Assembly: GCF_007747995.1 (NCBI RefSeq)
Contig: NZ_CP036276.1
Coordinates: 4,889,001 to 4,953,000 of the forward strand
Direction: 5' to 3'
DNA: 64,000 bases
Source of the DNA: Symmachiella dynata
GTDB taxonomy: Bacteria; Planctomycetota; Planctomycetia; Planctomycetales; Planctomycetaceae
Of the stretch, positions 1-64,000 are shown in pieces. Positions within the stretch are counted from its first letter, which is position 1. The number at the start of each line of letters is the position of its first letter. The translations under genes were made by a program, and so were the position numbers. The notes under the pieces were generated by a model. The model made no database searches. It worked only from the letters and a program-made list of their open reading frames with translations, and had not been told where the DNA came from.

Positions 1-69
1 GATAAAACGGGATTCCTGAGAGGCGATCGTGTAACGGAGGCAGTTAAGTTCGGTGTCCTTATGGGACAT
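1..69 (-). CDS. Truncated unidentified gene, 5' end only
   Basis: An ATG at 69-67 on the minus strand opens a frame that stays open to the window edge (23 codons; it begins MSHKDTELNCLRY). It is preceded by a purine-rich GGAGAGGGGG at about 76-85, an excellent Shine-Dalgarno sequence, which is the main reason to call it a gene. It lies downstream of, and in the same direction as, the reverse transcriptase, about 300 bases away. Too little protein is visible to assign a family. Confidence 0.45.
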   Translation of the reverse strand, partial: MSHKDTELNCLRYTIASQESRFI

Positions 70-372
70 GGTAGGACCCCCTCTCCTTTTGCCGTTTCTT
101 TCTCGCGCGGCACACGCTGAACGGCACAACTGGGCACTGAATACCGGTTGATGCACTGTTCCACACAGCCTCACGCTGTGCGTTGATTGCGAAGGCTCGC
201 TGTGCGCTGGACGCGAATTTGTGGGAACGGAGTCCCACTCACGCGGCATTCCCGACTCCCCCACTTGCGTATTCAAGTCTTTGGGTGCAACGCATTCTGA
301 TCGGGGAATTTTTCGTCCTCTGCGGAAAGGTGCGTCGCGATGCACCCTACGGGGACGTGGGATAATATCGCC
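70..372. other. Intergenic stretch downstream of the reverse transcriptase
   Basis: I see no convincing gene here. Two small palindromes are present: GTGGGA-N6-TCCCAC at about 221-238, and a near-perfect palindrome at 329-346 (listed separately). Confidence 0.6.
329..346 (-). terminator. Hairpin just downstream of the reverse transcriptase
   Basis: On the minus strand the sequence GGTGCATCGCGACGCACC is palindromic except at one position and is followed by TTTCC. It sits 27 bases past the reverse transcriptase stop, so it could end that transcript. The U tract is weak. It also resembles the dispersed palindromic repeats common in planctomycetes, so it may instead be a REP-like unit. Confidence 0.35.
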
Positions 373-1662
373 CTAGCTGCGCCAATCGATGCGATCAAAG
401 ATGGCCTGTAGCTTGCGTCCGCGATCGGGATGGATGCTCTGGACATGGCCGATGCGACCGCGCAGGTGCGCGGCAAAGTCCGCCCGCTGTTCACGGTTTT
501 GCGTCGCTGCTCCGTGCCGGACGCAGTTCGTCAAAATCGCTTTGAGACGGTCGTAATCTTTGCGAGAAACATTCAGCCGCTCATTGACCACCACACCCGT
601 GACACGTTGCTGTTGATTATTGCGAACAACTTTCCGTTTTCCGGCGTGAACGGTAAAGCGTTCGGACCGCACGATCTTTGTGACCAGCGGAATAAAAACA
701 TTCAGACTATCGATTAGGTGTTGATCGCCCGAAAAGGTGAGGTCGTCGGCGTAGCGGGTGTAGGTGGCACCGAAAGCGCGGGCCATGCCGGCCAAACGCA
801 GGTCCAATGCATAACAAGACAGATTGGCCAATGCGGGCGAGGTCGGGGCGCCTTGTGGCAAATGTCGCGATAAATAGGGACGGACCACGCTCCGATCACC
901 GCCCGGCGCCGGCAGGCGCTCAGGTGGCAACGCAGTGGTTAGCCGTCCTAGCCAAATGGCTGCCTCGCGAGAAAATCCAATGCTGCGAAAAATAGCGACT
1001 ACGCGTGAGAAGCTAACGTTGGCATAGAAATTCTCGAGGTCGAATTTCAAAACCACGCGCTGCCCCACGTGCGGTTGGGCATTGGTACAAATCGATCGGC
1101 CGGCGACAAAACCATGTGCTGCGTTGTGTAGTGGAATCCGATCAAGAATTTCACGAAGGATTTTTCGTTGGATCGCCTTGAGGATCGGTTTGGGCGCCTC
1201 AACGAGCCGATACCCACCGCCCCGTTTTTTTAACCAACTGTAATGATAATGGGCCTGCGGAACATGCGCTGCGCGGCCACCATCGTCAAAGCGATGAATC
1301 AGCCATGCCAAGCGGCCGCAGGGCATCTCCAGCCAATTAGCGATGTCGCTGGGCGTGCAAAGCTGGGGCAAGCCGAATTGGTGGAGACGTTCGGGGTTAC
1401 TATCTTTGCTGAGATCGCGGTATTCGCCGTAACCTCCAAAACGCGCAAAGCGGTAGGGAGATTCGGCGGATTCCTCACCAGCATCCTCTGCTGGATCTGT
1501 GGCACGCGGGCCTTGCCGGCGACGCAAGGGGACCATGTAGATGTGTCCCAAACGGCCGCGACGGCGACGGAGTTTCCCACGCCGTTCATTAGCGCGATCC
1601 TGCCCCGTGGGGGGCGTTTTTTTCAATCCGAGCCAGCGGAGAATGGAATCGAAGAAGCTCAT
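373..1662 (-). CDS. Retron-type reverse transcriptase
   Basis: This is an RNA-directed DNA polymerase of 429 residues. The catalytic aspartates are visible as FDLENFYANV (D208) and YADDLTFSG (D306, D307), with the palm motif LPQGAPTSPALANL between them. Two features typical of retron enzymes are present: NAQPH at 194-198 (the NAxxH motif of region X) and VTG at 354-356 (region Y). A basic, low-complexity extension of roughly 100 residues precedes the polymerase core. I chose ATG 1662; an in-frame TTG at 1668 is an alternative. In known retrons such enzymes reverse transcribe an adjacent ncRNA into msDNA for phage defence. Here the upstream 340 bases carry several hairpins, but no msr-msd boundary can be fixed by eye. 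Assignment to the retron-like group is strong; the effector is unknown. Confidence 0.9.
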   Translation of the reverse strand: MSFFDSILRWLGLKKTPPTGQDRANERRGKLRRRRGRLGHIYMVPLRRRQGPRATDPAEDAGEESAESPYRFARFGGYGEYRDLSKDSNPERLHQFGLPQLCTPSDIANWLEMPCGRLAWLIHRFDDGGRAAHVPQAHYHYSWLKKRGGGYRLVEAPKPILKAIQRKILREILDRIPLHNAAHGFVAGRSICTNAQPHVGQRVVLKFDLENFYANVSFSRVVAIFRSIGFSREAAIWLGRLTTALPPERLPAPGGDRSVVRPYLSRHLPQGAPTSPALANLSCYALDLRLAGMARAFGATYTRYADDLTFSGDQHLIDSLNVFIPLVTKIVRSERFTVHAGKRKVVRNNQQQRVTGVVVNERLNVSRKDYDRLKAILTNCVRHGAATQNREQRADFAAHLRGRIGHVQSIHPDRGRKLQAIFDRIDWRS

Positions 1663-1668
1663 ATGCAA

Positions 1669-1917
1669 TTACGCCGCCGTTACTCGTGCCCGGTGCGGAC
1701 GAATGATTCTCCAACGTCCGCAAGATAACAGCCCGGCCGACGAATCACTGCCTGGTGACAGTCGGAAGCGACTGCCGGTGTTGATTCTTGACCATTCGAG
1801 AAATTTGCGCCGGAGGCGAATGTAGGGATTGTTCGTTGCACGATGTGCGAAACGCACGTCCTTGGACGCGGCGCCTGTCTCCTCAATGGGAACTTCGACT
1901 TCAAAAACTCCAGCCAT
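1669..1917 (-). CDS. Possible small protein upstream of the reverse transcriptase
   Basis: An 82-residue frame starts at ATG 1917 (MAGVFEVEVPIEETG) and stops at 1669, only six bases before the reverse transcriptase ATG. Such tight spacing would suit translational coupling. The protein is basic in its second half and matches no family I know. There is no clear Shine-Dalgarno sequence, and the same stretch holds several hairpins, so it may instead be a structured RNA leader with a chance reading frame. These two readings compete and I cannot separate them by eye. Confidence 0.35.
   Translation of the reverse strand: MAGVFEVEVPIEETGAASKDVRFAHRATNNPYIRLRRKFLEWSRINTGSRFRLSPGSDSSAGLLSCGRWRIIRPHRARVTAA
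1694..1857 (-). ncRNA. Hairpin-rich leader of the retron-type reverse transcriptase (candidate ncRNA)
   Basis: Three short perfect hairpins lie between 32 and 195 bases upstream of the reverse transcriptase start: TGCGGACG-N13-CGTCCGCA (1694-1722), CAGTCG-GAAG-CGACTG (1759-1774) and GTGCG-AAA-CGCAC (1845-1857). Retron ncRNAs lie directly upstream of the enzyme and contain short msr stem-loops, so this is the natural place to look. The boundary repeats a1/a2 and the branching guanosine are not identified. The call is inference from position plus visible structure. Confidence 0.35.
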
Positions 1918-1960
1918 GAAAAAACCATGACCGGCGGGCGGAACAACTGCTTCCTGTGGC

Positions 1961-1999
1961 GAATCGTGACTCACGTGCAATCCACGTGAGTCACGATTC
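1961..1999. repeat. 17-bp perfect inverted repeat upstream of the retron-type locus
   Basis: Arms 1961-1977 and 1983-1999 are perfectly complementary (GAATCGTGACTCACGTG and its reverse complement) around a 5-base loop. The element lies in the divergent spacer between the reverse transcriptase leader and the M50 protease. It could be an msd-like stem, a regulatory hairpin, or a dispersed palindrome. No U tract follows on either strand, so a terminator is less likely. Confidence 0.75.
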
Positions 2000-2284
2000 A
2001 CGATCGAATGTGAAACAATGTGGCTTCCGCGGGGTAGCCCCGCAGCAGACCGACATACCGGTCAAGGTAGGGCCGGCCAAATCTTGTGCAACCCGCCGGT
2101 CACAATGAAATATCGTAACAGCCCCCCGATACGGGTCAATGCTCAACCTGAAAAACCACCGCCCCGCGGTCAAACCGGTGCAACCCACTTTGACCGGATC
2201 ACCCTTGTGCGATCAAGTGAACCCCATTACAAATCCACGACGGATCAGGCGAAGTTCTTCCGAAGACGCGCTGAAAGGAATTCC

Positions 2285-2968
2285 ATGCTGGGCAACGTCG
2301 AGCCAACACAATATGACCTGCGGTTTACGATTTTCGGGATCCCGGTCCGCGTCCATCCGCTGTTTTGGGTGTTGTCAATCATGGTCCTCAGAGGATGCGA
2401 AGAATTGGATTTAATCTTCGTTGGGGTTTGCTGTATTTTTCTTTCGATTCTCGTTCATGAATTGGGCCACGCATTGGTGACCAAATGGTTTGGCTGGTCT
2501 CCTAATATTGTGCTGTATTATTTCGGCGGAGTAGCACAATTCCTACCGGATCGCGGATTTACTCCGCTACGGTCGATCCTGATTTCCCTGGCCGGCCCTT
2601 TTGCCGGGTTTCTGTTGTGGGGTCTAACGTGGGCTGGCGTCTTTGCCATCGTGTTGTTTGGGGTAGATCACCACATTTCCCCAGCAGGCAACTTCGCATT
2701 GAACTTTCTGATCTGGATCAATTTATATTGGACGTTATTCAACTTGTTACCCATCTATCCGCTCGACGGCGGACAGGTCGCCCGCGCGCTCTTTAGCTGG
2801 ATGATGCCCAATCGTGGGTTATCGGAGTCCTTAAAATTGTCGATTCTGACCGGATTTGGAGCGGGCGCATTTTTAGTTTTGAATGAATACTATTTCGCGG
2901 CGCTCTACTGCATTGCTTTTGCATTGGTCAACTTCCAAGAGTTACAAGAACGCTCCCGCTATGGATAG
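2285..2968 (+). CDS. Site-2 protease family (M50) metalloprotease
   Basis: An intramembrane zinc metalloprotease of 227 residues. The zinc site HELGH is at 58-62, and the second metal-binding motif, PIYPLDGGQVARAL, places the aspartate at 161. Hydrophobic segments fill the rest, as expected for a compact S2P core without PDZ or CBS domains. I chose ATG 2285 because GAAAGGA precedes it by a few bases; the frame is open further upstream but without a comparable ribosome site. The substrate is unknown; related enzymes cleave membrane-bound regulators. It stands alone, convergent with the glycerate kinase. Confidence 0.9.
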   Translation: MLGNVEPTQYDLRFTIFGIPVRVHPLFWVLSIMVLRGCEELDLIFVGVCCIFLSILVHELGHALVTKWFGWSPNIVLYYFGGVAQFLPDRGFTPLRSILISLAGPFAGFLLWGLTWAGVFAIVLFGVDHHISPAGNFALNFLIWINLYWTLFNLLPIYPLDGGQVARALFSWMMPNRGLSESLKLSILTGFGAGAFLVLNEYYFAALYCIAFALVNFQELQERSRYG

Positions 2969-2986
2969 CAGTAGAGTGATTAGCTC

Positions 2987-4339
2987 TTACGAAATCACCG
3001 CCACGCGCAGATCCATTACGTTGGTATGCGTCGGACCCGTTTTGATCAATCCGCCGCAGGCATCAAAAAACGTATACGAGTCGTTGATAGCCAAATAGCT
3101 GCGCGGGTCCAGGTTATTTTCAACAGCCTTTTCCAAGATACCCGCATCGGCCAACGCGCCAGCCGCATCGGTGGGGCCGTCTTCACCATCCGTCCCACCG
3201 GAAAGTATCGCGATTCGCGGCAACCCGTCGTGCCATAGCACATCCAACGCGGCCAACACCAGTTGTTGATTGCGGCCGCCCTTTCGCGGTTTGTCCGTTG
3301 GCACCACATGCACGACCGGCTCACCACCGCTGATCACGCAGACCGGCGGAGCGACGATTTGGTGGTCGTCGCGAATGGACCGGCACAAGTTCGCTAATTC
3401 GATACCACATTCGTTGGCTTCCCCCGCATTGTCCGAGCCGAGATCGTGCACGGCATAACCCAACTCCCGCGCCCGCGCCGCTGCAGCGGCAACCGCCATG
3501 CGGTTATTGCCGATGACGTGATTCGTGACCGGCGACAAGGCCGCGGCGTGCGGTGATTTTTCTGTTTCGCTTTGTTTCAAATAGTCCAAAACAGTCTGCG
3601 GCACGTCGGGAGGACTGCCGGCGTATTTTTCTAAAACGGCAATTGCATCGGCGGCCGTGGAATGATCTTCGACCGTTGGCCCAGAGGCGATGATGTCCAA
3701 CGGATCGCCAATCACGTCGGAAATCAGTAGCGAAATCGTTCGCCCCGCCCGGCAATGCCTGAGTAGGCCGCCCCCTTTGATCCGGGACAACTGTTTGCGG
3801 ACCGTGTTGAGTTCATGAATCGTTGCGCCGGCATGCATCAAAAAGCGGGTCACGTCTTGTTTGTCAGCCAGCGATATCTCAGGTACCGGCGCCGGCAACA
3901 GAGCGCTTCCTCCGCCGGAAATTAGCACTAAGCAAAGATCACGGGGCCCCAGTTGTTCAACAATCTCTAGAATTTGGTTCGCCCCGGCCACTCCCTCTGC
4001 GGTCGGTTCGTTCACTCCTGCGGGACGCGCCGCATGCAGGTGAATTTTGTGCAGCGGCCGCACGCAATCGGCCGGTACGTTGATCCAGCCAGTGACCTTC
4101 TCATCGAGGAGCTGCTGACCCAACACGTTTTCGAGGGCCGCCGCCATTCCCGCCCCCGCTTTGCCGCCGCCAACGACGGCAATTTTTCCGATATCGGGCA
4201 GCGAAAATTGTTCGTCACAAATCGCAATTCGATCGCCTTTGCGACGGACGGCGGATTGCAACAAGCGTTCGGAACGCACCGCATCGACGCCGGACAGCCA
4301 GATTTCGAGTGCTTGTCGGCCAAGAGGAGTTGGATCCAT
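2987..4339 (-). CDS. Glycerate 2-kinase, MOFRL/DUF4147 family
   Basis: A 450-residue protein of the GckA/TtuD-type glycerate kinase family, which phosphorylates D-glycerate to 2-phosphoglycerate using ATP. Glycine-rich motifs typical of the family are visible: GGGKAGAG near 57-64, SGGGSALLPAP near 141-151, RKQLSRIKGGGL, and LLISDVIGDP-N5-SGPTVED. The C-terminal MOFRL domain carries GGRNQQLVLAAL and SGGTDGEDGPTDAAGA. It starts 21 bases after the stop of the GT9 gene on the same strand, so the two are probably cotranscribed. Length is normal. Substrate specificity within the family cannot be read by eye. Confidence 0.9.
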   Translation of the reverse strand: MDPTPLGRQALEIWLSGVDAVRSERLLQSAVRRKGDRIAICDEQFSLPDIGKIAVVGGGKAGAGMAAALENVLGQQLLDEKVTGWINVPADCVRPLHKIHLHAARPAGVNEPTAEGVAGANQILEIVEQLGPRDLCLVLISGGGSALLPAPVPEISLADKQDVTRFLMHAGATIHELNTVRKQLSRIKGGGLLRHCRAGRTISLLISDVIGDPLDIIASGPTVEDHSTAADAIAVLEKYAGSPPDVPQTVLDYLKQSETEKSPHAAALSPVTNHVIGNNRMAVAAAAARARELGYAVHDLGSDNAGEANECGIELANLCRSIRDDHQIVAPPVCVISGGEPVVHVVPTDKPRKGGRNQQLVLAALDVLWHDGLPRIAILSGGTDGEDGPTDAAGALADAGILEKAVENNLDPRSYLAINDSYTFFDACGGLIKTGPTHTNVMDLRVAVIS

Positions 4340-4360
4340 GAGCGGCGAACCTTGTCTCGT

Positions 4361-5440
4361 TTATGCGAGGCGCGCGGGCAAATCGTTGCGGCTCATGACC
4401 ATTCTAACCGCATCCATGACGCGCTGCGACGACAATTCACGCAGACAAGCCATTTGCTCCGCACCGCGATGCGGGCAGATTTTTTGATAACTTCCCGCGC
4501 AAGAGACGCACGTGGAGACCAGCTGATGCTGCGGTCCCGGTGGACCGGAACGTATCGGGTCGGTGCAAGTAAAAATCCCCACCACCGGGGTTCCCAATTC
4601 CGCGGCCAGATGCATCGGACCGGAGTCGTTCGACACAACCATGTCCACCGACTGCAATACGGCGGCCAACTCTTTGAGCGAGGTTTGTCCCGCCAGATTG
4701 CGAACGTTGTTGGCGGTTCCAGTCGCAGCGACAATCCGACTTTCTACGTCCGCCGCCAACGAGGCTTCATCGCCGCTGCCCAGCACTACGATACCGGCGG
4801 CGTTTTCTGACATTGCCGCGCAGGCGACCTCTGCAAATTTTTCGGTTGGCCAACGCTTTGTGACCCAACGTGCCCCGGGATGAATGGCGATCAACGGTCG
4901 CGGTAAGCCGCCGAGCAATCGCGCCGCGGCGGAAATATCGGCGTCGGAAAGGGACAACTGCAATTGCCGGGAAGCATCGCCAACCCCAAAGGCTTCGGCC
5001 ACACGCCAATAACGCGCATGGGCCGGCATCAGCCGTCCGGTGTCTGGGATTGTTATATTACAGGCTAACCCCGCTCCTTCGCGAGCCGTCTCCAATCCAA
5101 TCCGAATCGGCGCCCGTGTGGCGGCGCACATCACGCCGGTTCGCAACAATCCTTGTAGATCCATGACGACATCAAATCGAGCCGCGTGGAGTTGCCGCAG
5201 CAGCTTGCCCCAACTCGACAATCCCCCGTGCCGGTCAAAGGGAATCACCTGATGTAAATCTGGCTGGTCCGTCAATATCCCGGAGAGTCCACGATTGACC
5301 ACCCAACTGATCTCCGCTTCCGGAAATCGCGTGCGAAGCGGGGGCAGCAACGGCAACGATTGCACAATGTCACCCAGGGCACTGGGTTTGATGATGCAAA
5401 TTCGTCGTGCGTCCAACGACGCAAGTTGGGAGAGGGACAT
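4361..5440 (-). CDS. Glycosyltransferase family 9 (heptosyltransferase-like)
   Basis: A 359-residue GT-B enzyme of the ADP-heptose:LPS heptosyltransferase type. The N-terminal IKPSALGDIVQSLPLLP, the central IHPGARWVTKRWP and the C-terminal SNDSGPMHLAAELGTPVVG are hallmark motifs of the family and form the sugar-nucleotide site. It is probably a cytoplasmic or membrane-associated enzyme of lipopolysaccharide core synthesis. First gene of a two-gene unit with glycerate kinase. A PfkB kinase of the HldE type lies further along (10344-11375), which fits a heptose or similar sugar pathway, but the acceptor is unknown. Confidence 0.9.
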   Translation of the reverse strand: MSLSQLASLDARRICIIKPSALGDIVQSLPLLPPLRTRFPEAEISWVVNRGLSGILTDQPDLHQVIPFDRHGGLSSWGKLLRQLHAARFDVVMDLQGLLRTGVMCAATRAPIRIGLETAREGAGLACNITIPDTGRLMPAHARYWRVAEAFGVGDASRQLQLSLSDADISAAARLLGGLPRPLIAIHPGARWVTKRWPTEKFAEVACAAMSENAAGIVVLGSGDEASLAADVESRIVAATGTANNVRNLAGQTSLKELAAVLQSVDMVVSNDSGPMHLAAELGTPVVGIFTCTDPIRSGPPGPQHQLVSTCVSCAGSYQKICPHRGAEQMACLRELSSQRVMDAVRMVMSRNDLPARLA

Positions 5441-5621
5441 CCGTTTTCACTCTGGACCATAGGCAGAACTTGGCGAGCGCGGATCATATCGCGTCTGCGC
5501 GATTTGCCGCAAGGTTCATTTTCGCCGTAGCCGGGCAGCGCGATGTGATTTCCGGTCAAGTCGCGTATAATGCAGGGTGTCCGATAATCGCCCCGGCATT
5601 TTAAACAAGGTGAGAGACGGT

Positions 5622-8504
5622 ATGCGTTACCTGTTGATTGGGATCGTCGTCGCTTGGGGAATCTCCCCTGTCAGCGCAAGAGCCGCGGAGGAGGCCTCAG
5701 CCGAGCGTCTGCATTTGCAAAAAGGTCGCTATGCCGAAGCATTAGAAGCTTACGACGCACTGCTCAAGACCGAGAAGCTCACCCCGCAAATCGCCATTGG
5801 CCGCAGCCAATGTTTCCAGGCCCAGGGAAAATGGCAGGATGCGACCGAGGCGATTGAGGCTGCTACGAAGGCGTTTCCCGAGGATGCCGACGCGTGGGCC
5901 CGGCTGGCGGAAGTGCAATTTTTGCAGGGCCGTTATGATCAAGCGACTGCTGCGGATGAAAAATCACTGAAAATCAATGAAGACACCCCGCTCGCCCGCA
6001 TGATCCAGGCGGAGTTGTTGGCCGAAACGGGAAAAATCGACGAAGCGGACGCCGCCTATCGCTGGTTTGTGCAATATTACAACCGCGTGCAACCGACCGA
6101 TGCGGAAACATTGGTGCTCGTCGCCCGCGGAGCAGCGCAATACGCACGGTGGAACAGCGTGTCGCAGATTTTCAGTTTCGTTATCAACACCGTCTGCCCC
6201 GACGCTCTGGAAGCCGACACCAATGCTTGGCAAGCGTATCATTTCTCCGGCAGTTTGTTGTTGGAAAAATACAATCGCGGGCAAGCCGTGCCGGAATTTC
6301 GTAGCGCATTGGCGATCAATCCTCGCTCGGCGGATGTCTACGCCGAGATGGCTCGCGCGGCGGCTCAGGATTTCGAACTGGATGAAGCCCGGGAATTCGC
6401 CGAGCGGGCATTACAGATCGCCCCGAATCATGTGGCTGCACTGCAAGTCCGCTCGGAAGTGGAATTCAGCGAAGGCAAAACCGAAGCCGCCTTGGCGACG
6501 CTCCAGGAGGCATTGCAGGTCAATCCTCGCGATCAAGAAACGCTTGCACGGACAGCCGCCTGCTATCTGATGTTGGACGGCTTTCCCAGTGATGAATCGT
6601 TGACAGCGTTGCTGGCTGCCTTTGACGCAGAAAAACCAGCCGACATTAAAGAAGAAAGTCGATTCGGCAAATTGGTCATCGAACTGGCGACGGTCAATCC
6701 TCGACCGGGCAAGTTTTTTACGTTGCTGGGCGAACAGTTGGAGTCGAAACGAAAGTTCGCGCTGTCGGAACGTTGCTACAAATTTGCCATGCAGCGCATG
6801 CCGATGCTGGCAGAACCGCAAACCGCGCTGGGTATGTTGTATATGCAAATCGGCCGTGTGGATGAAGCAGGCGCGATCCTGGACAAGGCCTTCGATCTCG
6901 ACCCGTACCATGTCCGCGTGAGTAACATGCGCAAAGTCATCAAGGTGCTTTCAGGTTACGAAACGATCACCACAGACCACTTCGTAATTCGCGTCGACTC
7001 CGAATTCGATAAAGTCCTCGGCCGGTATATGGCGGAATACTTGGAGGAGGAATACGGCAAGTTGGTGAAACAGTTCGGCTACGAACCGCCGACGCGGACG
7101 CATTTTGAGGTCTACAACAAGTCGCAAGGGCTCTCGGCGCACCAATGGTTCAGTGCGCGGATGGTGGGATTACCGTGGATTCAAACGATCGGCGCCTCCA
7201 CAGGTTTGATCGTGGCACTCGCCTCCCCGACGGCGGTCGAAGAACCATTCAATTGGGCCCGCGTGTTGCGGCATGAATTTGTGCACATCCTCACGCTGCA
7301 ACAAACCCATTTCAATATCCCGCACTGGTTCACCGAAGCATTGGCGGTCCGCAACGAGGGCTATCCACGTTCGCAAACCTGGAATCTGATGTTGGCTCGG
7401 CGCGTCCCCCGCGACGAAATCATGACTCTGGAGACGATCAATCAGGCCTTTATCAAACCAGAGACTCCCGAAGACTGGCAGATGGCCTATTGCCAAAGCG
7501 AGATCTACGCCGAATACATGGTCAAGTTGGCCGGTGAGGAATCGCTGGGAAAAATGCTCAATGCCTATCGAGACAATCTCGACACAGCCGCCGCCATTCA
7601 GCGTGTGTTTGGCATGGATCAAGCCGCCTTTGAAAAGGGCTACCGCACGTATCTCGACCAGACCGTCGCCGCTATTCCACAACCGGCAAACGCCGATGAC
7701 GTGCAGCCCAAAACACTCGCGGAATTGGAAAAGGCATTTCGCGCCGATCCGGATAACGCGACCACGCGCGGTGAATACGCCGCCGGACTGTTGGAAGCGG
7801 GACAATTCAAACAGGCGCGGAAATTCGCCAACTCCGCGCTGAAAAAGAATTCCGCCGAACCGCAAGCCGCCATCGTGTTGGCGCAATTGGAAATCAAGGG
7901 GGCCAACCCCGCTCAAGCGATTGAATACCTGAACCAGGCCTTAGACGAACAGAATCCGCATCCCGGCGTGGTGAAATGGTTGGGGCAATTGCAATTGAAG
8001 GCCCAAAACTACGCCGAAGCGGCCCGCGTTTACGAATTGATCCGCAAGGAGGATGCAGAGAATGTCGAGTGGGTCAAAATGCTGTCGGTCGCCTATTTGA
8101 ATTTGGGTGACACAGAAAAGCTCAAACCGCTGTTGAAGCAATTTGTGGAATTAGAATTCGACCAAATCGCCCCCCGAAAAAAATTGGCAGCGGTCTACCT
8201 CTCGGAAAAGAACTACGAGCAAGCACTGCACTATGCCAAAACGGCGCTCTATATCGACGTGTTGGACGTGGAAGTACACCGCCTGCTTGGCGAAGCCTAT
8301 GCAGGGAAAAAACAATACGACCGAGCCATCGAAGAATTCGAAGTCGCCTTGGAACTGAAACCTGAGGACGCCGACTTGACCTATGCACTCGGCGCAGCCC
8401 AACACCAAGCGGGGGACAACCCGGCCGCGGAGAAAACATTGCGCGGATTGCTGCTCAAACATCCCAAACATACTGCCGCTCAAGAGTTGCTGAACAAATT
8501 GTAA
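5622..8504 (+). CDS. Secreted TPR protein with embedded peptidase-MA (gluzincin) domain
   Basis: 960 residues from ATG 5622, which opens a clean signal peptide (MRYLLIGIVVAWG, cleavage after SARA). An upstream in-frame start at 5577 would bury that signal. TPR-type repeats occupy about 20-440, and a second TPR block fills about 685-960. Between them lies a metallopeptidase domain: HEFVH at 551-555 and WFTEALAV with E572 give the HExxH plus downstream Glu zinc site of the MA clan. It is exported, so it probably acts in the periplasm on a protein substrate recruited by the TPR arms; that is inference. It is followed about 160 bases later by the TIGR03790 gene on the same strand. Confidence 0.88.
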   Translation: MRYLLIGIVVAWGISPVSARAAEEASAERLHLQKGRYAEALEAYDALLKTEKLTPQIAIGRSQCFQAQGKWQDATEAIEAATKAFPEDADAWARLAEVQFLQGRYDQATAADEKSLKINEDTPLARMIQAELLAETGKIDEADAAYRWFVQYYNRVQPTDAETLVLVARGAAQYARWNSVSQIFSFVINTVCPDALEADTNAWQAYHFSGSLLLEKYNRGQAVPEFRSALAINPRSADVYAEMARAAAQDFELDEAREFAERALQIAPNHVAALQVRSEVEFSEGKTEAALATLQEALQVNPRDQETLARTAACYLMLDGFPSDESLTALLAAFDAEKPADIKEESRFGKLVIELATVNPRPGKFFTLLGEQLESKRKFALSERCYKFAMQRMPMLAEPQTALGMLYMQIGRVDEAGAILDKAFDLDPYHVRVSNMRKVIKVLSGYETITTDHFVIRVDSEFDKVLGRYMAEYLEEEYGKLVKQFGYEPPTRTHFEVYNKSQGLSAHQWFSARMVGLPWIQTIGASTGLIVALASPTAVEEPFNWARVLRHEFVHILTLQQTHFNIPHWFTEALAVRNEGYPRSQTWNLMLARRVPRDEIMTLETINQAFIKPETPEDWQMAYCQSEIYAEYMVKLAGEESLGKMLNAYRDNLDTAAAIQRVFGMDQAAFEKGYRTYLDQTVAAIPQPANADDVQPKTLAELEKAFRADPDNATTRGEYAAGLLEAGQFKQARKFANSALKKNSAEPQAAIVLAQLEIKGANPAQAIEYLNQALDEQNPHPGVVKWLGQLQLKAQNYAEAARVYELIRKEDAENVEWVKMLSVAYLNLGDTEKLKPLLKQFVELEFDQIAPRKKLAAVYLSEKNYEQALHYAKTALYIDVLDVEVHRLLGEAYAGKKQYDRAIEEFEVALELKPEDADLTYALGAAQHQAGDNPAAEKTLRGLLLKHPKHTAAQELLNKL

Positions 8505-8665
8505 CCGGCCCCGAATATGCAGCGGTGAAATCAACGATGCGTATGCGAAGTGATCGACGATGGCAGAGAGATGTCCGATTCACCGGGAACTTGCTATGAT
8601 GGGCCACCGCGGCTCGCCCAGCTTCGTGATGGATCCGTTTTACTTTCAGCCGGAAAGTTCAGCCG

Positions 8666-10342
8666 ATGAGAATTGTTTTAGCCGTCTTAGCATTGCTCCT
8701 CGTTCCGCAAGTGGCCCAAGCCGAACTGAAGCCGGCAGAGATCGGCATCGTGGCGATGCGTAACAGTCGGCAGTCTGTGGAATTGGCGGAGTATTACGCC
8801 GAAGCGCGCGGCATTCCGCTGGAGCAAATTTGCCTCATCGACAGCAAAGCGGGAGAAGAGGTCTCCCGCGAAGAGTGGGAAATGGGGATCCGCCCGCAGA
8901 TTCGCGGTTGGATTGTCGAAAACAAACTGGCGGCCAAGCTTCGCTGTTTGGTAACGGTCTGGGACGTTCCGCTGAAGATCGGCAAAGAGGACCCGGAATT
9001 CCCCATCACCGTTGATCGCGTGGCCTATTTGAAAGGCGAGCGCGAGAATCGCATTTTTCGTTTGCGAAGCTTGATCGCGGCCATCAATGAACTCCTCCCC
9101 GGCCCCGACGGGCCGCCGCCCATGCCGGCCGAATCCACAGACGTCAAAGTCCTCATCAAAGACTTTCAGTCGGCATTTGGCGCAATCCGTGACCGTATGA
9201 AACCGGTGGCCGATACGCCCCAGGGGCGCGAGGCCAACGAAAAACTCTCCGCTATTTTCACCGCCGGCGGAGGATTGGTGAACGTGGTGCGGAACATTCA
9301 GTCCCAAATCCAACAGCAACCCAACAACAACGCGCTAAAAAATTCGATGACCAATACCCTCGGTCGCATTGCCGGTTTGACCGAAGGCCGCGCTGCGCTG
9401 GAACGACTGTCCGATGGCATTGAAAAAGACGAAGCGATGCTGTCGTTGGTGGAAAAAAGTGACGGCTTGCTGGGGTCGCTCGCCTGGATCGATGGACAAC
9501 TAAAACTGCTGAAGAAAAATGAGACCTATGCCAGTTTCGATAGTGAACTATCGCTGCTGTACTGGCCGTCGTACACATTGGGACGCTGGCAACAAAATGT
9601 GCTCAACTATCGCTACGACAATTCCTACACCCGGCAACTACGGGCGACACTCATGGTTTCGCGGATCGAAGCTCCCACGTTTGAGCTCTCCAAAAAACTG
9701 ATCGACACAGCCATCGCTGTTGAGAAAACCGGATTGGAGGGCAAGGTATACCTCGACTCCCGCGACCGAGGCAAACTCGGCGAAACCGCCCCCCGCGGTT
9801 CGATCAAAGATTTTGACTCCCAACTCATGAGTCTGGCAGCCTTTCTCCGCAAGGAAACCGACCTGACCGTCGTGCTGGATGAAGTCGATGACGTCTTTCA
9901 ACCCGGGGATTGCCCGTTGGCGGCGCTCTATTGCGGTTGGTATTCGTTGGCCAACTACATCGACGCCTTCGAATGGCAGCCCGGCGCAGTCGGGTATCAT
10001 CTCGCTAGCGCCGAAGCAACGACGCTCCGCAAACCGACAAGCAAGGTCTGGTGCAAACGCATGTTAGAGGATGGTGTCTGCGCGACGATTGGCCCGGTCC
10101 AAGAACCGTATCTGGCTGCGTTTCCCCGGCCCAATGAATTCTTCCTGCTCTTGCTTTCGGGGAAGCATACGCTGGTCGAATGCTACTATCGCTGCAAGCC
10201 TTACAATTCCTGGGTCATGGTGTTGGTGGGGGATCCGCTCTACAACCCGTACAAGGCCAACCCAAAATTCGTAGGAAAGCCACTGCCGGCGGCAATTGAG
10301 AACCTGATCAACGGGCCGGCCGCTGAATCGGAAATGCCGTAA
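8666..10342 (+). CDS. TIGR03790 family secreted protein
   Basis: 558 residues with a signal peptide (MRIVLAVLALLLVPQVAQA). The N-terminal signature VAMRNSRQSVELAEYYAEAR-GIP and the late GVCATIGPVQEPYLAAFP and VMVLVGDPLYNPY segments match the TIGR03790 family, known mainly from planctomycetes and acidobacteria and without a proven biochemical role. An extra, mostly helical and charged stretch at about 150-275 interrupts the core. The stop lies one base from the convergent PfkB kinase stop. Function not assigned. Confidence 0.85.
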   Translation: MRIVLAVLALLLVPQVAQAELKPAEIGIVAMRNSRQSVELAEYYAEARGIPLEQICLIDSKAGEEVSREEWEMGIRPQIRGWIVENKLAAKLRCLVTVWDVPLKIGKEDPEFPITVDRVAYLKGERENRIFRLRSLIAAINELLPGPDGPPPMPAESTDVKVLIKDFQSAFGAIRDRMKPVADTPQGREANEKLSAIFTAGGGLVNVVRNIQSQIQQQPNNNALKNSMTNTLGRIAGLTEGRAALERLSDGIEKDEAMLSLVEKSDGLLGSLAWIDGQLKLLKKNETYASFDSELSLLYWPSYTLGRWQQNVLNYRYDNSYTRQLRATLMVSRIEAPTFELSKKLIDTAIAVEKTGLEGKVYLDSRDRGKLGETAPRGSIKDFDSQLMSLAAFLRKETDLTVVLDEVDDVFQPGDCPLAALYCGWYSLANYIDAFEWQPGAVGYHLASAEATTLRKPTSKVWCKRMLEDGVCATIGPVQEPYLAAFPRPNEFFLLLLSGKHTLVECYYRCKPYNSWVMVLVGDPLYNPYKANPKFVGKPLPAAIENLINGPAAESEMP

Positions 10343-10343
10343 G

Positions 10344-11375
10344 TCAGGCGCGTTCTTGAAATCGTTTGCGCAGAGCCTCGGGCGATGCTGTGCCGGTCAC
10401 GCCAATTTGCTGCACGGTGATCGATGCCACCAAACAGCCAATTTCGGCCGCCTCGACCGCAGTCGCTCCCGCTCCCAACGATGAAACGATCCCCGCCGTC
10501 GTGCTGTCACCCGCCCCCACAATATCGATCTCACCGGTCACCGGCACGGTCGGTATGTGCGTCGTCGTGTCCGCATCGCAATACAGGATGCCCGCTTCAC
10601 CCAACGTCGTATAAACGGGCCGCCCGGTGGTTTGCGATAATTTTTTGCCCGCAGCCGCAATCGCGTCACGGTCTTCTGCTCGACTGGAGGAGACTCCGAT
10701 CGATTTCAACAATTCGGCGTTGTTTGGCTTGGTGGTCACGTGGCGATACATCCGAATTTGCGAACGGCTGTCGGCAAAAATCAACTTGCCGGGATGTTCG
10801 CTCCCCAACCGGGAAATATGTTCCCGTACCGCATCGGTGACGACACCGTTGTTCCGTTCGTCGACTTGATCCATCACGACGAGCGCATCGACCTCGCCGA
10901 ACACGGCATCAATGTGGGCAATCACCTGCTGGTCGATTTCGCTACCTTGCGGGACGCGATTTTTGATGTCGATCCGGTTCAGTTCAACTGCCGGCCCTTC
11001 GGATTGTGAGAGCATTGGCTTGGTATAAGTGGGGGTCATCCGGTCAGCACATTGCACGACGTGCGTACTATCAACGTTGATCCGCTCCAAGCCGCGCAAC
11101 AATTCATAGGCGCCGCCGTCGCAGCCGACGACCGAAATTGCCTTGAGCGTCCCCACCCCCAGCGCAGCTAAATTGTTGAGGACCGTTCCCGCAGCACCGG
11201 GATAACAACGGTCGCCGACGACCTGATAGGCATCGAGGCCGGTTTCCACCGATTTTTCCGTCAAACCTGCATCAAGATCGAGGTACCGGTCCAGAAACAA
11301 ATCCCCCACCACGGCGATTGACAGCGTGGAGAACTTACCGAGGATATCTTCAAATTTAGCGGGGGTCAGTTGCAT
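10344..11375 (-). CDS. PfkB-family carbohydrate kinase, HldE/RfaE kinase-domain type
   Basis: 343 residues of ribokinase fold. The early VVGDLFLDRYLD and PGAAGTVLNNLAALG segments and the C-terminal GAGDSTTAG (catalytic base D290) identify the PfkB family; the N-terminus resembles the D-glycero-beta-manno-heptose-7-phosphate kinase domain of HldE. The nucleotidyltransferase half of HldE is absent. It lies 65 bases downstream of the Rieske gene, so it may be the last gene of the suf transcript. The substrate is not certain; heptose phosphate is the best guess given the GT9 gene nearby. Confidence 0.85.
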   Translation of the reverse strand: MQLTPAKFEDILGKFSTLSIAVVGDLFLDRYLDLDAGLTEKSVETGLDAYQVVGDRCYPGAAGTVLNNLAALGVGTLKAISVVGCDGGAYELLRGLERINVDSTHVVQCADRMTPTYTKPMLSQSEGPAVELNRIDIKNRVPQGSEIDQQVIAHIDAVFGEVDALVVMDQVDERNNGVVTDAVREHISRLGSEHPGKLIFADSRSQIRMYRHVTTKPNNAELLKSIGVSSSRAEDRDAIAAAGKKLSQTTGRPVYTTLGEAGILYCDADTTTHIPTVPVTGEIDIVGAGDSTTAGIVSSLGAGATAVEAAEIGCLVASITVQQIGVTGTASPEALRKRFQERA

Positions 11376-11440
11376 AAGAGGCGTGCCGGGAATCTGTACG
11401 GATCAAAATTTCAATCCGACATTTAAGCAGACACAGCCCG

Positions 11441-11752
11441 CTATGTCACGCTCACCCACACCGCGCCGTCCTCAATTTTGACCTCGTAGGTCGGCACAGC
11501 TTCAAATGCGGGCATGCAGACTGCCGCGCCGGTTGTGACATCGAAGCGGGCGCCGTGCCGCGGGCAGGTGATTTCGTTGCCTTCCAGCGGACCATCGGTC
11601 AGCGGCTGCCCATCGTGCGTGCAGACATCTTCGATACAGTAATAGTTATCGCCGACGCGCAACACCAACACGGGGACCTCGTCCACGATTGCAGCGATTC
11701 GCTCACCGGGGGCAATATCGTCTACGGACGCCACACGCTGAAATTCCGACAT
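11441..11752 (-). CDS. Rieske [2Fe-2S] ferredoxin-like protein
   Basis: 103 residues forming a single small Rieske domain. The cluster ligands are plain: C44-T-H46 and C63-PR-H66, within CTHDGQPLTDG and CPRHGARFD. It resembles the ferredoxin subunits of non-haem iron oxygenases and the soluble Rieske proteins often found at the end of suf operons, where they are thought to be electron carriers linked to cluster assembly. AGGGAC precedes the ATG. The gap to sufD upstream is 239 bases, larger than elsewhere in the block, so it could have its own promoter. Confidence 0.92.
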   Translation of the reverse strand: MSEFQRVASVDDIAPGERIAAIVDEVPVLVLRVGDNYYCIEDVCTHDGQPLTDGPLEGNEITCPRHGARFDVTTGAAVCMPAFEAVPTYEVKIEDGAVWVSVT

Positions 11753-11900
11753 ACTAAAAAGTCCCTATGACTCGCGACTCCGCGCGTGATTGATGTGCTA
11801 CAAAATCCGTCGGCTGACTTCGATGTTTCGCCTAACGGCCCGAGCAGAGAGGGTGCCACTGGCAACTTGTCCGCTAGTGCGGTTCGTGAGCCTGAAATAC

Positions 11901-11935
11901 AGTGCTGGACCAGCCAGCTGTGGCACCTGACTCAC
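11901..11935. repeat. Dispersed palindromic repeat, copy A
   Basis: The core GCTGGACCAGCCAGC followed by TGTGGCACC matches copies at 27605-27633 and, more degenerately, 38630-38656. The core can pair as GCTGG/CCAGC. It lies in the spacer between sufD and the Rieske gene. Confidence 0.6.
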
Positions 11936-11991
11936 GGGTTATTTCCGGGGAATATCTCTATTTCGGCGAGCGGCTTGATCGCTCAACTCGT

Positions 11992-13332
11992 TTAAAGTCG
12001 ACCGATGCCCAGTTTTTTCTCCACAGCTTGACTGAGCGTTTCGCGGACCATTTCCATCGGAATGCGGTCGTAGACGCCGTGGAAAAAGCCTTCGACGATC
12101 ATATGCATCGCTTCGTGCTGCGTCATGCCGCGGCACATGCTGTAAAAGATTTGCTCTTCATCGACTCGTCCAGCGGTGGCGCCATGCGTGCAACGCACAT
12201 CGTCCGCTTCGATTTCCAGTCCGGGAATCGCATCCGCGCGGCAGGTCGGTGTGAGCACCAAGCTGTCGTTGCGCTGATAACCGTCGGTTTGTTGCGCTTC
12301 TTTCTCAACGCGAATCATACCCCGCCAAATCACCCGCGAACGATCGCGGAGCACATCTTTGTACAGCAAGTCGCTGTGAGTGTGCGGCGCTTCATGGGCT
12401 TGTTTGGTGTAGTAGGAGAGTACCTGCCGATTGGTGGCAAAGGTCACGCCGTTGACTTCCGCACTGGCACCGGTGCCTTTGAGGATCACGTCTTGATGCA
12501 CGTGAGCTAACTTCGATCCCAATGCTGCCACGGTCCATTGCAACGAGCCGCTTTGCTCGACAAGCCCCGCTTGATGGGCGAAGTGCCACGTCTTTTGATT
12601 CCAGTTCTGCAATTGTACGTATCGCAAATTGGCCCGGGCACCAACGATCAACTCTACGGCGCCAATGTGCAATCCCGGAGCGTCGGTCGTCGCCGAAGCG
12701 GTCTCTTCAAGCAACGTGGCTGAGGCCCCTTCTTCGAGGATGATCAACGTGTGACTCAACTCAGCAGCACCGGCGACCGATAAGCCAATCAGGCTGTGCA
12801 GCGGTTCTTCCAAATTCACGTTGCGGGGGACGTATAAAACCGTCCCGCCCGTCCAAAATGCCGCGTGCAATGCGGAAAAGCGATCTGTCTCCGGATGCAC
12901 CGCACGGGTCATCAAATGTGGTTCGAGGATGTCACGGTGTTCGTGTACCAAATCGGCCAGGCTGCCGAAGATCACGCCCCGTTCGGCCAACGATTCATCG
13001 ACGCGCTGGGCGGTCGTATTGCCGTCGACATGCGCGACGTCGCCGGCATAAGTCGCCCGGTCGTGCATCAGCGTTTCGAACTCAGCAGCTGTGTCGGCTG
13101 TGGGATGGACCGTGAATGCCGACGGATCAAAGCCGCGAATGTCGACCCGTTTCCATTCTTCGGGATCGAGTTCCTCTTGCGACTTTTGGCAATACAGCTC
13201 AAACGCCCGGCGCCGCAATTCGGTGACCCAATCGGGTTCGTTGCGTGCATCTAAAAAACGGGCAAAGGCCGCTTCGTCAAATCCGCCGTCGGTCTTCGCG
13301 GGAGATGTCATCGTGTCCACTGGTGAGTTCAT
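11992..13332 (-). CDS. sufD: Fe-S cluster assembly protein SufD
   Basis: 446 residues from ATG 13332 (ACGAGAC just upstream); an in-frame TTG at 13347 is the alternative. The right-handed beta-helix core of the SufB/SufD family is evident in GGTVLYVPRNVNLEEPLH, the central beta-rich repeats, and the C-terminal DIRC-type segment read here as DDVRCTHGATAGRVDEEQIFY, which is diagnostic for SufD. SufD pairs with SufB and SufC2 to make the scaffold that builds Fe-S clusters in the cytoplasm. It follows sufB in the same direction after a 180-base spacer that carries a palindromic repeat pair. Confidence 0.95.
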   Translation of the reverse strand: MNSPVDTMTSPAKTDGGFDEAAFARFLDARNEPDWVTELRRRAFELYCQKSQEELDPEEWKRVDIRGFDPSAFTVHPTADTAAEFETLMHDRATYAGDVAHVDGNTTAQRVDESLAERGVIFGSLADLVHEHRDILEPHLMTRAVHPETDRFSALHAAFWTGGTVLYVPRNVNLEEPLHSLIGLSVAGAAELSHTLIILEEGASATLLEETASATTDAPGLHIGAVELIVGARANLRYVQLQNWNQKTWHFAHQAGLVEQSGSLQWTVAALGSKLAHVHQDVILKGTGASAEVNGVTFATNRQVLSYYTKQAHEAPHTHSDLLYKDVLRDRSRVIWRGMIRVEKEAQQTDGYQRNDSLVLTPTCRADAIPGLEIEADDVRCTHGATAGRVDEEQIFYSMCRGMTQHEAMHMIVEGFFHGVYDRIPMEMVRETLSQAVEKKLGIGRL

Positions 13333-13400
13333 GTCTCGTGTGCGCAATATGTGTGTGTTGTACGGTGATGTTTTCTATGAGCGCCGGTATACCGTGCTCT

Positions 13401-13482
13401 AACCCCCCGACAAAGCCGGGGGCTGAAACGGTTGGTGCGTGTCAAATGGAATCCATCAGCCCCCGGCTATGCCGGGGGGTAA
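13401..13482. repeat. BIME-like pair of inverted palindromic units
   Basis: Two copies of a C/G-rich palindrome face each other: AACCCCCCGACAAAGCCGGG at 13401-13420, continuing to GGCT, and CAGCCCCCGGCTATGCCGG at 13457-13475, continuing to GGGGT. Each folds alone and the two can pair with one another into a larger cruciform. They sit in the sufB-sufD spacer and may affect read-through or mRNA stability of the operon. Confidence 0.8.
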
Positions 13483-13512
13483 CGGCAACATGGATTGACC
13501 ATCGACCCAAAA

Positions 13513-14934
13513 TCAGCCGACGGAGCCTTCCATCTGCAGTTCAATCAACCGGTTCATCTCCACGGCATATTCCATGGGCAACTCTTTGACGAGCGGCTCG
13601 ATAAATCCGGTTACGATCATCGATGACGCCTCCGCCTCGGAGAGGCCGCGACTCATCAGATAAAACAGTTGTTCGTCACTGATCTTCGACACACTCGCTT
13701 CGTGCTCGATCGTGACGTCGTCATCGTCGATTTCGATATAGGGGTAAGTATCGCTGCGGCTGATGTCGTCGAGGATCAACGCATCACAAATCACGTTCGA
13801 TTTGGAACCGTGTGCTCCCTTAGCCACCTTGGCCAAGCCACGATAACTCGAACGGCCGCCCCCTTTGGAGATACTCTTAGAAATAATCCGGCTGTACGTG
13901 TCTGGGGCACAGTGCACCATCTTCGCACCGGCGTCTTGGTGTTGGCCATCGTTGGCAAAGGCGATCGACAACGTCTCACCGCGGGCACCCGGTTCCATCA
14001 GGAAAATGGCCGGGTACTTCATCGTCAACCGCGAACCGAGGTTGCCGTCGACCCATTCCATCAGCGAATCGCCATAAGCCATCGCCCGTTTGGTGACGAG
14101 GTTATAGACGTTGTTTGACCAGTTTTGGATCGTCGTGTAGCGGAACCGGCCTCCTTTTTTGACGATGACTTCCACCACCGCCGAGTGCAAGCTTTCGCTG
14201 CTATAGGTCGGAGCGGTACAGCCTTCGACATAGTGCGCCGAGGCGCCTTCGTCGACGATGATCAACGTCCGCTCGAACTGACCCATGTTTTCCGAGTTGA
14301 TGCGGAAGTAGGCCTGCAGCGGAAATTCGATATGCACGCCCGGCGGAACGTAGATAAACGATCCCCCCGACCAAACAGCCGAGTTCAAGGCGGCAAACTT
14401 ATTGTCGTTGGGCGGAATGACCGTGCCGAAGTATTCACGGAACAATTCCGGATGATCCCGCAAAGCAGAATCGGTATCGGTGAAGATCACCCCCTGCTTT
14501 TCCAGGTCTTCTTGCAGGCTGCCGTAAACGACTTCCGACTCGTATTGCGCTTTCACGCCGGCGAGATATTTCTTTTCCGCTTCGGGAATTCCCAGACGGT
14601 CGTAGGTCTTCCGAATGTCATCAGGAACGTCATCCCAACTCCCTTCGGGACGGTCCGATGCGCGGACGTAGTAATAAATGTCCTGATAGTCCAACTGCGA
14701 CAAATCGCCGCCCCATTCCGGCTGCGGCTTATTGAAGAATGTCTCCAGTGCTTGCAACCGAAAATCGAGCATCCATTCCGGCTCTTTTTTCATCTCGGAG
14801 ATTTGCCGGACGATTTCCTTATCCAAGCCTTTACGGCTTTTGAAGACGTACGCCTCTTCCGAATCGTGAAATCCGTATTGGTATTCACCGATATCGGGCT
14901 TGGCTGTGGTTTGTGTGTCGAGTTCGGTCGTCAT
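13513..14934 (-). CDS. sufB: Fe-S cluster assembly protein SufB
   Basis: 473 residues, the usual length. SufB-specific segments are easy to see: [49 protein letters not shown] (the conserved cysteine region), [17 protein letters not shown] and the C-terminal [20 protein letters not shown]. With SufC and SufD it forms the scaffold complex that takes up sulfide and iron and assembles clusters. Neither the desulfurase SufS nor SufU/SufE is present in the window, so sulfur supply must be encoded elsewhere. Confidence 0.97.
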
Positions 14935-14984
14935 GTCGTTATCGCTCCCAGCGTGAATTGAACATCACGCGGTTTTCTAAGCCC

Positions 14985-14996
14985 GTTTCAAAACCC
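14985..14996. repeat. GTTTCAAAACCC motif between sufC and sufB
   Basis: This 12-mer recurs at 54681-54692 and inverted at 54745-54756. At both main sites the flank continues similarly (CGATTGCG here, CCGTTGCG there), which is hard to explain by chance. Function unknown. Confidence 0.5.
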
Positions 14997-15069
14997 GATT
15001 GCGCTGGCTTGCGAGGCTGTTACACTCAGATTTGCAAATGCGCCAGACAGGTTTGAAGCAACTTGATAT

Positions 15070-15879
15070 TCAGCCAGCAACTTGTTCAGTGACTTCTTCG
15101 GCAGCCGCTTCAGGATGACGTTCGCGGACACCAGCATAACCTTGATTGTGCAATTCGGCTGCCAACGATGCGTCGCCGGTTTCGACGATGCGTCCCGCTA
15201 GCATCACGTGCGTGAATTGCGGCGTATTGAATTCCAACAAACGTTCGTGGTGGGTAATGATCAACACACCCATCTCGGTACTGCCGGACAGACGAGCCAC
15301 ACCTTCGCTCACAACGCGAACGGCATCGCTGTCCAACCCGCTATCGGTTTCATCCAAAATCGCGAATTTGGGGTTGAGCATCGCCAGTTGCAGAATCTCC
15401 ATCCGCTTCTTTTCGCCGCCGGAGAAACCGTCGTTCAAATAGCGTCGGGCGAATTCCAGATCCATGCCCAACTCTTCCATTTTGCCTTTCAGTTCCTTAC
15501 GGAACTCCCGCATCGGAATCAGGTTTTCGCCTTCTTTACGATCCGGATTCCGGACGTTGGTCACCGCATGCCGCAAAAAGTCGGCCACTTTGACGCCGGG
15601 GATGGTTACCGGGTATTGGAATGCCAGAAACAGACCGAGCCGCGCCCGCTCGTTCGGATCCAAATCGACGAGGTTCACGCCGTCGATTTCTACCGTGCCT
15701 CCGGTGATTTCGTATTTGGGATGCCCCATCAATGCGAAAGCCAGTGTGCTTTTCCCTGAGCCGTTGGGGCCCATCAGAGCATGAACTTCGCCTTGGCGGA
15801 TGTCGAGATTGACTCCCTTAAGAATGGGAGTGCCATCAACGCTGACCCGCAGATCTTCAATTTTCAGTAAACTGCTCAT
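15070..15879 (-). CDS. sufC: Fe-S cluster assembly ATPase SufC
   Basis: 269 residues from ATG 15879 (MSSLLKIEDLRVSVDG); the longer frame to 15939 adds a non-conserved leader. It is an ABC-type ATPase with Walker A GPNGSGKST at 37-45, the SufC-typical signature FSGGEKKRMEILQ, and Walker B AILDETDSGLD. SufC binds SufB and SufD in the cytoplasm and uses ATP to remodel the scaffold. First of the core suf genes; it follows nuoB by about 96 bases and precedes sufB by 135. Gene order sufC-sufB-sufD differs from the more common B-C-D or A-B-C-D. Confidence 0.96.
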   Translation of the reverse strand: MSSLLKIEDLRVSVDGTPILKGVNLDIRQGEVHALMGPNGSGKSTLAFALMGHPKYEITGGTVEIDGVNLVDLDPNERARLGLFLAFQYPVTIPGVKVADFLRHAVTNVRNPDRKEGENLIPMREFRKELKGKMEELGMDLEFARRYLNDGFSGGEKKRMEILQLAMLNPKFAILDETDSGLDSDAVRVVSEGVARLSGSTEMGVLIITHHERLLEFNTPQFTHVMLAGRIVETGDASLAAELHNQGYAGVRERHPEAAAEEVTEQVAG

Positions 15880-15975
15880 TCCGGATTCGCTAACTTGCCT
15901 TTCAGCATTTTTGGTTTCATGAGTCCCTGGTGGTTGCAACCAGGGTTCGTCGCTCGTGACTCGCGGCGTGGCGAA

Positions 15976-16527
15976 TCAGACTTCCAGAACTTCGGGAATC
16001 GCCACTTGGCCACTGTGATGCGGCACCGGCAATTCGTCGATTGCCCCTTTGGCAATACGCTTGGCTTTGATTTTATCCTGCACCCGCATCAGGCCTTCCA
16101 ACAAGGCTTCGGGACGCGGAGGGCACCCGGGGACATAGACGTCGACCGGAACAACCAAATCGACCCCCTTGACCACGTGATAACCATATTTGAAATAAGG
16201 ACCGCCACCCACCGTGCAAGCGCCCATGGCGATGACGTATTTGGGGTCGGGCATTTGTTCGTAAAGTCGACGCACGCGGCTGGCCATCTTGTGGGTCACC
16301 GTGCCGGCAACAATCATCAGGTCGGCTTGACGCGGAGTTGCACGAAACGCACCCGCTCCAAACCGATCCAAGTCAAATCGGCTGGCTCCAGCGGCCATCA
16401 TTTCGATGGCACAGCAAGCCAACCCAAACGTCATGGGCCAAATACTGGACTGCCGCGCCCAGTTCATCCCTTGTTCCAACGTAGTGACCACAACGTTTTC
16501 TTCAAAGCGTTCGTCGATCCAGGCCAT
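15976..16527 (-). CDS. nuoB: NADH-quinone oxidoreductase subunit B-like protein (NuoB)
   Basis: 183 residues closely matching NuoB/PSST, the complex I subunit that holds cluster N2. The four cluster ligands are C38, C39 ([11 protein letters not shown]), C104 ([14 protein letters not shown]) and C135 ([10 protein letters not shown]). All key residues are intact, so it is likely functional at the membrane-facing arm of complex I. No other nuo gene is present in the window; it lies between sufR and sufC on the same strand. It may be the only nuoB, displaced from its operon, or a second copy. That cannot be decided here. Confidence 0.92.
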
Positions 16528-16675
16528 TTGAGGTTGTCTACTTTCGAATGTCTACGGAACTAAAGTGGCTTGAACAATGCATTTGTGTCCAGCCAGGACA
16601 AGTCGGCGTCTTTGTGAACCGCCGACCGATTATGTCCACTTTAGCAACTCTGTCCTCTATCGCAATCCATGGGGA

Positions 16676-17335
16676 CTACCGAGAATCTGCTGCGTTATTA
16701 ACAGGGGGAGAAGCCACTTCTGCCGGCTCAAATTCGCAGCAGGAATGACCATCTAAAAAACATTGGGAAAGCCTGAGCGGCACACCCAAAACCTTTTCGA
16801 AAACTTCTTCTTCCATTTCGCAAATCCCGCGATCGCTATCCGCCAATTCCTGGTAGGGACAGTTATTTTCGCGGAGTACCGGTAACTCGGACGATTGATC
16901 GACTTCGACGTCATATCCGCGTTTCGCTAAGACCTCACCCAACTGCTGGAAGCGATCTCGCAACTGCGGACTGTTGACCGCATGTGCGTATTGCGAAACC
17001 ATCGCATCACGGATCCGCGATTCAACCTGAGCACGGACTGCTTGGTCGGGGATACTCTGCAATTCCCGCCAAAGCACTAGTGCCAAATCGCCGTAATTGT
17101 CCCCCAACTCACGTTGTCCCGCCTGCGTGACGCGATAAACGTGATGCGGACGACCGCGCCCTTCGCGGACAAGATCACGGCCCACAAATCCCAAACCCTG
17201 TAGCCGAACCAGCCGGTGGCGCACGGCGGTTGCCGTCACCCCCAACTCTTTGCAAACCTCCTGCACGGTTCCGCAGCCGAGCCGCTGCAACCGTTCCAGA
17301 AACTCGCGATCCTGACTCTCAAGTGTTTTCTTCAT
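16676..17335 (-). CDS. sufR: SufR-like Fe-S-sensing transcriptional regulator
   Basis: 219 residues. The N-terminal winged helix (GCGTVQEVCKELGVTATAVR at 20-39, then the wing with GRGRPHHVYRVT) is DeoR/ArsR-like. The C-terminal third has conserved-type cysteines C159, C172, C192 and C199/C200, which in SufR hold a [4Fe-4S] or [2Fe-2S] cluster. Loss of the cluster relieves repression of the suf operon in SufR of known bacteria. It is the first gene of the suf block and probably controls its own promoter (17397-17425) and the genes after it. Confidence 0.9.
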   Translation of the reverse strand: MKKTLESQDREFLERLQRLGCGTVQEVCKELGVTATAVRHRLVRLQGLGFVGRDLVREGRGRPHHVYRVTQAGQRELGDNYGDLALVLWRELQSIPDQAVRAQVESRIRDAMVSQYAHAVNSPQLRDRFQQLGEVLAKRGYDVEVDQSSELPVLRENNCPYQELADSDRGICEMEEEVFEKVLGVPLRLSQCFLDGHSCCEFEPAEVASPPVNNAADSR

Positions 17336-17789
17336 AAGGATTTACAGCCGATCATTTGCGTTGCTCAGGCAGGAAATACACCCTCGCTACAACGTTATCC
17401 TATACATTTCAAGTAATATTGACAACTAAAAATGCGAAAAAGAATATCAAGGCGTCCCAATCGATGTCTTTGGCATAAGAATCTAGCGAATCGCGTCCCA
17501 AGAGTAGCCAAGGCTCAACTCCAATTATTGCGATCGAATATATTGTGAGTAACTCAGGTGAAGCTTCAATCGCTATCTCAAAATCATCCCGTCAAACCCT
17601 CGTTTTGTAACTCGACAATTGAGATTTGGAATCCACTGGAGCCTCGCAGCAGCAACGGCACGGTGTGTTGACTGGCACAATCACAGTTTCTTCATAAAGA
17701 TGGGCCTGTTATATTCGTTCGAGCGCGGTCCCCTTTGGGGCCTGCTGCCGGTCACCACTACCTGGAACCGAAGGGGAAATAAGTTCGAC
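17336..17789. other. Divergent spacer between sufR and the AGCS symporter
   Basis: This stretch is visibly A/T-richer than its surroundings and holds no credible gene. It must carry promoters for both directions. Besides the sufR promoter candidate, TTGACA at 17419-17424 with GAATAT 17 bases later is a possible rightward promoter, though far from the symporter start. Confidence 0.55.
17397..17425 (-). promoter_or_regulatory. sufR: Candidate promoter of the sufR-suf block
   Basis: On the minus strand TTGTCA (17425-17420) and TAGGAT (17402-17397) are separated by 17 bases, about 55 bases before the sufR ATG allowing for the start site. The spacing is ideal and both boxes are partial matches to the housekeeping consensus. 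Confidence 0.35.
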
Positions 17790-19481
17790 ATGCGCAAAAC
17801 CTTTTCCTGCGTCATCGTGGCCCTCGTCGCGGCAACGTTTTTCGCCTTCCCCCCACCCTCCTCCGCTCAAGAGACCCCCTCACCATCGCCTAGCGAATCG
17901 GCCGCTGAGGCCAATGAAGCGACCGAAACATCCCCAGCTGAACCTAAAACGTGGATCGACAAGGTCGACGAGTTTTTTGGGAAGTACCTCGTGGCGCCGG
18001 TCGCGACCTTCGCGTTTTACCCCGTGCCCTATTACGACTTTTACGCCGGGGAATGGCGGCCCTATATTGATCCGGCCACAGCCGACCTGCCCCAGGACCA
18101 ACAGGTACTGATCGGCACCAAATTGCCGGTGGTCGTAGTGTGGCTCGTCGTCGGGGCGATCTTTTTTACGATACGTATGGGCTTTATCAACATCCGCGGC
18201 TTCTGGCATGCGGTGCGGGTGGTGAAGGGGGACTACGACGATCCCAACGACGTGGGCGAGGTCTCGCACTTTCAGGCGCTCTCCTCCGCACTGTCAGCGA
18301 CCGTTGGTTTGGGAAACATTGGTGGCGTGGCAATTGCCGTCGGCACCGGCGGACCGGGTGCTTTGGTCTGGATGCTTGTCGCCGGCGTGCTGGGGATGAG
18401 TAGCAAATTTGTGGAGTGCACGCTGGCCCAATCGTACCGGCACGTCGATCCGGACGGGCAGGTTTCCGGCGGTCCGATGCGGTATTTGGCCGATGGTTTG
18501 CGAGAAAAAGGGCTGGGAGTCCTCGGCAAATGCCTGGCAGTCATGTTTTCGATCTTCTGTATAATGGCCTCATTCGGCGGCGGCTGCGCGTATCAGGTGG
18601 ACCAGTCGTTGGGCGCGATTAAAACGAAGTTCACTTGGCTTGATGGAAACGAACCCGTATACGGTTTGGTCATGGCTGCGGTGGTCGGTGTCGTGATTAT
18701 TGGCGGCATTCGCCGGATTGCCGCGACGGCCGAAAAAATTGTCCCGCTGATGTGCGGAATTTATATTCTGGTCGCGCTCTACATTCTGTCCACCAACTTC
18801 GAACGTATCCCTTGGGCGATCGAAGAGATCTTCCGCACGGCCTTTCAACCCGACGCCGCTAAGGGCGGCATCCTGGGCGTGATCGTCATCGGCTTTAAGC
18901 GGGCTGCGTTTTCCAATGAAGCAGGGACCGGTTCGGCCGCCATTGCCCATGCTGCCGCAAAAACCAAAGAACCGATTCGTGAAGGAGCGGTGGCATCACT
19001 GGGGCCGTTTATTGATACGGTTGTGGTCTGTATGATGACCGGATTGGTGATCGTCATCACGCAAGTCTATGATGCGGCGAAGTATCCGGAATTGCAAGAA
19101 TACGTAGTCGGCGATAATGGAGCGGCGCTGACTTCCGCAGCGTTGCAATCACAGGTCTCTTGGTTCCCCTATCTGCTGGCGGTGGCGGTCGTTCTGTTCG
19201 CATATTCGACAATGATCAGCTGGTCTTATTACGGCGAACGCTGCGCAACGACGTTGTTTGGTCGCAGGGCGTCTCTGCCTTATAAAATTGTGTTTTTGGT
19301 ATTTGTATTTCTTGGGTCCATTGTGTCGGCCAAGAATGTATTGGAATTTAGCGACCTGATGATCCTCACGATGGCCTTCCCCAATGTGTTGGGCGTGGCA
19401 CTGCTCAGCGGCAAGGTCCGTAAGGATCTCAACAACTATTGGCGGCGCTACAAGGCGGGCGAGTTTAAGAGACACAAATAG
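17790..19481 (+). CDS. Alanine/glycine:cation symporter (AGCS) family protein
   Basis: 563 residues from ATG 17790, which opens a signal peptide (MRKTFSCVIVALVAATFFAF) and has AAGGGGA upstream. A Pro/Glu-rich exported linker of roughly 60 residues follows before the membrane core. Typical AGCS motifs: SALSATVGLGNIGGVAIAV, GGPMRYL, and FSNEAGTGSAAIAHAAAKT followed by GPFIDTVVVCMMTGLVI. The family imports alanine or glycine with Na+ or H+. The exported N-terminal extension is unusual for the family. It is followed by a UspA gene on the same strand, which may be cotranscribed. Confidence 0.92.
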   Translation: MRKTFSCVIVALVAATFFAFPPPSSAQETPSPSPSESAAEANEATETSPAEPKTWIDKVDEFFGKYLVAPVATFAFYPVPYYDFYAGEWRPYIDPATADLPQDQQVLIGTKLPVVVVWLVVGAIFFTIRMGFINIRGFWHAVRVVKGDYDDPNDVGEVSHFQALSSALSATVGLGNIGGVAIAVGTGGPGALVWMLVAGVLGMSSKFVECTLAQSYRHVDPDGQVSGGPMRYLADGLREKGLGVLGKCLAVMFSIFCIMASFGGGCAYQVDQSLGAIKTKFTWLDGNEPVYGLVMAAVVGVVIIGGIRRIAATAEKIVPLMCGIYILVALYILSTNFERIPWAIEEIFRTAFQPDAAKGGILGVIVIGFKRAAFSNEAGTGSAAIAHAAAKTKEPIREGAVASLGPFIDTVVVCMMTGLVIVITQVYDAAKYPELQEYVVGDNGAALTSAALQSQVSWFPYLLAVAVVLFAYSTMISWSYYGERCATTLFGRRASLPYKIVFLVFVFLGSIVSAKNVLEFSDLMILTMAFPNVLGVALLSGKVRKDLNNYWRRYKAGEFKRHK

Positions 19482-19601
19482 CAGAGCCTGATCGAAACAA
19501 TCAAAATCTATCGCAGCGAACCTGCGAGACCACGGCAGTTAGCCACGGATGTTACGCCCCTTAGTGCGACTCGCCGAATTCACAATTAAGGACACAGAAC
19601 C

Positions 19602-20042
19602 ATGTCATGGCTCCCCAAACGTAAGGTCGTGATCCCGGTCGATTTTTCTGAGACGTCTCTAGAGGCGATTTCCACTGCCGTAGAAATGGCCGCCAGTCCC
19701 AGCGATGTGCATGCTGTGCATGTGCTGATTCCGCTGGAAGGGCTTTCTCCCGGTGTGATCTGGGGCGAAGTCAACGACGAGTCACGGGAAAAAGCTGTGC
19801 GGAAGACGTTCGCCACCTATGCCCACGAACATGGATTGGATGGCGTCCAATTCGACGTAAAATTTGGTGATCCCGGTTTCCTGATCACCGAGTTTGCCGC
19901 GGATCTTGCAGCAGACTTGATCGTGATTTCGTCACATGGCTATGGTGGATTCAAACGGTTAGTATTGGGGTCGGTTGCCGAACGGGTCATTCGCCACGCA
20001 CATTGTCCCGTACTGGTTTTACGCCGCAGCGACGCCGAGTGA
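19602..20042 (+). CDS. Universal stress protein (UspA family)
   Basis: 146 residues, one Usp domain. The start VVIPVDFSETSLEAI and the nucleotide-binding end SSHGYGGFKRLVLGSVAERV (G-x2-G-x9-G-S) followed by HCPVLVLR show the ATP-binding subclass. AAGGACA precedes the ATG. Role in stress survival is known for the family; the partner is unknown. It lies between a symporter and a DUF971 gene; a second, two-domain Usp is at 29269. Confidence 0.92.
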   Translation: MSWLPKRKVVIPVDFSETSLEAISTAVEMAASPSDVHAVHVLIPLEGLSPGVIWGEVNDESREKAVRKTFATYAHEHGLDGVQFDVKFGDPGFLITEFAADLAADLIVISSHGYGGFKRLVLGSVAERVIRHAHCPVLVLRRSDAE

Positions 20043-20074
20043 ACGACGGTTTTCACCGAATAGGTAACGAAGAA

Positions 20075-20401
20075 ATGTCCAGCGAATTGATGCCCCTGAA
20101 TCTAAGCAGCCAAGACGGCAATCTGATCATTGTCTGGAACGACGGTGTCCGGATGGAGTACGCGGCGTCGCTCTTGCGTAACAGTTGCCCCTGCGCGACA
20201 TGCCGCGCAAAGCGGGACGAACCTGCCCCGGACCCGCTGGGTCTGCCCGTGCTATCGATTGAAGAAGCAGCGCCGACAAAGGTGGCGGGCATGAAACCGT
20301 TGGGCAACTATGCGTACAACATCGCCTTTAGCGATGGACACGCAACGGGTATCTATTCGCTGGAGCTGCTGCGGGAATTGGGGACCGCCACGGTGGAATA
20401 A
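20075..20401 (+). CDS. DUF971 domain protein
   Basis: 108 residues. The DUF971 core is seen as WNDGVRMEYAASLLRNSCPCATC and YAYNIAFSDGHATGIYSLELLREL. The domain occurs in Fe-S related proteins such as the C-terminus of some ApbC/Mrp ATPases, so a role near Fe-S or redox metabolism is possible but unproven. Start ATG 20075 is chosen because AGGTAACGAAGA lies just upstream and the domain begins soon after; the longer frame overlaps the usp gene. Its stop codon falls inside a short tandem repeat. Confidence 0.85.
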   Translation: MSSELMPLNLSSQDGNLIIVWNDGVRMEYAASLLRNSCPCATCRAKRDEPAPDPLGLPVLSIEEAAPTKVAGMKPLGNYAYNIAFSDGHATGIYSLELLRELGTATVE

Positions 20402-20436
20402 GCCACCTTGGAATAAGCCACAGTGGAATAAGTCGC
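20393..20436 (+). repeat. Three tandem copies of a 15-bp unit over the DUF971 stop
   Basis: The unit GTGGAATAAGCCAC occurs at 20393-20406, 20408-20421 (one change) and 20423-20436 (end diverged). The first copy contains the TAA stop codon of the DUF971 gene; the later copies repeat the GGAATAA, giving spare in-frame or near-frame stops. It looks like a local slippage duplication. Confidence 0.85.
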
Positions 20437-20464
20437 GGCGAAATGCAACGATGCTTGGCAGCCG

Positions 20465-21295
20465 CTACTTCAGCGGGCGTTTCCAAAAATTGCGGAAGCG
20501 GACTTCCGCCCCTTCGCTTTGCAGAGCGATAAAGCCTTTGGTTGGCATGCAGCCTTTTACGACGCCAAAATCCTGGCCGTTGATTTCTAAAGAGATCGTG
20601 TCGCCACGGCAGGTGACGACACAAGTGTTCCACTCACTGGCCGGTTTCTCCAACATCTTACCGGGAAGTTGCGGGTCGCACGTCGCGTCCTTCATCGGAA
20701 ACACGCTGCCGACTTTGGGCCGGTGAAATTGAATCTGAATCGACTTGGGCCAGATCTCGTCTTTGCCAACACCATACACCAAGATGCCGCTATTGCCGTT
20801 TTCATCCTTGGGAAACCGCCATTCCAATCCAAACTGGCAATCCTCGTAGATTTCCTTAGAGCGTAAATATCCGAACGGCTTTCCGGTGCAGAGCAAAACG
20901 TTATCAATTTTTTCGACCGTCTGTCCGTTCCTCTCCACCGTGACCTTTTCCTGGACAATCCTCCACACGTCTTCCAGTTTGGTTCCCTCTTCGGCGGAGT
21001 AGTGTTCCCAGGCTTCGAAGAACTTGGGCGAATCGAGCAGGCTCGGCGGTTGACCGTCACCAGGTTTGGCCGGTTGTTCTTTGTCGGACTCCTCTTTAAC
21101 TGGTTCTTTTTTAGCCGGTTCTTCTTTAGTTGTCGCGGCCTTAGCCGGTTGCTCTTCTTGCGCTGCAACCATCAACCCGGTTAGCAAAACGCCCAACAGC
21201 GTCACAAAGAATACCTCGGCCCGCAACCGCCCAGCAGGCTGGCGCAGGCTTGCAATTCTCTGTACGGGTTGAGGAAGTCCGAAATGCGATTTCAT
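20465..21295 (-). CDS. Secreted DUF1080 (3-keto-disaccharide hydrolase-like) protein
   Basis: 276 residues. A hydrophobic export segment (FVTLLGVLLTGLMVAAQ) is followed by a Lys/Glu/Pro linker made of EEPAKKEPVKEE-like repeats and then a DUF1080 concanavalin-like domain ending in the typical GFIALQSEGAEVRFRNFWKRPL. Some members hydrolyse 3-keto-glycosides; most, including the many planctomycete paralogs, are uncharacterised. Likely acts outside the cytoplasm on sugars. It is convergent with the DUF971 gene. Confidence 0.88.
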   Translation of the reverse strand: MKSHFGLPQPVQRIASLRQPAGRLRAEVFFVTLLGVLLTGLMVAAQEEQPAKAATTKEEPAKKEPVKEESDKEQPAKPGDGQPPSLLDSPKFFEAWEHYSAEEGTKLEDVWRIVQEKVTVERNGQTVEKIDNVLLCTGKPFGYLRSKEIYEDCQFGLEWRFPKDENGNSGILVYGVGKDEIWPKSIQIQFHRPKVGSVFPMKDATCDPQLPGKMLEKPASEWNTCVVTCRGDTISLEINGQDFGVVKGCMPTKGFIALQSEGAEVRFRNFWKRPLK

Positions 21296-21472
21296 GGAAA
21301 AATTGAACTTGAATCAAGACGGGATAATGACAAGCAATGAGAGTTGCGAACGAATGGGGAAAAACCCTTGGCCCGTTCCTCAATTCTAAGCCTCCCGCCC
21401 CGCGCATTCAATCGCCTAATCCGCATCCAGCAGCGAAACCCCAAAAAACCAATCCAGCTCTGCAGGCTAGGT

Positions 21473-22051
21473 TTAGGCGGGAAAGTACGACGGTTCGTTG
21501 CCCGTTTTCCACTTAATATTGCAGCCAATGCTTGGTTTTTGCTCGCCAGGAATCGCTTCGCCAGCCAGTAGGGCATCGAGCGCTCCACGCAAGTCTTCGC
21601 CGGTGACAGGGATCCCGCTATCGGGCCGACTGTCGTCTAATTGCCCTCGATAGACCAGTTTGTGATCGGCATCGAACAAGAAGAAATCAGGCGTGCAGGC
21701 GGCGCTGTAGGCCTTGGCGACCTCTTGGGATTCGTCATAAAGATAGGGGAACGTATACCCTGCACTGTCCTTTTCGTCACGCATTTTTTGGGGGCTATCT
21801 CCAGGATGCGTTGAGACATCATTGGAACTGATCCCCACCATAGCGACACCTTTGCCTTGATATTCGCTACCCAACTTCGCCAAACACTCCCGCACGTGAA
21901 TCACAAACGGGCAATGGTTGCAGATGAACGCAACCAACAACGGCTTGCCGGAGAAGTCTGCCGATGACACAGTGTTTCCATCCGTGTCGGGAAGTGAAAA
22001 CTCAGGAGCAGCAGTCTCTAACGGCATCATCTGTGACGGGGTCATTACCAT
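21473..22051 (-). CDS. Thioredoxin-like protein, AhpC/TSA-related
   Basis: 192 residues from ATG 22051, with GGAG nine bases upstream. Thioredoxin fold with the redox pair C44-NH-C47 (FICNHCPFV) and the peroxiredoxin-like start APEFSLPDTDGNTVSSADFSG. The later PYLYDESQEVAKAYSAACTPDFFLFD is typical of the small cytosolic 'redoxin' group found widely in bacteria. No signal peptide. Likely a thiol oxidoreductase or peroxidase; its reductant and substrate are not known. Confidence 0.9.
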   Translation of the reverse strand: MVMTPSQMMPLETAAPEFSLPDTDGNTVSSADFSGKPLLVAFICNHCPFVIHVRECLAKLGSEYQGKGVAMVGISSNDVSTHPGDSPQKMRDEKDSAGYTFPYLYDESQEVAKAYSAACTPDFFLFDADHKLVYRGQLDDSRPDSGIPVTGEDLRGALDALLAGEAIPGEQKPSIGCNIKWKTGNEPSYFPA

Positions 22052-22251
22052 GATTGAATTCTCCTCAATAAGTAATCTTGTTTCGCCAGCGCGAGCAATG
22101 TTTGTTTGAAATCGTTGGGGATGAACAGCCGGTTGCACAACGAACACGGGCAGGCAGCTTCACCCAAAACTGAGAGCGAAGTTTCTCTCGCCCGACAGTG
22201 AACTAGTTCTACAGTAAACCAGTTGTAGTACAACTCATCGACAAGGAACGG

Positions 22252-22779
22252 TCAACTCTTCGGGACCGATTGCCCAAATTTCGCCAATAACGGGGCGACG
22301 ACAGGTTCGGGGACGAACTTGCGCAAGCTCTCCATATTTGGCTCGGCTCCCATTTTGGCAATTTGCTTGATCAGGGAACTAGAGACATGCGAGTAATTCT
22401 CACTCGCCATTAAAAACATCGTCTCAATCTCTGGAGCCAACGTGCGATTCGCCAACGACATGGTGAACTCCGCCTCCATATCTGAAAGCGTCCGCACGCC
22501 GCGAAGCATCACCACGGCCTGGTGCTGCGCGGCGAAGTTCACGGTTAACCCCTCAAAAGCTTCGACGGTGATGTTCTCGTAATCGGAGACCGACTGCTTG
22601 ATCAGCGCCAAACGTTCTTCGATCGAAAAGAGGGTCTGTTTCTCAGGATTGACGCCAATCCCGACGTACACATGATGAAAGATCCGCGCCCCGCGCTTAA
22701 TGATGTCGACATGCCCCAAGGTCACCGGATCAAAACTGCCTGCATAAACTGCATTGCGCGGTTGTGGCGACGAATTCAT
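22252..22779 (-). CDS. coaD: Pantetheine-phosphate adenylyltransferase
   Basis: 175 residues. CoaD transfers AMP from ATP to 4'-phosphopantetheine, the fourth step of coenzyme A synthesis. The nucleotidyltransferase motif GSFDPVTLGHVDII near the start, MLRGVRTLSDMEAEFTMS in the middle, and the SSLIKQIA segment near the end are diagnostic. Length is normal. It is divergent from the hsp20 operon, from which it is separated by about 480 bases. Confidence 0.96.
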   Translation of the reverse strand: MNSSPQPRNAVYAGSFDPVTLGHVDIIKRGARIFHHVYVGIGVNPEKQTLFSIEERLALIKQSVSDYENITVEAFEGLTVNFAAQHQAVVMLRGVRTLSDMEAEFTMSLANRTLAPEIETMFLMASENYSHVSSSLIKQIAKMGAEPNMESLRKFVPEPVVAPLLAKFGQSVPKS

Positions 22780-23263
22780 ATCAGCTCTCGACCCATTGGT
22801 GATTTTTAAAAAAAGCCGGTGAACGGCGTCACGGCTGTTGAGAGATGTTCAATAACGGTGAAGTGTATCCGAGCAAATCCGAAGATTGCCCGCAGCAAAG
22901 CTCTTGAGACAACGTTCACCTGGCATCATATCGCTCACGGCTGTGAGAACAATGCCTGCCAACGGCGCGATAAGGTTGAAACGGCGGCCTGCCAATTTGA
23001 CGGCCAATTTGACAGTAGATTCTCTCCCCCCATCTCACTGCCATATTGACAGGAGCGTGTCTTCCTGACAACATCGACTTAAGTCCTTTTATAAATTGAG
23101 ATTAAACATGCCCGGCTAATCTTGGCCCTGTAGTTTACCCACGGCGCGGACTTCCGGTACGAGGTTTGCATTATGAACTATGACCTGAGCCACTGGTTTT
23201 GCCGAGACAAATGACCAGAACCAGTGTGGCGGAATTGTTTGTATGCGCGAGGAGTGTTGAATC
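22780..23263. promoter_or_regulatory. Divergent regulatory region of coaD and the hsp20 operon
   Basis: No gene is seen. The notable content is a cluster of imperfect inverted repeats at 22989-23052. A possible rightward promoter, CTGACA (23065-23070) and TTATAA (23089-23094) with an 18-base spacer, lies about 170 bases before the first hsp20 ATG. No CIRCE element (TTAGCACTC-N9-GAGTGCTAA) is visible. Confidence 0.45.
22989..23052 (+). promoter_or_regulatory. Three imperfect CTGCCA-N3-TGACAG operators upstream of hsp20
   Basis: CTGCCAATTTGACGG (22989-23003), CGGCCAATTTGACAG (23001-23015) and CTGCCATATTGACAG (23038-23052) share the half-symmetric form CTGnCA-N3-TGnCAG. Two overlap by three bases. 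Clustering directly upstream of a heat-shock operon suggests a regulator site, whose protein is not identified. Confidence 0.5.
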
Positions 23264-23704
23264 ATGCCTGTTTTTCAGTGGCGTCAGAGTTGGGATCAAT
23301 TTCGCGACTTAGAGCGCGAAATGGACCGGCTGTTGGAAAGCATCAAACTACCGTTCCACAATCTGCGGCAGCAACACCAGTTCCCAGCGGTGAACTTCTA
23401 CGAGTTGGATGATAAATATCTGTTGGTTGCCGAAATGCCGGGGATCGTTGCACAGGATGTGGAACTGACGGTTGCCGGTGGGGTGCTGACGCTGGCTGGA
23501 AATCGGACCGCACCGCCGGACGTTTCCGACGACGCGTTTCGCCGCCGTGAGCGTCCGCATGGAGCGTGGCAACGTTCGTTGTCGATTCCGGAGCGCGTTC
23601 ACGAAGATAAGGTGACAGCCGAATTCAGCGAAGGTGTGCTCTCGGTGCATTTGCCCAAGGCGGACGACGTCAAACCCCGGCAGATTCCCGTAGCAACCAG
23701 TTAA
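23264..23704 (+). CDS. Small heat-shock protein, Hsp20/alpha-crystallin (1 of 3)
   Basis: 146 residues. The alpha-crystallin domain spans about 45-140, with NFYELDDKYLLVAEMPGI, the GVLTLAGNR strand and VTAEFSEGVLSVHLPKAD, where the usual A-x-x-x-n-G-V-L motif is read as AEFSEGVL. These are ATP-independent holdase chaperones that form large oligomers in the cytoplasm. A strong AGGAG lies before the ATG. First of three tandem paralogs; the upstream inverted repeats probably control all three. Confidence 0.93.
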   Translation: MPVFQWRQSWDQFRDLEREMDRLLESIKLPFHNLRQQHQFPAVNFYELDDKYLLVAEMPGIVAQDVELTVAGGVLTLAGNRTAPPDVSDDAFRRRERPHGAWQRSLSIPERVHEDKVTAEFSEGVLSVHLPKADDVKPRQIPVATS

Positions 23705-23779
23705 AACATGCAACGCCGAGTGTCAGATTATTGCAATGCGAATCTGATTCCGGACGGATAATGATAGAGGCGCAATACC

Positions 23780-24190
23780 ATGTCTCAAGAAATTCGCAAA
23801 ACCAGCGAAGAACAAAATGAACAGCAGCCAACTGCCGGCGACACGGCGCCCCCATCACGCGCCGTCGTCACGGCTCCGATTGATATCTACGAAACTGAAG
23901 AGGGTTTGGTTTTGATGGCCGACTTACCCGGCGTCACCACCGACACTTTGGAACTGCAGGTTCAGGACAATAAGCTGACCATTTTTGGGCGTGTTACTCC
24001 GGTCGCCCCTGCGGGAGCACGCTTGCTACATCGCGAATATGAACAAGGTGACTTTTTGCGCTCATTTATCCTGAGCGACGAAGTCGACTATGATGGCATT
24101 ACCGCCAAGTTGAACAACGGCGTATTGGAAGTCAATTTGCCTCGCATGCCCCGCGCGGAGCCGCGACGGATACAGGTGGACGGCGACTGA
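23780..24190 (+). CDS. Small heat-shock protein, Hsp20/alpha-crystallin (2 of 3)
   Basis: 136 residues with a short charged N-terminus (about 30 residues rich in Glu and Gln) before the alpha-crystallin domain. The domain runs from [20 protein letters not shown] to the C-terminal strand [16 protein letters not shown], the best match of the three to the family consensus. The N-terminal arm is shorter and more acidic than in its neighbours, which usually changes oligomer size. AGAGG precedes the start. Spacing of 75 bases from the first gene and 54 to the third fits one transcript. Confidence 0.93.
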
Positions 24191-24244
24191 CGAACACAGC
24201 GGACCACGGTCCGTGACGAAATACTTCACAAGCAGGAGACGAAC

Positions 24245-24757
24245 ATGTCGAGCACATCCACGGATCCCTTCGAGCCGCGACAAACCGGTGAAAAAGTTCG
24301 CCAAGAATTAGAAAAGTTGGTCGAAACGGTCTGGTCCGGCAGCGAGCGCGCGTTGGGAGCACTGGGCTTGAGCGGATTGACTGGGCATGAAATGCATCCG
24401 CGTTTGGACATTACCGAAACCGAAACCGCGGTAGAAGTTGTCGCCGACATCCCCGGCATCGATCCAGAGAACGTCAATATCTCTCTCGCCGGCAACATGT
24501 TGACACTTTCTGGAACCCATCCGTTGCGGGCCCCTTCAGAACATAGCGTCGTCCACCGCCAAGAACGTTCGGCCGGCGAGTTTTCGCGTTCCGTTCCGCT
24601 CCCCTGCCCGGTCAATGCCGACGACGTCAGCGCCACGGCCAAGAACGGAGTCTTAGAGATCACCCTCAAGAAACCTGAGGCCGAGCAGGTCCACCAGATT
24701 CAAATCCATGTGAAGTCCCACGAAACAGACCCCGTCGGCAATACAGAACCCAGCTGA
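24245..24757 (+). CDS. Small heat-shock protein, Hsp20/alpha-crystallin (3 of 3)
   Basis: 170 residues, the longest of the trio. A predicted amphipathic N-terminal arm (EKVRQELEKLVETVWSGSER) leads into the alpha-crystallin domain, seen as LDITETETAVEVVADIPGID, NMLTLSGTHP, and VSATAKNGVLEITLKKPE near the end. AGGAGAC is a strong ribosome site. The divergence among the three paralogs suggests hetero-oligomers or different clients rather than simple dosage; that is inference. Confidence 0.93.
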   Translation: MSSTSTDPFEPRQTGEKVRQELEKLVETVWSGSERALGALGLSGLTGHEMHPRLDITETETAVEVVADIPGIDPENVNISLAGNMLTLSGTHPLRAPSEHSVVHRQERSAGEFSRSVPLPCPVNADDVSATAKNGVLEITLKKPEAEQVHQIQIHVKSHETDPVGNTEPS

Positions 24758-25035
24758 TGTTCGCCAGCGAGATGGCGGACGGCAATTGCTGCCACACAGA
24801 AAATTGAATTCGGTTGGTAAAAGCCTACCGATTTTGCGGCATTGATCACCACTGCCCAAAACGCGCTGTGCACTCCCCTGCCCCGGCGCGATGATCGACC
24901 GCAAGGTCTGCCTGAATTGCCCAACAACGACAAACGGCAGGTCGAATTCGGTAAAACGGCAAATCAAAAACCAATCGACCGCCTGCTGGACGTCTATGTG
25001 TCAGAATGGTGTGTAGCATTATTTTCCCCTGAAGA
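24758..25035 (+). other. Untranslated stretch between hsp20-3 and its terminator
   Basis: About 280 bases lie between the last hsp20 stop and a strong terminator. No convincing gene was found. It may be a long 3' UTR or contain a small RNA that shares the terminator. Confidence 0.4.
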
Positions 25036-25067
25036 AAGCCGCCGGGATGGTCCCAGCGGCTTTTTTT
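25036..25067 (+). terminator. Rho-independent terminator
   Basis: AAGCCGCCGGGA and TCCCAGCGGCTT pair across a TGG loop with one internal mismatch, followed by a run of seven T. It is the clearest intrinsic terminator in the window and probably ends the hsp20 transcript. Confidence 0.92.
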
Positions 25068-25231
25068 ATGCGCGATGCGAATACTTTACCGGGAAAGCTT
25101 CGACAGTCCTGGGCGACCAGAATGCCACCATACCGGAAGTGCTCTATTCTGATACAATACCTGTTCTTGCTTGTCCACCTTTTTGTAGCAAATAGGAAGT
25201 TAGTTCCTCACTCGTGGAATAGGTGGCGATT

Positions 25232-25708
25232 ATGAAGTGGTCAGTTCTATGCGCCGTATTATTGCTTTTGTCAATCGGCTGTCAGGGGCAGCCAGATATA
25301 GGAGACTTCCAGATGAATCAGGATGAACAAGCCATCCGCCGTTGGTTCGACGATTGGATGCAGGCCACAAAAGAAGGTGACCTCGAACTCGCGAGGAATT
25401 TAATCGCGGACGATGCAATTTTCCTCGTGCCGGGATCGGGCCAAATGGACAAGGAGAGTTTTGCCGCTGCTGCGACTGCTACTGACCCTAACACTGAATT
25501 TGAACTGGATTGCTCAATTCAGGAAATCCAAGTATTTGACGATCATGCTTGCCTGTTGACTACGATTTCTCTCGAAATGACAGATAAAAGCACAAACTCA
25601 CGATCTTTGATGAAGGGCGATTCACTTTCCGTCCTGAAAAGACATGGCGATGGTTGGGTAGTCATTCGGGACGCAAACACAATGGTTCCGGTTGATGAGG
25701 ACCAATGA
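25232..25708 (+). CDS. Lipoprotein with SnoaL/DUF4440-like (NTF2 fold) domain
   Basis: 158 residues from ATG 25232 (AGGTGG five bases upstream; a GTG nine bases earlier is in frame). MKWSVLCAVLLLLSIGC gives a lipobox with C17 as the lipidated residue. The remainder, from DEQAIRRWFDDWMQATKEGD to SLSVLKRHGDGWVVIRDANT, is a cone-shaped NTF2-like fold of the DUF4440/SgcJ group. Members are ligand-binding or isomerase-like; no catalytic residues can be assigned here. It lies after a terminator and just before a transposase remnant. Confidence 0.85.
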   Translation: MKWSVLCAVLLLLSIGCQGQPDIGDFQMNQDEQAIRRWFDDWMQATKEGDLELARNLIADDAIFLVPGSGQMDKESFAAAATATDPNTEFELDCSIQEIQVFDDHACLLTTISLEMTDKSTNSRSLMKGDSLSVLKRHGDGWVVIRDANTMVPVDEDQ

Positions 25709-25769
25709 TGCCAATCTATCACATGCACTGGAACCGCTCCAGGTGTTTTCACATGGAGCATCGAACGTG

Positions 25770-26076
25770 CGGACGACTATTCGCAAGGGCGAGACGTCGA
25801 GCCACGATGCCATCAAAAGTTTCGGACGCGACCGAGCTAAAGCCGTGCGATTGATGACATGGTGGCGTGGTCATTGGAAAATCGAAAACCGAGTGCACTG
25901 GATCTGCGATGAAACCTTCGGCGAGGATCGCTGCCGCGCAGATTTTGGCGGAGGTGAGAAATTTTGCAATGAACTGGTTGCGAAACCAAAGAATCGGAAA
26001 TCTCGCCGCAGCTTTACGCCAAAACGCATGGAATCCCGTGCGCCTCTTCACCCAACTCGGCAAACCAAACAATTGA
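25770..26076 (+). pseudogene. ISAs1-family transposase remnant (C-terminal part, frameshifted)
   Basis: In one frame the protein reads AVRLMTWWRGHWKIENRVHW followed by ICDETFGEDRCRA, the conserved region of ISAs1-type DDE transposases around the last catalytic Glu (HW-IEN-LHW). The match then jumps by one base into another frame, AQILAEVRNFAMNWLRNQ-RIG, and ends at a stop at about 26074. The catalytic N-terminal two thirds are missing. The first frame runs on without a stop into the WD40 gene, making an artificial 613-residue fusion. Confidence 0.8.
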
Positions 26077-26183
26077 GCCGCCCTGCTCAACAACCGAACC
26101 AACGATGCAATTCACTCAGCAGGCAACTACAATACAGGGACGTCCCATTCTGTTTCCTTCCCTGTTCGTGTTGCTATTCCGTC

Positions 26184-27533
26184 ATGCTCAAATTGACACC
26201 GATTCGCATTCTCCCGTGGGTGATTTGCTGCGTTTTGTGGGCGGGGCCTGGGTCTTCGATTTTGGTCGCTCAAGAGTTTCAAAAGGGCGATCCTGTCACC
26301 GTGACCGCCGAGTCTGCCGAATTGAAGGCGGGAAAAACGGTCGTCGCTGTGATTCGGCGGGGAGAAAAGCAAACTGTCGAACAAGTGAATGGCAAATGGT
26401 TGTTGATCACGGTAACGATTGACGGAAAGGCCCAACAAGGTTGGATCAACGCCAAGGATGTGGCGCCCTTCAAGCCGACTCCAACCCAGCCAACGACGAC
26501 AAAGCCCCCTGCCAAACAACCGTCGACAATGCGCGCCCGTACCCCCCAGCCGAAGAAAAACGTTCGGCCAAGAAGCTCGACAACGCCGCTGTTTAACCAA
26601 GTTGGAACGCTCCGCGGACATACCGAGGATGTCAATTGCCTCACGTTTTCAGCCGACGGTCAAACGATCGTCACCGGCGGTCGAGACCGCAATATTATCG
26701 TGTGGGATGTCGGTGATCACAAACCACTCTCCATTTTGACCGGGCACAAACGCCGCATCCGCTGCCTGCAATTTTCTCCGGTGATGGATGTGATTCTTGC
26801 CAGCGGAGGGGGCGAAATCTCCCATGGCGAGTTGAAACTGTGGAACCTCAAAGAGCAAAAGCTAGTTGCCGACTTGCCTGTGGGTGACACGGAAGTCACA
26901 TCGCTCGGTTTTTCGCCGGACGGGACACGGTTGTTCACCGCTGGATGGAGCCAATCGGTTTCGGTATGGGACGTGATCACCACGCGCCGCCGCGGAGCCG
27001 CGCGGACTTCCTTTGGCGAAATCGTAACCTACCTCGCGGTTTCTCCACTTGAGGAGATGATCGCCGTCGACGGAAAACAGGGGCTGGTGTACCTGCAAAA
27101 CTCGGAGAACCTACTGGAAACCGAAGGCCCCTCAACAGCCACACAGCACATCTTATCGGACCACAAGAAAGACATCACTGCCCTCTGCTTTTCAGGCGAC
27201 GGACGCCTCTTGGCGACGGGTAGCGAAGGCCCATTTGCCATCGTCTGGGACCCCAAAACCGGTGAACCCGTGCGAAACTTCGATACGCAAAACGGTCCGA
27301 TCACCGCGGTTGGACTTTCGTATGACGGCAAATGGTTGGCGACGGCAAATCGGCCAACGGATGCTCCACTAAAAATCTGGGATGTCGCTACTGGACGGCT
27401 TGTGGGAGAGCTCGACGCCGGATCGGTACGCGCCGTTGCCTTTTCCCCAACCGATCCGTTGTTAGCAACCAGCGACGGCGCCGAGGTACGTCTGTGGTCG
27501 CTACGGCCGCCCAGGGTATTAAAATCGCGTTGA
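26184..27533 (+). CDS. Secreted WD40-repeat protein with N-terminal SH3-like domain
   Basis: 449 residues from ATG 26184. A signal peptide (LPWVICCVLWAGPGSS, cleavage near VAQ) is followed by an SH3-like domain (about 40-95), a Pro/Thr linker with Lys/Arg-rich patches, and about six or seven WD40 blades from LRGHTEDVNCLTFSADGQ to AVAFSPTDPLLATSDG. A beta-propeller scaffold facing the periplasm is the likely form; binding partners are unknown. The upstream open frame belongs to the transposase remnant and should not be added to this gene. Confidence 0.87.
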   Translation: MLKLTPIRILPWVICCVLWAGPGSSILVAQEFQKGDPVTVTAESAELKAGKTVVAVIRRGEKQTVEQVNGKWLLITVTIDGKAQQGWINAKDVAPFKPTPTQPTTTKPPAKQPSTMRARTPQPKKNVRPRSSTTPLFNQVGTLRGHTEDVNCLTFSADGQTIVTGGRDRNIIVWDVGDHKPLSILTGHKRRIRCLQFSPVMDVILASGGGEISHGELKLWNLKEQKLVADLPVGDTEVTSLGFSPDGTRLFTAGWSQSVSVWDVITTRRRGAARTSFGEIVTYLAVSPLEEMIAVDGKQGLVYLQNSENLLETEGPSTATQHILSDHKKDITALCFSGDGRLLATGSEGPFAIVWDPKTGEPVRNFDTQNGPITAVGLSYDGKWLATANRPTDAPLKIWDVATGRLVGELDAGSVRAVAFSPTDPLLATSDGAEVRLWSLRPPRVLKSR

Positions 27534-27604
27534 TGTTTCTGTTTTTAAACACGATTTATTATCGCGACGAAGAGAACCGGTAGGACTCTCGACGGTTCAC
27601 GACC

Positions 27605-27633
27605 GCACTGCTGGACGAGCCAGCAGTGGCACC
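27605..27633. repeat. Dispersed palindromic repeat, copy B
   Basis: CACTGCTGG-ACGAG-CCAGCAGTG is a perfect 9-bp hairpin followed by GCACCC. It matches copy A at 11901 and the degraded copy C at 38630. It lies 72 bases after the WD40 stop and may act as a transcription end signal. Confidence 0.75.
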
Positions 27634-27666
27634 CAAGCTTAGGGAGATTTTTGGGGGGGTGACCGG

Positions 27667-29205
27667 CTATTCAGTCACGTTCTTGGTGACTGTTAATTCT
27701 TGACCGCCGAATTTTCCGAACACACCGCTACGCTGGATCACTTGTCCGCTGCGTAGAGCATCAAACATTGCGCGAGTGATGCGGGCGACTTGGGACTTTC
27801 CGCCCGCTTGACGCAATGTCAATTGGTCTGGAGTGGCGGTGATTTCAAAAGTGATCGGGCCGGCTTTCCACTCGGTATCGAGGGAGACTTGTCCCGGCAA
27901 CGTCAATTGATAGACGCGGCCGTACTCCTTCCATTTGTCGTCTTCGTTCAGAAAACCATAGCTCGGATCGTAGGGAGTCGATCCTTTGGAGGAGGTGGAG
28001 ACGAACAGCGAATCTCCCAGCGGGATTAAACCTGTGATGCGGTGTCCCCAGCGATTCAGTACGTGGCCCAATTGCGTCGCTTCCTTTTCGTAGGGATGCA
28101 CTTGCGCGTCGGTGAGCGGTGGATGCGTGAACATGCGGCGGCTGAATTTCCATTGGTGCGAGTTGCTGTCCAAACGCCACAACTCCGCCCAGGGCCAGAC
28201 GCCGACATACAGGTCGCCGCCATAGATCGCAGTCGTTTGTGCTTCGCGTGCTGCGTTGGAAACGCCGGGCATGACCGGGGGTTGGTCCTGCAAATGCCGC
28301 ACTTCTTGGCCATCGTATTCAAACAGGTTGCCAGTCGGGTACTGCCCCAGCAACAGGCGGTCGTAGTAGGTGATCATCGTATAAACTTGATAGCTGACGT
28401 CTGCAATCGGCTCGACAAGGCATTTCCACTCTTGCCCATTGAAGCGGTAGACGCCGCCGGTATTTGTGGCTGCCAGCACATCGTCGCCCAACTGCCCGTA
28501 GGAATAAATGAATTCGTAAGGCATCCGCATGGGAATTTTTGGGGCGGCTTGGTAATCAATTTCTGCCGATTGCGACGGACGCCAAGGGCAGGCGGCGATT
28601 TCGTTCACCCCTTTGCCATGGACACGCACAAACAAATGGCCGCCGGCATAATAATACCGCGCGATCCCCACGTCTTTGCCGGTCAAATCGAGGATCGGCT
28701 TCCCGCCGTACAACACGCGGGGCGAGACGACCTCCATGACTTTGTCGGCGACATAGGTGGCAAAGGGGACATGTTTTTCATCGGGCACCCAACGTGAGTC
28801 GTCCCAAGCCATCAACCGCCGATCTTTTCCACCCGAGGCGCTTTGTGCCTGCAATCGCCCATTGAAATCCGCCAGATAGACACCCGCATCGGTCGTAGAA
28901 CGGGGCAGCGGTTTGACGTCGTACTCAAGTGGTTGGCCCGGTGTTTTCACAAACAACTGCAGCCGACGACGATTGCCGCGGCCGGTCGTGTTATACACCC
29001 CCTCAAACCCCGCTCCGCCGACGACCTTGCCGTCGCGATTCTTAATCTCAAAGAGCGACCCGTAATTTTGTCCGAGGTCCTCTCCGAGATTCACGACAAT
29101 CGTCATCCGCAGCGACGCGGGCTCATCAGCTGCGCGTGCTGAGGCGGCGAACAGTGCCGAAAGCAGGATCACAAACCCAACAGCCGCGGTGAAGATCTTT
29201 GTCAT
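27667..29205 (-). CDS. Secreted protein of unknown function (propeller-like)
   Basis: 512 residues from ATG 29205 with a signal peptide (MTKIFTAAVGFVILLSALFAASARA). Repeated short beta-rich segments such as NTGGVYRFNGQEWKCL, TGNLFEYDGQEVRHL and ELWRLDSNSHQWKFS, each ending in a Trp or hydrophobic strand, look like kelch-type or similar propeller blades. A separate C-terminal beta region (about 445-512) contains TPDQLTLRQAGGKSQ. I do not recognise a named family. It is a single gene, convergent with the WD40 gene. Confidence 0.8.
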   Translation of the reverse strand: MTKIFTAAVGFVILLSALFAASARAADEPASLRMTIVVNLGEDLGQNYGSLFEIKNRDGKVVGGAGFEGVYNTTGRGNRRRLQLFVKTPGQPLEYDVKPLPRSTTDAGVYLADFNGRLQAQSASGGKDRRLMAWDDSRWVPDEKHVPFATYVADKVMEVVSPRVLYGGKPILDLTGKDVGIARYYYAGGHLFVRVHGKGVNEIAACPWRPSQSAEIDYQAAPKIPMRMPYEFIYSYGQLGDDVLAATNTGGVYRFNGQEWKCLVEPIADVSYQVYTMITYYDRLLLGQYPTGNLFEYDGQEVRHLQDQPPVMPGVSNAAREAQTTAIYGGDLYVGVWPWAELWRLDSNSHQWKFSRRMFTHPPLTDAQVHPYEKEATQLGHVLNRWGHRITGLIPLGDSLFVSTSSKGSTPYDPSYGFLNEDDKWKEYGRVYQLTLPGQVSLDTEWKAGPITFEITATPDQLTLRQAGGKSQVARITRAMFDALRSGQVIQRSGVFGKFGGQELTVTKNVTE

Positions 29206-29268
29206 AATCAAGAAGCTTGGAATGTGTTCTGTGAATGAGAAAAGTCTTGGCCATCCCCCGCAAACGCG

Positions 29269-30219
29269 TTACTCGGTTGTGACGGGACAGACAAAATCAG
29301 CCGGCTTGACGGCGAGAACCGAGCAAGGGAGTTCGGGCAGAATCCGCTCGGCGGTATTGCCCACGAGAAATCGCGTCAAACCAGCGCGGGCGACCGTCCC
29401 CATGACAACCAGATCGATATTGTGCGATTTGATCAAATCGATGATCGCGGATTCGGGAACGTCGTCGGACAAATGGACCTGCGGAGGTTTTGCTAAACTC
29501 TCAACGCCGTCGTTTTCCAGTTGCTGTTTCAGCGTCTCTTCTGCCTTGGTGCGGACATCTTCCCGATACTTCTGGATTTCTTCGGGCGGGGTTTGCGAAA
29601 GACGTAGTGGGCGTTCCAACGGATATTCCACCGCATGCACAACATGCAATGCTGCCTCCTCAGCTTTGGCCAAGTCGACACCGATCTGGACCGAGCGTTC
29701 TCCCACCGCAGTCAAATCGGTGGCAACCAGAATCGATTTCGTATCCGTTTCCGATTCTGCTTTCGTCACCCAAACCGGGCAGGGGCAATAGCGCAGTAGC
29801 TTCATGGCGGTGCTACCCATCAACATCCGCTTGACGCTGGACAGATTCCGTGTGCCAATGATGACGATGTCATAGGGACGAGCGAGCACTTCGGTGATGA
29901 TCTCATGCCAGGCTGCACCGTACGCTAGTCGGCAGTCGGCCTTGATCCCCTGTTGCTCTGCCTGCTCGACGAATTCATTGAGCACGCCTAAGGCGGCGTC
30001 GTCGACGTCGGAAAAATTACGCGGGTCTTGTTGAATGAGATGTTGTGTGTGCGCCGACAATTCCAGCGCGGACAAAAACGTCAACTTGGCTCCAGTATGC
30101 TCGGCCAGCCAGAGGGCCTTATCGATTGCATGCCGGTTGGAGGAGCTGATGTCTGCGGCGACAAGTCGATCCGCTTTCGAAAGGTCAATACCGACCAAAA
30201 TACTTTGAACCTGGGTCAT
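29269..30219 (-). CDS. Two-domain universal stress protein
   Basis: 316 residues from ATG 30219 (AGGAAG upstream). Two Usp domains in tandem: the first starts ILVGIDLSKADRLVAADISS and ends GTRNLSSVKRMLMGSTAMKL; the second starts ILVATDLTAVGERSVQIGVD and ends GTVARAGLTRFLVGNTAERI followed by LPCSVLAVKP. The second domain keeps the G-x2-G-type ATP-binding pattern (MGTVARAGLTRFLVGNT); in the first domain the loop is altered. Fused Usp pairs usually act as intramolecular dimers. It reads toward the 27667 gene on the same strand, separated by about 60 bases. Confidence 0.9.
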   Translation of the reverse strand: MTQVQSILVGIDLSKADRLVAADISSSNRHAIDKALWLAEHTGAKLTFLSALELSAHTQHLIQQDPRNFSDVDDAALGVLNEFVEQAEQQGIKADCRLAYGAAWHEIITEVLARPYDIVIIGTRNLSSVKRMLMGSTAMKLLRYCPCPVWVTKAESETDTKSILVATDLTAVGERSVQIGVDLAKAEEAALHVVHAVEYPLERPLRLSQTPPEEIQKYREDVRTKAEETLKQQLENDGVESLAKPPQVHLSDDVPESAIIDLIKSHNIDLVVMGTVARAGLTRFLVGNTAERILPELPCSVLAVKPADFVCPVTTE

Positions 30220-30385
30220 TCGCTCAACTTCCTGATAGAGTGGTTTCACCATGGCGGCGCGGTGCCGTCGTTATGGTAAGACAAACGCCCGACGAGGGGA
30301 AGCGCGCCAGCCGCACAGCGAAATTGTGTAGCGCTTCGGCACAAACGCCCACAGGCGAAAATGACCGCCGCGAGCGACCCCAGCG

Positions 30386-30422
30386 CAAAAAAAGCCGCGC
30401 GACAACTGAATGTCGCGCGGCT
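30386..30422 (-). terminator. Rho-independent terminator of the HTH/acidic-repeat gene
   Basis: On the minus strand AGCCGCGCGACA and its complement form a perfect 12-bp stem around a 6-base loop, followed by a run of seven T. It lies 44 bases past the stop of the 504-residue gene. Confidence 0.92.
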
Positions 30423-30465
30423 GTTCGTCATGTTCATCATGGCCGGTTTCACGCGGCGCTCGCTT

Positions 30466-31980
30466 TTAGAATAATCCGGCGATGAAGTCGATCAAGGCAC
30501 CCGATTGCACCACGGAGTCGGGGTTGGAATTGCCCCACATGGTGCGGACGACGTCGAACATCATCAACAACCCGGCGATCATCGTCAAACTGCCGATCCA
30601 CAAACCAATGTGTGTCGCCATGCCCCATTCTTGCTCAACAGGACGGGAGAGTCGTCCGGAGGGGACGCCCAAACCAGCAGCACTTTCGCCGGTCAGCATA
30701 TCATCGTCGAAATGCTCTTCATCAGCGCCGATCAGGTCCACGGCATCGCTGGAACCGAGCACGTCGTCATCCAGCCCGTCGTCCCCGAAATCAAGTTCTT
30801 CACTGTCTTCGAAGACAGCCGATTCAACACTTTCTTCTTCGTCGTCGTCCAACGTGATCACGCTGGTTTCGCTATCGGTGTCGAGCAAATTGGTGGAGAA
30901 CTCGAAATCGCTCTCTTCGTCCACAACCGCCGGAACATCCAGGTGAGTATCATGGCCATCGCCGCTGTCATCGTCGATGACGGAAAACGCTTCGGTTCTG
31001 TCCGTTCCACCATCCAAGGAGATTCCGCTATCGTCCGGCCCCGCTAGGGAAATGCCGCTATCGCCGGCCAAGGACAATCCGCTATCGTCGGCAAGCGAAA
31101 TCCCGCTATCGCTGGCCAAGGACAATCCGCTATCAGACTCCAGCGCGATGCCGCTGTCGGAATCGAGTGCGATCCCGCTATCCTCATCTAGGGACAACCC
31201 GCTGTCCTGGGCCATCACTGAACTCCCTTCGGAGTCCTCTGGTGCGTCGCCACCCAAGCTAACGTCGTATTCTGAGACCAAATTCGTGGGCGGGGCGACG
31301 AAATTCTCGGCTTGATTTTCCGATGTTTGAATCAATTGCACATCGCTGTCGCTACCACTGCCGCTGCCTTCGTCGGAACTGGAACCGACGAGACTCACGT
31401 CACTGTCACTGCCGCTGCCCAGCTTTTCGATTTCAACACTCGAACCCCCAACGAGTTTGACGTCACTGTCGCTACCCGCATCCAGGGAGGAATCGGCTGA
31501 GAGGCGGACATCGCTGTCGGACTCGTTGAGTGGGGAAAGTGAGATTTCCTCACTACTGCCTCCGTCGGACATCAAGGCATCGTCAAACACCAATTTGACA
31601 TCGCTGTCAGAACTTGAGGCATCCCCTTCGCGGCGGCGAACGATGGTACTGTGCTCGTCATCGTGGCTGTCTTCGCTGTCGTCAAGCACCATGTCGGCTC
31701 CCGAATCGCCGAGCACGATGTCCGCACCGGAATCGCCATCAGCAAACGTAGCTCCAAAGTCGGCTTCGGAGTCATCCGAGGCATTGGAGAGGTCCGCCTC
31801 TTTGGACGAGTCGACCTGCATGCTTCGTTTGAGGTTCTCTACGTCTTCTGGGCGAAACTTCCAAGATCCACGATCCGAAAACGCACGAATCCCCCGCTTT
31901 TCGCGTTTTTGGTTCAGTGCCTCGGGTTCAATTCCCAAAACCTCAGCGGCTTCTTCAAGACTCAAATACTTCTTTGCCAT
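30466..31980 (-). CDS. HTH (excisionase-type) protein with acidic Ser-Asp repeats and C-terminal TM segment
   Basis: 504 residues in three parts. Residues 1-53 are a MerR/excisionase-like helix-turn-helix (YLSLEEAAEVLGIEPEALNQ, then SWKFRPEDVENLKRSM). Residues about 60-440 are very acidic and disordered-looking, with five SDSDVxL motifs and then eight DSGxxL motifs, the first seven in perfect 8-residue register. A hydrophobic helix (about 456-476) and a weakly hydrophobic C-terminus follow. The architecture suggests a membrane-tethered DNA-binding or DNA-like-fold protein with a long charged linker. Similar proteins occur in planctomycetes; I know of no function. A strong terminator follows the gene. 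Confidence 0.88.
   Translation of the reverse strand: MAKKYLSLEEAAEVLGIEPEALNQKREKRGIRAFSDRGSWKFRPEDVENLKRSMQVDSSKEADLSNASDDSEADFGATFADGDSGADIVLGDSGADMVLDDSEDSHDDEHSTIVRRREGDASSSDSDVKLVFDDALMSDGGSSEEISLSPLNESDSDVRLSADSSLDAGSDSDVKLVGGSSVEIEKLGSGSDSDVSLVGSSSDEGSGSGSDSDVQLIQTSENQAENFVAPPTNLVSEYDVSLGGDAPEDSEGSSVMAQDSGLSLDEDSGIALDSDSGIALESDSGLSLASDSGISLADDSGLSLAGDSGISLAGPDDSGISLDGGTDRTEAFSVIDDDSGDGHDTHLDVPAVVDEESDFEFSTNLLDTDSETSVITLDDDEEESVESAVFEDSEELDFGDDGLDDDVLGSSDAVDLIGADEEHFDDDMLTGESAAGLGVPSGRLSRPVEQEWGMATHIGLWIGSLTMIAGLLMMFDVVRTMWGNSNPDSVVQSGALIDFIAGLF
31013..31206 (-). repeat. Coding tandem repeats, eight DSGxxL units
   Basis: Within the HTH/acidic-repeat gene, 24-base units encode DSGLSLDE, DSGIALDS, DSGIALES and similar; seven are contiguous and the eighth follows after a two-residue insert. 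Nucleotide identity between units is high enough to allow slippage, so copy number may vary between strains. Confidence 0.85.
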
Positions 31981-32535
31981 AGGTCGATTTCTCCGGAGGT
32001 TGCCTAATGCCCGAGTGTTCGCTCCGGCAAAATTCCCCGCGTGATCCGCAACGACGCTGTAGGGGGGAACCGGACAAGCAATCAGTTAGGTGCGTACAAA
32101 ACAGCCACGCGCGATGGTGAGGGTTGAAAGCAGGGTGTTGTTATCAAGTTGTTATTGGTTTTGCGATTCCGTACCGCCAACCACGCAAGGAAATGGACCA
32201 AGCGAACCGTTCCTGTTTATTAAAACGAAAAACGATACGATTGTTATTCCCGCGCCAATCGATCCATCCCGCAGGTTTGAATACACAAACCGATGCCCGA
32301 CAGGTTGTTATGTCGAGACAATTACCTAGCAATATTTATTCTAAACGTCGTGGGACGCATTGCAAGTGGATTGCTACCGAGGATGCACAGATTTTTCAGT
32401 TTGCACAACCCGCGCAGAATAGGAGTAGGCAGCTGACAGGATTGAATCTTGCCCTCCGACGCCCTAAAACGGGGCGGAATCCGCATTTTGCAGCTCCACA
32501 CGACAAACTCTCCGAAAGACAGGATCACGAATCCG
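31981..32535. other. Divergent spacer between the HTH/acidic-repeat gene and rph
   Basis: About 550 bases without a credible gene. TTGTTAT occurs four times (32138, 32149, 32241, 32305), which is a possible regulator site but could be chance in this A/T-richer stretch. Promoters for both flanking genes are expected here. Confidence 0.45.
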
Positions 32536-33267
32536 ATGACACGTAATGACGGCCGTACGATCGACGCGCTGCGTCCCATCTCCATCAAACGGGGTTTCAC
32601 CCGCTCCGCACCCGGCAGCATCTATATCCAAGCTGGACGGACCACAATCCTGTGTACCGCGAGCATCGATGATGCTCAACCACCTTGGATGAAGGACGAA
32701 GTCTCGGGTTGGGTCACGGCCGAATACAATATGCTGCCCGGCAGCACGTCGCCCCGCAAACGGCGCGAACGCGGCAAAACCGACAGCCGTTCCACAGAAA
32801 TCCAGCGGCTCATTGGACGCAGCCTCCGTGCAGCCGTCAACATGCAAGCTCTCGGACCGCGGACAATCACCGTCGATTGCGATGTCTTAGAGGCAGACGG
32901 CGGAACGCGGACGCTGGGAATCACCGGCGGCTGGTTGGCGATGGCTGACGCCGTTGCCAGCATCGCAGGCGACTTGCCCGATGCCGGGAAAGTCTTCCGC
33001 TCCAGCATTGCCGCCGTCAGTGTGGGCGTGCATGAGGAACGAGTGCTGTTGGATCTCGATTATTCCGAAGACAGCACGGCGGAGGTCGATTTGAATGTGG
33101 TCATGACCGGCGAGGGGGACTTCGTGGAAATTCAGGGGACCGCCGAAGGCCGCACGTTCGGTCGCGAATTGTTGGACCAGCAACTGGATGTTGCCGCCGC
33201 CGGCATCGCACAGTTGACCGCAATTCAACGCGAGACACTCGGCGACGCCTGGCCGCTGGCAAACTGA
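32536..33267 (+). CDS. rph: Ribonuclease PH
   Basis: 243 residues from ATG 32536; the frame upstream is open but the family starts at [19 protein letters not shown]. RNase PH is a phosphorolytic 3'-5' exonuclease that trims tRNA 3' ends. Characteristic segments are [58 protein letters not shown] and [19 protein letters not shown]. Length and motifs are normal. A perfect 12-bp stem-loop lies 70 bases after its stop. Confidence 0.97.
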
Positions 33268-33337
33268 CTTCCCCTTCTCTCCAACAAAACGAAGATCGCC
33301 CACTGCAGTGTCGTCTCCTGACATAGCACCAGTTAAC

Positions 33338-33371
33338 CGGCCCAACGGGTTGCAAGACGCCCGTTGGGCCG
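33338..33371 (+). terminator. Stem-loop after rph
   Basis: CGGCCCAACGGG and CCCGTTGGGCCG form a perfect 12-bp stem around 10 bases. There is no T run, so it may be a Rho-related or processing hairpin rather than a classical terminator. Confidence 0.5.
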
Positions 33372-33514
33372 ATTGCGTTCGTATTGCAATACCTCAATCT
33401 TTTCGTAGAGCCGACGCGCATTGCCGATCGTGAATGTCTTACCCTTCACACAGCACATTTAATATTTAGCCGCAAACTGAATTCTACCGCGCCGTCGATT
33501 CCATCGTGAAACAG

Positions 33515-33544
33515 ACAAGGGGCCGCGTGATGGCGGCCCCTTGT
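33515..33544. terminator. Stem-loop downstream of the small membrane-protein gene
   Basis: ACAAGGGGCCGC and GCGGCCCCTTGT pair perfectly across GTGATG. On the minus strand the stem is followed by CTGTTTC. It is positioned to end the 33608-33799 gene and may work in both directions. Confidence 0.55.
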
Positions 33545-33607
33545 TGATTATCATGGCGTACTGTCCGCGGACAGTACACATCTTTCACATTCAGTGATGA
33601 GCTGGTC

Positions 33608-33799
33608 CTAGAACTGCAAGAGTTGGAGCAACATCAATGACATTCCTCCGGTCAATCCTGCAGCAATGACGGACCGAACGCCCGACGTGATTCGAGCACG
33701 ACGTTCTTCTTGCTCGACTTGGGCAACTTGTTCCCGTAGCTCATCGCCAATCCAACTGAGGACCGAAATACTCAGATCGGTCGCTGGAAACGATTTCAT
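33608..33799 (-). CDS. Small protein with C-terminal membrane helix
   Basis: 63 residues from ATG 33799, with GGGAGAA directly upstream, the reason I shorten the longer frame. The first half is charged (DELREQVAQVEQEERRAR, a likely short coiled coil) and the second half is hydrophobic (VIAAGLTGGMSLMLLQLLQF). It may sit in the membrane with its helix facing the cytoplasm. The stop of a 120-residue frame lies 13 bases before its ATG on the same strand, so the two may form a small operon. No family recognised. Confidence 0.55.
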   Translation of the reverse strand: MKSFPATDLSISVLSWIGDELREQVAQVEQEERRARITSGVRSVIAAGLTGGMSLMLLQLLQF

Positions 33800-33812
33800 C
33801 GGGTTCTCCCTA

Positions 33813-34175
33813 TTATTGTCGATGCCAGCCAGCACGCTGCCAGCTGTCATCCACGATTTCCGAAGTAGAAACTTCAAAGCTGACATCCAAACCCGTTGCC
33901 GCAATGTTCGGCTCCCCGGAATTCCGAGGAGACCCCCAAACACCGCTGGGTTTAGAAGGTGTTGCTAGTCCACCATTTCGCCGAAATTGACGCTTAGACC
34001 AATCCGCGGCGAGCACGAATTCCACAGGGTTTTGTGTGGAATCAGCAAATGGCAACACAACCATTTCAAAAGGTTGTGCCACTAGCGAACAGTACAAGTA
34101 TCGACCCGTTTTGAGACGCGACTGCGGCACTTTCGAGACGTTGGTTGGGAAAACCGGGGAATGGGGTGAAGGCAC
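33813..34175 (-). CDS. Possible hypothetical protein upstream of the small membrane protein
   Basis: A 120-residue frame starting MPSPHSPVFPTNVSKVPQSR, with a plausible core LYCSLVAQPFEMVVLPFADS and a polar C-terminus. It ends 13 bases before the well-supported 63-residue gene, which is the main argument for it. There is no strong ribosome site and no recognised domain, so it could also be a chance frame. Confidence 0.35.
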   Translation of the reverse strand: MPSPHSPVFPTNVSKVPQSRLKTGRYLYCSLVAQPFEMVVLPFADSTQNPVEFVLAADWSKRQFRRNGGLATPSKPSGVWGSPRNSGEPNIAATGLDVSFEVSTSEIVDDSWQRAGWHRQ

Positions 34176-34267
34176 ACAGGTGTTACGCGTTGTTCCGATT
34201 GCGACCAGTCGCGCGCCTTTATCGGCTTACGACCTGCACAGCCGTCAAGCTTTCGCGTTGCCATCAC

Positions 34268-35245
34268 TCATTCGCAACTCATTCGTAATAAGAGGAGCAT
34301 CTCCCAGAACTGAATCTGTCGCGCAGCCTCTGCCAAGCTATCGTCGCTCTCAGACTGCTCCTCGCAAAAATCGATGAATGCGAATGCATCCCAATCGCGC
34401 GGTGTTCGCAATTTTTGACGTTGCCGTTCGGCAGCGGCGGATTTCTGGGCGGTCAAGATTCGGTCGGCGTGCTGCGCCAATTCGGGAAACAGCGGAGACT
34501 GACCGATGCGGCGATACCAATACTTCGCATTGGAATAATCAGGCTCGCGGCGATGCATAATACCGTGCCAATGATCCCCCAACGCGGTGTCTTCCATGTT
34601 CTGTGAGACGGAATGACTTTCGTCGAGGTAATCGTGCACCTGTAACAACCCCGCCAACAAAGCCGATCCCGCAGGCGCCGCTTCGCAAAGGCGTTTGTGG
34701 AGCCAATCGCGATCCGGTAACGGTTCCTCCGGTGCCAATGCTGGGAGTTCCAATTGCCCTGCCGGTAGGACGGCATCGCATTCGCAAATGGCAATCGCAG
34801 CGGGTCTCGCCTGCGCCACGGTCATAACCCAATCCCAAAGCGGCTCGTCCACGTCACGGAACGGGCCGAATTTCGTCAGGGCCTCCTTGCGAAAGAGTGC
34901 CGCATGAAACGTCGCTACCGGTTGAATCAATGTTGCCAGATCTGCGGGAAACTCCTCCCAAATCCACTTCGAGATCTCATCGCCTCGACCAACAGGCAGC
35001 ACGGCTTGCAGTTCCGCAGTTGCCTGCATCCGTTCACCAAGTTGCTCCAGAACCGCCGGGAACTCCTCGGGCGGCTCGGATACGAAAGCCACGAATTCGC
35101 TGTGCGATGCCTCGACGAGAGCATTCAACTGCAGCCCACCGGTGAAATCTGCTCCAGCATCGACAATCTGAAATTGCGGCGCTACTGCATTCCAAGCTGC
35201 AGTCTGGCGGTCGCCAAACACAAACACATCGATCGGGGCTGTCAT
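34268..35245 (-). CDS. Conserved planctomycete-type protein with GT-A-like N-terminus
   Basis: 325 residues; AAGGGAAC lies before the ATG. The N-terminal 170 residues look like a family 2 glycosyltransferase fold (IDVFVFGDRQTAAWNAVAP, the ATFHAALFRKEALTKFGPF stretch) but lack a clear DxD motif. The C-terminal part contains DHWHGIMHRREPDYSNAKYW followed by YRRIG, a His-rich signature I recognise from other planctomycete proteins without known function. It could be an inactive or atypical transferase joined to that module. Single gene. Confidence 0.75.
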   Translation of the reverse strand: MTAPIDVFVFGDRQTAAWNAVAPQFQIVDAGADFTGGLQLNALVEASHSEFVAFVSEPPEEFPAVLEQLGERMQATAELQAVLPVGRGDEISKWIWEEFPADLATLIQPVATFHAALFRKEALTKFGPFRDVDEPLWDWVMTVAQARPAAIAICECDAVLPAGQLELPALAPEEPLPDRDWLHKRLCEAAPAGSALLAGLLQVHDYLDESHSVSQNMEDTALGDHWHGIMHRREPDYSNAKYWYRRIGQSPLFPELAQHADRILTAQKSAAAERQRQKLRTPRDWDAFAFIDFCEEQSESDDSLAEAARQIQFWEMLLLLRMSCE

Positions 35246-35698
35246 GTAAGTTCCCTTAACTCATGTCGAAAAACGCAATTTTTGGGCGACGGCAGCGAAT
35301 AACGGACGCAACCGGGCCTGCGGGGGGGGTGGAATTGCAACGAGTTTACAAAAACCACCAAACAATCGGGAGTTTCGTAAAAATGTGGGGAAAATCAAGC
35401 AATTATGACGGTGACATTCGTTACGACCCAAAACCAGTGAAATCCCAACAATTTCTCGAAGCGATCCCCCGTTCCCCTTGGCGAAATGCCATTGACTGCC
35501 GTATCCTTACGCTCAGTAGCTGTGGAACGGGACTGGGACTCCTGCGTACCGGCTACTGTGGGTCAATTACATTATTTTGGCGATCGACCTCAGGATGAGT
35601 GTTTGTTCGCCCTTACTGGGTTAGGACGCAGAACCGTATGCGTTACGGCGGGGGTTCCCCTGTCGTGACATGTATTCGGATTACTGCGCGGCTGAGGT
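35246..35698. other. Divergent spacer, no gene seen
   Basis: About 450 bases between divergent genes. I see no gene or clear repeat; it probably holds the two promoters. Confidence 0.55.
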
Positions 35699-37090
35699 AT
35701 GGACGAGATCCTCACCGGTTACGACGTGAATGAACCTACGTGGTTCTACCTGTCGTTTCTACTGATCACCGCCGTATTCTTCAAGTTCGGGCGGATTTGG
35801 TCGCTGCGCAATATCGACTTGGTATTGCTGCTGCTCATTTCGCCCGGCCTACTGATCCTGCAGCGCGGTGACGATATTGGCGATGGCGCGTTGAAAGATT
35901 ACGGGTACGTGTGGATGTTCTCCATCACGGGCTTGCTACTCGTTCGCATGTTCTTTGACACCACACTGACGCGCCGCCCGCAATTGGGGCAAAATCTAAA
36001 TACGGCGGGGATGTCGTTTCTGTGTCTGGCGACGTTTTTGTTTTTGATGACAAAAGCCATGACTGAGGAGCCGGCCCCCTCGACGCTTCAATCGATTCAC
36101 CGCGCTCAAAAAATTCTGGAACGACAAGATACGTCATTGGCCGATGATCAAGAACGCGATGCCGGACCGGCAGCCGATCTGCTCAACACCGGCGCCGCCG
36201 TTGCCAAAGACGTTCTCGAAGAAGGCACCGGCGACGGGGAGCGCGTAGCCGCAGTGATCATGGCCATTGCCGCCCACTTGGCGGTCGTGCTCGGGTTGCT
36301 GTTCTTAGCGCGCTTGCACTTCGGCAGCTTGGAACCGGGCTTGGCGATGGTCTGTTTGTATTTGCTACTCCCCTGCACCGCGTATGACGTGGGCAACGTC
36401 GTGCATGTCCTGCCGCCGGCGCTGATCATCTGGGCTTTGACCGCCTATCGTCGCCCGTTGGTTTCGGGGGCCTTAATGGGGTTGGCGTGCGGAACGTTGA
36501 TCTTTCCCATTTTCCTACTGCCGATCTGGTTGGCCTTTTACGGACGCCGCGGTGCGTTGCGATTTACGGCCGCACTGGGACTGATTGCTCTGTTACTGCT
36601 CGGGACGCTGGCGGTGACTTCGGTCGACATGCATTCGTTTATGGAAAAAGCCTGGGGGCAACTGGGCGTGAGTCAAGGATTATTGACCAACCCCGTCGCC
36701 GACGGGTTCTGGGAAGCACGTCTCTCCGCCTATCGGATTCCGGTAATGGTCACCTTCGGCGTGATGGTCGCTTCGATGACAATTTGGCCGCGGACCAAAA
36801 CCTTAGCGCACTTGATGTCCTATTCAGCGGCCATCGTGGTGGGGACTCAGTTCTGGTATCCCAACGAAGGGGGCATCTATGTGCTGTGGTATTTGCCACT
36901 GCTACTGGCCGTGATGTTCCGTCCCGCGCTACTGAAAGAAACGCCGCCGGAATTAAAACCGCTGCCATGGTTTAAGAAATCGCGGCCAAAGTCGCGCGAC
37001 AATGCGACGCCAACCACCGCACATCCCGCTGCCAAAGGGAGCACGCAAGCACTGGCCACCGGCATGATCCGCCGCCCGTTCTTGCGCTAA
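35699..37090 (+). CDS. Polytopic membrane protein of unknown function
   Basis: 463 residues with about ten hydrophobic segments, from FYLSFLLITAVFFKFG to LWYLPLLLAVMFRP. A cytoplasmic or periplasmic loop at about 120-185 is polar and rich in Ala, Glu and Asp. The layout recalls GT-C type mannosyltransferases, but I see no conserved acidic pair to support that. The C-terminal tail is basic. GAGGT precedes the ATG. Single gene, convergent with the next. Confidence 0.75.
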   Translation: MDEILTGYDVNEPTWFYLSFLLITAVFFKFGRIWSLRNIDLVLLLLISPGLLILQRGDDIGDGALKDYGYVWMFSITGLLLVRMFFDTTLTRRPQLGQNLNTAGMSFLCLATFLFLMTKAMTEEPAPSTLQSIHRAQKILERQDTSLADDQERDAGPAADLLNTGAAVAKDVLEEGTGDGERVAAVIMAIAAHLAVVLGLLFLARLHFGSLEPGLAMVCLYLLLPCTAYDVGNVVHVLPPALIIWALTAYRRPLVSGALMGLACGTLIFPIFLLPIWLAFYGRRGALRFTAALGLIALLLLGTLAVTSVDMHSFMEKAWGQLGVSQGLLTNPVADGFWEARLSAYRIPVMVTFGVMVASMTIWPRTKTLAHLMSYSAAIVVGTQFWYPNEGGIYVLWYLPLLLAVMFRPALLKETPPELKPLPWFKKSRPKSRDNATPTTAHPAAKGSTQALATGMIRRPFLR

Positions 37091-37132
37091 CAACGTAGCG
37101 ACGAACGGTCTCTGCTTGCTGCCGCCAACGTC

Positions 37133-37438
37133 CTATTGCTGGACGTCATACCAGACTTCGCGATCGTATTGGACATCGGCGTTCGAGCCATTCCAAATAC
37201 GAATATTGTTGATGCGAAATCCACTGCGGATATGGCCCCGCGGACCGGGACTGCGATAAGGCCGACGATACGCCGACTTCGCTTTCGGAGCGATCCCGTA
37301 TTGGTAGCCCGGACTGTCGGCGTGACTGTAATAGGACTTAGCAAAGATCCAATCTTCAGCCTGCACACCGCTTGCGGTTACAACAGTGAAGGCCACTGCC
37401 AAGCATCCGCCGCACAACCATTGTTTGATATTTTTCAT
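37133..37438 (-). CDS. Small secreted protein of unknown function
   Basis: 101 residues from ATG 37438, with GAAGGTG upstream. A signal peptide (QWLCGGCLAVAFTVVTASGV, cleavage after QA) precedes a Tyr/Arg-rich domain (SYYSHADSPGYQYGIAPKAK, then RRPYRSPGPRGH). Many aromatic and basic residues suggest binding to polyanions or a structural role in the envelope; this is only inference. The longer frame to 37495 would bury the signal. Confidence 0.7.
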   Translation of the reverse strand: MKNIKQWLCGGCLAVAFTVVTASGVQAEDWIFAKSYYSHADSPGYQYGIAPKAKSAYRRPYRSPGPRGHIRSGFRINNIRIWNGSNADVQYDREVWYDVQQ

Positions 37439-37607
37439 CACCTTCACCCACTTGCCGACATGATGCCAGCAATCCACATCCGTCAATGTTGTCATCTTGA
37501 AACTGTCTATTCATCACAACACAATGTTGAGCAATGTCAATACGTTTCAATGTTGACGAATATGCGGGCGCAGCGACTGCCGTCGAAAGTCGCTGTCACA
37601 AGTGGAG

Positions 37608-38486
37608 TTAGGGCAATTCAACCCGCAGGAAGAACTGCTCCGCTGCCCATTGACGAAACCAGTCGCCCAGGTCCGCGGCGAATTGCTGGACATCGTCTTC
37701 GTAGAATTCGGCCGCTTGGGCGATCGCGTCGCCGACTGTCTCGCCGGCAACGATGCATTGCAGCAACTCGAATTGCGCGCGATTCAAATCAAACCGCCGC
37801 ACGATGTACTCGCGACGACTGATGGCCAAAAAGCTTGCCTGTGGATCAGGGATCGGTGTCGTCGCATCACGGCGTTTGGCGGTAAAGAATTGGCTCACCG
37901 GATGCGAGAACTGCATCAACCGCAAGGAAGGCACGACCGCGAGTTTGGCATCGGGCCATTGAGCGGCAGGCACCTCACGTAATTGTTCGGGAGAAAGTTT
38001 CGGATCCGCTTCGGCGCCCGGCCCGTCAAACACCTCGTTAAAGGCCCATTCCAAACGAGCTAAGTCGATCACAAATTCGGCCCATTGCGTGATCTGCCCC
38101 TCATCGCGCGGAGAGGTCTCGGCGAGGTAATTCGCAAAATTTTCTCCAAGATGGCCCAGCGAGTAACTGCGGGAAGGATAAGTGTTCAAATACCCAACCA
38201 CGAACTGGTCAAACAATTCCTCTCCAACCGTCGCCTGCGTGACAGGAAATTCACCCCGCATGCATTCCAACAATCGCGCGAAGTAAGCCCCGGAGTAAAC
38301 CTCCATACGGTGCACCGCATCAAGTTTTTCCGAGCGGTTCACGACTTGTTCGATCTCGGCAGCCGTAATCGCAATCTGCTCCTGCGCCGCAGACGTTTCC
38401 ACCCCAGCCGTCACCCCGCCGGGATAGGAGATCACCGATTGCATCCAGCGTTGAATTGTGGCGAGATCGTATTGGGGGGCGGTCAT
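37608..38486 (-). CDS. DUF2063 (HvfC/BufC N-terminal domain) protein
   Basis: 292 residues from ATG 38486 (AAAGAG upstream; a TTG 18 bases earlier is in frame). The N-terminal part has the DUF2063 pattern RMEVYSGAYFARLLECMRGE, FPVTQATVGEELFDQFVVGY and SLGHLGENFANYLAE. The domain is usually found beside DUF692 proteins (BufB/HvfB/MbnB-like), which oxidise cysteines in metal-binding peptides. Here no DUF692 gene is present in the window and the C-terminal 130 residues resemble a winged-helix-like tail. Role not assigned. Confidence 0.8.
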   Translation of the reverse strand: MTAPQYDLATIQRWMQSVISYPGGVTAGVETSAAQEQIAITAAEIEQVVNRSEKLDAVHRMEVYSGAYFARLLECMRGEFPVTQATVGEELFDQFVVGYLNTYPSRSYSLGHLGENFANYLAETSPRDEGQITQWAEFVIDLARLEWAFNEVFDGPGAEADPKLSPEQLREVPAAQWPDAKLAVVPSLRLMQFSHPVSQFFTAKRRDATTPIPDPQASFLAISRREYIVRRFDLNRAQFELLQCIVAGETVGDAIAQAAEFYEDDVQQFAADLGDWFRQWAAEQFFLRVELP

Positions 38487-38629
38487 GATTCTCTTTTTTT
38501 GCAACGCGGAAACCGAAAGCTCAACGGATCACTAATGTGATGGTATCGAGATGCAGGCGGATTCTAAAGGTTGCCAAAATTGTATCGCATTGACGAAACG
38601 CCATCGGGGGCCAGGAAGTCAGATGTAGC

Positions 38630-38656
38630 TGCTGCCGCTGGACGTGGTGGCACCTG
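38630..38656. repeat. Dispersed palindromic repeat, degraded copy C
   Basis: GCTGGACG followed by TGGTGGCACCTGAATC resembles copies A and B but has lost most of the left-right symmetry. Confidence 0.35.
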
Positions 38657-38664
38657 AATCGTTT

Positions 38665-39021
38665 TTAGTCCATTTCATGCTGATTGAGTTGCCATTCTGC
38701 CCAAGATAACCCTGACACTGAGGAGCGGGAGCCAGTATTTGTCGCAAGCACTGCACTTGGGTCAGAATTCGCGTCACCAAGCAGCGTCCATCCCACACCC
38801 AGCTTCTGCCCCATACTCAGAACTTCAACGACTAAATCTCCCCACCCCATTTTGTCTGAATGATAAAGTTCAAACACGGCCAAGTAGCCACCCTTACTAT
38901 ATGGTTTGACGGTGGCGTCCATCGGTAAGCGACCGATAGCCATGATACAACGATTGAAAATCTTCTCGGCTTGCTCTTGTCTCGAGGCGTTTAAGTGAAG
39001 CTTCCAATTGGACCGGGGCAT
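38665..39021 (-). CDS. Hypothetical protein, possibly recently acquired
   Basis: 118 residues with no recognised family. The centre (GYLAVFELYHSDKMGWGDLV, then VEVLSMGQKLGVGWTLLGDA) looks like a compact alpha/beta domain of the kind seen in small accessory or immunity proteins. Base use is more A/T-rich than in neighbouring genes, and the ribosome site is weak. It stands alone with no partner toxin or enzyme nearby. Confidence 0.5.
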   Translation of the reverse strand: MPRSNWKLHLNASRQEQAEKIFNRCIMAIGRLPMDATVKPYSKGGYLAVFELYHSDKMGWGDLVVEVLSMGQKLGVGWTLLGDANSDPSAVLATNTGSRSSVSGLSWAEWQLNQHEMD

Positions 39022-39342
39022 ATTTCAAAGTGAAATCATGAAAGAAATCGCCAAATCGATGACTGCCTTCATCTGCTTGGCTTGTTATTGGGAATTCGCG
39101 GGGCAATCGTATTTGGACATTTTATATACCAATCCGGGCCCTCGCAGCTTCAGTCTGTGCCTAGGCTGAACTTTGACCGATACATCGTAACTCGGCCAGA
39201 TTTCTGGCACTTAAGACGTTAAACAACCGGGAAACGTGCAACAAATTCCTGCAGAATTAAGGACTTGTGCACAAAACATTCAGTAGGAGTTCCGCAAACC
39301 AATTCGGTTCGCTCATCTTCAGGGGCGAGCAGACAATCCCCA
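39022..39342. other. Spacer, no gene seen
   Basis: About 320 A/T-richer bases. No gene or strong repeat was found. Confidence 0.55.
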
Positions 39343-40854
39343 CTAAGTCGTGAGGCTAGCCGAAATCAACGGCGAGGTCGCCAACCGCAAGCCGCGTGCC
39401 TGTGCGGCTTCACCCAACCAACGGCCGAGAAGTGCGACATCATTGGGCGGTTGAGTTCCGTCGAGGTCATTAAGAAATGCGGTCCGGACCAAGCAGAACC
39501 GCGGTTCAACGGCAGCGATGCAACGTGGTTTTAACCAGAGCGAAAACGGCCCAGGTGTCAATGCATCGCGCCCCCGTTCGGGGCAAGCATAGACGCCGTC
39601 CGCGCCGCGAATTTCTCCAGCACCAATCACGATCCCCGCACGATTCACAATTCGCCCCGATAGCAACGCGACATCCGCATGAAGTTCAAACAGACCGATC
39701 GCTTCCCAGATTGATTCCTCACTCGGCGACACGTCGTCGGCAGAAATGACCACAAACTCAGCCTGTGAGTTGCGCGCCGCATCGAGAATTACAGGGGTTT
39801 CACTGGCAACGACTTGCTGAGCATTGAAAGGAAATCCCATCTCCCCGCGTGGAGTTGCGTGAGAGGCAGTGTGACAGATCCAGTCAATTGCGGGTGGATC
39901 AATCGGCTTACGGGTGATCGCCCATTCTTCACCTCCGCGATTTAAGGGGAAGGGGCGGACCTCGTATCGTTCAGGATGCGGTTGCGTAGCAATGTGTGTT
40001 TCCAAGACGTGTTGTTGGGATTGCACCGAGCCGGGATGAGGTTGGCGACGATTGGTGTGTGATACGGCGTGCGTCCGCCAATGATAGAGGATCTCCGCCA
40101 CATGTTGCGGCGAGTGCCCGCCACGGGCGAAACGAAAAACTGAATCCCAGTCATGGCAGTAGTTGCTACCTGCGTCGCTATACACACCGAGATCGAGTGC
40201 CGCTTGTCGGTCAAACGCGCAGAGATGCCAGATGTAGGAACCCGCTTGGTTCAACACCGGGTCCCAAGCGGGACGCTGAAAGGGCGCAAAGGGACGTCCA
40301 TCGGCAAAGTGGTCTTCGTCGCTGTACAAAAACGCCGGCGCATCGTGGTCGGCGATGGCCTGCGCAAAAACCTGCATCGCGTCGGGAAATAGCAAATCGT
40401 CCGCATCGAGCGGAATCACATAGGTGCCCGTCGCTGCCTCAAGGCAAACACGCATGCCGCCGATGATGCCCCGGTTCTCAGCCAATTCAATCAGCCGCAC
40501 GCGCGGGTCGTCAGCGACGTCGGCGATCACGCGCTGTAAGGTTTCGGGAATCGCACCGTGAGCCAGCAGCACCCATTCGAATTCGCAGGAGGTCTGCGCG
40601 AAGAGAGCGGCAGCCGTTTCCTGAAATAGTTGTGGCGGCGTTTTCTCATACACGCCGGTCAGAAACGAAAACTGTCCCGGTGCCGCCTGTTTTTTCAATC
40701 GTCTCTGTCGCTGAGCGACGTGTGTTTCCAGCCAGAGTGGATAGTCGAAGCGCCGCTCGCTCAGCTTCTCGCGCACCCGCCCGACCCAACGACGCGCCGT
40801 CCGACGTGCGCGGTGAACCAAAGGGGGACGCTGAAGGGAGTTGGAGAACGTCAT
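39343..40854 (-). CDS. Glycosyltransferase family 2, two-module
   Basis: 503 residues. The N-terminal GT-A module is well preserved, with FEWVLLAHGAIPETLQRVI, ENRGIIGGMRVCLEAATG and the metal-binding DADD at 150-153, then YSDEDHFADGRPFAPFQRPA. A second, weaker GT2-like module fills about 305-503 (DWICHTASHATPRGEMGFPF; FVVISADDVSPS). It probably transfers sugars for a surface polysaccharide. It begins two bases after the stop of its larger paralog, so the two are translated from one message. Confidence 0.9.
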   Translation of the reverse strand: MTFSNSLQRPPLVHRARRTARRWVGRVREKLSERRFDYPLWLETHVAQRQRRLKKQAAPGQFSFLTGVYEKTPPQLFQETAAALFAQTSCEFEWVLLAHGAIPETLQRVIADVADDPRVRLIELAENRGIIGGMRVCLEAATGTYVIPLDADDLLFPDAMQVFAQAIADHDAPAFLYSDEDHFADGRPFAPFQRPAWDPVLNQAGSYIWHLCAFDRQAALDLGVYSDAGSNYCHDWDSVFRFARGGHSPQHVAEILYHWRTHAVSHTNRRQPHPGSVQSQQHVLETHIATQPHPERYEVRPFPLNRGGEEWAITRKPIDPPAIDWICHTASHATPRGEMGFPFNAQQVVASETPVILDAARNSQAEFVVISADDVSPSEESIWEAIGLFELHADVALLSGRIVNRAGIVIGAGEIRGADGVYACPERGRDALTPGPFSLWLKPRCIAAVEPRFCLVRTAFLNDLDGTQPPNDVALLGRWLGEAAQARGLRLATSPLISASLTT

Positions 40855-40856
40855 GC

Positions 40857-42596
40857 TTACATCGCCCCCTGTGCGAAGATTTCCGCTTCAACGTGTTCCA
40901 CTACCGCCGGTTGATACGCGCGGCTGACATCACGGTCCAGCTCCGCGGAGTAATATCGCGTTTCACCGGGCGGGAGTTGTTGTTCGAATGTTGACGGCAT
41001 TTCCACTGCGTGCGATTCGTATGACGTCGCTGATAAAAATGGAGAGTAGACCACCCGTCGTCCGCTACGAGCCGCACGGGTTGCAGCGGCGTAGCCGAGT
41101 TCATCGAGCGTCATCGGCGGTTTTTGTGTGTCACGGATGAGCCCGGACAGAAAATCGGCTGCGAACACACAGAAACGAGGCGACACGGCATCGACGGTTC
41201 GCTGTTTCCACATCTGATGAAAATATCCAGGATCGTCCCCACTGCGGCCAACATCGGGACAAGCGAGGCCTTTACCACAGCCCCGATAATAACCCGCACT
41301 CATCACTCGCTGCCGCCGATCCAATATCCGTCCGCCGACCATGCCAATATCGGGATACCGTTCAATGAGTCCCAGCACTTCCCAAGCCCACTCGTCATTA
41401 TCGATCGCTAACGTGTCATCCACGAAGGCGACAAGACCGTCGGCTGCAGCAACGTTGGCGATGCGGTCCTGCAAAATCGCTGGATCGGCTGCGCGGGGTA
41501 TGGCGATCGTTTCTTCACACGGATAATCACCGGTGATAGCGGCGGACAGCGCGGGGGGACGATGTTGGTCAGCGGTTGTCACGACTAACAGCAAAGGACG
41601 CGGGTCGACATGTCGACGACGAATCCACCAATCGGGGGTTCCGGTGAACAGCGGGCTGTGGATGATTTCATGGCGGTCCGCCTCACCCCGGTTGTTTAGA
41701 TAGCGGGAGAGCATCGCGCGGTGGGAAGCGGAGACGTCGTTTTTGCTATGCATGTTGGCCGACGTCGATCCGGCATGCATCCGCCAACTGTAGAGGATCT
41801 CCGGAATATGAACGGGCACATGCCCCGCCATCGAAAACCGCAAAAAAGCATCCCAATCGGGGCAACTATTGGTATCGCTGTCGCCGTAGACATCCAGCTC
41901 CAAGGCCAACCGGCGATCCATCACCCCCAAGTGCGCTGTGTAAGCGGAATTGAGAAACAGCACCGGATCCCAGTCCGGTTTGAAGTAGGGCAGCAGCCGG
42001 TTCTGGCCGCAGATGTGGTCTTCGTCACTGTATAACAGCGGCGGATAATCGTGTCGTTGGATATGGTGCGTCACAATTTTTAGGCAGTCGGCATCCAACC
42101 GGTCATCGTGGTCGACCGCCACAACATATCGCCCGGTCGCTTGCTCTAGGCAAAACCGCATGCCGGCGACGATGCCCTGGTTGGTTTCAGAACGGAACAG
42201 CCGCACGCGCGGATCGCGGGCAAGCACATTGCGCAAAACCACAAGCGTCTCGGGATGCGTTGTGCCGTTATCGAGTACGACCCACTCAAACGGTTGATCA
42301 CCCGACTGCTGCAACACACTGGTCGCCAATGCGCGAAGATACTCCGGCGGGGTATTCCAAACCGGCGTGATCAGAGACAGCAACCCCGGTTCAGTTGCGT
42401 GAGCATACTCGTCACGGCGTTTATGGAGTCGCGCGGCGATCCAATTTTCATAGTGCGGATCAGCAGGGGGAAACCATTTGGTTGCTGTCGCTAGAAGCGG
42501 TGCAGCCAGCGGAGCCTTCAACAACCGCCGCAGCGCGGGAATCCGCTTCGCGCGCAGAACACATTGCCGGGCCCAATTGCCGATTCTCCGTGACAC
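40857..42596 (-). CDS. Glycosyltransferase family 2, two-module (larger paralog)
   Basis: 579 residues from a GTG start with AAGGA upstream. The first module has FEWVVLDNGTTHPETLVVLR, ETNQGIVAGMRFCLEQATGR and DHDD at 162-165, followed by YSDEDHICGQNRLLPYFKPD. The second module (about 325-540) repeats the fold in a degraded form and contains GLVAFVDDTLAIDNDEWA. It closely parallels the next gene, evidence of tandem duplication. Predicted to act at the cytoplasmic face of the membrane; donor and acceptor are unknown. Confidence 0.9.
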   Translation of the reverse strand: MSRRIGNWARQCVLRAKRIPALRRLLKAPLAAPLLATATKWFPPADPHYENWIAARLHKRRDEYAHATEPGLLSLITPVWNTPPEYLRALATSVLQQSGDQPFEWVVLDNGTTHPETLVVLRNVLARDPRVRLFRSETNQGIVAGMRFCLEQATGRYVVAVDHDDRLDADCLKIVTHHIQRHDYPPLLYSDEDHICGQNRLLPYFKPDWDPVLFLNSAYTAHLGVMDRRLALELDVYGDSDTNSCPDWDAFLRFSMAGHVPVHIPEILYSWRMHAGSTSANMHSKNDVSASHRAMLSRYLNNRGEADRHEIIHSPLFTGTPDWWIRRRHVDPRPLLLVVTTADQHRPPALSAAITGDYPCEETIAIPRAADPAILQDRIANVAAADGLVAFVDDTLAIDNDEWAWEVLGLIERYPDIGMVGGRILDRRQRVMSAGYYRGCGKGLACPDVGRSGDDPGYFHQMWKQRTVDAVSPRFCVFAADFLSGLIRDTQKPPMTLDELGYAAATRAARSGRRVVYSPFLSATSYESHAVEMPSTFEQQLPPGETRYYSAELDRDVSRAYQPAVVEHVEAEIFAQGAM

Positions 42597-42780
42597 TGAC
42601 GCATCCTTGCCGTCTGTGTTGAAATCTAATCAAAAACCGAACGACTTTCCGGGAGGGCGAGGCGCCCGCCGAGCCGCAATTGCGCGCACGTGTGATCGTA
42701 TAGCGTGGCTCAGCAGAAGCTTCGCCCTCCCAACCCGCGTCGCAAACCGGGCGGTACTGTTACACAAGGCCCCATATGCG

Positions 42781-43431
42781 TCAAGCGGGATTTTGAGATG
42801 CCGCTTCCCGAGCGACGCGCATCCGGTGGCGAATGACATAAAAGCCGATCATGAACACCACTGCCGCCAGGATTCCGGCGGTGATCAACTTCTTGTGCTC
42901 GTACCACAATTCCTTGGCGGTCTCCCCGAAGTAATACCCGGTGAGCGTCAAGATGATGACCCACAACCCGGCTCCCAGTCCGGTGAACAGGCAAAACCGC
43001 GCTAAATTCATGCGGGCCAGACCGGCTGGAATACTGATGAGTTGTCGGACAGCGGGAATCAAGCGACAAACAAAGGTCGTCATTTGACCATGCTTGTCGA
43101 AGTAGCCCTCGACCATCAACATTTTGTCCTGCGGCACGAAGAAATATTTGCCAAACTTCAACAACAGCGACCGCCCCAACGAAACGGCCAGAAAATAATT
43201 GATCAGTGCGCCGGCAATGCTGCCGCCGATACCGGCCACAATACAGCCCCACAAATTGAGATCGCCTTGGGCAGCGGAGTACCCGGCGGGAATCATCACG
43301 ACTTCGCTCGGAAAAGGGATAAATGAACTTTCAACCGTCATCAGGAGAAAAATGCCCCAATAACCAAGGTCTTCCAGTCCGCCAACCCATCCAACAACAA
43401 TTTTCTCGATCAGGTCCGTAAGTTCGTGCAC
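42781..43431 (-). CDS. DedA family membrane protein
   Basis: 216 residues from a GTG start. Family signatures are ESSFIPFPSEVVMIPAGYSA and RLIPAVRQLISIPAGLARMN, flanked by about five membrane segments. DedA proteins help flip or recycle lipid carriers such as undecaprenyl phosphate and affect envelope homeostasis. The key acidic and arginine residues are present, so it is likely active. Its location next to glycosyltransferase genes fits a lipid-linked sugar context, but it may have its own promoter. Confidence 0.92.
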   Translation of the reverse strand: MHELTDLIEKIVVGWVGGLEDLGYWGIFLLMTVESSFIPFPSEVVMIPAGYSAAQGDLNLWGCIVAGIGGSIAGALINYFLAVSLGRSLLLKFGKYFFVPQDKMLMVEGYFDKHGQMTTFVCRLIPAVRQLISIPAGLARMNLARFCLFTGLGAGLWVIILTLTGYYFGETAKELWYEHKKLITAGILAAVVFMIGFYVIRHRMRVAREAASQNPA

Positions 43432-43594
43432 GCCACTGTTCCTCGCAACAAATTTCTCAATGCAGTGTTGGAATGGGTTTGGTCAAGATTCGCGAATCTA
43501 GGGAGGATAGCTGAGAACTGTCAATGCGGGAATCCACATTCGTAATCGATCCCGATTTGACGGCGCGGGCTGGAACTTTTCTGCGGTAGACACG

Positions 43595-44377
43595 ATGATG
43601 TTTACGGGTGGCAGTTTTCAAAAACCATCGTTTCGGCGAACAGGGAGTGATACGATTAAAGGTCCAGGATTAAAAATTAGCCTCGACGTCCGTCGGCAAT
43701 GGCAATGTCCGGCGTGTGATTATCGGGCAAAAATGCCGGGAAACCGTGTCGCCGAACGCTGCCCGCATTGCACCGACGTGGTCTGGCTGCAGTTGGTGGA
43801 GAAACAACGGGTCTGGAAAGAATTCACCGTTCCGCACGCCACCGATATTGAAATCGATCTCGATGACGAAGAGGAAATCGCCGAGTCCTCAGCAGAAACA
43901 ACGACCCAAACCGCTGTCAGCAACGAACCGCCGGGGGAAGCCCCCGCGGTCGAGCCAACTGCCAGTGAAACTGCAAAAAGTGAAACCGAGCCGGCAACTC
44001 CCGAATCCGTCGACACGGTTGAGTCGGTAGTTGAAGTCGAAGTCGTGACCGAGAAAATCACAGTCGAAGTTGTTGAGAAAGTGGAACCCGAACCGGATGC
44101 GAAATCGCCCTCACCAGTCGAAGCATCTGGCGAAACTGCGAAACCTCGCAAAAAACGCAGTCGCCGACGCCGCCGGCGCAAAGGAAATTCGCCGCCTGAC
44201 GGGGCCACACAACCGACAGCCGAATCGGAGTCCGCACCGCCACAGGAACAGTCCCAGGCCAAACATACGCCATCTTCCGAGACGCCCGCTGCGACTGAAC
44301 CACCCAAGCCGAGCCAACCCGACGCTGCGAAACCTGACTCAACCCAAGAGGAAGGTTTCGGATCCGGAGTTTTTTAA
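43595..44377 (+). CDS. Zinc-ribbon protein with long disordered acidic/basic tail
   Basis: 260 residues. Residues about 30-70 hold a zinc ribbon (C38-PA-C41 and C56-PH-C59). The rest is low complexity: an acidic stretch beginning IEIDLDDEEEIAESSAE, many Pro/Thr/Glu repeats, and a strongly basic patch at about 185-200 (KPRKKRSRRRRRRKG). It may bind nucleic acids or ribosomes through the basic patch; this is inference. There is no recognised family for the whole protein, and two adjacent ATGs open it. It precedes ispD on the same strand by about 160 bases. Confidence 0.75.
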   Translation: MMFTGGSFQKPSFRRTGSDTIKGPGLKISLDVRRQWQCPACDYRAKMPGNRVAERCPHCTDVVWLQLVEKQRVWKEFTVPHATDIEIDLDDEEEIAESSAETTTQTAVSNEPPGEAPAVEPTASETAKSETEPATPESVDTVESVVEVEVVTEKITVEVVEKVEPEPDAKSPSPVEASGETAKPRKKRSRRRRRRKGNSPPDGATQPTAESESAPPQEQSQAKHTPSSETPAATEPPKPSQPDAAKPDSTQEEGFGSGVF

Positions 44378-44538
44378 GAGAGCTGCGGACGTTTTTCAAG
44401 ACCATGCCCGTCGGATGCCGATCCCGCTAGAACGATATCACACTCGCGGATGAGTCCGGCAAGTCGATTCTTACAGCGAATAGTTACTGAGAAATCTCTG
44501 ACAAGATATTTTGATCGTTTGGCGAAAAGAGAAGTGTC

Positions 44539-45279
44539 ATGGCAACATTCGCAGTCATCTTGCCGGCGGCCGGGCAAAGTTCCCGGTTTCAACATCAACA
44601 GCGCAAAAAACCGTTCGCCGACTTGAAGGGCCGCGCGGTCTGGTTGCGGTCCGCTGAGCATTTCACCAATCGGGACGACGTGCTCCAAACGATTGTCGTC
44701 GTCTCGCCCGATGACGAAGAATGGTTCAAAGAGAAGTACGCAGCCAATCTGGCGTTCATGAATGTGGATATTGTCACAGGGGGAGACAGCCGCGCCGCTT
44801 CTGTGAAAAATGGTCTCGCCATCGTCAAACCCGAAATCGAGTACGTCGCCGTGCATGATGCGGCACGTCCACTGCTGACCAAACAGTGGGTGGATCAAGT
44901 CTTCGCCAAAGCCGCCGAAACCGGGGCGGCCCTCTTGGGCGTGCCGGTCGCCAGCACCTTGAAAAAAGTGGCCGACGGACAGATCACGGCAACGGTCTCG
45001 CGCGAATCTTTGTGGGAAGCACAAACGCCGCAGGTTTTCCGCCGTGACTGGCTGGAGGCGGCCTATGCAAAGCAGGGAAAGCTAGAACCGACCGACGAAG
45101 CTCAGTTGGTAGAACAGACCGGAAAACCGATCTCCATGGTTGCCGGGTCGTCGCTGAATTTTAAGATCACGACCGCCGACGACTTCCGCCTTGCTGCACT
45201 GGCGCTCGATGCACTTCCCAAGGCCGCGGGCTTGCGCGCATTGCATCCGTTTCAAGATGAAGATCCGCGCCTTATTTGA
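44539..45279 (+). CDS. ispD: 2-C-methyl-D-erythritol 4-phosphate cytidylyltransferase
   Basis: 246 residues. IspD couples CTP to MEP in the non-mevalonate isoprenoid pathway. The start VILPAAGQSSRF has the nucleotide-binding loop; VAVHDAARPLLTKQ, LWEAQTPQVFRRDWL and NFKITTADDFRLA are family markers. AGAGAAG precedes the ATG. The usual partner ispF is not adjacent. Length is normal. Confidence 0.95.
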   Translation: MATFAVILPAAGQSSRFQHQQRKKPFADLKGRAVWLRSAEHFTNRDDVLQTIVVVSPDDEEWFKEKYAANLAFMNVDIVTGGDSRAASVKNGLAIVKPEIEYVAVHDAARPLLTKQWVDQVFAKAAETGAALLGVPVASTLKKVADGQITATVSRESLWEAQTPQVFRRDWLEAAYAKQGKLEPTDEAQLVEQTGKPISMVAGSSLNFKITTADDFRLAALALDALPKAAGLRALHPFQDEDPRLI

Positions 45280-45730
45280 CGAGCTGATGTCCGGTCGAAC
45301 CTGCGAACTTCAGGAAATCTGGGACATTACCCACACTTTCTACCTTGCGGATACGGCACAATGATCCGATTGCGCAAAGCAGACTTAGGGGAAATGCTTA
45401 AATCCCCTATCGCTTGACTAGAGAAGTTCAAGTCAACTCAAGGGCGACCGTCGTTCATCCGATTGACAATCTAAGAGATCTACTGTTTAGGGGATTACCC
45501 GAATCAGAAGACCGAGATTGTAAAGCCATCGAAATCCCAACGGCGCAATCGCTGCGGAATCATGAGGCAATCATTCCTCATTTCTCTGGAATCCAACGCA
45601 AAGTAGATTCTAATCCGCCACATAGGTTGCGTTGAAAACGGAAACGAAGTTCTTCCCCCATTCTCAACCACCGAGGGCCCGGTGGCCGAGACTTATCGCC
45701 AACAATTCGCTTTTTCTAAATGGATCTGCC
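45280..45730. other. Spacer upstream of the globin-MCP gene
   Basis: About 450 bases without a convincing gene. TAGGGGA-N10-TCCCCTA (45386-45409) is an inverted repeat, and TTAGGGGA appears again at about 45488, suggesting a regulator site or chance purine-rich copies. Confidence 0.45.
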
Positions 45731-48304
45731 GTGGCTCTTAACGCACCAGCCCTGAAAAATTCATTCCAGGCGGTCGCGCCACGTGCCGACTATTTAGCGG
45801 ACCGTTTTTACAGCCAATTGTTTCTGGATTACCCCGAGCAGATCGTTCGCTTTAGCGGAACCGATTTTGCCGACCAGCAGCATAAGCTCATCGGGGCACT
45901 CTCGGCGATCATTCGCCAACTCGACGATGAGACCGCATTGGTCGAATTCGTAACCCGGTTGGGCCAGCGGCACGCCTCCTATGATTTGTCTGAACATGAC
46001 TATTCGGCTGTCTCTGAGACGCTGATCAAAGTGTTGGCCGAGGTGTTGGGTTCTGAATTTTGGAACAACGAATACGAAGACGCATGGCGTGAGGCATTGG
46101 CAACAATCTCTCAATTGATGCAAGAAGGCGCTCGCACGCAAGATGCAAAGCAAGTAGCAGTGGCGACAATGGTTACGGAGTCGACGACAATCGACCTCAA
46201 TTCCAACGGCGCCTCGACTGCTGAGAACTACACACCCTATTCCGATGAAGCAAATTCTCCGGCACCCCTGCCCGGAACCCCGGCGGTAACATCCGAATCC
46301 ACCCCCCCCGGACCGGCACGGGCCGCGGGTCAACATACTGGAGAAAGAAAAACAATGATCAGCACGGCACAAACAGACGGACGCATGGCGACAGATTCTC
46401 AAGGCGACGCGAGCCAAGACCAGCAACAGTTCTTAGAACTGGCTGCTAAGGTCGATGCCATCAGCAAATCGCAAGCGGTGATTGAATTTGAGTTGGACGG
46501 TACGATCATCACGGCCAACGACAATTTCTTGAACACCCTCGGATATTCATTGAACGAAATTCAAGGCCAGCACCACAGAATGTTCGTCGAGGACGCCTAT
46601 GGTAAAAGCAATGAATATCAGCAATTCTGGGGCAAGTTGAACCGTGGCGAATATGTTGCCGACACGTTTAAACGCCTTGGTAAAGGGGGCACCGTTATTT
46701 GGATCCAGGCCTCGTACAATCCGATTCTGGATCAGAACGGCAAGCCGTACAAGGTTGTCAAATTTGCCGTGGATGTCACCGAGCAAATTGAAATGGCCCG
46801 GATGAAATCCATGGTTGAGGAAATGCCAACCAACGTGATTATGGCAAACTCGGATCTTGAGATCACGTATATGAATCCGGCGTCAGTGAAAAAACTGTCG
46901 GAGTTGCAAGAATTCCTGCCTGTCAAAGTCAACGACATCATTGGTCAATCAGTCGATATCTTCCACAAAAATCCCTCCCATCAACGGGGGATTTTAAACA
47001 ACCCAGACAATCTGCCCTACCGAGCCAGCATCAGCGTTGGCCCCGAGACGCTGGACTTGCTGGTGAGCGCCGTTCGGGACGTCAACGGTGATTATATTGG
47101 ACCGATGGTGACCTGGGAGGTCATCACAGAAAAGCTGCGGTTGGAACAAGAAGCAACGCGTGTCCAAAACATGATGGACAGCATTCCGATCAACGTCGCG
47201 CTGGCCAATCGCGATTATGAATTGGTGTACATCAATCCGGCGTCGATGAAAACGCTCAAGTCTGTCGAAAAGCTGCTGCCCATGCCGGTGGAGCAGTTGA
47301 TGGGACAGAAAATCGACATCTTCCACAAAGTGCCTGAACACCAGCGTCGAATCGTGGATGACCCCAGCAATCTTCCTCACCGGGCCAAAATCAAACTTGG
47401 CGAGGAAACATTGGATCTGTTGGTCTCCGCGATCTACGACAAGGACAACCAATACATCGGACCGATGATCACCTGGTCAATCATCACGGCCCAGGAAAAC
47501 ATGGGGGCCAATGTCTCCGAAGTGGTCAAAGTCGTTTCCGCATCAGCATCGGAGCTGCAAGATGGTGCCAAGAACATGGCGGCCACTTCCGAGCAAACAG
47601 CCCGGCAATCGCAAGTTGTTGCGGCTGCCAGCGAAGAAGCAACACGCAATGTGGAAACGGTCTCTTCTGCCGCCGAGCAATTGACGGCCTCGATCAGTGA
47701 AATTTCACGCCACGTGCAAGATGCTTCAAAGATCTCCCATCAGGCCGTACAAGAAGCGGCCTCGGCCAATACGACGGTCCAGGAACTGGGCGAATCCAGT
47801 ACCGAGATCGGCAAGGTGATCAAGGTCATCACGTCCATCGCCCAGCAGACAAACCTCTTGGCTCTCAACGCGACCATCGAAGCCGCACGGGCTGGCGAGG
47901 CGGGCAAAGGCTTTGCTGTCGTCGCTAACGAAGTGAAAGAACTGGCACGACAAACCGCAAAGGCCACCGAAGAGATCAGCCAAAAGATCGAAGCAATCCA
48001 AGGCTCCACAAACGTAGCCGTGAATGCCATCGGGACCATTGGCGAGATCATCGGCCAGATCAACGAGATCTCAACGACAATCGCCGGAGCGGTCGAGGAA
48101 CAGACCGCTGCCACCAACGAAATTTCCCGGAATGTTTCAGAAGCGGCCCGCGGTACTGCCGAGGTGACGCAAAACATTGCCGGAGTTTCACAAGCCGCCG
48201 ATGAGTCCGGTAAGGCTTCCGGCGACATGCTGGCCGCCGCTGATGGACTGGCTGCCGAAGCGGATCGCTTGCAACAAATCGTCGAAGAATTCCTCGCCGA
48301 TTAA
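45731..48304 (+). CDS. Soluble globin-coupled methyl-accepting chemotaxis protein with PAS domains
   Basis: 857 residues from GTG 45731; the first 33 codons of the longer frame (TTG 45632) do not look like the family. Domain order: (1) globin, about 5-130, of the flavohaemoglobin type, with Tyr27 at B10, Gln49/50 at E7 and the proximal His81 in [17 protein letters not shown]; (2) a Ser/Pro-rich linker; (3) a PAS domain (about 240-350); (4) two copies of a second PAS-like unit, each containing the NPAS-K-L and DIFHK motifs; (5) an MCP signalling domain with the hairpin-tip [20 protein letters not shown]. No membrane segment is seen, so it is cytoplasmic. It probably senses O2 or NO. No che genes are nearby. 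Confidence 0.92.
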
Positions 48305-48336
48305 TTGCTCGCCCACTGACCAACTCGTGAACACGC

Positions 48337-48373
48337 CAATGCCACTGACGGAGCGATTCCGTCAGTGGCATTG
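48337..48373 (+). terminator. Terminator after the globin-MCP gene
   Basis: CAATGCCACTGACGGA and its complement make a perfect 16-bp stem around a 5-base loop. The T run is weak (TCTATTG), so it may need Rho or act mainly as a stability hairpin. Confidence 0.75.
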
Positions 48374-48481
48374 TCTATTGTGGGAGACCGATTCGCCCTG
48401 TATTCCACACGCAGCCATTTGACCACCCTTTGCCACTCCTCTAAGATCGAGGCCGCCTAGCCTCCCCCCAACCCAACGACG

Positions 48482-49594
48482 GTGCATCCCCCAGTGGCGG
48501 AAGTCGACCTGCAGCACGTTTCGAAGACCTACGACGGGAACATCCCCGCCGTGGTGGATGTGTCATTGACCGTTGCCGACCAGGAATTCCTGGTACTGGT
48601 CGGCCCTTCAGGCTGTGGAAAATCGACATTATTGCGGATGATCGCCGGCCTGGAAGAGGTTACAGACGGCACGATTTGCATCGGCGAGAGACCGGTAAAC
48701 AACGTCCCGCCCAAAGACCGCGACGTGGCGATGGTCTTTCAAAACTACGCGCTCTATCCGCACATGACCGTCCAACAGAACTTGGCATTCGGTCTCAAAC
48801 TCCGCAAGCTGCCCAAAACACAAATCGCCGAGCGAATCCAACAGGCCGCTGCCCTGTTGGGAATTGAGGAGTTACTCCAGCGTAAGCCGCGGGAACTTTC
48901 CGGAGGACAACGGCAGCGCGTCGCCGTCGGGCGAGCCATCGTCCGCAAGCCGGCCGTGTTTTTATTCGACGAACCACTCAGCAATCTGGATGCACGGCGA
49001 AGAACAGAAATGCGCCGCGAATTGGCAGATCTGCACCGCAGGTTGGAAGCGACAATCGTCTATGTCACGCACGACCAAGTCGAGGCGATGACATTGGGGG
49101 ACCGAATCGTGGTCATGAACGAGGGCCAGGTCCAACAAATCGGCCCACCATTGGAGTTGTACGACCACCCCGCCAATCGTTTCGTCGCTGGATTCCTAGG
49201 AACGCCATCAATGAATTTCTGGGAGGGCGAATTGCGCGTCACTGCAGAAAGCGTTTCATTTCACAGCGGCGACATCACGCTGCCCTTACCGAGGAACCCC
49301 CAGGATCAATCGGTGGCCCTGGATAAACAACCGGTGACTCTCGGCCTGAGACCCGAGCACCTGAGCATCGTCAACCACGACATCAACACAGCGACATTTC
49401 CAGCCACCGTCGAAGACATCCAACCGCTGGGCGGCGAAAGCCTGATCTATCTAAAAACCGGCAAGCAAGAATTCATTCTCCGCGACCAAACACATCAAAC
49501 GCCCCAGCGCAACGAACAAGTCACCCTAAAACCCAACCTAACAAAAGCCCACCTGTTCACCCCCCAAGGAACCATCCTACCCACCACCCCTTAA
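48482..49594 (+). CDS. ABC transporter ATP-binding protein, UgpC/MalK type
   Basis: 370 residues from a GTG start. Walker A GPSGCGKST at 41-49, signature LSGGQ at 139-143, Walker B FLFDEP at 160-165, followed by the C-terminal OB-fold regulatory region (about 245-370, with LRPEHLSI) typical of CUT1 sugar importers. No permease or CUT1 binding protein is adjacent, so it may be a shared ATPase such as MsmX that powers several sugar systems. The binding protein at 63025 belongs to a different (CUT2) type. The start lacks a clear ribosome site. Confidence 0.92.
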   Translation: MHPPVAEVDLQHVSKTYDGNIPAVVDVSLTVADQEFLVLVGPSGCGKSTLLRMIAGLEEVTDGTICIGERPVNNVPPKDRDVAMVFQNYALYPHMTVQQNLAFGLKLRKLPKTQIAERIQQAAALLGIEELLQRKPRELSGGQRQRVAVGRAIVRKPAVFLFDEPLSNLDARRRTEMRRELADLHRRLEATIVYVTHDQVEAMTLGDRIVVMNEGQVQQIGPPLELYDHPANRFVAGFLGTPSMNFWEGELRVTAESVSFHSGDITLPLPRNPQDQSVALDKQPVTLGLRPEHLSIVNHDINTATFPATVEDIQPLGGESLIYLKTGKQEFILRDQTHQTPQRNEQVTLKPNLTKAHLFTPQGTILPTTP

Positions 49595-49601
49595 CCACCG
49601 C

Positions 49602-50528
49602 CTACCGCCTACTCGCAGCTAGCTGCTGCCGCCCCTGCCCAACAATATCCATCCCCACCAACTCACTCCAAGCAGCAAGCAACCGCTGCGCGACCGGTCC
49701 CACGGCGCCGTCACCGACAACCAAACCATTGAATTGTGTCGCCGGCATGATGCAATACGGAGTACTGGTGAAGAAAATCTCATCAGCGGTGTAGAGGTCG
49801 TAGGTTTGCAGGTCCATTTCGCGAATGGGAATCCCGCAGGTTTTCGCCAATTCAAATATCGTAGCTCGGCTGATCCCGGCCAGGGCGTTGGCGGTTGTGG
49901 GTGTGCGGATCTCTCCCTCGCTGACGAGAAAGACATTCGCCCCTTTGTTTTCCGCCACGTTGCCGTGAATGTCTAACAAGATCCCCTGTGCCGCCGGGTC
50001 GACGAGTTTGACCTCCGCTTCGGCCAGGGTATACGCCATGCGGCTACGGTTTTTGATGCGGGGGTCGAGTGCTTGCGCGGGGACCGCCCGACTCATGGCG
50101 GTGACCGCATGGCACCCAGTGGAGTAAAATTCGGCCCAATCACGTAGGTCCAAAAACGAGGTGAAGATCATGATCGTCGCCGGGGAAACCTGTTTGGTGG
50201 GATCAGCGCCGGCGACCGATATGCCCCGTGAAATATTGTGCACCAACCAGCAATCATTCTCCGGCCCCAACAACGGAAGATTCGCCTCCAACACATCGCG
50301 TGAAATTTGCAGCATTTCTTCCGGTGAATGGCCGGGATCGATACGGGTCACTTTCAGTGACTTGTACAACCGCTCAATGTGTTGCTCCAACTTGAACGGC
50401 TGGTGGCGAAACGTCCGCGTCGATTCGGTGACCGTGTCTCCCAACATGACGGCGCTGTCGAAGATCGAAATCTTCGCTTCGGACTCGGGAACCATATCAC
50501 CGGAGATGTAGATTTGACGAGCGGGCAT
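49602..50528 (-). CDS. Class IV aminotransferase (branched-chain/D-amino acid type)
   Basis: 308 residues of fold-type IV PLP enzyme. The PLP lysine is K159 (DPRIKNRSRMAYTLAEAEV), and the cofactor-binding TPTTANALAGISRATIFELA and phosphate-binding FFTSTPYCIMP are in place. It probably transaminates branched-chain amino acids, D-alanine or aminodeoxychorismate-like substrates; these subfamilies cannot be separated by eye. Convergent with the UgpC-type gene, with seven bases between stops. Confidence 0.9.
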   Translation of the reverse strand: MPARQIYISGDMVPESEAKISIFDSAVMLGDTVTESTRTFRHQPFKLEQHIERLYKSLKVTRIDPGHSPEEMLQISRDVLEANLPLLGPENDCWLVHNISRGISVAGADPTKQVSPATIMIFTSFLDLRDWAEFYSTGCHAVTAMSRAVPAQALDPRIKNRSRMAYTLAEAEVKLVDPAAQGILLDIHGNVAENKGANVFLVSEGEIRTPTTANALAGISRATIFELAKTCGIPIREMDLQTYDLYTADEIFFTSTPYCIMPATQFNGLVVGDGAVGPVAQRLLAAWSELVGMDIVGQGRQQLAASRR

Positions 50529-50647
50529 TGTTGAGCCTCGTTGGGGGTCGTGGGATTCCTGGTTCCGAAACTCTGCTTCGGCTGTTATTGCAAAACGTGG
50601 TGGGGAATTCGTTGATGATCGAGCGAAGCGGAGCTTTGCAGTGGTTG

Positions 50648-50674
50648 CGTTCCCAAACGGAGTTTGGGAACGAG
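50648..50674. repeat. REP-like palindrome
   Basis: CGTTCCCAAAC-GGA-GTTTGGGAACG is a perfect 11-bp stem with a 3-base loop. A diverged copy lies at 62912-62937. It is located between the aminotransferase and the FG-GAP gene, both on the minus strand. Confidence 0.8.
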
Positions 50675-50693
50675 GGGGGGGGTGAGAGCGAAC

Positions 50694-53600
50694 TTAACGC
50701 GGGGAGTCGCCGGGCACGATTCGCCAAAACTGGTTCCAGTCCTGGACGCGGGTTTGGTATTTCAACAAGTAGGCGCGATTTTCCGGCGTTAAGGGATACG
50801 TCTCGTCGTCCCGATAAGGATAGCCGCTCATCGCGTTAAACGGTAGCGGCGCGACGTCTTGTCCATAAGCGGTATTCAGATTGGCATCCTTGTCCCAGCC
50901 GACGTTGTGCATCACAAAATCACGTTTCCACCCCGGCGGCGGCGCGTCTGGTGGGAGCGCGAATTTCAATGTCATTTCATCCCCGCTGCCGATGATCGCC
51001 ATGCGGTCGTCGGTGGCGGTTAACAATTCGCTCACATCGCCGTACCGCGTAAAATGCCCGCGCATCGGGGGCCAGGTAAAATCTTTTTGGAGTCGCCCAT
51101 AAAGATAACGATCCGGACCGTAACCGGTCGGATGTTCGATTTCCGAATACCCACGATAGTGCAGGTCAGCCGATTGCAGTGTTAGCTCTGTCGTACGTAT
51201 CTCCGCTGGCGGTTCGTCCGTCGTGATGAACACAGCATCCCAATAGAACTCCATATTGGTCGCCAACCGCAGGCGAAAGTCGTCGGTCAAGAATGCATCG
51301 GAGATATCAATAGCAATCGTTTTCGTCTTTCCACCGGGGAATCCGGTATACGGCATCGTTTGCTGCCACGTTCCCTCTGCATCCGGAACCCACAACGACG
51401 GGGGTCGCGGCGAAGGCAATTGTTCGTTGCGCGACAAACGGATATTCAACGATGTATCAGTCGGATAGACCCAGCCAGTCAAATACAACATGATCTGCTT
51501 CGCCCCGCTGAGGTCCCCCAAGTCGAGTTCCAGATAATGATCCTCGACAAGCCCCTGTTTGATTCGCTGCTCAAACGGTTTGGCAAAGTCACCGTCGATA
51601 AGACTTAATTCTGGCAGTAGATCGTGGCCCCGTTTGTCGTGGGCGGCGACCGGTGAGCGCGGGTTGCGGACAGTAAAAATCTTGTGTTCAGCCATCGAAG
51701 CGGGTCCGACTTTTTCGTTGGTGTAGATTTCAACATCGGCGGGATGGTCGACGGCGATCAGGCTGATGCGATCGAAATAGGCCGCCTCCCACAATTCCTC
51801 GGTGACCTGCAATTGATAACTGCCGTCGCGCGGCTGTAATTGATCCCCGTCAACCTTCAGATATTCCCACGCACGCGATGGGGCATAAACGTCGTCGGCG
51901 AATTTCAAACCCAACGGAGCCGCCCAACACAGGTCGGTGGCAAACACAAACTCTTCGCCATTCCACGTGTAGAGATACGGGCAAGAGCCCAGTAACAATT
52001 TCTGGTCACAAATATGCGCATCTGCCTCGGGCGCGATAATGTTCTGTGGAAAACCATTCGCCCACACGATCCGCACCCGTTCGACCTGCGGTTGGGGACC
52101 GAGACCGAAGTGCGTGACCTGGCCGGTAACAATTTGCGGGATGTATTGGTTACCGCGCCGCAACTCCAACAAACTGCCAATGCCATGATAATTCACCCGA
52201 CCACCGGGATCGGGCGACGCCCCGCCCTTCTCTTGTTCAGCCAGAAGGCGAATGTTCAACCAATGGTTTTGGTTGCCTCCTTGGTTGTCATAAATGCTGA
52301 TTCCTTGCGACGTGGCGATGAGCAGATCCAAATCACCGTCCGCATCGACATCATCCACACGGCATTGCCGGATATCGGTGGGAGAAGCTTCTATGATGTC
52401 CTCTTCCAATGAAAATTCACCATTACCGACGCCGCGATAGATCTCCAACCCTTGCCGGTTCCACGCCAATAAATCGGATCGGCCATCGTTGTCGTAATCC
52501 CAAACCAACACGCCGTCGGCCGCTGTTTGAGAAATCCGAGTCATCGCGATTTCCTGCACGATGCCCGCGTTGAGCGTCGCCGTGCGAATCAAGGTGACAC
52601 CGTCAGCTCCGGCCGTCACAATGTCCCACGATCCATTTCCATCGGCGTCTAAGACGGCAAGAGCTACGGCCGGCGGAACTTGAGAGAACTCTTGCCCCAA
52701 TGATTCCCGCGAAAAACGTCCGTGGCGATGATTCCGTAAGATCTCCACCGTGGGAGCTTTCTCACCGGCCAGGATCACATCGACATCAATATCGCGATCC
52801 CAATCAACAACCGCCATCGCCCGCGGAACCGGGGTCTCGTCATCGACGCTCAGCGTTTGTAACAACTGAAACTTGAGCCCGCTCCGATTCTGCCAAACTT
52901 GGATTCCCGCGTCGCCTGCCAGAACTAAGTCCAACAGCGCGTCGTGATCGACATCAAACAACACGGCTGCGGAAATATTTTTAGCTTGCGCGAACGCCGG
53001 TGTCTGTTCGATATTTACTAGTGCCCGTTGGTTCGTGGCGGTATCCAAAACGTTCTCAAAAATCACAACCCCGGAAGTGCCATAGACCACAACATCCAGG
53101 TCCGTATTATGACAGCGGACCGTTTCCGGTGTCGCATCGACGGTCACATCTTCGTCGAGGTCCGCTGTGAGTAGATGCTGCATGCCGGGCGGCACCGCTA
53201 TTTCACAGACTTTCGTCCAGGGTGCCGTGTTGTCAGGGCGGGCATAAACTTCGATGCGGTTTTCGAGCAACACAATCAGATCGCTCCGCTCGTCCAAATC
53301 GAAATCTGCGACCACGAAATCAATGACAGCGTCTTGCAATGGCAATTGTGGCAGCGCGGGTGATTCGGCAAATTTGACAACGATCCGCGTTTCGTCATCC
53401 GGTGCGTCCGCGGTGGGACGCGGTTTTTCCCAATTCGCGTAAAACTCAGGCGTGAAGTCCTGCAAGACGTACGCCAACGGATGTGGCGAAGCCCGCAAAC
53501 CGTCGCGACGCGCGAAAGGATGCGCCTTGATTACGTTCGCCACAATGAACGCATGCCGGTACAGATCATCCGTGCGCCCAACATCCGCTGCTCGCAGCGC

Positions 53601-54368
53601 ATCGTCAATCTCGCGCAACAGATCCACACCTGCTTCAGTCGCCTGTGAGGTGATCGGTGCCACCAACGGGCGGGCCGCGCGCATCGTTTCCACAATGGCG
53701 GCCTGCTGCCCATCCGCTTGGCTTTGCAGCAGATTCCACAACACGGCGAGATTGTCAGGGGCCAATTCAAAGGCGTGTTGAAACGATGCCGCTGCTTGGC
53801 GTCGCACATCAGCTTCGGGGGAATCTCGCTGCAATCTCCCCAATTCAAACCACAAGGTCAATTCCTGAGGCGAAGACTGCGTCGCTTGTTGCAGCCGCTG
53901 TATGGCAGTTGCTGTATCGCCGCTTTGCGCCAACACCTTTGCCGCCAAGATTGATGTCGCGACCGCATCGGGTTGTACTTTTTCGAGTTCCGCTACGGCG
54001 GCTTGGGCTGCGTCGGCGGTCGCGGGGTTGGTTTCCAGGGCCAACAACAGCGCAATCACCGAATCCCGTGGCCCGAGCGGATCATCCGGCAGTGCGGCGG
54101 ATATTTGCGACAGCGGTTCAATGGCACTGGCGTATTTGTGGTTTTCGAGCAATCCCACGCCGCGCTCTTTGAGTTGCCACAACTCCAACCGGCCGGCATC
54201 CGTCAAACCCTCGTTGGCTCCGGGCTCGACCGGGGGTTGGGCCAATTGTGGCGCGGCCGGTTTCTTTAAGAACAGCCACCAGCCAATCCCCAGCAAAATG
54301 GCGAGAACTAGACCGCACAACAACACGGTGCGTGGAAGGTGAGACGAATCGTCGTTCTGAGTAGGCAT
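50694..54368 (-). CDS. Large membrane-anchored TPR + FG-GAP/ASPIC-UnbV protein
   Basis: 1224 residues. A short N-terminus and one membrane helix (VLLCGLVLAILLGIGWWLFL, about 15-34) anchor it; TPR-like repeats span about 55-210; FG-GAP/VCBS propeller repeats with DxDxD-type Ca2+ loops (VVDWDRDIDVD, VLDADGNGSWD, VWDYDNDGRSD, VDDVDADGDLD) occupy about 320-725; an ASPIC/UnbV region follows (SLLELRRGNQYIPQIVTGQV). The last 400 residues form another large beta-rich domain. This composite recurs in planctomycetes and acidobacteria; function unknown. It is probably exposed to the periplasm and may bind a partner via the propeller. Confidence 0.88.
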   Translation of the reverse strand: MPTQNDDSSHLPRTVLLCGLVLAILLGIGWWLFLKKPAAPQLAQPPVEPGANEGLTDAGRLELWQLKERGVGLLENHKYASAIEPLSQISAALPDDPLGPRDSVIALLLALETNPATADAAQAAVAELEKVQPDAVATSILAAKVLAQSGDTATAIQRLQQATQSSPQELTLWFELGRLQRDSPEADVRRQAAASFQHAFELAPDNLAVLWNLLQSQADGQQAAIVETMRAARPLVAPITSQATEAGVDLLREIDDALRAADVGRTDDLYRHAFIVANVIKAHPFARRDGLRASPHPLAYVLQDFTPEFYANWEKPRPTADAPDDETRIVVKFAESPALPQLPLQDAVIDFVVADFDLDERSDLIVLLENRIEVYARPDNTAPWTKVCEIAVPPGMQHLLTADLDEDVTVDATPETVRCHNTDLDVVVYGTSGVVIFENVLDTATNQRALVNIEQTPAFAQAKNISAAVLFDVDHDALLDLVLAGDAGIQVWQNRSGLKFQLLQTLSVDDETPVPRAMAVVDWDRDIDVDVILAGEKAPTVEILRNHRHGRFSRESLGQEFSQVPPAVALAVLDADGNGSWDIVTAGADGVTLIRTATLNAGIVQEIAMTRISQTAADGVLVWDYDNDGRSDLLAWNRQGLEIYRGVGNGEFSLEEDIIEASPTDIRQCRVDDVDADGDLDLLIATSQGISIYDNQGGNQNHWLNIRLLAEQEKGGASPDPGGRVNYHGIGSLLELRRGNQYIPQIVTGQVTHFGLGPQPQVERVRIVWANGFPQNIIAPEADAHICDQKLLLGSCPYLYTWNGEEFVFATDLCWAAPLGLKFADDVYAPSRAWEYLKVDGDQLQPRDGSYQLQVTEELWEAAYFDRISLIAVDHPADVEIYTNEKVGPASMAEHKIFTVRNPRSPVAAHDKRGHDLLPELSLIDGDFAKPFEQRIKQGLVEDHYLELDLGDLSGAKQIMLYLTGWVYPTDTSLNIRLSRNEQLPSPRPPSLWVPDAEGTWQQTMPYTGFPGGKTKTIAIDISDAFLTDDFRLRLATNMEFYWDAVFITTDEPPAEIRTTELTLQSADLHYRGYSEIEHPTGYGPDRYLYGRLQKDFTWPPMRGHFTRYGDVSELLTATDDRMAIIGSGDEMTLKFALPPDAPPPGWKRDFVMHNVGWDKDANLNTAYGQDVAPLPFNAMSGYPYRDDETYPLTPENRAYLLKYQTRVQDWNQFWRIVPGDSPR

Positions 54369-54759
54369 AGATTTATCAGCGTTGGAAACAATGGGGGGAA
54401 CGTTCCCCGATTCTTGAACGTCTGCTGCCGGGACGCAAGCGATCCGCTTCGAATTTCACTGTAGGTTTGAGGGATTTCGGCAACACCCTCTGTGGTGAAA
54501 CGGCAACATGGATGCGAAGGGGAATCGGTGAAACCGTCACAAACCATACTGCAAACAGCTGTGAATACTGAAAATCAGCTGTTCGACTCCGTTGGCATGC
54601 GGTTTGCAATTTGATGCAGCGGATCGCTGTTCTTTGAGCGGTCCATTCACGCACCGATACGTTCTCATTGACTAAAACCAGTTTCAAAACCCCGTTGCGA
54701 TAGTTCCAGAAACGGTCCGATCCGTGTCAGCGGGGCGCGTCCAAGGGTTTTGAAACCAC
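54369..54759. other. Spacer with an inverted GTTTCAAAACCC pair
   Basis: No gene is seen. GTTTCAAAACCC (54681-54692) and its complement (54745-54756) are 52 bases apart; the same 12-mer also occurs at 14985. A divergent promoter region is expected here. Confidence 0.5.
54681..54756. repeat. Inverted repeat GTTTCAAAACCC upstream of a hypothetical gene
   Basis: The arms at 54681-54692 and 54745-54756 are perfect 12-mers that can pair. The second arm lies a few bases before the first possible start codon of the next gene. Confidence 0.6.
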
Positions 54760-55689
54760 TTGTACAGACGAAACGAATCCATCTTGAGCATTCATCAAAT
54801 CACCGAATTCGCGGCAATGATCGCCGCGCAGAGTCGTTCGTTCATCGAATTTCCGCAACCGCTCGGCGACGAGCAACTGCAAGTCTGCTGGCAGGCAACG
54901 CGGTGCCGATTGATTGACGAACTACGGCGGATCGATGCCTGCATCGAGGAGGAGACATCTCCTGAAAACGATGCGCATCCCAACGAATCATTGTGGGACC
55001 GTTTGGGACCGCTGCTCGAGGAGGTGTTTGCGACGGAGATGCTGACCCGCGTCTGGAGCGGTGTGTTGGCCGCGCGGGATCGGCTGCACCCAACGTGCGG
55101 TTATGGTGCTGTGGCCCTCAATATCTTGGTTCTACAATTGAAGGTCCGGCAACGAGCCTTGCGGCTATTGGTCGACGGCGCCGCAAACGACAAGGATGTC
55201 CAACGCATCGCCGCCACGGACCGTACGCGGCGCAAGCTCGAACGTTGGACCGATTTGCTGTTGGCTGAGATGGTGCTGCGAGATGAGGTGGTCGACTACG
55301 CGTGCGATGCGCGTCGTGCCCGCGAATTTGGTGTTGATTATTTCCAAAATCAAACACACACCACTTACCACGCGACCTGGACCCTGCTCATCGCCGGCAT
55401 GCGTGCGGCATTCCCAGCGGCCGACGAGGCAAACACGGACACCGACTCGCTCCCAGAAGATCTGTTTCGCGCCATCTTAGCCTGTCTACCGGTCGATGGA
55501 TTTCTTGAGGATGGGCCCTCGTTGTCGCTGCGTTCGACACGCAACAAACGCATCCACCTGAAGTCCGATCGCTTTCCGTCGGACGCCATCGCGGGGATGA
55601 CACCGAGGATTACGAAACCGCGCGCCCCAAAAGTTTCCCGACCGGCCGATGGAATCAGCTTTTCTCAACTACGACGTCCCCAAGATTGA
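54760..55689 (+). CDS. Conserved hypothetical protein, mainly helical
   Basis: 309 residues from a TTG at 54760; other in-frame starts are TTG at 54784 and the first ATG at about 54823, so the N-terminus is uncertain. It is largely alpha-helical with many Arg and Glu (KVRQRALRLLVDGAANDKDV; TRRKLERWTDLLLAEMVLRD), and the C-terminal 50 residues are basic and low complexity. There is no export signal and no family I recognise. A hairpin lies downstream before greA. Confidence 0.65.
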   Translation: MYRRNESILSIHQITEFAAMIAAQSRSFIEFPQPLGDEQLQVCWQATRCRLIDELRRIDACIEEETSPENDAHPNESLWDRLGPLLEEVFATEMLTRVWSGVLAARDRLHPTCGYGAVALNILVLQLKVRQRALRLLVDGAANDKDVQRIAATDRTRRKLERWTDLLLAEMVLRDEVVDYACDARRAREFGVDYFQNQTHTTYHATWTLLIAGMRAAFPAADEANTDTDSLPEDLFRAILACLPVDGFLEDGPSLSLRSTRNKRIHLKSDRFPSDAIAGMTPRITKPRAPKVSRPADGISFSQLRRPQD

Positions 55690-56063
55690 GTCAACGATCT
55701 TGACCGACGGGTGGCAGTCCCTTAATAATGGGGATCCACCGGCAGAAGCGCGTGGTTTTGCCCTTTGTTTTGATGAGGGCAAACATCGCCACACGCCGGT
55801 TTTTTAACCGGCAGTAGACTGCCCTAGCATTTTCGTACACGATTCGCCAAAATACCCGTTCGTCGCAACTGCGATTGAATTGACACAATTTGAAAATCCC
55901 GCTGCCCAAGGAACAATTGCTCCTTGGGCAGTTTGCTATCTATCACAGATGTTTTTGCGCCGTGCACTCGCACAATGACCGCGAGTCGTGCGGCCTGGAG
56001 TCGGAGGCGGTGGCATCGCCGACCGCGCCGGCAAAATTTCGAATCTTGCAGTGAGTAATTGTT
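55690..56063. other. Spacer with hairpins upstream of greA
   Basis: No gene. TTTGCCCT-N-AGGGCAAA (about 55757-55783) and the larger hairpin at 55902-55931 are present. The greA promoter should be here. Confidence 0.5.
55902..55931 (+). terminator. Stem-loop upstream of greA
   Basis: CTGCCCAAGGA and TCCTTGGGCAG pair perfectly around ACAATTGC and are followed by TTTGC. It probably terminates the upstream gene, though it could act as a leader hairpin for greA. Confidence 0.55.
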
Positions 56064-56549
56064 ATGGAGAAACAACCGATTTCGCGTGAGGGTTTTGACA
56101 AAATCCGCGAGGACGTGCGGCGGATGGAAGAGGAAGAAATGCCTTTCATCGCCGAAAAAATCGCCGAGGCCCGCGCCGAAGGAGATTTGAGTGAAAACGC
56201 GGAGTATCATGCGCAGCGGGAAGCACAAGGGCTTCTGCAGGCCAAGATCAATCAACTGCGCACAAAACTCGCCGATTCCTATATCGTTGATAAAAGCAAG
56301 TTGCCCAAGGGGATTGTCACGTTTGGCTCCGTGGTGACGATCAAAGACCTTTCCGACGACATGGAAGAAAAATACGAATTCGTCGGCCCCGGTGAAGACG
56401 ACTATACGGGTGAGATCATGAAAATCCTCACCAGTAGTCCGTTGGCAACCGCGCTCATGGGGAAAAAACCGGGCGACAAAGTCGAAGTCCCGCTCCCGAA
56501 AGGGACAGCGGAGTACGAAGTCGTTGCCATCGATGATTCCGACGACTAA
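56064..56549 (+). CDS. greA: Transcription elongation factor GreA
   Basis: 161 residues, near the usual length. GreA rescues backtracked RNA polymerase by stimulating transcript cleavage. The N-terminal coiled coil carries the conserved acidic tip region ([20 protein letters not shown]), and the C-terminal FKBP-like domain contains [11 protein letters not shown] and the [20 protein letters not shown] segment. All signature residues look intact. It is transcribed with, and about 100 bases before, the DapA-like gene. Confidence 0.95.
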
Positions 56550-56645
56550 GCCGCAGAGAATCGTCGCTCCAGGACGCCGGCGCACGCGGTCTGTACCCCA
56601 GTCTCCCACTGAATTGCTCTCCATGAAGTAAGGAAACGTCGTTCC

Positions 56646-57602
56646 ATGTCGCCTGATTTTCGTCCGTCTGAAATGATTCGACCACAGCGGAAGCTGACCG
56701 GTATCTCCGCAATCTTGCTACCGTTCACCGAAGCGGGTGATGTGGACTGGACCGCGCTGCAAGCGCATATTCTCCGCACGGCGGAAACCGGTTTGATGCC
56801 CGCAGTCAATATGGACACCGGGTTTCTCAACCTAATCGACGAACCGACAAAGCTCCGCGTGCTGGAAATGACGCGGGAAGTTCTGCACGGCGCGCCGTTT
56901 TGCGCCGGCGCCTATTCCGCCGATGAACCGGGCGCTGCTTGGTGCGCCGATGAATACTTACGGCAAATGGAGTTGATTCAGCAACACGGCGGCATGCCGG
57001 TGATTTTTCAATCCTACGGACTGACCGGTCAATCCTCGGCAGAGATCGTCACCGCCTATGAACAACTCGCCGCCGGTTGCGACCGTTTTCTGGCCTTCGA
57101 ACTGACCGAGGACCTGCTGCCGTTCGGGAAGACTTACGATCTCGAAACCTATGCGGCTCTGTTAAAGATTCCCCAATGCGTGGGTGCAAAGCATTCCTCG
57201 TTTCGCCGTGAACCGGAATGGCAACGCCTCAAATTGCGCGACGAATTACGTCCTGACTTCAAAGTCTACACCGGCAACGACCTGGCAATCGACATGGTGA
57301 TGTACGGCAGCGATTACCTGTTGGGCTTAAGCACATTTGGCCCCGATTATTTCGCCCGCCGCGATGCCTATTGGTTGGCGGGAGACGCGCGGTTTTATGA
57401 ACTCAATGATTGGCTGCAGTATCTGGGAATGTTTGCTTTCCGTGACCCCAGCCCCGCTTACAAGCATTCCGCGGCACAGTTTTTGAAATTGCGAGGTTGG
57501 ATCCCCTGCGATAACACCTGCCCCGGCAGCCCAACCCGCCCCGATTCGGATGTGCCGATTTTGGCCGAGATCATGCGAAAACTCGATGCCCTGATTGCGT
57601 AA
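56646..57602 (+). CDS. Dihydrodipicolinate synthase/N-acetylneuraminate lyase family protein
   Basis: 318 residues of TIM-barrel aldolase. AAGGAAACG precedes the ATG. The Schiff-base lysine is K182 (VGAKHSSFRRE), and the usual GTTGE-like loop is replaced by NMDTGF, so it is not a canonical DapA. It is more likely one of the family's 2-keto-acid lyases or dehydratases; the substrate is unknown. No catabolic partner gene lies next to it apart from greA upstream and a convergent transporter. Confidence 0.85.
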   Translation: MSPDFRPSEMIRPQRKLTGISAILLPFTEAGDVDWTALQAHILRTAETGLMPAVNMDTGFLNLIDEPTKLRVLEMTREVLHGAPFCAGAYSADEPGAAWCADEYLRQMELIQQHGGMPVIFQSYGLTGQSSAEIVTAYEQLAAGCDRFLAFELTEDLLPFGKTYDLETYAALLKIPQCVGAKHSSFRREPEWQRLKLRDELRPDFKVYTGNDLAIDMVMYGSDYLLGLSTFGPDYFARRDAYWLAGDARFYELNDWLQYLGMFAFRDPSPAYKHSAAQFLKLRGWIPCDNTCPGSPTRPDSDVPILAEIMRKLDALIA

Positions 57603-57679
57603 CGCCCAGGCTGCCGCTCGTTTCCGCTTTGGCAGCTTCTGCAGCTATCGTCTGGTCGACGTGTGAACTTCCTGTTTGC

Positions 57680-59284
57680 TTATAGCTGAGAAATCAACAC
57701 CGGCGCCAGAATCGTCATCAGGATCAGCGCCAGCGGATAGACGGCGGCGTAGCTGGTCGAAGGGATACTGGAATCGACCATCGACGTGACCGCGCCCAAG
57801 CCGGGGGTCGACGTCATCGCTCCGCAGATACCTCCTGCGGCTTCCAGTCGGCCGAGGCGGCATACATATTTTGCCAGCAGAACGCCCACTGCGAGGGGAA
57901 CGATCACAATGATCACCGCCCCCAACGGCAGAACGACTCCGTATCGCTGAATCACGGAGAATAACTGGCCGCCGGCTTGCGCACCGGCCTGAGCGAGGAA
58001 TAGCGACAGCCCGATTTCCGAGAGCAGAAACCGTGCTGCGCGAGGCATCCATCCCGCAATCGGCCCAATGTGCCCCATGTGCCCTAACACCAACCCGACG
58101 AGCAATGGTCCTCCGGCCAAACCGAGGGATACGGAAAGTGTGCCAAATGCAAAATTCACATGCCCAACTAAGATTCCCAATGTCAAACCCAACAGAAGGC
58201 TGATCAGGTCGGTCTCCTCCAGAGTTCGCTCTCGATGCCCAGCGAATTCGACAAACTGTTCCAGTCCTCTCAACTCTCCCACAGCGGTCAAAGCATCGCC
58301 AGATTGTAGGATTTCCGAGGGACTGGGAACAAATTCCACATCCTGCCGAGTGATCCGGGAAATGGTCACACCAAATTTCGAAAGCAGGTGCAGTTGTTTT
58401 AGCGATTGGCCAATGACGTTTTTCGAAGTGACGACGACACGGCGGTGTTGCCGTTCAACATCCAACACATAATCCACATCTTGGCATTCCTGCCCCAACA
58501 CTTCCACGACTTCAGGGATGTGGCATTTGGCACCCACCACGAGAATCCGCTGTCCTGTTTCCAATTGAAACGACGCAGGTGGGGGCTGCAGTTTGTCATT
58601 GACCATGACTCGCGAGATTTGACAATTGGCCTTGGCAAAAATAGCGAGATCGCGTGATCGTTTGCCGGCAACGTTTGGATTGGTCACGTCCACTAGCACG
58701 CGCGTAATGGAGCGGTCCAGCGGTGTGTTGCCATTGATACCATACGTGGAACTGGATCGATCGGGCAGCAACCGCGGCAGGATGTTGATAAACAACACGA
58801 CTCCCACAACCCCAAACGGATAGGCGATGCCGAAGCCAACGGCTACCTCTGTATCCAACGGAAGTCGTTCGGAGGCAGCGGCGAGCGCCGGCGTACTGGT
58901 GAGCGCCCCGGCAAATAATCCCGCAGCCAGTCCCGGACTGAGCCCCAGCATTTCGGCGACGCCCCAGGCAATCAGGCCCGCTGAAATGATCATGCAGACA
59001 GCCAGCATGATCAGTGACCGACCTCGCTGTAAAAACATTCCGAGAAAACTGGGCCCGGCACCGATTCCCAGGCAATAGACGAATAACACAATCCCAACGG
59101 TGCCTGCGGTCTGTGGGACAGCGTACCCCAAGTGCCCAGCCGCTAACGCGACGAAGACGACGCCAGAGGTTCCCAGCGAAATCCCTCGCCAGGTAATGCG
59201 TCCCAGCATCAATCCGAGGCATATCACCCCGAACAAGGTGACTATCTCTTCTGTTGACTCACTCACAGTTGTCGGCTCCATCAT
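57680..59284 (-). CDS. Aspartate:alanine exchanger (AAE) family transporter
   Basis: 534 residues. The pattern is two sets of membrane segments around two central RCK_C (TrkA-C) domains (about 205-370; PPPASFQLETGQRILVVGAK, and FVPSPSEILQSGDALTAVGE). Conserved transport signatures GLFAGALTSTPALAAASERL and GGICGAMTSTPGLGAVTSMV are duplicated, marking the two halves. Family members exchange aspartate for alanine or transport other small anions. Convergent with the DapA-like gene, with about 77 bases between stops. Confidence 0.92.
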   Translation of the reverse strand: MMEPTTVSESTEEIVTLFGVICLGLMLGRITWRGISLGTSGVVFVALAAGHLGYAVPQTAGTVGIVLFVYCLGIGAGPSFLGMFLQRGRSLIMLAVCMIISAGLIAWGVAEMLGLSPGLAAGLFAGALTSTPALAAASERLPLDTEVAVGFGIAYPFGVVGVVLFINILPRLLPDRSSSTYGINGNTPLDRSITRVLVDVTNPNVAGKRSRDLAIFAKANCQISRVMVNDKLQPPPASFQLETGQRILVVGAKCHIPEVVEVLGQECQDVDYVLDVERQHRRVVVTSKNVIGQSLKQLHLLSKFGVTISRITRQDVEFVPSPSEILQSGDALTAVGELRGLEQFVEFAGHRERTLEETDLISLLLGLTLGILVGHVNFAFGTLSVSLGLAGGPLLVGLVLGHMGHIGPIAGWMPRAARFLLSEIGLSLFLAQAGAQAGGQLFSVIQRYGVVLPLGAVIIVIVPLAVGVLLAKYVCRLGRLEAAGGICGAMTSTPGLGAVTSMVDSSIPSTSYAAVYPLALILMTILAPVLISQL

Positions 59285-59692
59285 TGTCAGTAGACAAAGT
59301 CCGCAAATGACGTGCCGCGGTATGGCGTTCCGCCATCAGTTTTGGCCTGCCACAATATTCGTCCCACAGATACACTGGTTTCAGCACGAAGAAACTAACG
59401 CCATTTTTCTCTGACTCAACTGTCGGCTGATGCTGCCGCTCTTAGTGAAAACAGTATGTGCGCAGAATTTGTGCAGATGTCTAGTCGTCCTTGAAGAAAC
59501 TTTGGTACTCAAATTCTTCGCAAACCTAGCTGAGACTAGAAGGACTATCGGATCAATGCGCTGTTTGCCTGTAATTTCCGAGTCTTACTAAATTTTTGAG
59601 GAACTGTTTCATACGGATCATCGTCTCACTCCTCGAAGTTGCTGGTCACATCACTTCAGCACGTTCTCCCAATCCGCTCACGGAGGTGAAGC
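59285..59692. other. Divergent spacer, no gene seen
   Basis: About 400 bases between divergent genes. A perfect GGAGGTGA ribosome site lies at the right end for the VIT/VWA gene. No strong repeat or RNA gene was seen. Confidence 0.55.
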
Positions 59693-62041
59693 ATGTTGCG
59701 CTATCGTAGTCTCCCGTTCATCGTCGGCCTGATTTGTCTGTTCGCCTCAGCCAGCGCAAATGCCCAAGTGATCGTGATTAACCCCGAGCGCGATCGGGTT
59801 GCCCGCCCCAGCCCGCGGCCGATCCGGCAGGACTACGAGATCAAATCGGTCGATATCCAAGCCGATATCCGCGATCAGGCGGCCGAGGTTCAGGTCTCGC
59901 AAATCTTCGCCAATAAAAGCAGCCGTACCTTGCAGGCGACTCTCTTTTTTCCGTTGCCCGATGAGGCCACGATCAGTGGATTGACGTTGATTGTCGACGG
60001 AAAAGAATTGCCCGGTCGGTTATTACCCAAGGATGAAGCGCGGCGGATCTATGAAGACATCGTCCGCCGCAGCCAAGACCCCGCTTTGCTGGAATATATG
60101 GGCCGTGGATTGTTTCGCACGAGCGTATTTCCCGTCCCCCCCAATGCCCAGCGCAAGGTCGAGATTCGTTATTCGCAATTGCTCAAAAAAAGCGACGGAC
60201 TGGTTGACTTCTCACTGCCGTTGGGCAACTCCAAGCACTCCACCAAACCAATCAAACAATTGAATCTCACAGTCCGCGTGCAGGCGAACGAGGGGATCAA
60301 AACCATCTACAGCCCGTCGCACGATGTGAACATCGAGCGTCCCGAGTCCAAGCGGGCGGTTTGTAAAACCACGCTGACCGACGTCGCCGCTGCTGACGAT
60401 TTTCGTCTGTTGTTCGGCACTGAGAGTGGGCCGGTCGGAATGAACGTAATCAGTTATCGCCCCGACAAGTCCCAGGACGGCTATTTTTTGCTGTTGGCTG
60501 CGCCGGAAATTGCCGCCGCCGATGCCCAAGTAGTCCCCAAAACGGTGGTGTTCGTCGTGGATCGTTCCGGGAGTATGAGCGGACAAAAATTTGAACAGGT
60601 TCGCAAAGCTTTGCGCTTCGTCCTGGATCGACTCGGCCCCGAGGACCTATTCAATATCGTCGCCTACGATTCCAAAGTCGATGCCTTCCGACCGGAATTG
60701 CAACGGGCGGACGAAGCGACGATTGCGCAAGCCCGCGGTTTTGTCGATGGGCTTTATGCCGGCGGTAGTACGAATATCGATGGGGCACTGCAAAAATCAC
60801 TGGAGATGCTCACCAACGCCGACCGCCCGAACTATGTTTTGTTTTTGACCGATGGTCTGCCGACGGTCGGCGAGCAGAACGATGTAAAAATTGCCGCAAA
60901 GGCCAAAGTGGCCAACACGGTTCGCGCTCGGATGTTCAACTTTGGCGTTGGTTTCGACGTCAATAGCCGCCTGCTGGATCGACTGTCGCGTGAACAGCGC
61001 GGACAATCGATTTACGTGCGTCCCAACGAAGACATCGAAGCCCAGGTCGCCACGCTGTATAACCGCATCGCCGCGCCGGTACTGACCGATCTGGCTATTG
61101 AATTTTTATTCGAAGCGAAACCCGATCCGGCAACAGCAACACCCATCGCCCGGACCTACCCGCAGGAGTTGAATGATTTGTTTCGCGGCGAGCAACTGAT
61201 CTGGGTCGGACGCTATCGCAAAAGCGGCGCAACCAAGGTCAAACTGACAGGCAAAGTCGGTGCGGAGCCACGCAGTTTTGAATTCGATGCCGCTCTGGTC
61301 GAACATTCGGGAGACGAGACAAACGGCTTTGTCGAAAAGCTGTGGGCATTGCGGCGGATCGGTGAGATACTGGACGATTTGGACCTCAACGGCCAGAACA
61401 AAGAGCTGGTCGACGAGCTAGTCGCCCTCTCTATCAAGCACGGCATATTGACCCCCTACACATCGTTTCTAGCAGATGAGGAAACCGACTTGATGCAGCA
61501 TCGCCAGAATGCTCAGCGAGCAGAGGACAATATCGATTTGAAATTTCGCCGCAGAGTATCAGGAAGTGACGCCTTCTACGGTCGCCGTGGTAAGGCCGCA
61601 CTAAAAACAGCCAACCGGCTTCCTGGAATACAGCAGAGAGGTGGGATTGGCGGTGGCGGCGGGTTTGGCGGTGGCGGTGGGATTGGTGGCGGAATTGGCG
61701 GGAATTTACCGAGCTTGGCACCCTCTGTCGACCGGCGAAATACACGGCGAGCAATGCCTCTGGATGGCGAATCCGATAGCGAGTCGGCAGATGCAGCAGA
61801 AACCGTCCGCAACATCGGTCAAAAGACATTTTTCCAACGCGACGGTCTGTGGCGGGATTCCACAGTCACGGCCGAACAGGAAAAACAAGCCAAGAAAATC
61901 GTGCAGTTCAGTACCGAATACTTCGATCTGGCAGCAACGCACGGCAAAGAATTGGGCAAGTACCTGGCATTTCGAGAGCCGGTATTGATTAACCTGCGAG
62001 GGAAAACTTACCGCATCGACCCGCCGGGGGATGCGAAGTAG
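59693..62041 (+). CDS. Secreted VIT and von Willebrand A domain protein
   Basis: 782 residues with a signal peptide (LPFIVGLICLFASASANA). The VIT domain spans about 45-165 (ATLFFPLPDEATISGLTLIV; ARRIYEDIVRRSQDPALLEY). The VWA domain follows with the MIDAS motif D290-x-S292-x-S294 (VVDRSGSMSGQ). A Gly-rich stretch (about 650-672) forms a flexible linker before the C-terminal region. Such proteins resemble inter-alpha-trypsin inhibitor heavy chains and are thought to mediate protein binding at the envelope. It ends 10 bases before the convergent Rrf2 gene. Confidence 0.9.
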   Translation: MLRYRSLPFIVGLICLFASASANAQVIVINPERDRVARPSPRPIRQDYEIKSVDIQADIRDQAAEVQVSQIFANKSSRTLQATLFFPLPDEATISGLTLIVDGKELPGRLLPKDEARRIYEDIVRRSQDPALLEYMGRGLFRTSVFPVPPNAQRKVEIRYSQLLKKSDGLVDFSLPLGNSKHSTKPIKQLNLTVRVQANEGIKTIYSPSHDVNIERPESKRAVCKTTLTDVAAADDFRLLFGTESGPVGMNVISYRPDKSQDGYFLLLAAPEIAAADAQVVPKTVVFVVDRSGSMSGQKFEQVRKALRFVLDRLGPEDLFNIVAYDSKVDAFRPELQRADEATIAQARGFVDGLYAGGSTNIDGALQKSLEMLTNADRPNYVLFLTDGLPTVGEQNDVKIAAKAKVANTVRARMFNFGVGFDVNSRLLDRLSREQRGQSIYVRPNEDIEAQVATLYNRIAAPVLTDLAIEFLFEAKPDPATATPIARTYPQELNDLFRGEQLIWVGRYRKSGATKVKLTGKVGAEPRSFEFDAALVEHSGDETNGFVEKLWALRRIGEILDDLDLNGQNKELVDELVALSIKHGILTPYTSFLADEETDLMQHRQNAQRAEDNIDLKFRRRVSGSDAFYGRRGKAALKTANRLPGIQQRGGIGGGGGFGGGGGIGGGIGGNLPSLAPSVDRRNTRRAMPLDGESDSESADAAETVRNIGQKTFFQRDGLWRDSTVTAEQEKQAKKIVQFSTEYFDLAATHGKELGKYLAFREPVLINLRGKTYRIDPPGDAK

Positions 62042-62051
62042 CAGTTTGCGG

Positions 62052-62501
62052 TTAGCTCAGATTGACGAGGTTACTATTCGCCGACTCGCACAGCGGCTTG
62101 CTGCCGTTCGAGTCAGCCAAGACCTCGGCCAGTGTGGTGTTGGCAAATGCCTGCTCGACCGTCTTAATGGCATTGTCCATACGGCGATGCAACGGGCAAA
62201 GCCGCGTTCCGTGGCTCGCAATATCCAGCGGGCAGGTCTCGATGCGACGAATCGGGTCGACTGCGTTGACGACTTCCAACAGCGATAAGTCTTCAGGATT
62301 TTTGGCCAAGGTGAATCCGCCATTGGGTCCGCGCTGCGAGTGAACCAACCCAGCGCGATTCAAACTCGCCATCACCTTCGACAGATAAGCGGCGGGTACC
62401 TTGGTCACTTTGGCAATCTGCACATTGGTTTGTGCGGCGGGCGCTTCATTCGCCAAACTGACGATCGCCCGCAGAGCGTATTCAACCGTTTGCGATAACA
62501 T
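62052..62501 (-). CDS. Rrf2 family transcriptional regulator
   Basis: 149 residues. The winged helix (MLSQTVEYALRAIVSLANEA, then VPAAYLSKVMASLNRAGLVH) and the wing SQRGPNGGFTLAKNPEDLSL are typical. The sensing loop has only two cysteines, in IETCPLDIASHGTRLCPLH, rather than the three of IscR or NsrR, with nearby His residues that could serve as ligands. It probably senses iron-sulfur, NO or redox state; the target is not visible. Confidence 0.92.
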   Translation of the reverse strand: MLSQTVEYALRAIVSLANEAPAAQTNVQIAKVTKVPAAYLSKVMASLNRAGLVHSQRGPNGGFTLAKNPEDLSLLEVVNAVDPIRRIETCPLDIASHGTRLCPLHRRMDNAIKTVEQAFANTTLAEVLADSNGSKPLCESANSNLVNLS

Positions 62502-62840
62502 CCCGTTTCATCCCTTTCAAGCGCTGGCCCGGCATACCTAGTGCACAATGCATCCCCATCGATGAGGTGTGACGCCTTAGCGCCTCAGTCTGTTCAGCAG
62601 TTTGGGGGGAAGTTGCCGCAAACTCGTTTTCCATGTCTCCCTCTCAAGGAGATCCCCCCGCCTTTACAAAAACGATCTTAGACAGTCCCCGGTAACATGA
62701 AAAGCCCGAGTGACGGACCCACTCGCTTTGCAACAGCCCCCTACTCCACAGCACCGGCCCCCCCCGTGCCAAGCCGACTCAGGTAACCGTCTTTCCGTAT
62801 TGCAAACGATCAGCGTTTTTTGAATGGTGCGGAATAAATT

Positions 62841-62992
62841 TAGCCACAGATTGAACACAGATGAAACACGGATAAAAAGACAAAAGTAAAAAACTATACC
62901 ATCTGCCTTTCATTCCCATACGAAGTTGGGGAACGAGGAAAAACATCTTTTTCAGCTTGATCTGTGTTTCATCTGTGTTCAATCTGTGGCTA
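62841..62992. mobile_element. MITE-like long inverted-repeat element
   Basis: Arms of 33 bases (62841-62873 and 62960-62992) match at 32 positions as inverted repeats; each contains CACAGATTGAACACAGATGA. The 86-base interior carries a diverged copy of the REP-like palindrome. No coding capacity. I see no clear target-site duplication. Confidence 0.75.
62912..62937. repeat. REP-like palindrome, diverged copy inside the MITE-like element
   Basis: ATTCCCATACGAAGTTGGGG followed by AACGAGG resembles the perfect copy at 50648 and shares its GGGAACGAG end. Confidence 0.6.
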
Positions 62993-63024
62993 GATAACCT
63001 CCATACCACGCATCTCAAAGCCGG

Positions 63025-64000
63025 CTAAAAGCCGAAATCGTATTCATCGATATTCTCTGCTGTGAAGCGGATTGGGTCGGAGAGGATGATGGTTTGATCA
63101 TCACGCGGGCTGAAGCGGAGGTTGCCGTAGCCGGGGATGTCATCCCCTTCTTTGAGTTCCTGCCCTTCCACGGCTGCCTTGGCGATGCGGACGGTCAGTT
63201 CGCCCAGGGCGTTGGGATCCCAGAGGAAGAAACTTTCTAAGACCCCCTCTTTAATATAGGGCCGCATTTTTCCGGGGGTCGAATTGCCGGTGAGAGCGAC
63301 TTGGCCGATCTTGCCGGCGCGTTTGATGGCTTCGGCGGCTCCGGGAACGGAATTGGAATCGAAAGCGATGATCCCTTTCAGGTTCGGGTGCGCGTTTAAC
63401 AGCGTGCCGACTTTTTGCGCCGCTTCGGTTTCGTTCTCTTTGGTGATGACGGTTTCGACCAATTTCAGTTTGGGATATTTTTCCGCCGCCCGGGCTTCGG
63501 CATAGCTGCGCCAGGTATTTAAATTGGCAGCGTCGAGACTGGCGATCGCAATGGCCCACTCCCCTTCCTCGTTCATCTGCCGAGCGATCTCATCCATCAG
63601 CGATTCACCCAATACCTTGTCATCGACTTGATTGACCATGTACTGCCGACCGCTATCAGGCGCGTCGCTGTCCCAGGTGAGGACCGTAATTCCCGCAGCC
63701 CGCGCTTTGTCGACGAACGGCTTGATCCGTTTGGGCTGATTGGGCGCAATGCAAATTGCATCGACGCCGTTGCGAATCCAGGTATCGATATAATTATTCT
63801 GCTCTTCGCCGCTGGGCGTGGCGGGGCCGTCATAGATCAGCTTGACCCCCAAATCATCGGCCGCCTTTTGCGCTCCTTTTTCGCAAGCCACAAAATAATC
63901 GATGCCCACCAACTTGGGCATCATGGCGATGACGATTTCGTCGGATTGGTCGTTCGAGGCTGCGCCATCTTCAACCGATTGCCCGCAACCGATAGAGAAC
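63025..64000 (-). CDS. Sugar-binding lipoprotein of a CUT2-type ABC importer, 5' end outside the window
   Basis: The gene runs off the right edge. In the last bases the minus-strand frame reads FSIGCGQS, a lipobox with the lipidated Cys codon at 63987-63985, so the true start lies beyond the window; the ATG at 63924 is internal. The mature protein is a periplasmic-binding fold of the RbsB/autoinducer-2 type (EIVIAMMPKLVGIDYFVACE; GVDAICIAPNQPKRIKPFVD; GIIAFDSNSVPGAAEAIKRA). Ligand is probably a pentose, hexose or AI-2. The rest of the operon is not in the window. Confidence 0.9.
   Translation of the reverse strand, partial: FSIGCGQSVEDGAASNDQSDEIVIAMMPKLVGIDYFVACEKGAQKAADDLGVKLIYDGPATPSGEEQNNYIDTWIRNGVDAICIAPNQPKRIKPFVDKARAAGITVLTWDSDAPDSGRQYMVNQVDDKVLGESLMDEIARQMNEEGEWAIAIASLDAANLNTWRSYAEARAAEKYPKLKLVETVITKENETEAAQKVGTLLNAHPNLKGIIAFDSNSVPGAAEAIKRAGKIGQVALTGNSTPGKMRPYIKEGVLESFFLWDPNALGELTVRIAKAAVEGQELKEGDDIPGYGNLRFSPRDDQTIILSDPIRFTAENIDEYDFGF

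Follow-up and report, generated by a model that had tools for sequence, protein, structure and literature searches.

A Soluble Chemoreceptor of Symmachiella dynata That Joins an F-Family Globin to Predicted Flavin- and Haem-Binding PAS Domains

Introduction

Receptors for aerotaxis have been divided into separate classes, those that sense with a globin and those that sense with haem-binding PAS domains (PMC13401364, available text). Fusions of a globin to a methyl-accepting chemotaxis protein (MCP) signaling domain have been placed among the globin-coupled sensors, which have globins of the S family (PMC1457004 and PMC3287990, excerpts); in HemAT and its relatives, soluble receptors with a C-terminal MCP output, the S-type globin (PF11563) is linked directly to the signaling domain. 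The Aer2 receptors of Pseudomonas aeruginosa, Vibrio cholerae, and Vibrio vulnificus are likewise soluble MCPs, with one to three haem PAS domains recognizable by their His and I-beta Trp motifs; all three PAS domains of V. vulnificus Aer2 bind haem, and PAS3 relays the signal (PMC13401364, available text). A C-terminal pentapeptide is present in 96 of 130 Aer2-like receptors (PMC7184735). Seven proteins of the Corallococcus Cc_4972 type, including representatives from the planctomycete Rubinisphaera brasiliensis and three Gammaproteobacteria, unite PAS, Bac_globin (PF01152), and MCPsignal domains within one soluble protein, and the portion of the paper available to us discusses neither Aer2-type haem PAS domains nor an internal start (PMC6194562). 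HGbRL of Methylacidiphilum is a putative sensor with an N-terminal globin that has Tyr at B10 and Gln at E7, and its output is a Roadblock/LC7 domain (PMC4476040, in part).

The receptor described here is encoded in a 64,000-nucleotide stretch of the S. dynata genome (NZ_CP036276.1, positions 4,889,001 to 4,953,000; hereafter the window) and would combine globin and haem-PAS sensing in one protein. In contrast to the HemAT group, its globin is F-type and is separated from the MCP domain by a flexible linker and three PAS domains; relative to Aer2, it adds the F-type globin and an FAD-type PAS domain, and it has neither a HAMP match nor the CheR pentapeptide. Its output is an MCP domain, unlike that of HGbRL, and it may be set apart from the Cc_4972 type by the published assignment of the latter's globin to PF01152, the truncated family, the window globin being PF00042. 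Among the matches listed from the open-licence PMC literature, as far as their available text extends, neither a chemoreceptor that pairs an F-type globin with Aer2-type PAS domains nor an internal start in the gene of such a receptor is described. We favor, with a probability of about 0.7, a reading in which this protein works in the cytoplasm as an O2/redox chemoreceptor and, with no other MCP found in the genome, feeds CheA, CheW, CheB, and CheR in a flagellin-encoding bacterium. As the only chemoreceptor found, it may allow the behavioral input of the organism to be read from one protein.

Results and Discussion

A Soluble Receptor in One Open Frame

The gene occupies positions 45731..48304 of the window (+ strand) and encodes, in a single open frame with a GTG start, an 857-residue protein with the domain order globin–PAS1–PAS2–PAS3–MCP. 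The frame is still open upstream to 45626, with a TTG at 45632; the start was nevertheless placed at 45731 because two congeners have a start codon at the matching position (TTG in G001, ATG in G002). An N-terminal match to PF00042, a C-terminal MCP signaling domain (47507..48301, +; PF00015, E = 5.9e-33, residues 661–821), and the lack of any visible membrane helix (the highest 19-residue Kyte–Doolittle mean is 1.03) bear out the initial annotation of this locus, which had proposed a soluble chemoreceptor with an N-terminal globin, three PAS units, and an MCP domain. No HAMP match was found between the PAS and MCP domains of the window protein; HAMP is present in the related fusions of G121, G701, G754, and G770. 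The C-terminus (...EEFLAD) lacks the pentapeptide x-[HFYW]-x2-[HFYW].

PAS Domains of the Aer2 and Aer Types

PAS2 (46802..47158, +) and PAS3 (47159..47506, +), the latter adjoining the MCP domain, are duplicates (57 of 115 positions identical), whereas PAS1 (46430..46801, +) is unlike both (20/112 and 23/98) and is not a copy, such that the duplication of PAS units proposed earlier holds for the last two domains and not for the first. Both duplicates match the Aer2 haem PAS domains known from V. cholerae and P. aeruginosa (6ceq at 1.9e-22 for PAS2 and 1.6e-14 for PAS3; also 3vol and 4hi4), and the NCBIfam Aer2 model NF041847 gives 110.9 bits on PAS2 and 83.6 bits on PAS3, the whole receptor scoring 284 against that model's cut-off of 1200. 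Counted by hand along 4hi4, the DIFHK His corresponds to Aer2 H234, and the Trp 50 residues past it presumably aligns with Aer2 W283, which we take to be the I-beta Trp of that motif pair. H234 is the haem ligand of Aer2 (PMC13401364, available text), and the haem-ligand role of the PAS His is also given in the available text of PMC10468136. PAS2 and PAS3 each carry the E-eta haem His together with the I-beta Trp (His412, the predicted haem ligand, with Trp462; His532 with Trp582), and on these motifs they are classed as Aer2-type haem PAS domains and predicted haem binders.

PAS1 finds its best PDB matches in the FAD PAS domains of MmoS (3ewk) and Aer (8dik, 31cj). In Aer, the F-alpha Trp and the secondary His occupy the positions of Trp300 and His282 in PAS1; these residues have been reported as FAD determinants in PAS domains (PMC10468136, available text), and PAS1 is predicted to be an Aer/MmoS-like FAD PAS domain. 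The structural model of PAS1–3 was used for fold class only, given its middling quality (pLDDT 74.7, pTM 0.41). The predicted haem and FAD character of these domains had been missed by the initial annotation.

The Globin and Its Relatives

The globin domain (residues 1–137; 45731..46141, +) matches PF00042 at 53.5 bits (E = 4.3e-14, residues 26–128). Alignment to Escherichia coli Hmp, and for the first residue also to relatives, identifies Tyr27 as B10 (45809..45811, +), Gln49 as E7 (45875..45877, +), and His81 as F8, the predicted proximal haem ligand (45971..45973, +); all three had been named correctly from the outset. A PF00042 match with Tyr B10, Gln E7, and His F8 is how we recognized the F family, and by profile the domain is assigned to that family of flavohaemoglobins and single-domain globins. 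The FAD/NAD reductase domain that forms the C-terminus of flavohaemoglobins has no Pfam match in the 857 residues. The best PDB relatives of the domain are 3s1i, 3ubc, and 3wfw; among solved structures, Hell's Gate globin I and the HGbRL globin come closest, followed by neuroglobin and Hmp. For the AlphaFold model of the domain (pLDDT 95.7), the closest fit is to Hell's Gate globin I (Z 20.3 over 130 residues, rmsd 1.5); in the Foldseek ranking that globin comes second, behind a neuroglobin. Neither a HemAT nor a protoglobin chain occurs among the best 50 rows of the fold comparisons, which is not proof of a difference.

A standard globin-coupled sensor of the HemAT type, with the globin as a direct O2 sensor for the MCP domain, would share the N-terminal globin, the solubility, and the C-terminal MCP domain of this receptor, and two relatives from the genus Gimesia (G126 and G105) do pass the Protoglobin (PF11563) cut-off at 29 bits. 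The window globin, however, scores 14.6 bits with PF11563, below the cut-off of 25 and far below its PF00042 score; it has Gln at E7, and three PAS domains plus a linker of about 95 residues lie between it and the MCP domain. Profile scores and residues led us to reject this reading, to which we assign only a very small chance.

The initial annotation had placed the globin in the flavohaemoglobin group, which is right for the family, but its scores bring the window globin closer to the single-domain F globins than to the flavohaemoglobins. Indeed, in 392 genomes of the phylum the fused-globin profile retrieves short frames (mostly 138–178 residues) at 1e-25 to 1e-43 in many genomes, weaker short frames down to 1e-7, and flavohaemoglobin-length frames at about 5e-13 to 8e-19. 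A joint tree of S and F globins, for which L052 and L103 were removed and 16 of 20 S loci were used (six of these then being lost through stops within the cut stretch), has long branches and splits the S rows instead of uniting them in one group. In an F-only tree of 76 rows, from which all S rows, the long-branch loci L056, L105, L116, and L047, and 13 near-copies were left out, the flavohaemoglobins are separate (100/100), the planctomycete fused globins form one group with G121 at modest support (97/72), and the Pseudomonadota fused globins fall among other single-domain globins (93/72). In approximately unbiased (AU) tests, a clade of fused globins and flavohaemoglobins is not rejected (p = 0.42), and a single clade of planctomycete and Pseudomonadota fused globins is rejected at p = 0.005, a value that is optimistic because the groups were named after the trees had been seen. 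Because that single clade is rejected, F-type globins were probably joined to haem-PAS chemoreceptors at least twice, and the apparently separate fusion in Pseudomonadota suggests that the pairing of two haem types is useful. The globin sequence is under purifying selection (dN 0.068 and dS 0.41 between G000, the window's genome, and G001; dN/dS about 0.17 in the window's genus).

NO dioxygenases belong to the F family, and flavohaemoglobins are among the fold matches of the domain; both points are in keeping with a globin that is mainly an NO sensor in a receptor mediating NO avoidance. We consider this improbable: Aer2-type PAS domains are O2 sensors in the available text of PMC13401364, the genome holds a separate 417-residue flavohaemoglobin-like frame, and nothing specific to NO was seen. 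The earlier suggestion that NO or O2 detection is combined with a second signal from the PAS domains is thus retained in its PAS half, that signal being most likely O2 and redox because PAS2 and PAS3 are of the Aer2 haem type and PAS1 is FAD-like, while its NO half finds no specific support.

Distribution of the Fusion and Conservation of Ligand Residues

A search for the full fusion in other genomes had been proposed at the outset. Among 170 family genomes, some of them incomplete, at least 27 contain it, and two more copies are cut by contig ends. Fourteen of the 27 come from one genus, that of Gimesia sp. SAT87; Gimesia has been cultured. Genome G121, from another family of the same phylum, encodes a globin, two Aer2 PAS domains, HAMP, and MCP with an EWEEF end, and at least 3 of 398 Pseudomonadota genomes encode a globin, two or three Aer2 PAS domains, HAMP, and MCP with an EWEEF or EWKEF end. 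The Pseudomonadota count is a lower bound because flavohaemoglobin-length frames were left unopened: the globin search, with at most 10 candidates scored per genome, gave a match in 129 of the 398 genomes, and the nine loci opened were picked mostly for odd frame length. A scan of genome contigs with the single globin returned no match, and one with A2 returned eight loci. A 496-residue frame of G882, with a globin at residues 336–465, Phe at B10, and no MCP domain in frame, was left out of the count.

Among 28 complete family fused globins (the 27 and that of G033), Tyr B10 is present in all, Gln E7 in 27 (His in G025), and His F8 in 26, Leu replacing it in G018 and G025. The initial annotation had made its assignment depend on homologs keeping the proximal His, which nearly all do; its loss in these two means that haem in the globin is not universal. 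G018 and G025, with one MCP each, seem to cope without globin haem. In all 31 fusions, the last PAS domain before HAMP or MCP has kept both its His and its Trp, a pairing of globin and haem PAS that has no fair control in that globin-less MCPs were sampled unevenly. More N-terminal Aer2-like PAS domains often lack the His, as in most rows from the Gimesia genus, and an FAD-type PAS domain occurs in 17 of the 27 family fusions. Judged by these predicted ligands, the haem PAS domain adjoining the output is the constant part of the architecture, and the globin haem is sometimes lost.

Two family MCP genes have degenerate N-termini that are barely globin-like and resemble decayed globins. That of G034 (L051, 4395-7994, +) has one haem PAS domain with His and Trp, and in that of G015 (L227, 2572-4701, -) no haem PAS domain was found.

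Chemotaxis Genes

The genome containing the window, a single contig of 7.77 Mb, has one MCP by PF00015, two flagellin matches, cheA, cheW, and cheB together elsewhere, and cheR alone. In 25 of the 27 fusion-bearing family genomes, the number of MCPs is one in 7, two in 15, and five or six in 3; for G121 and the three Pseudomonadota it ranges from 13 to 18. A cheW-like frame lies directly upstream of the receptor gene on the same strand in 24 of the 27 family fusions, as well as in G121 and the three Pseudomonadota fusions, with cheA ahead of it in 23 of the 27; cheB and cheR both follow downstream within the fetched stretch in 20. Only in the window's genus (G000, G001, and G002) was no che gene found near the receptor. 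The receptor of the relatives sits between cheW and cheB, and the gene appears to have moved in the window's genus. Because it lies outside the che cluster there, its coupling to CheA is something we infer. The cheA-cheW-cheB run of the window's genome (L038, 8172-12387, -) has no receptor between cheW and cheB.

A Proposed Mode of Action

In our favored reading as an O2/redox chemoreceptor, what the sequence itself shows is the set of domains and ligand residues, one MCP match, and genes for flagellin and Che proteins; binding of haem, FAD, and gas is predicted by analogy. We hypothesize that CheA activity is set by the two Aer2-type PAS domains, each carrying haem b and binding O2, with PAS3 as the output step; by analogy with V. 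vulnificus Aer2, PAS3 would gate the MCP domain and PAS2 would tune it. PAS1 would bind FAD and add a redox input, and the F-type globin would bind haem and O2, perhaps also NO, each by analogy with related domains. Not being joined directly to the signaling helices, the globin would exert its influence through the long, flexible linker as a tether. We therefore read the PAS domains as the core sensor and the globin as a modulator.

Alternatively, the globin may not be a sensor at all and could instead serve as a structural or dimerizing cap or as a passive O2 or NO buffer, with the PAS domains sensing everything. The replacement of F8 His by Leu in two of 28 globins and the degenerate N-termini in G015 and G034 hint at a globin that in some members is ornamental or structural, and they agree with this alternative, as do the retention of the last haem PAS domain in all 31 fusions, the long, divergent linker, and the precedent of RsbR, a haem-free globin in a signaling protein (PMC4476040, in part). 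We nevertheless hold it to be rather unlikely, given that B10, E7, and F8 are all kept in 26 of the 28 family globins, that the globin evolves under constraint in the window's genus, and that the same globin family was apparently fused separately to Aer2-like receptors in Pseudomonadota. A modulatory globin remains our preferred reading.

A Putative Internal Start in the Linker

The linker (residues 138–232; 46142..46426, +), rich in Ser, Thr, Pro, Ala, and Glu, is divergent, with 27% identity between G000 and G002 as against 61% for the globin. It contains an in-frame ATG (Met209; 46355..46357, +), the putative start of a globin-less isoform, preceded by a Shine–Dalgarno-like (SD) GGAG (46340..46343, +). 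Of 27 family genes, 25 have an in-frame linker ATG whose SD duplex reaches -6.3 kcal/mol or lower, the exceptions being G874 (-4.7) and G941 (-3.0). Counting one gene per lineage, such an ATG is found in 10 of 12 lineages, which share ancestry and so are not independent; the same threshold is reached at 6.2% of 2478 other linker positions and at 15 of 205 other in-frame ATGs. This corresponds to a binomial p of 3e-8 with two tries allowed per linker and, once the number of Met residues per linker is corrected for, a Fisher p of 4e-8, values to be read in light of the fact that the ATG in each linker (from one to three candidates) and the threshold were chosen after the energies had been seen. 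With the peptide fixed and the codons resampled, the signal is weak (Fisher p = 0.014 over the 12 lineages; p = 0.46 for the window gene alone). By eye, linker peptide and codon phase vary between lineages while the SD remains, and residue 2 of the putative short form is Ser, Thr, or Pro in 10 of 12. The SD at the globin start is often weaker (-3.1 in the window gene; -3.6 for the GTG of several genes from the Gimesia genus), with strong examples in G002 (-6.3) and G022 (-6.5). In all three Pseudomonadota fusions an ATG lies in the linker close to the junction, its SD being middling (-4.0 to -6.3).

We put the odds that this start also yields a globin-less receptor at about even. A serious rival is that the ATG and its SD are a relic of the start of an ancestral globin-less receptor that preceded the fusion, or arose by chance from a Glu-, Lys-, and Gly-rich peptide, and that no short isoform exists. 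The weakness of the signal under synonymous recoding fits this account, and the junction-near ATGs of the Pseudomonadota fusions, with their middling SDs, are as expected of a relic; persistence of the SD across strongly diverged linkers and, as judged by eye, across differing codon phases and peptides speaks against it, as does an occurrence far above the linker background. On balance we consider a relic or chance origin a real possibility, though somewhat under even.

Returning to a functional internal start, we tentatively propose, at slightly short of even odds, that one gene gives both a long form with the F-type globin and a short PAS–MCP form from the conserved ATG; that the sole receptor joins three haem sites and one flavin; that the ratio of the forms tunes the O2 set-point; and that F-type globins were recruited to haem-PAS receptors at least twice. 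Arrays would then mix globin-bearing and globin-less subunits, which, if true, would be a simple means to vary receptor sensitivity. In E. coli, an internal in-frame start likewise lets a single gene yield the long and short forms of CheA. There the product is a kinase, whereas here a chemoreceptor would lose a sensor domain.

Other Globin-Bearing Frames

Several further globin-containing frames were recorded. A 501-residue frame in G189 (L101, 1688-3193, -) combines a Ser/Thr protein kinase domain with an F-type globin at its C-terminus. In G218, a 386-residue frame (L102, 3914-5074, -) carries an F-type globin with ScdA_N and hemerythrin domains and is possibly a haem plus di-iron protein. 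The window's own genome encodes a hybrid histidine kinase frame of 1267 residues (L192, 3092-6895, +; C1:2441591-2445394) with an S-type Protoglobin, PAS domains, receivers, and Hpt, so that, together with the F-type globin of the window, both globin families occur in sensor-like proteins of this genome.
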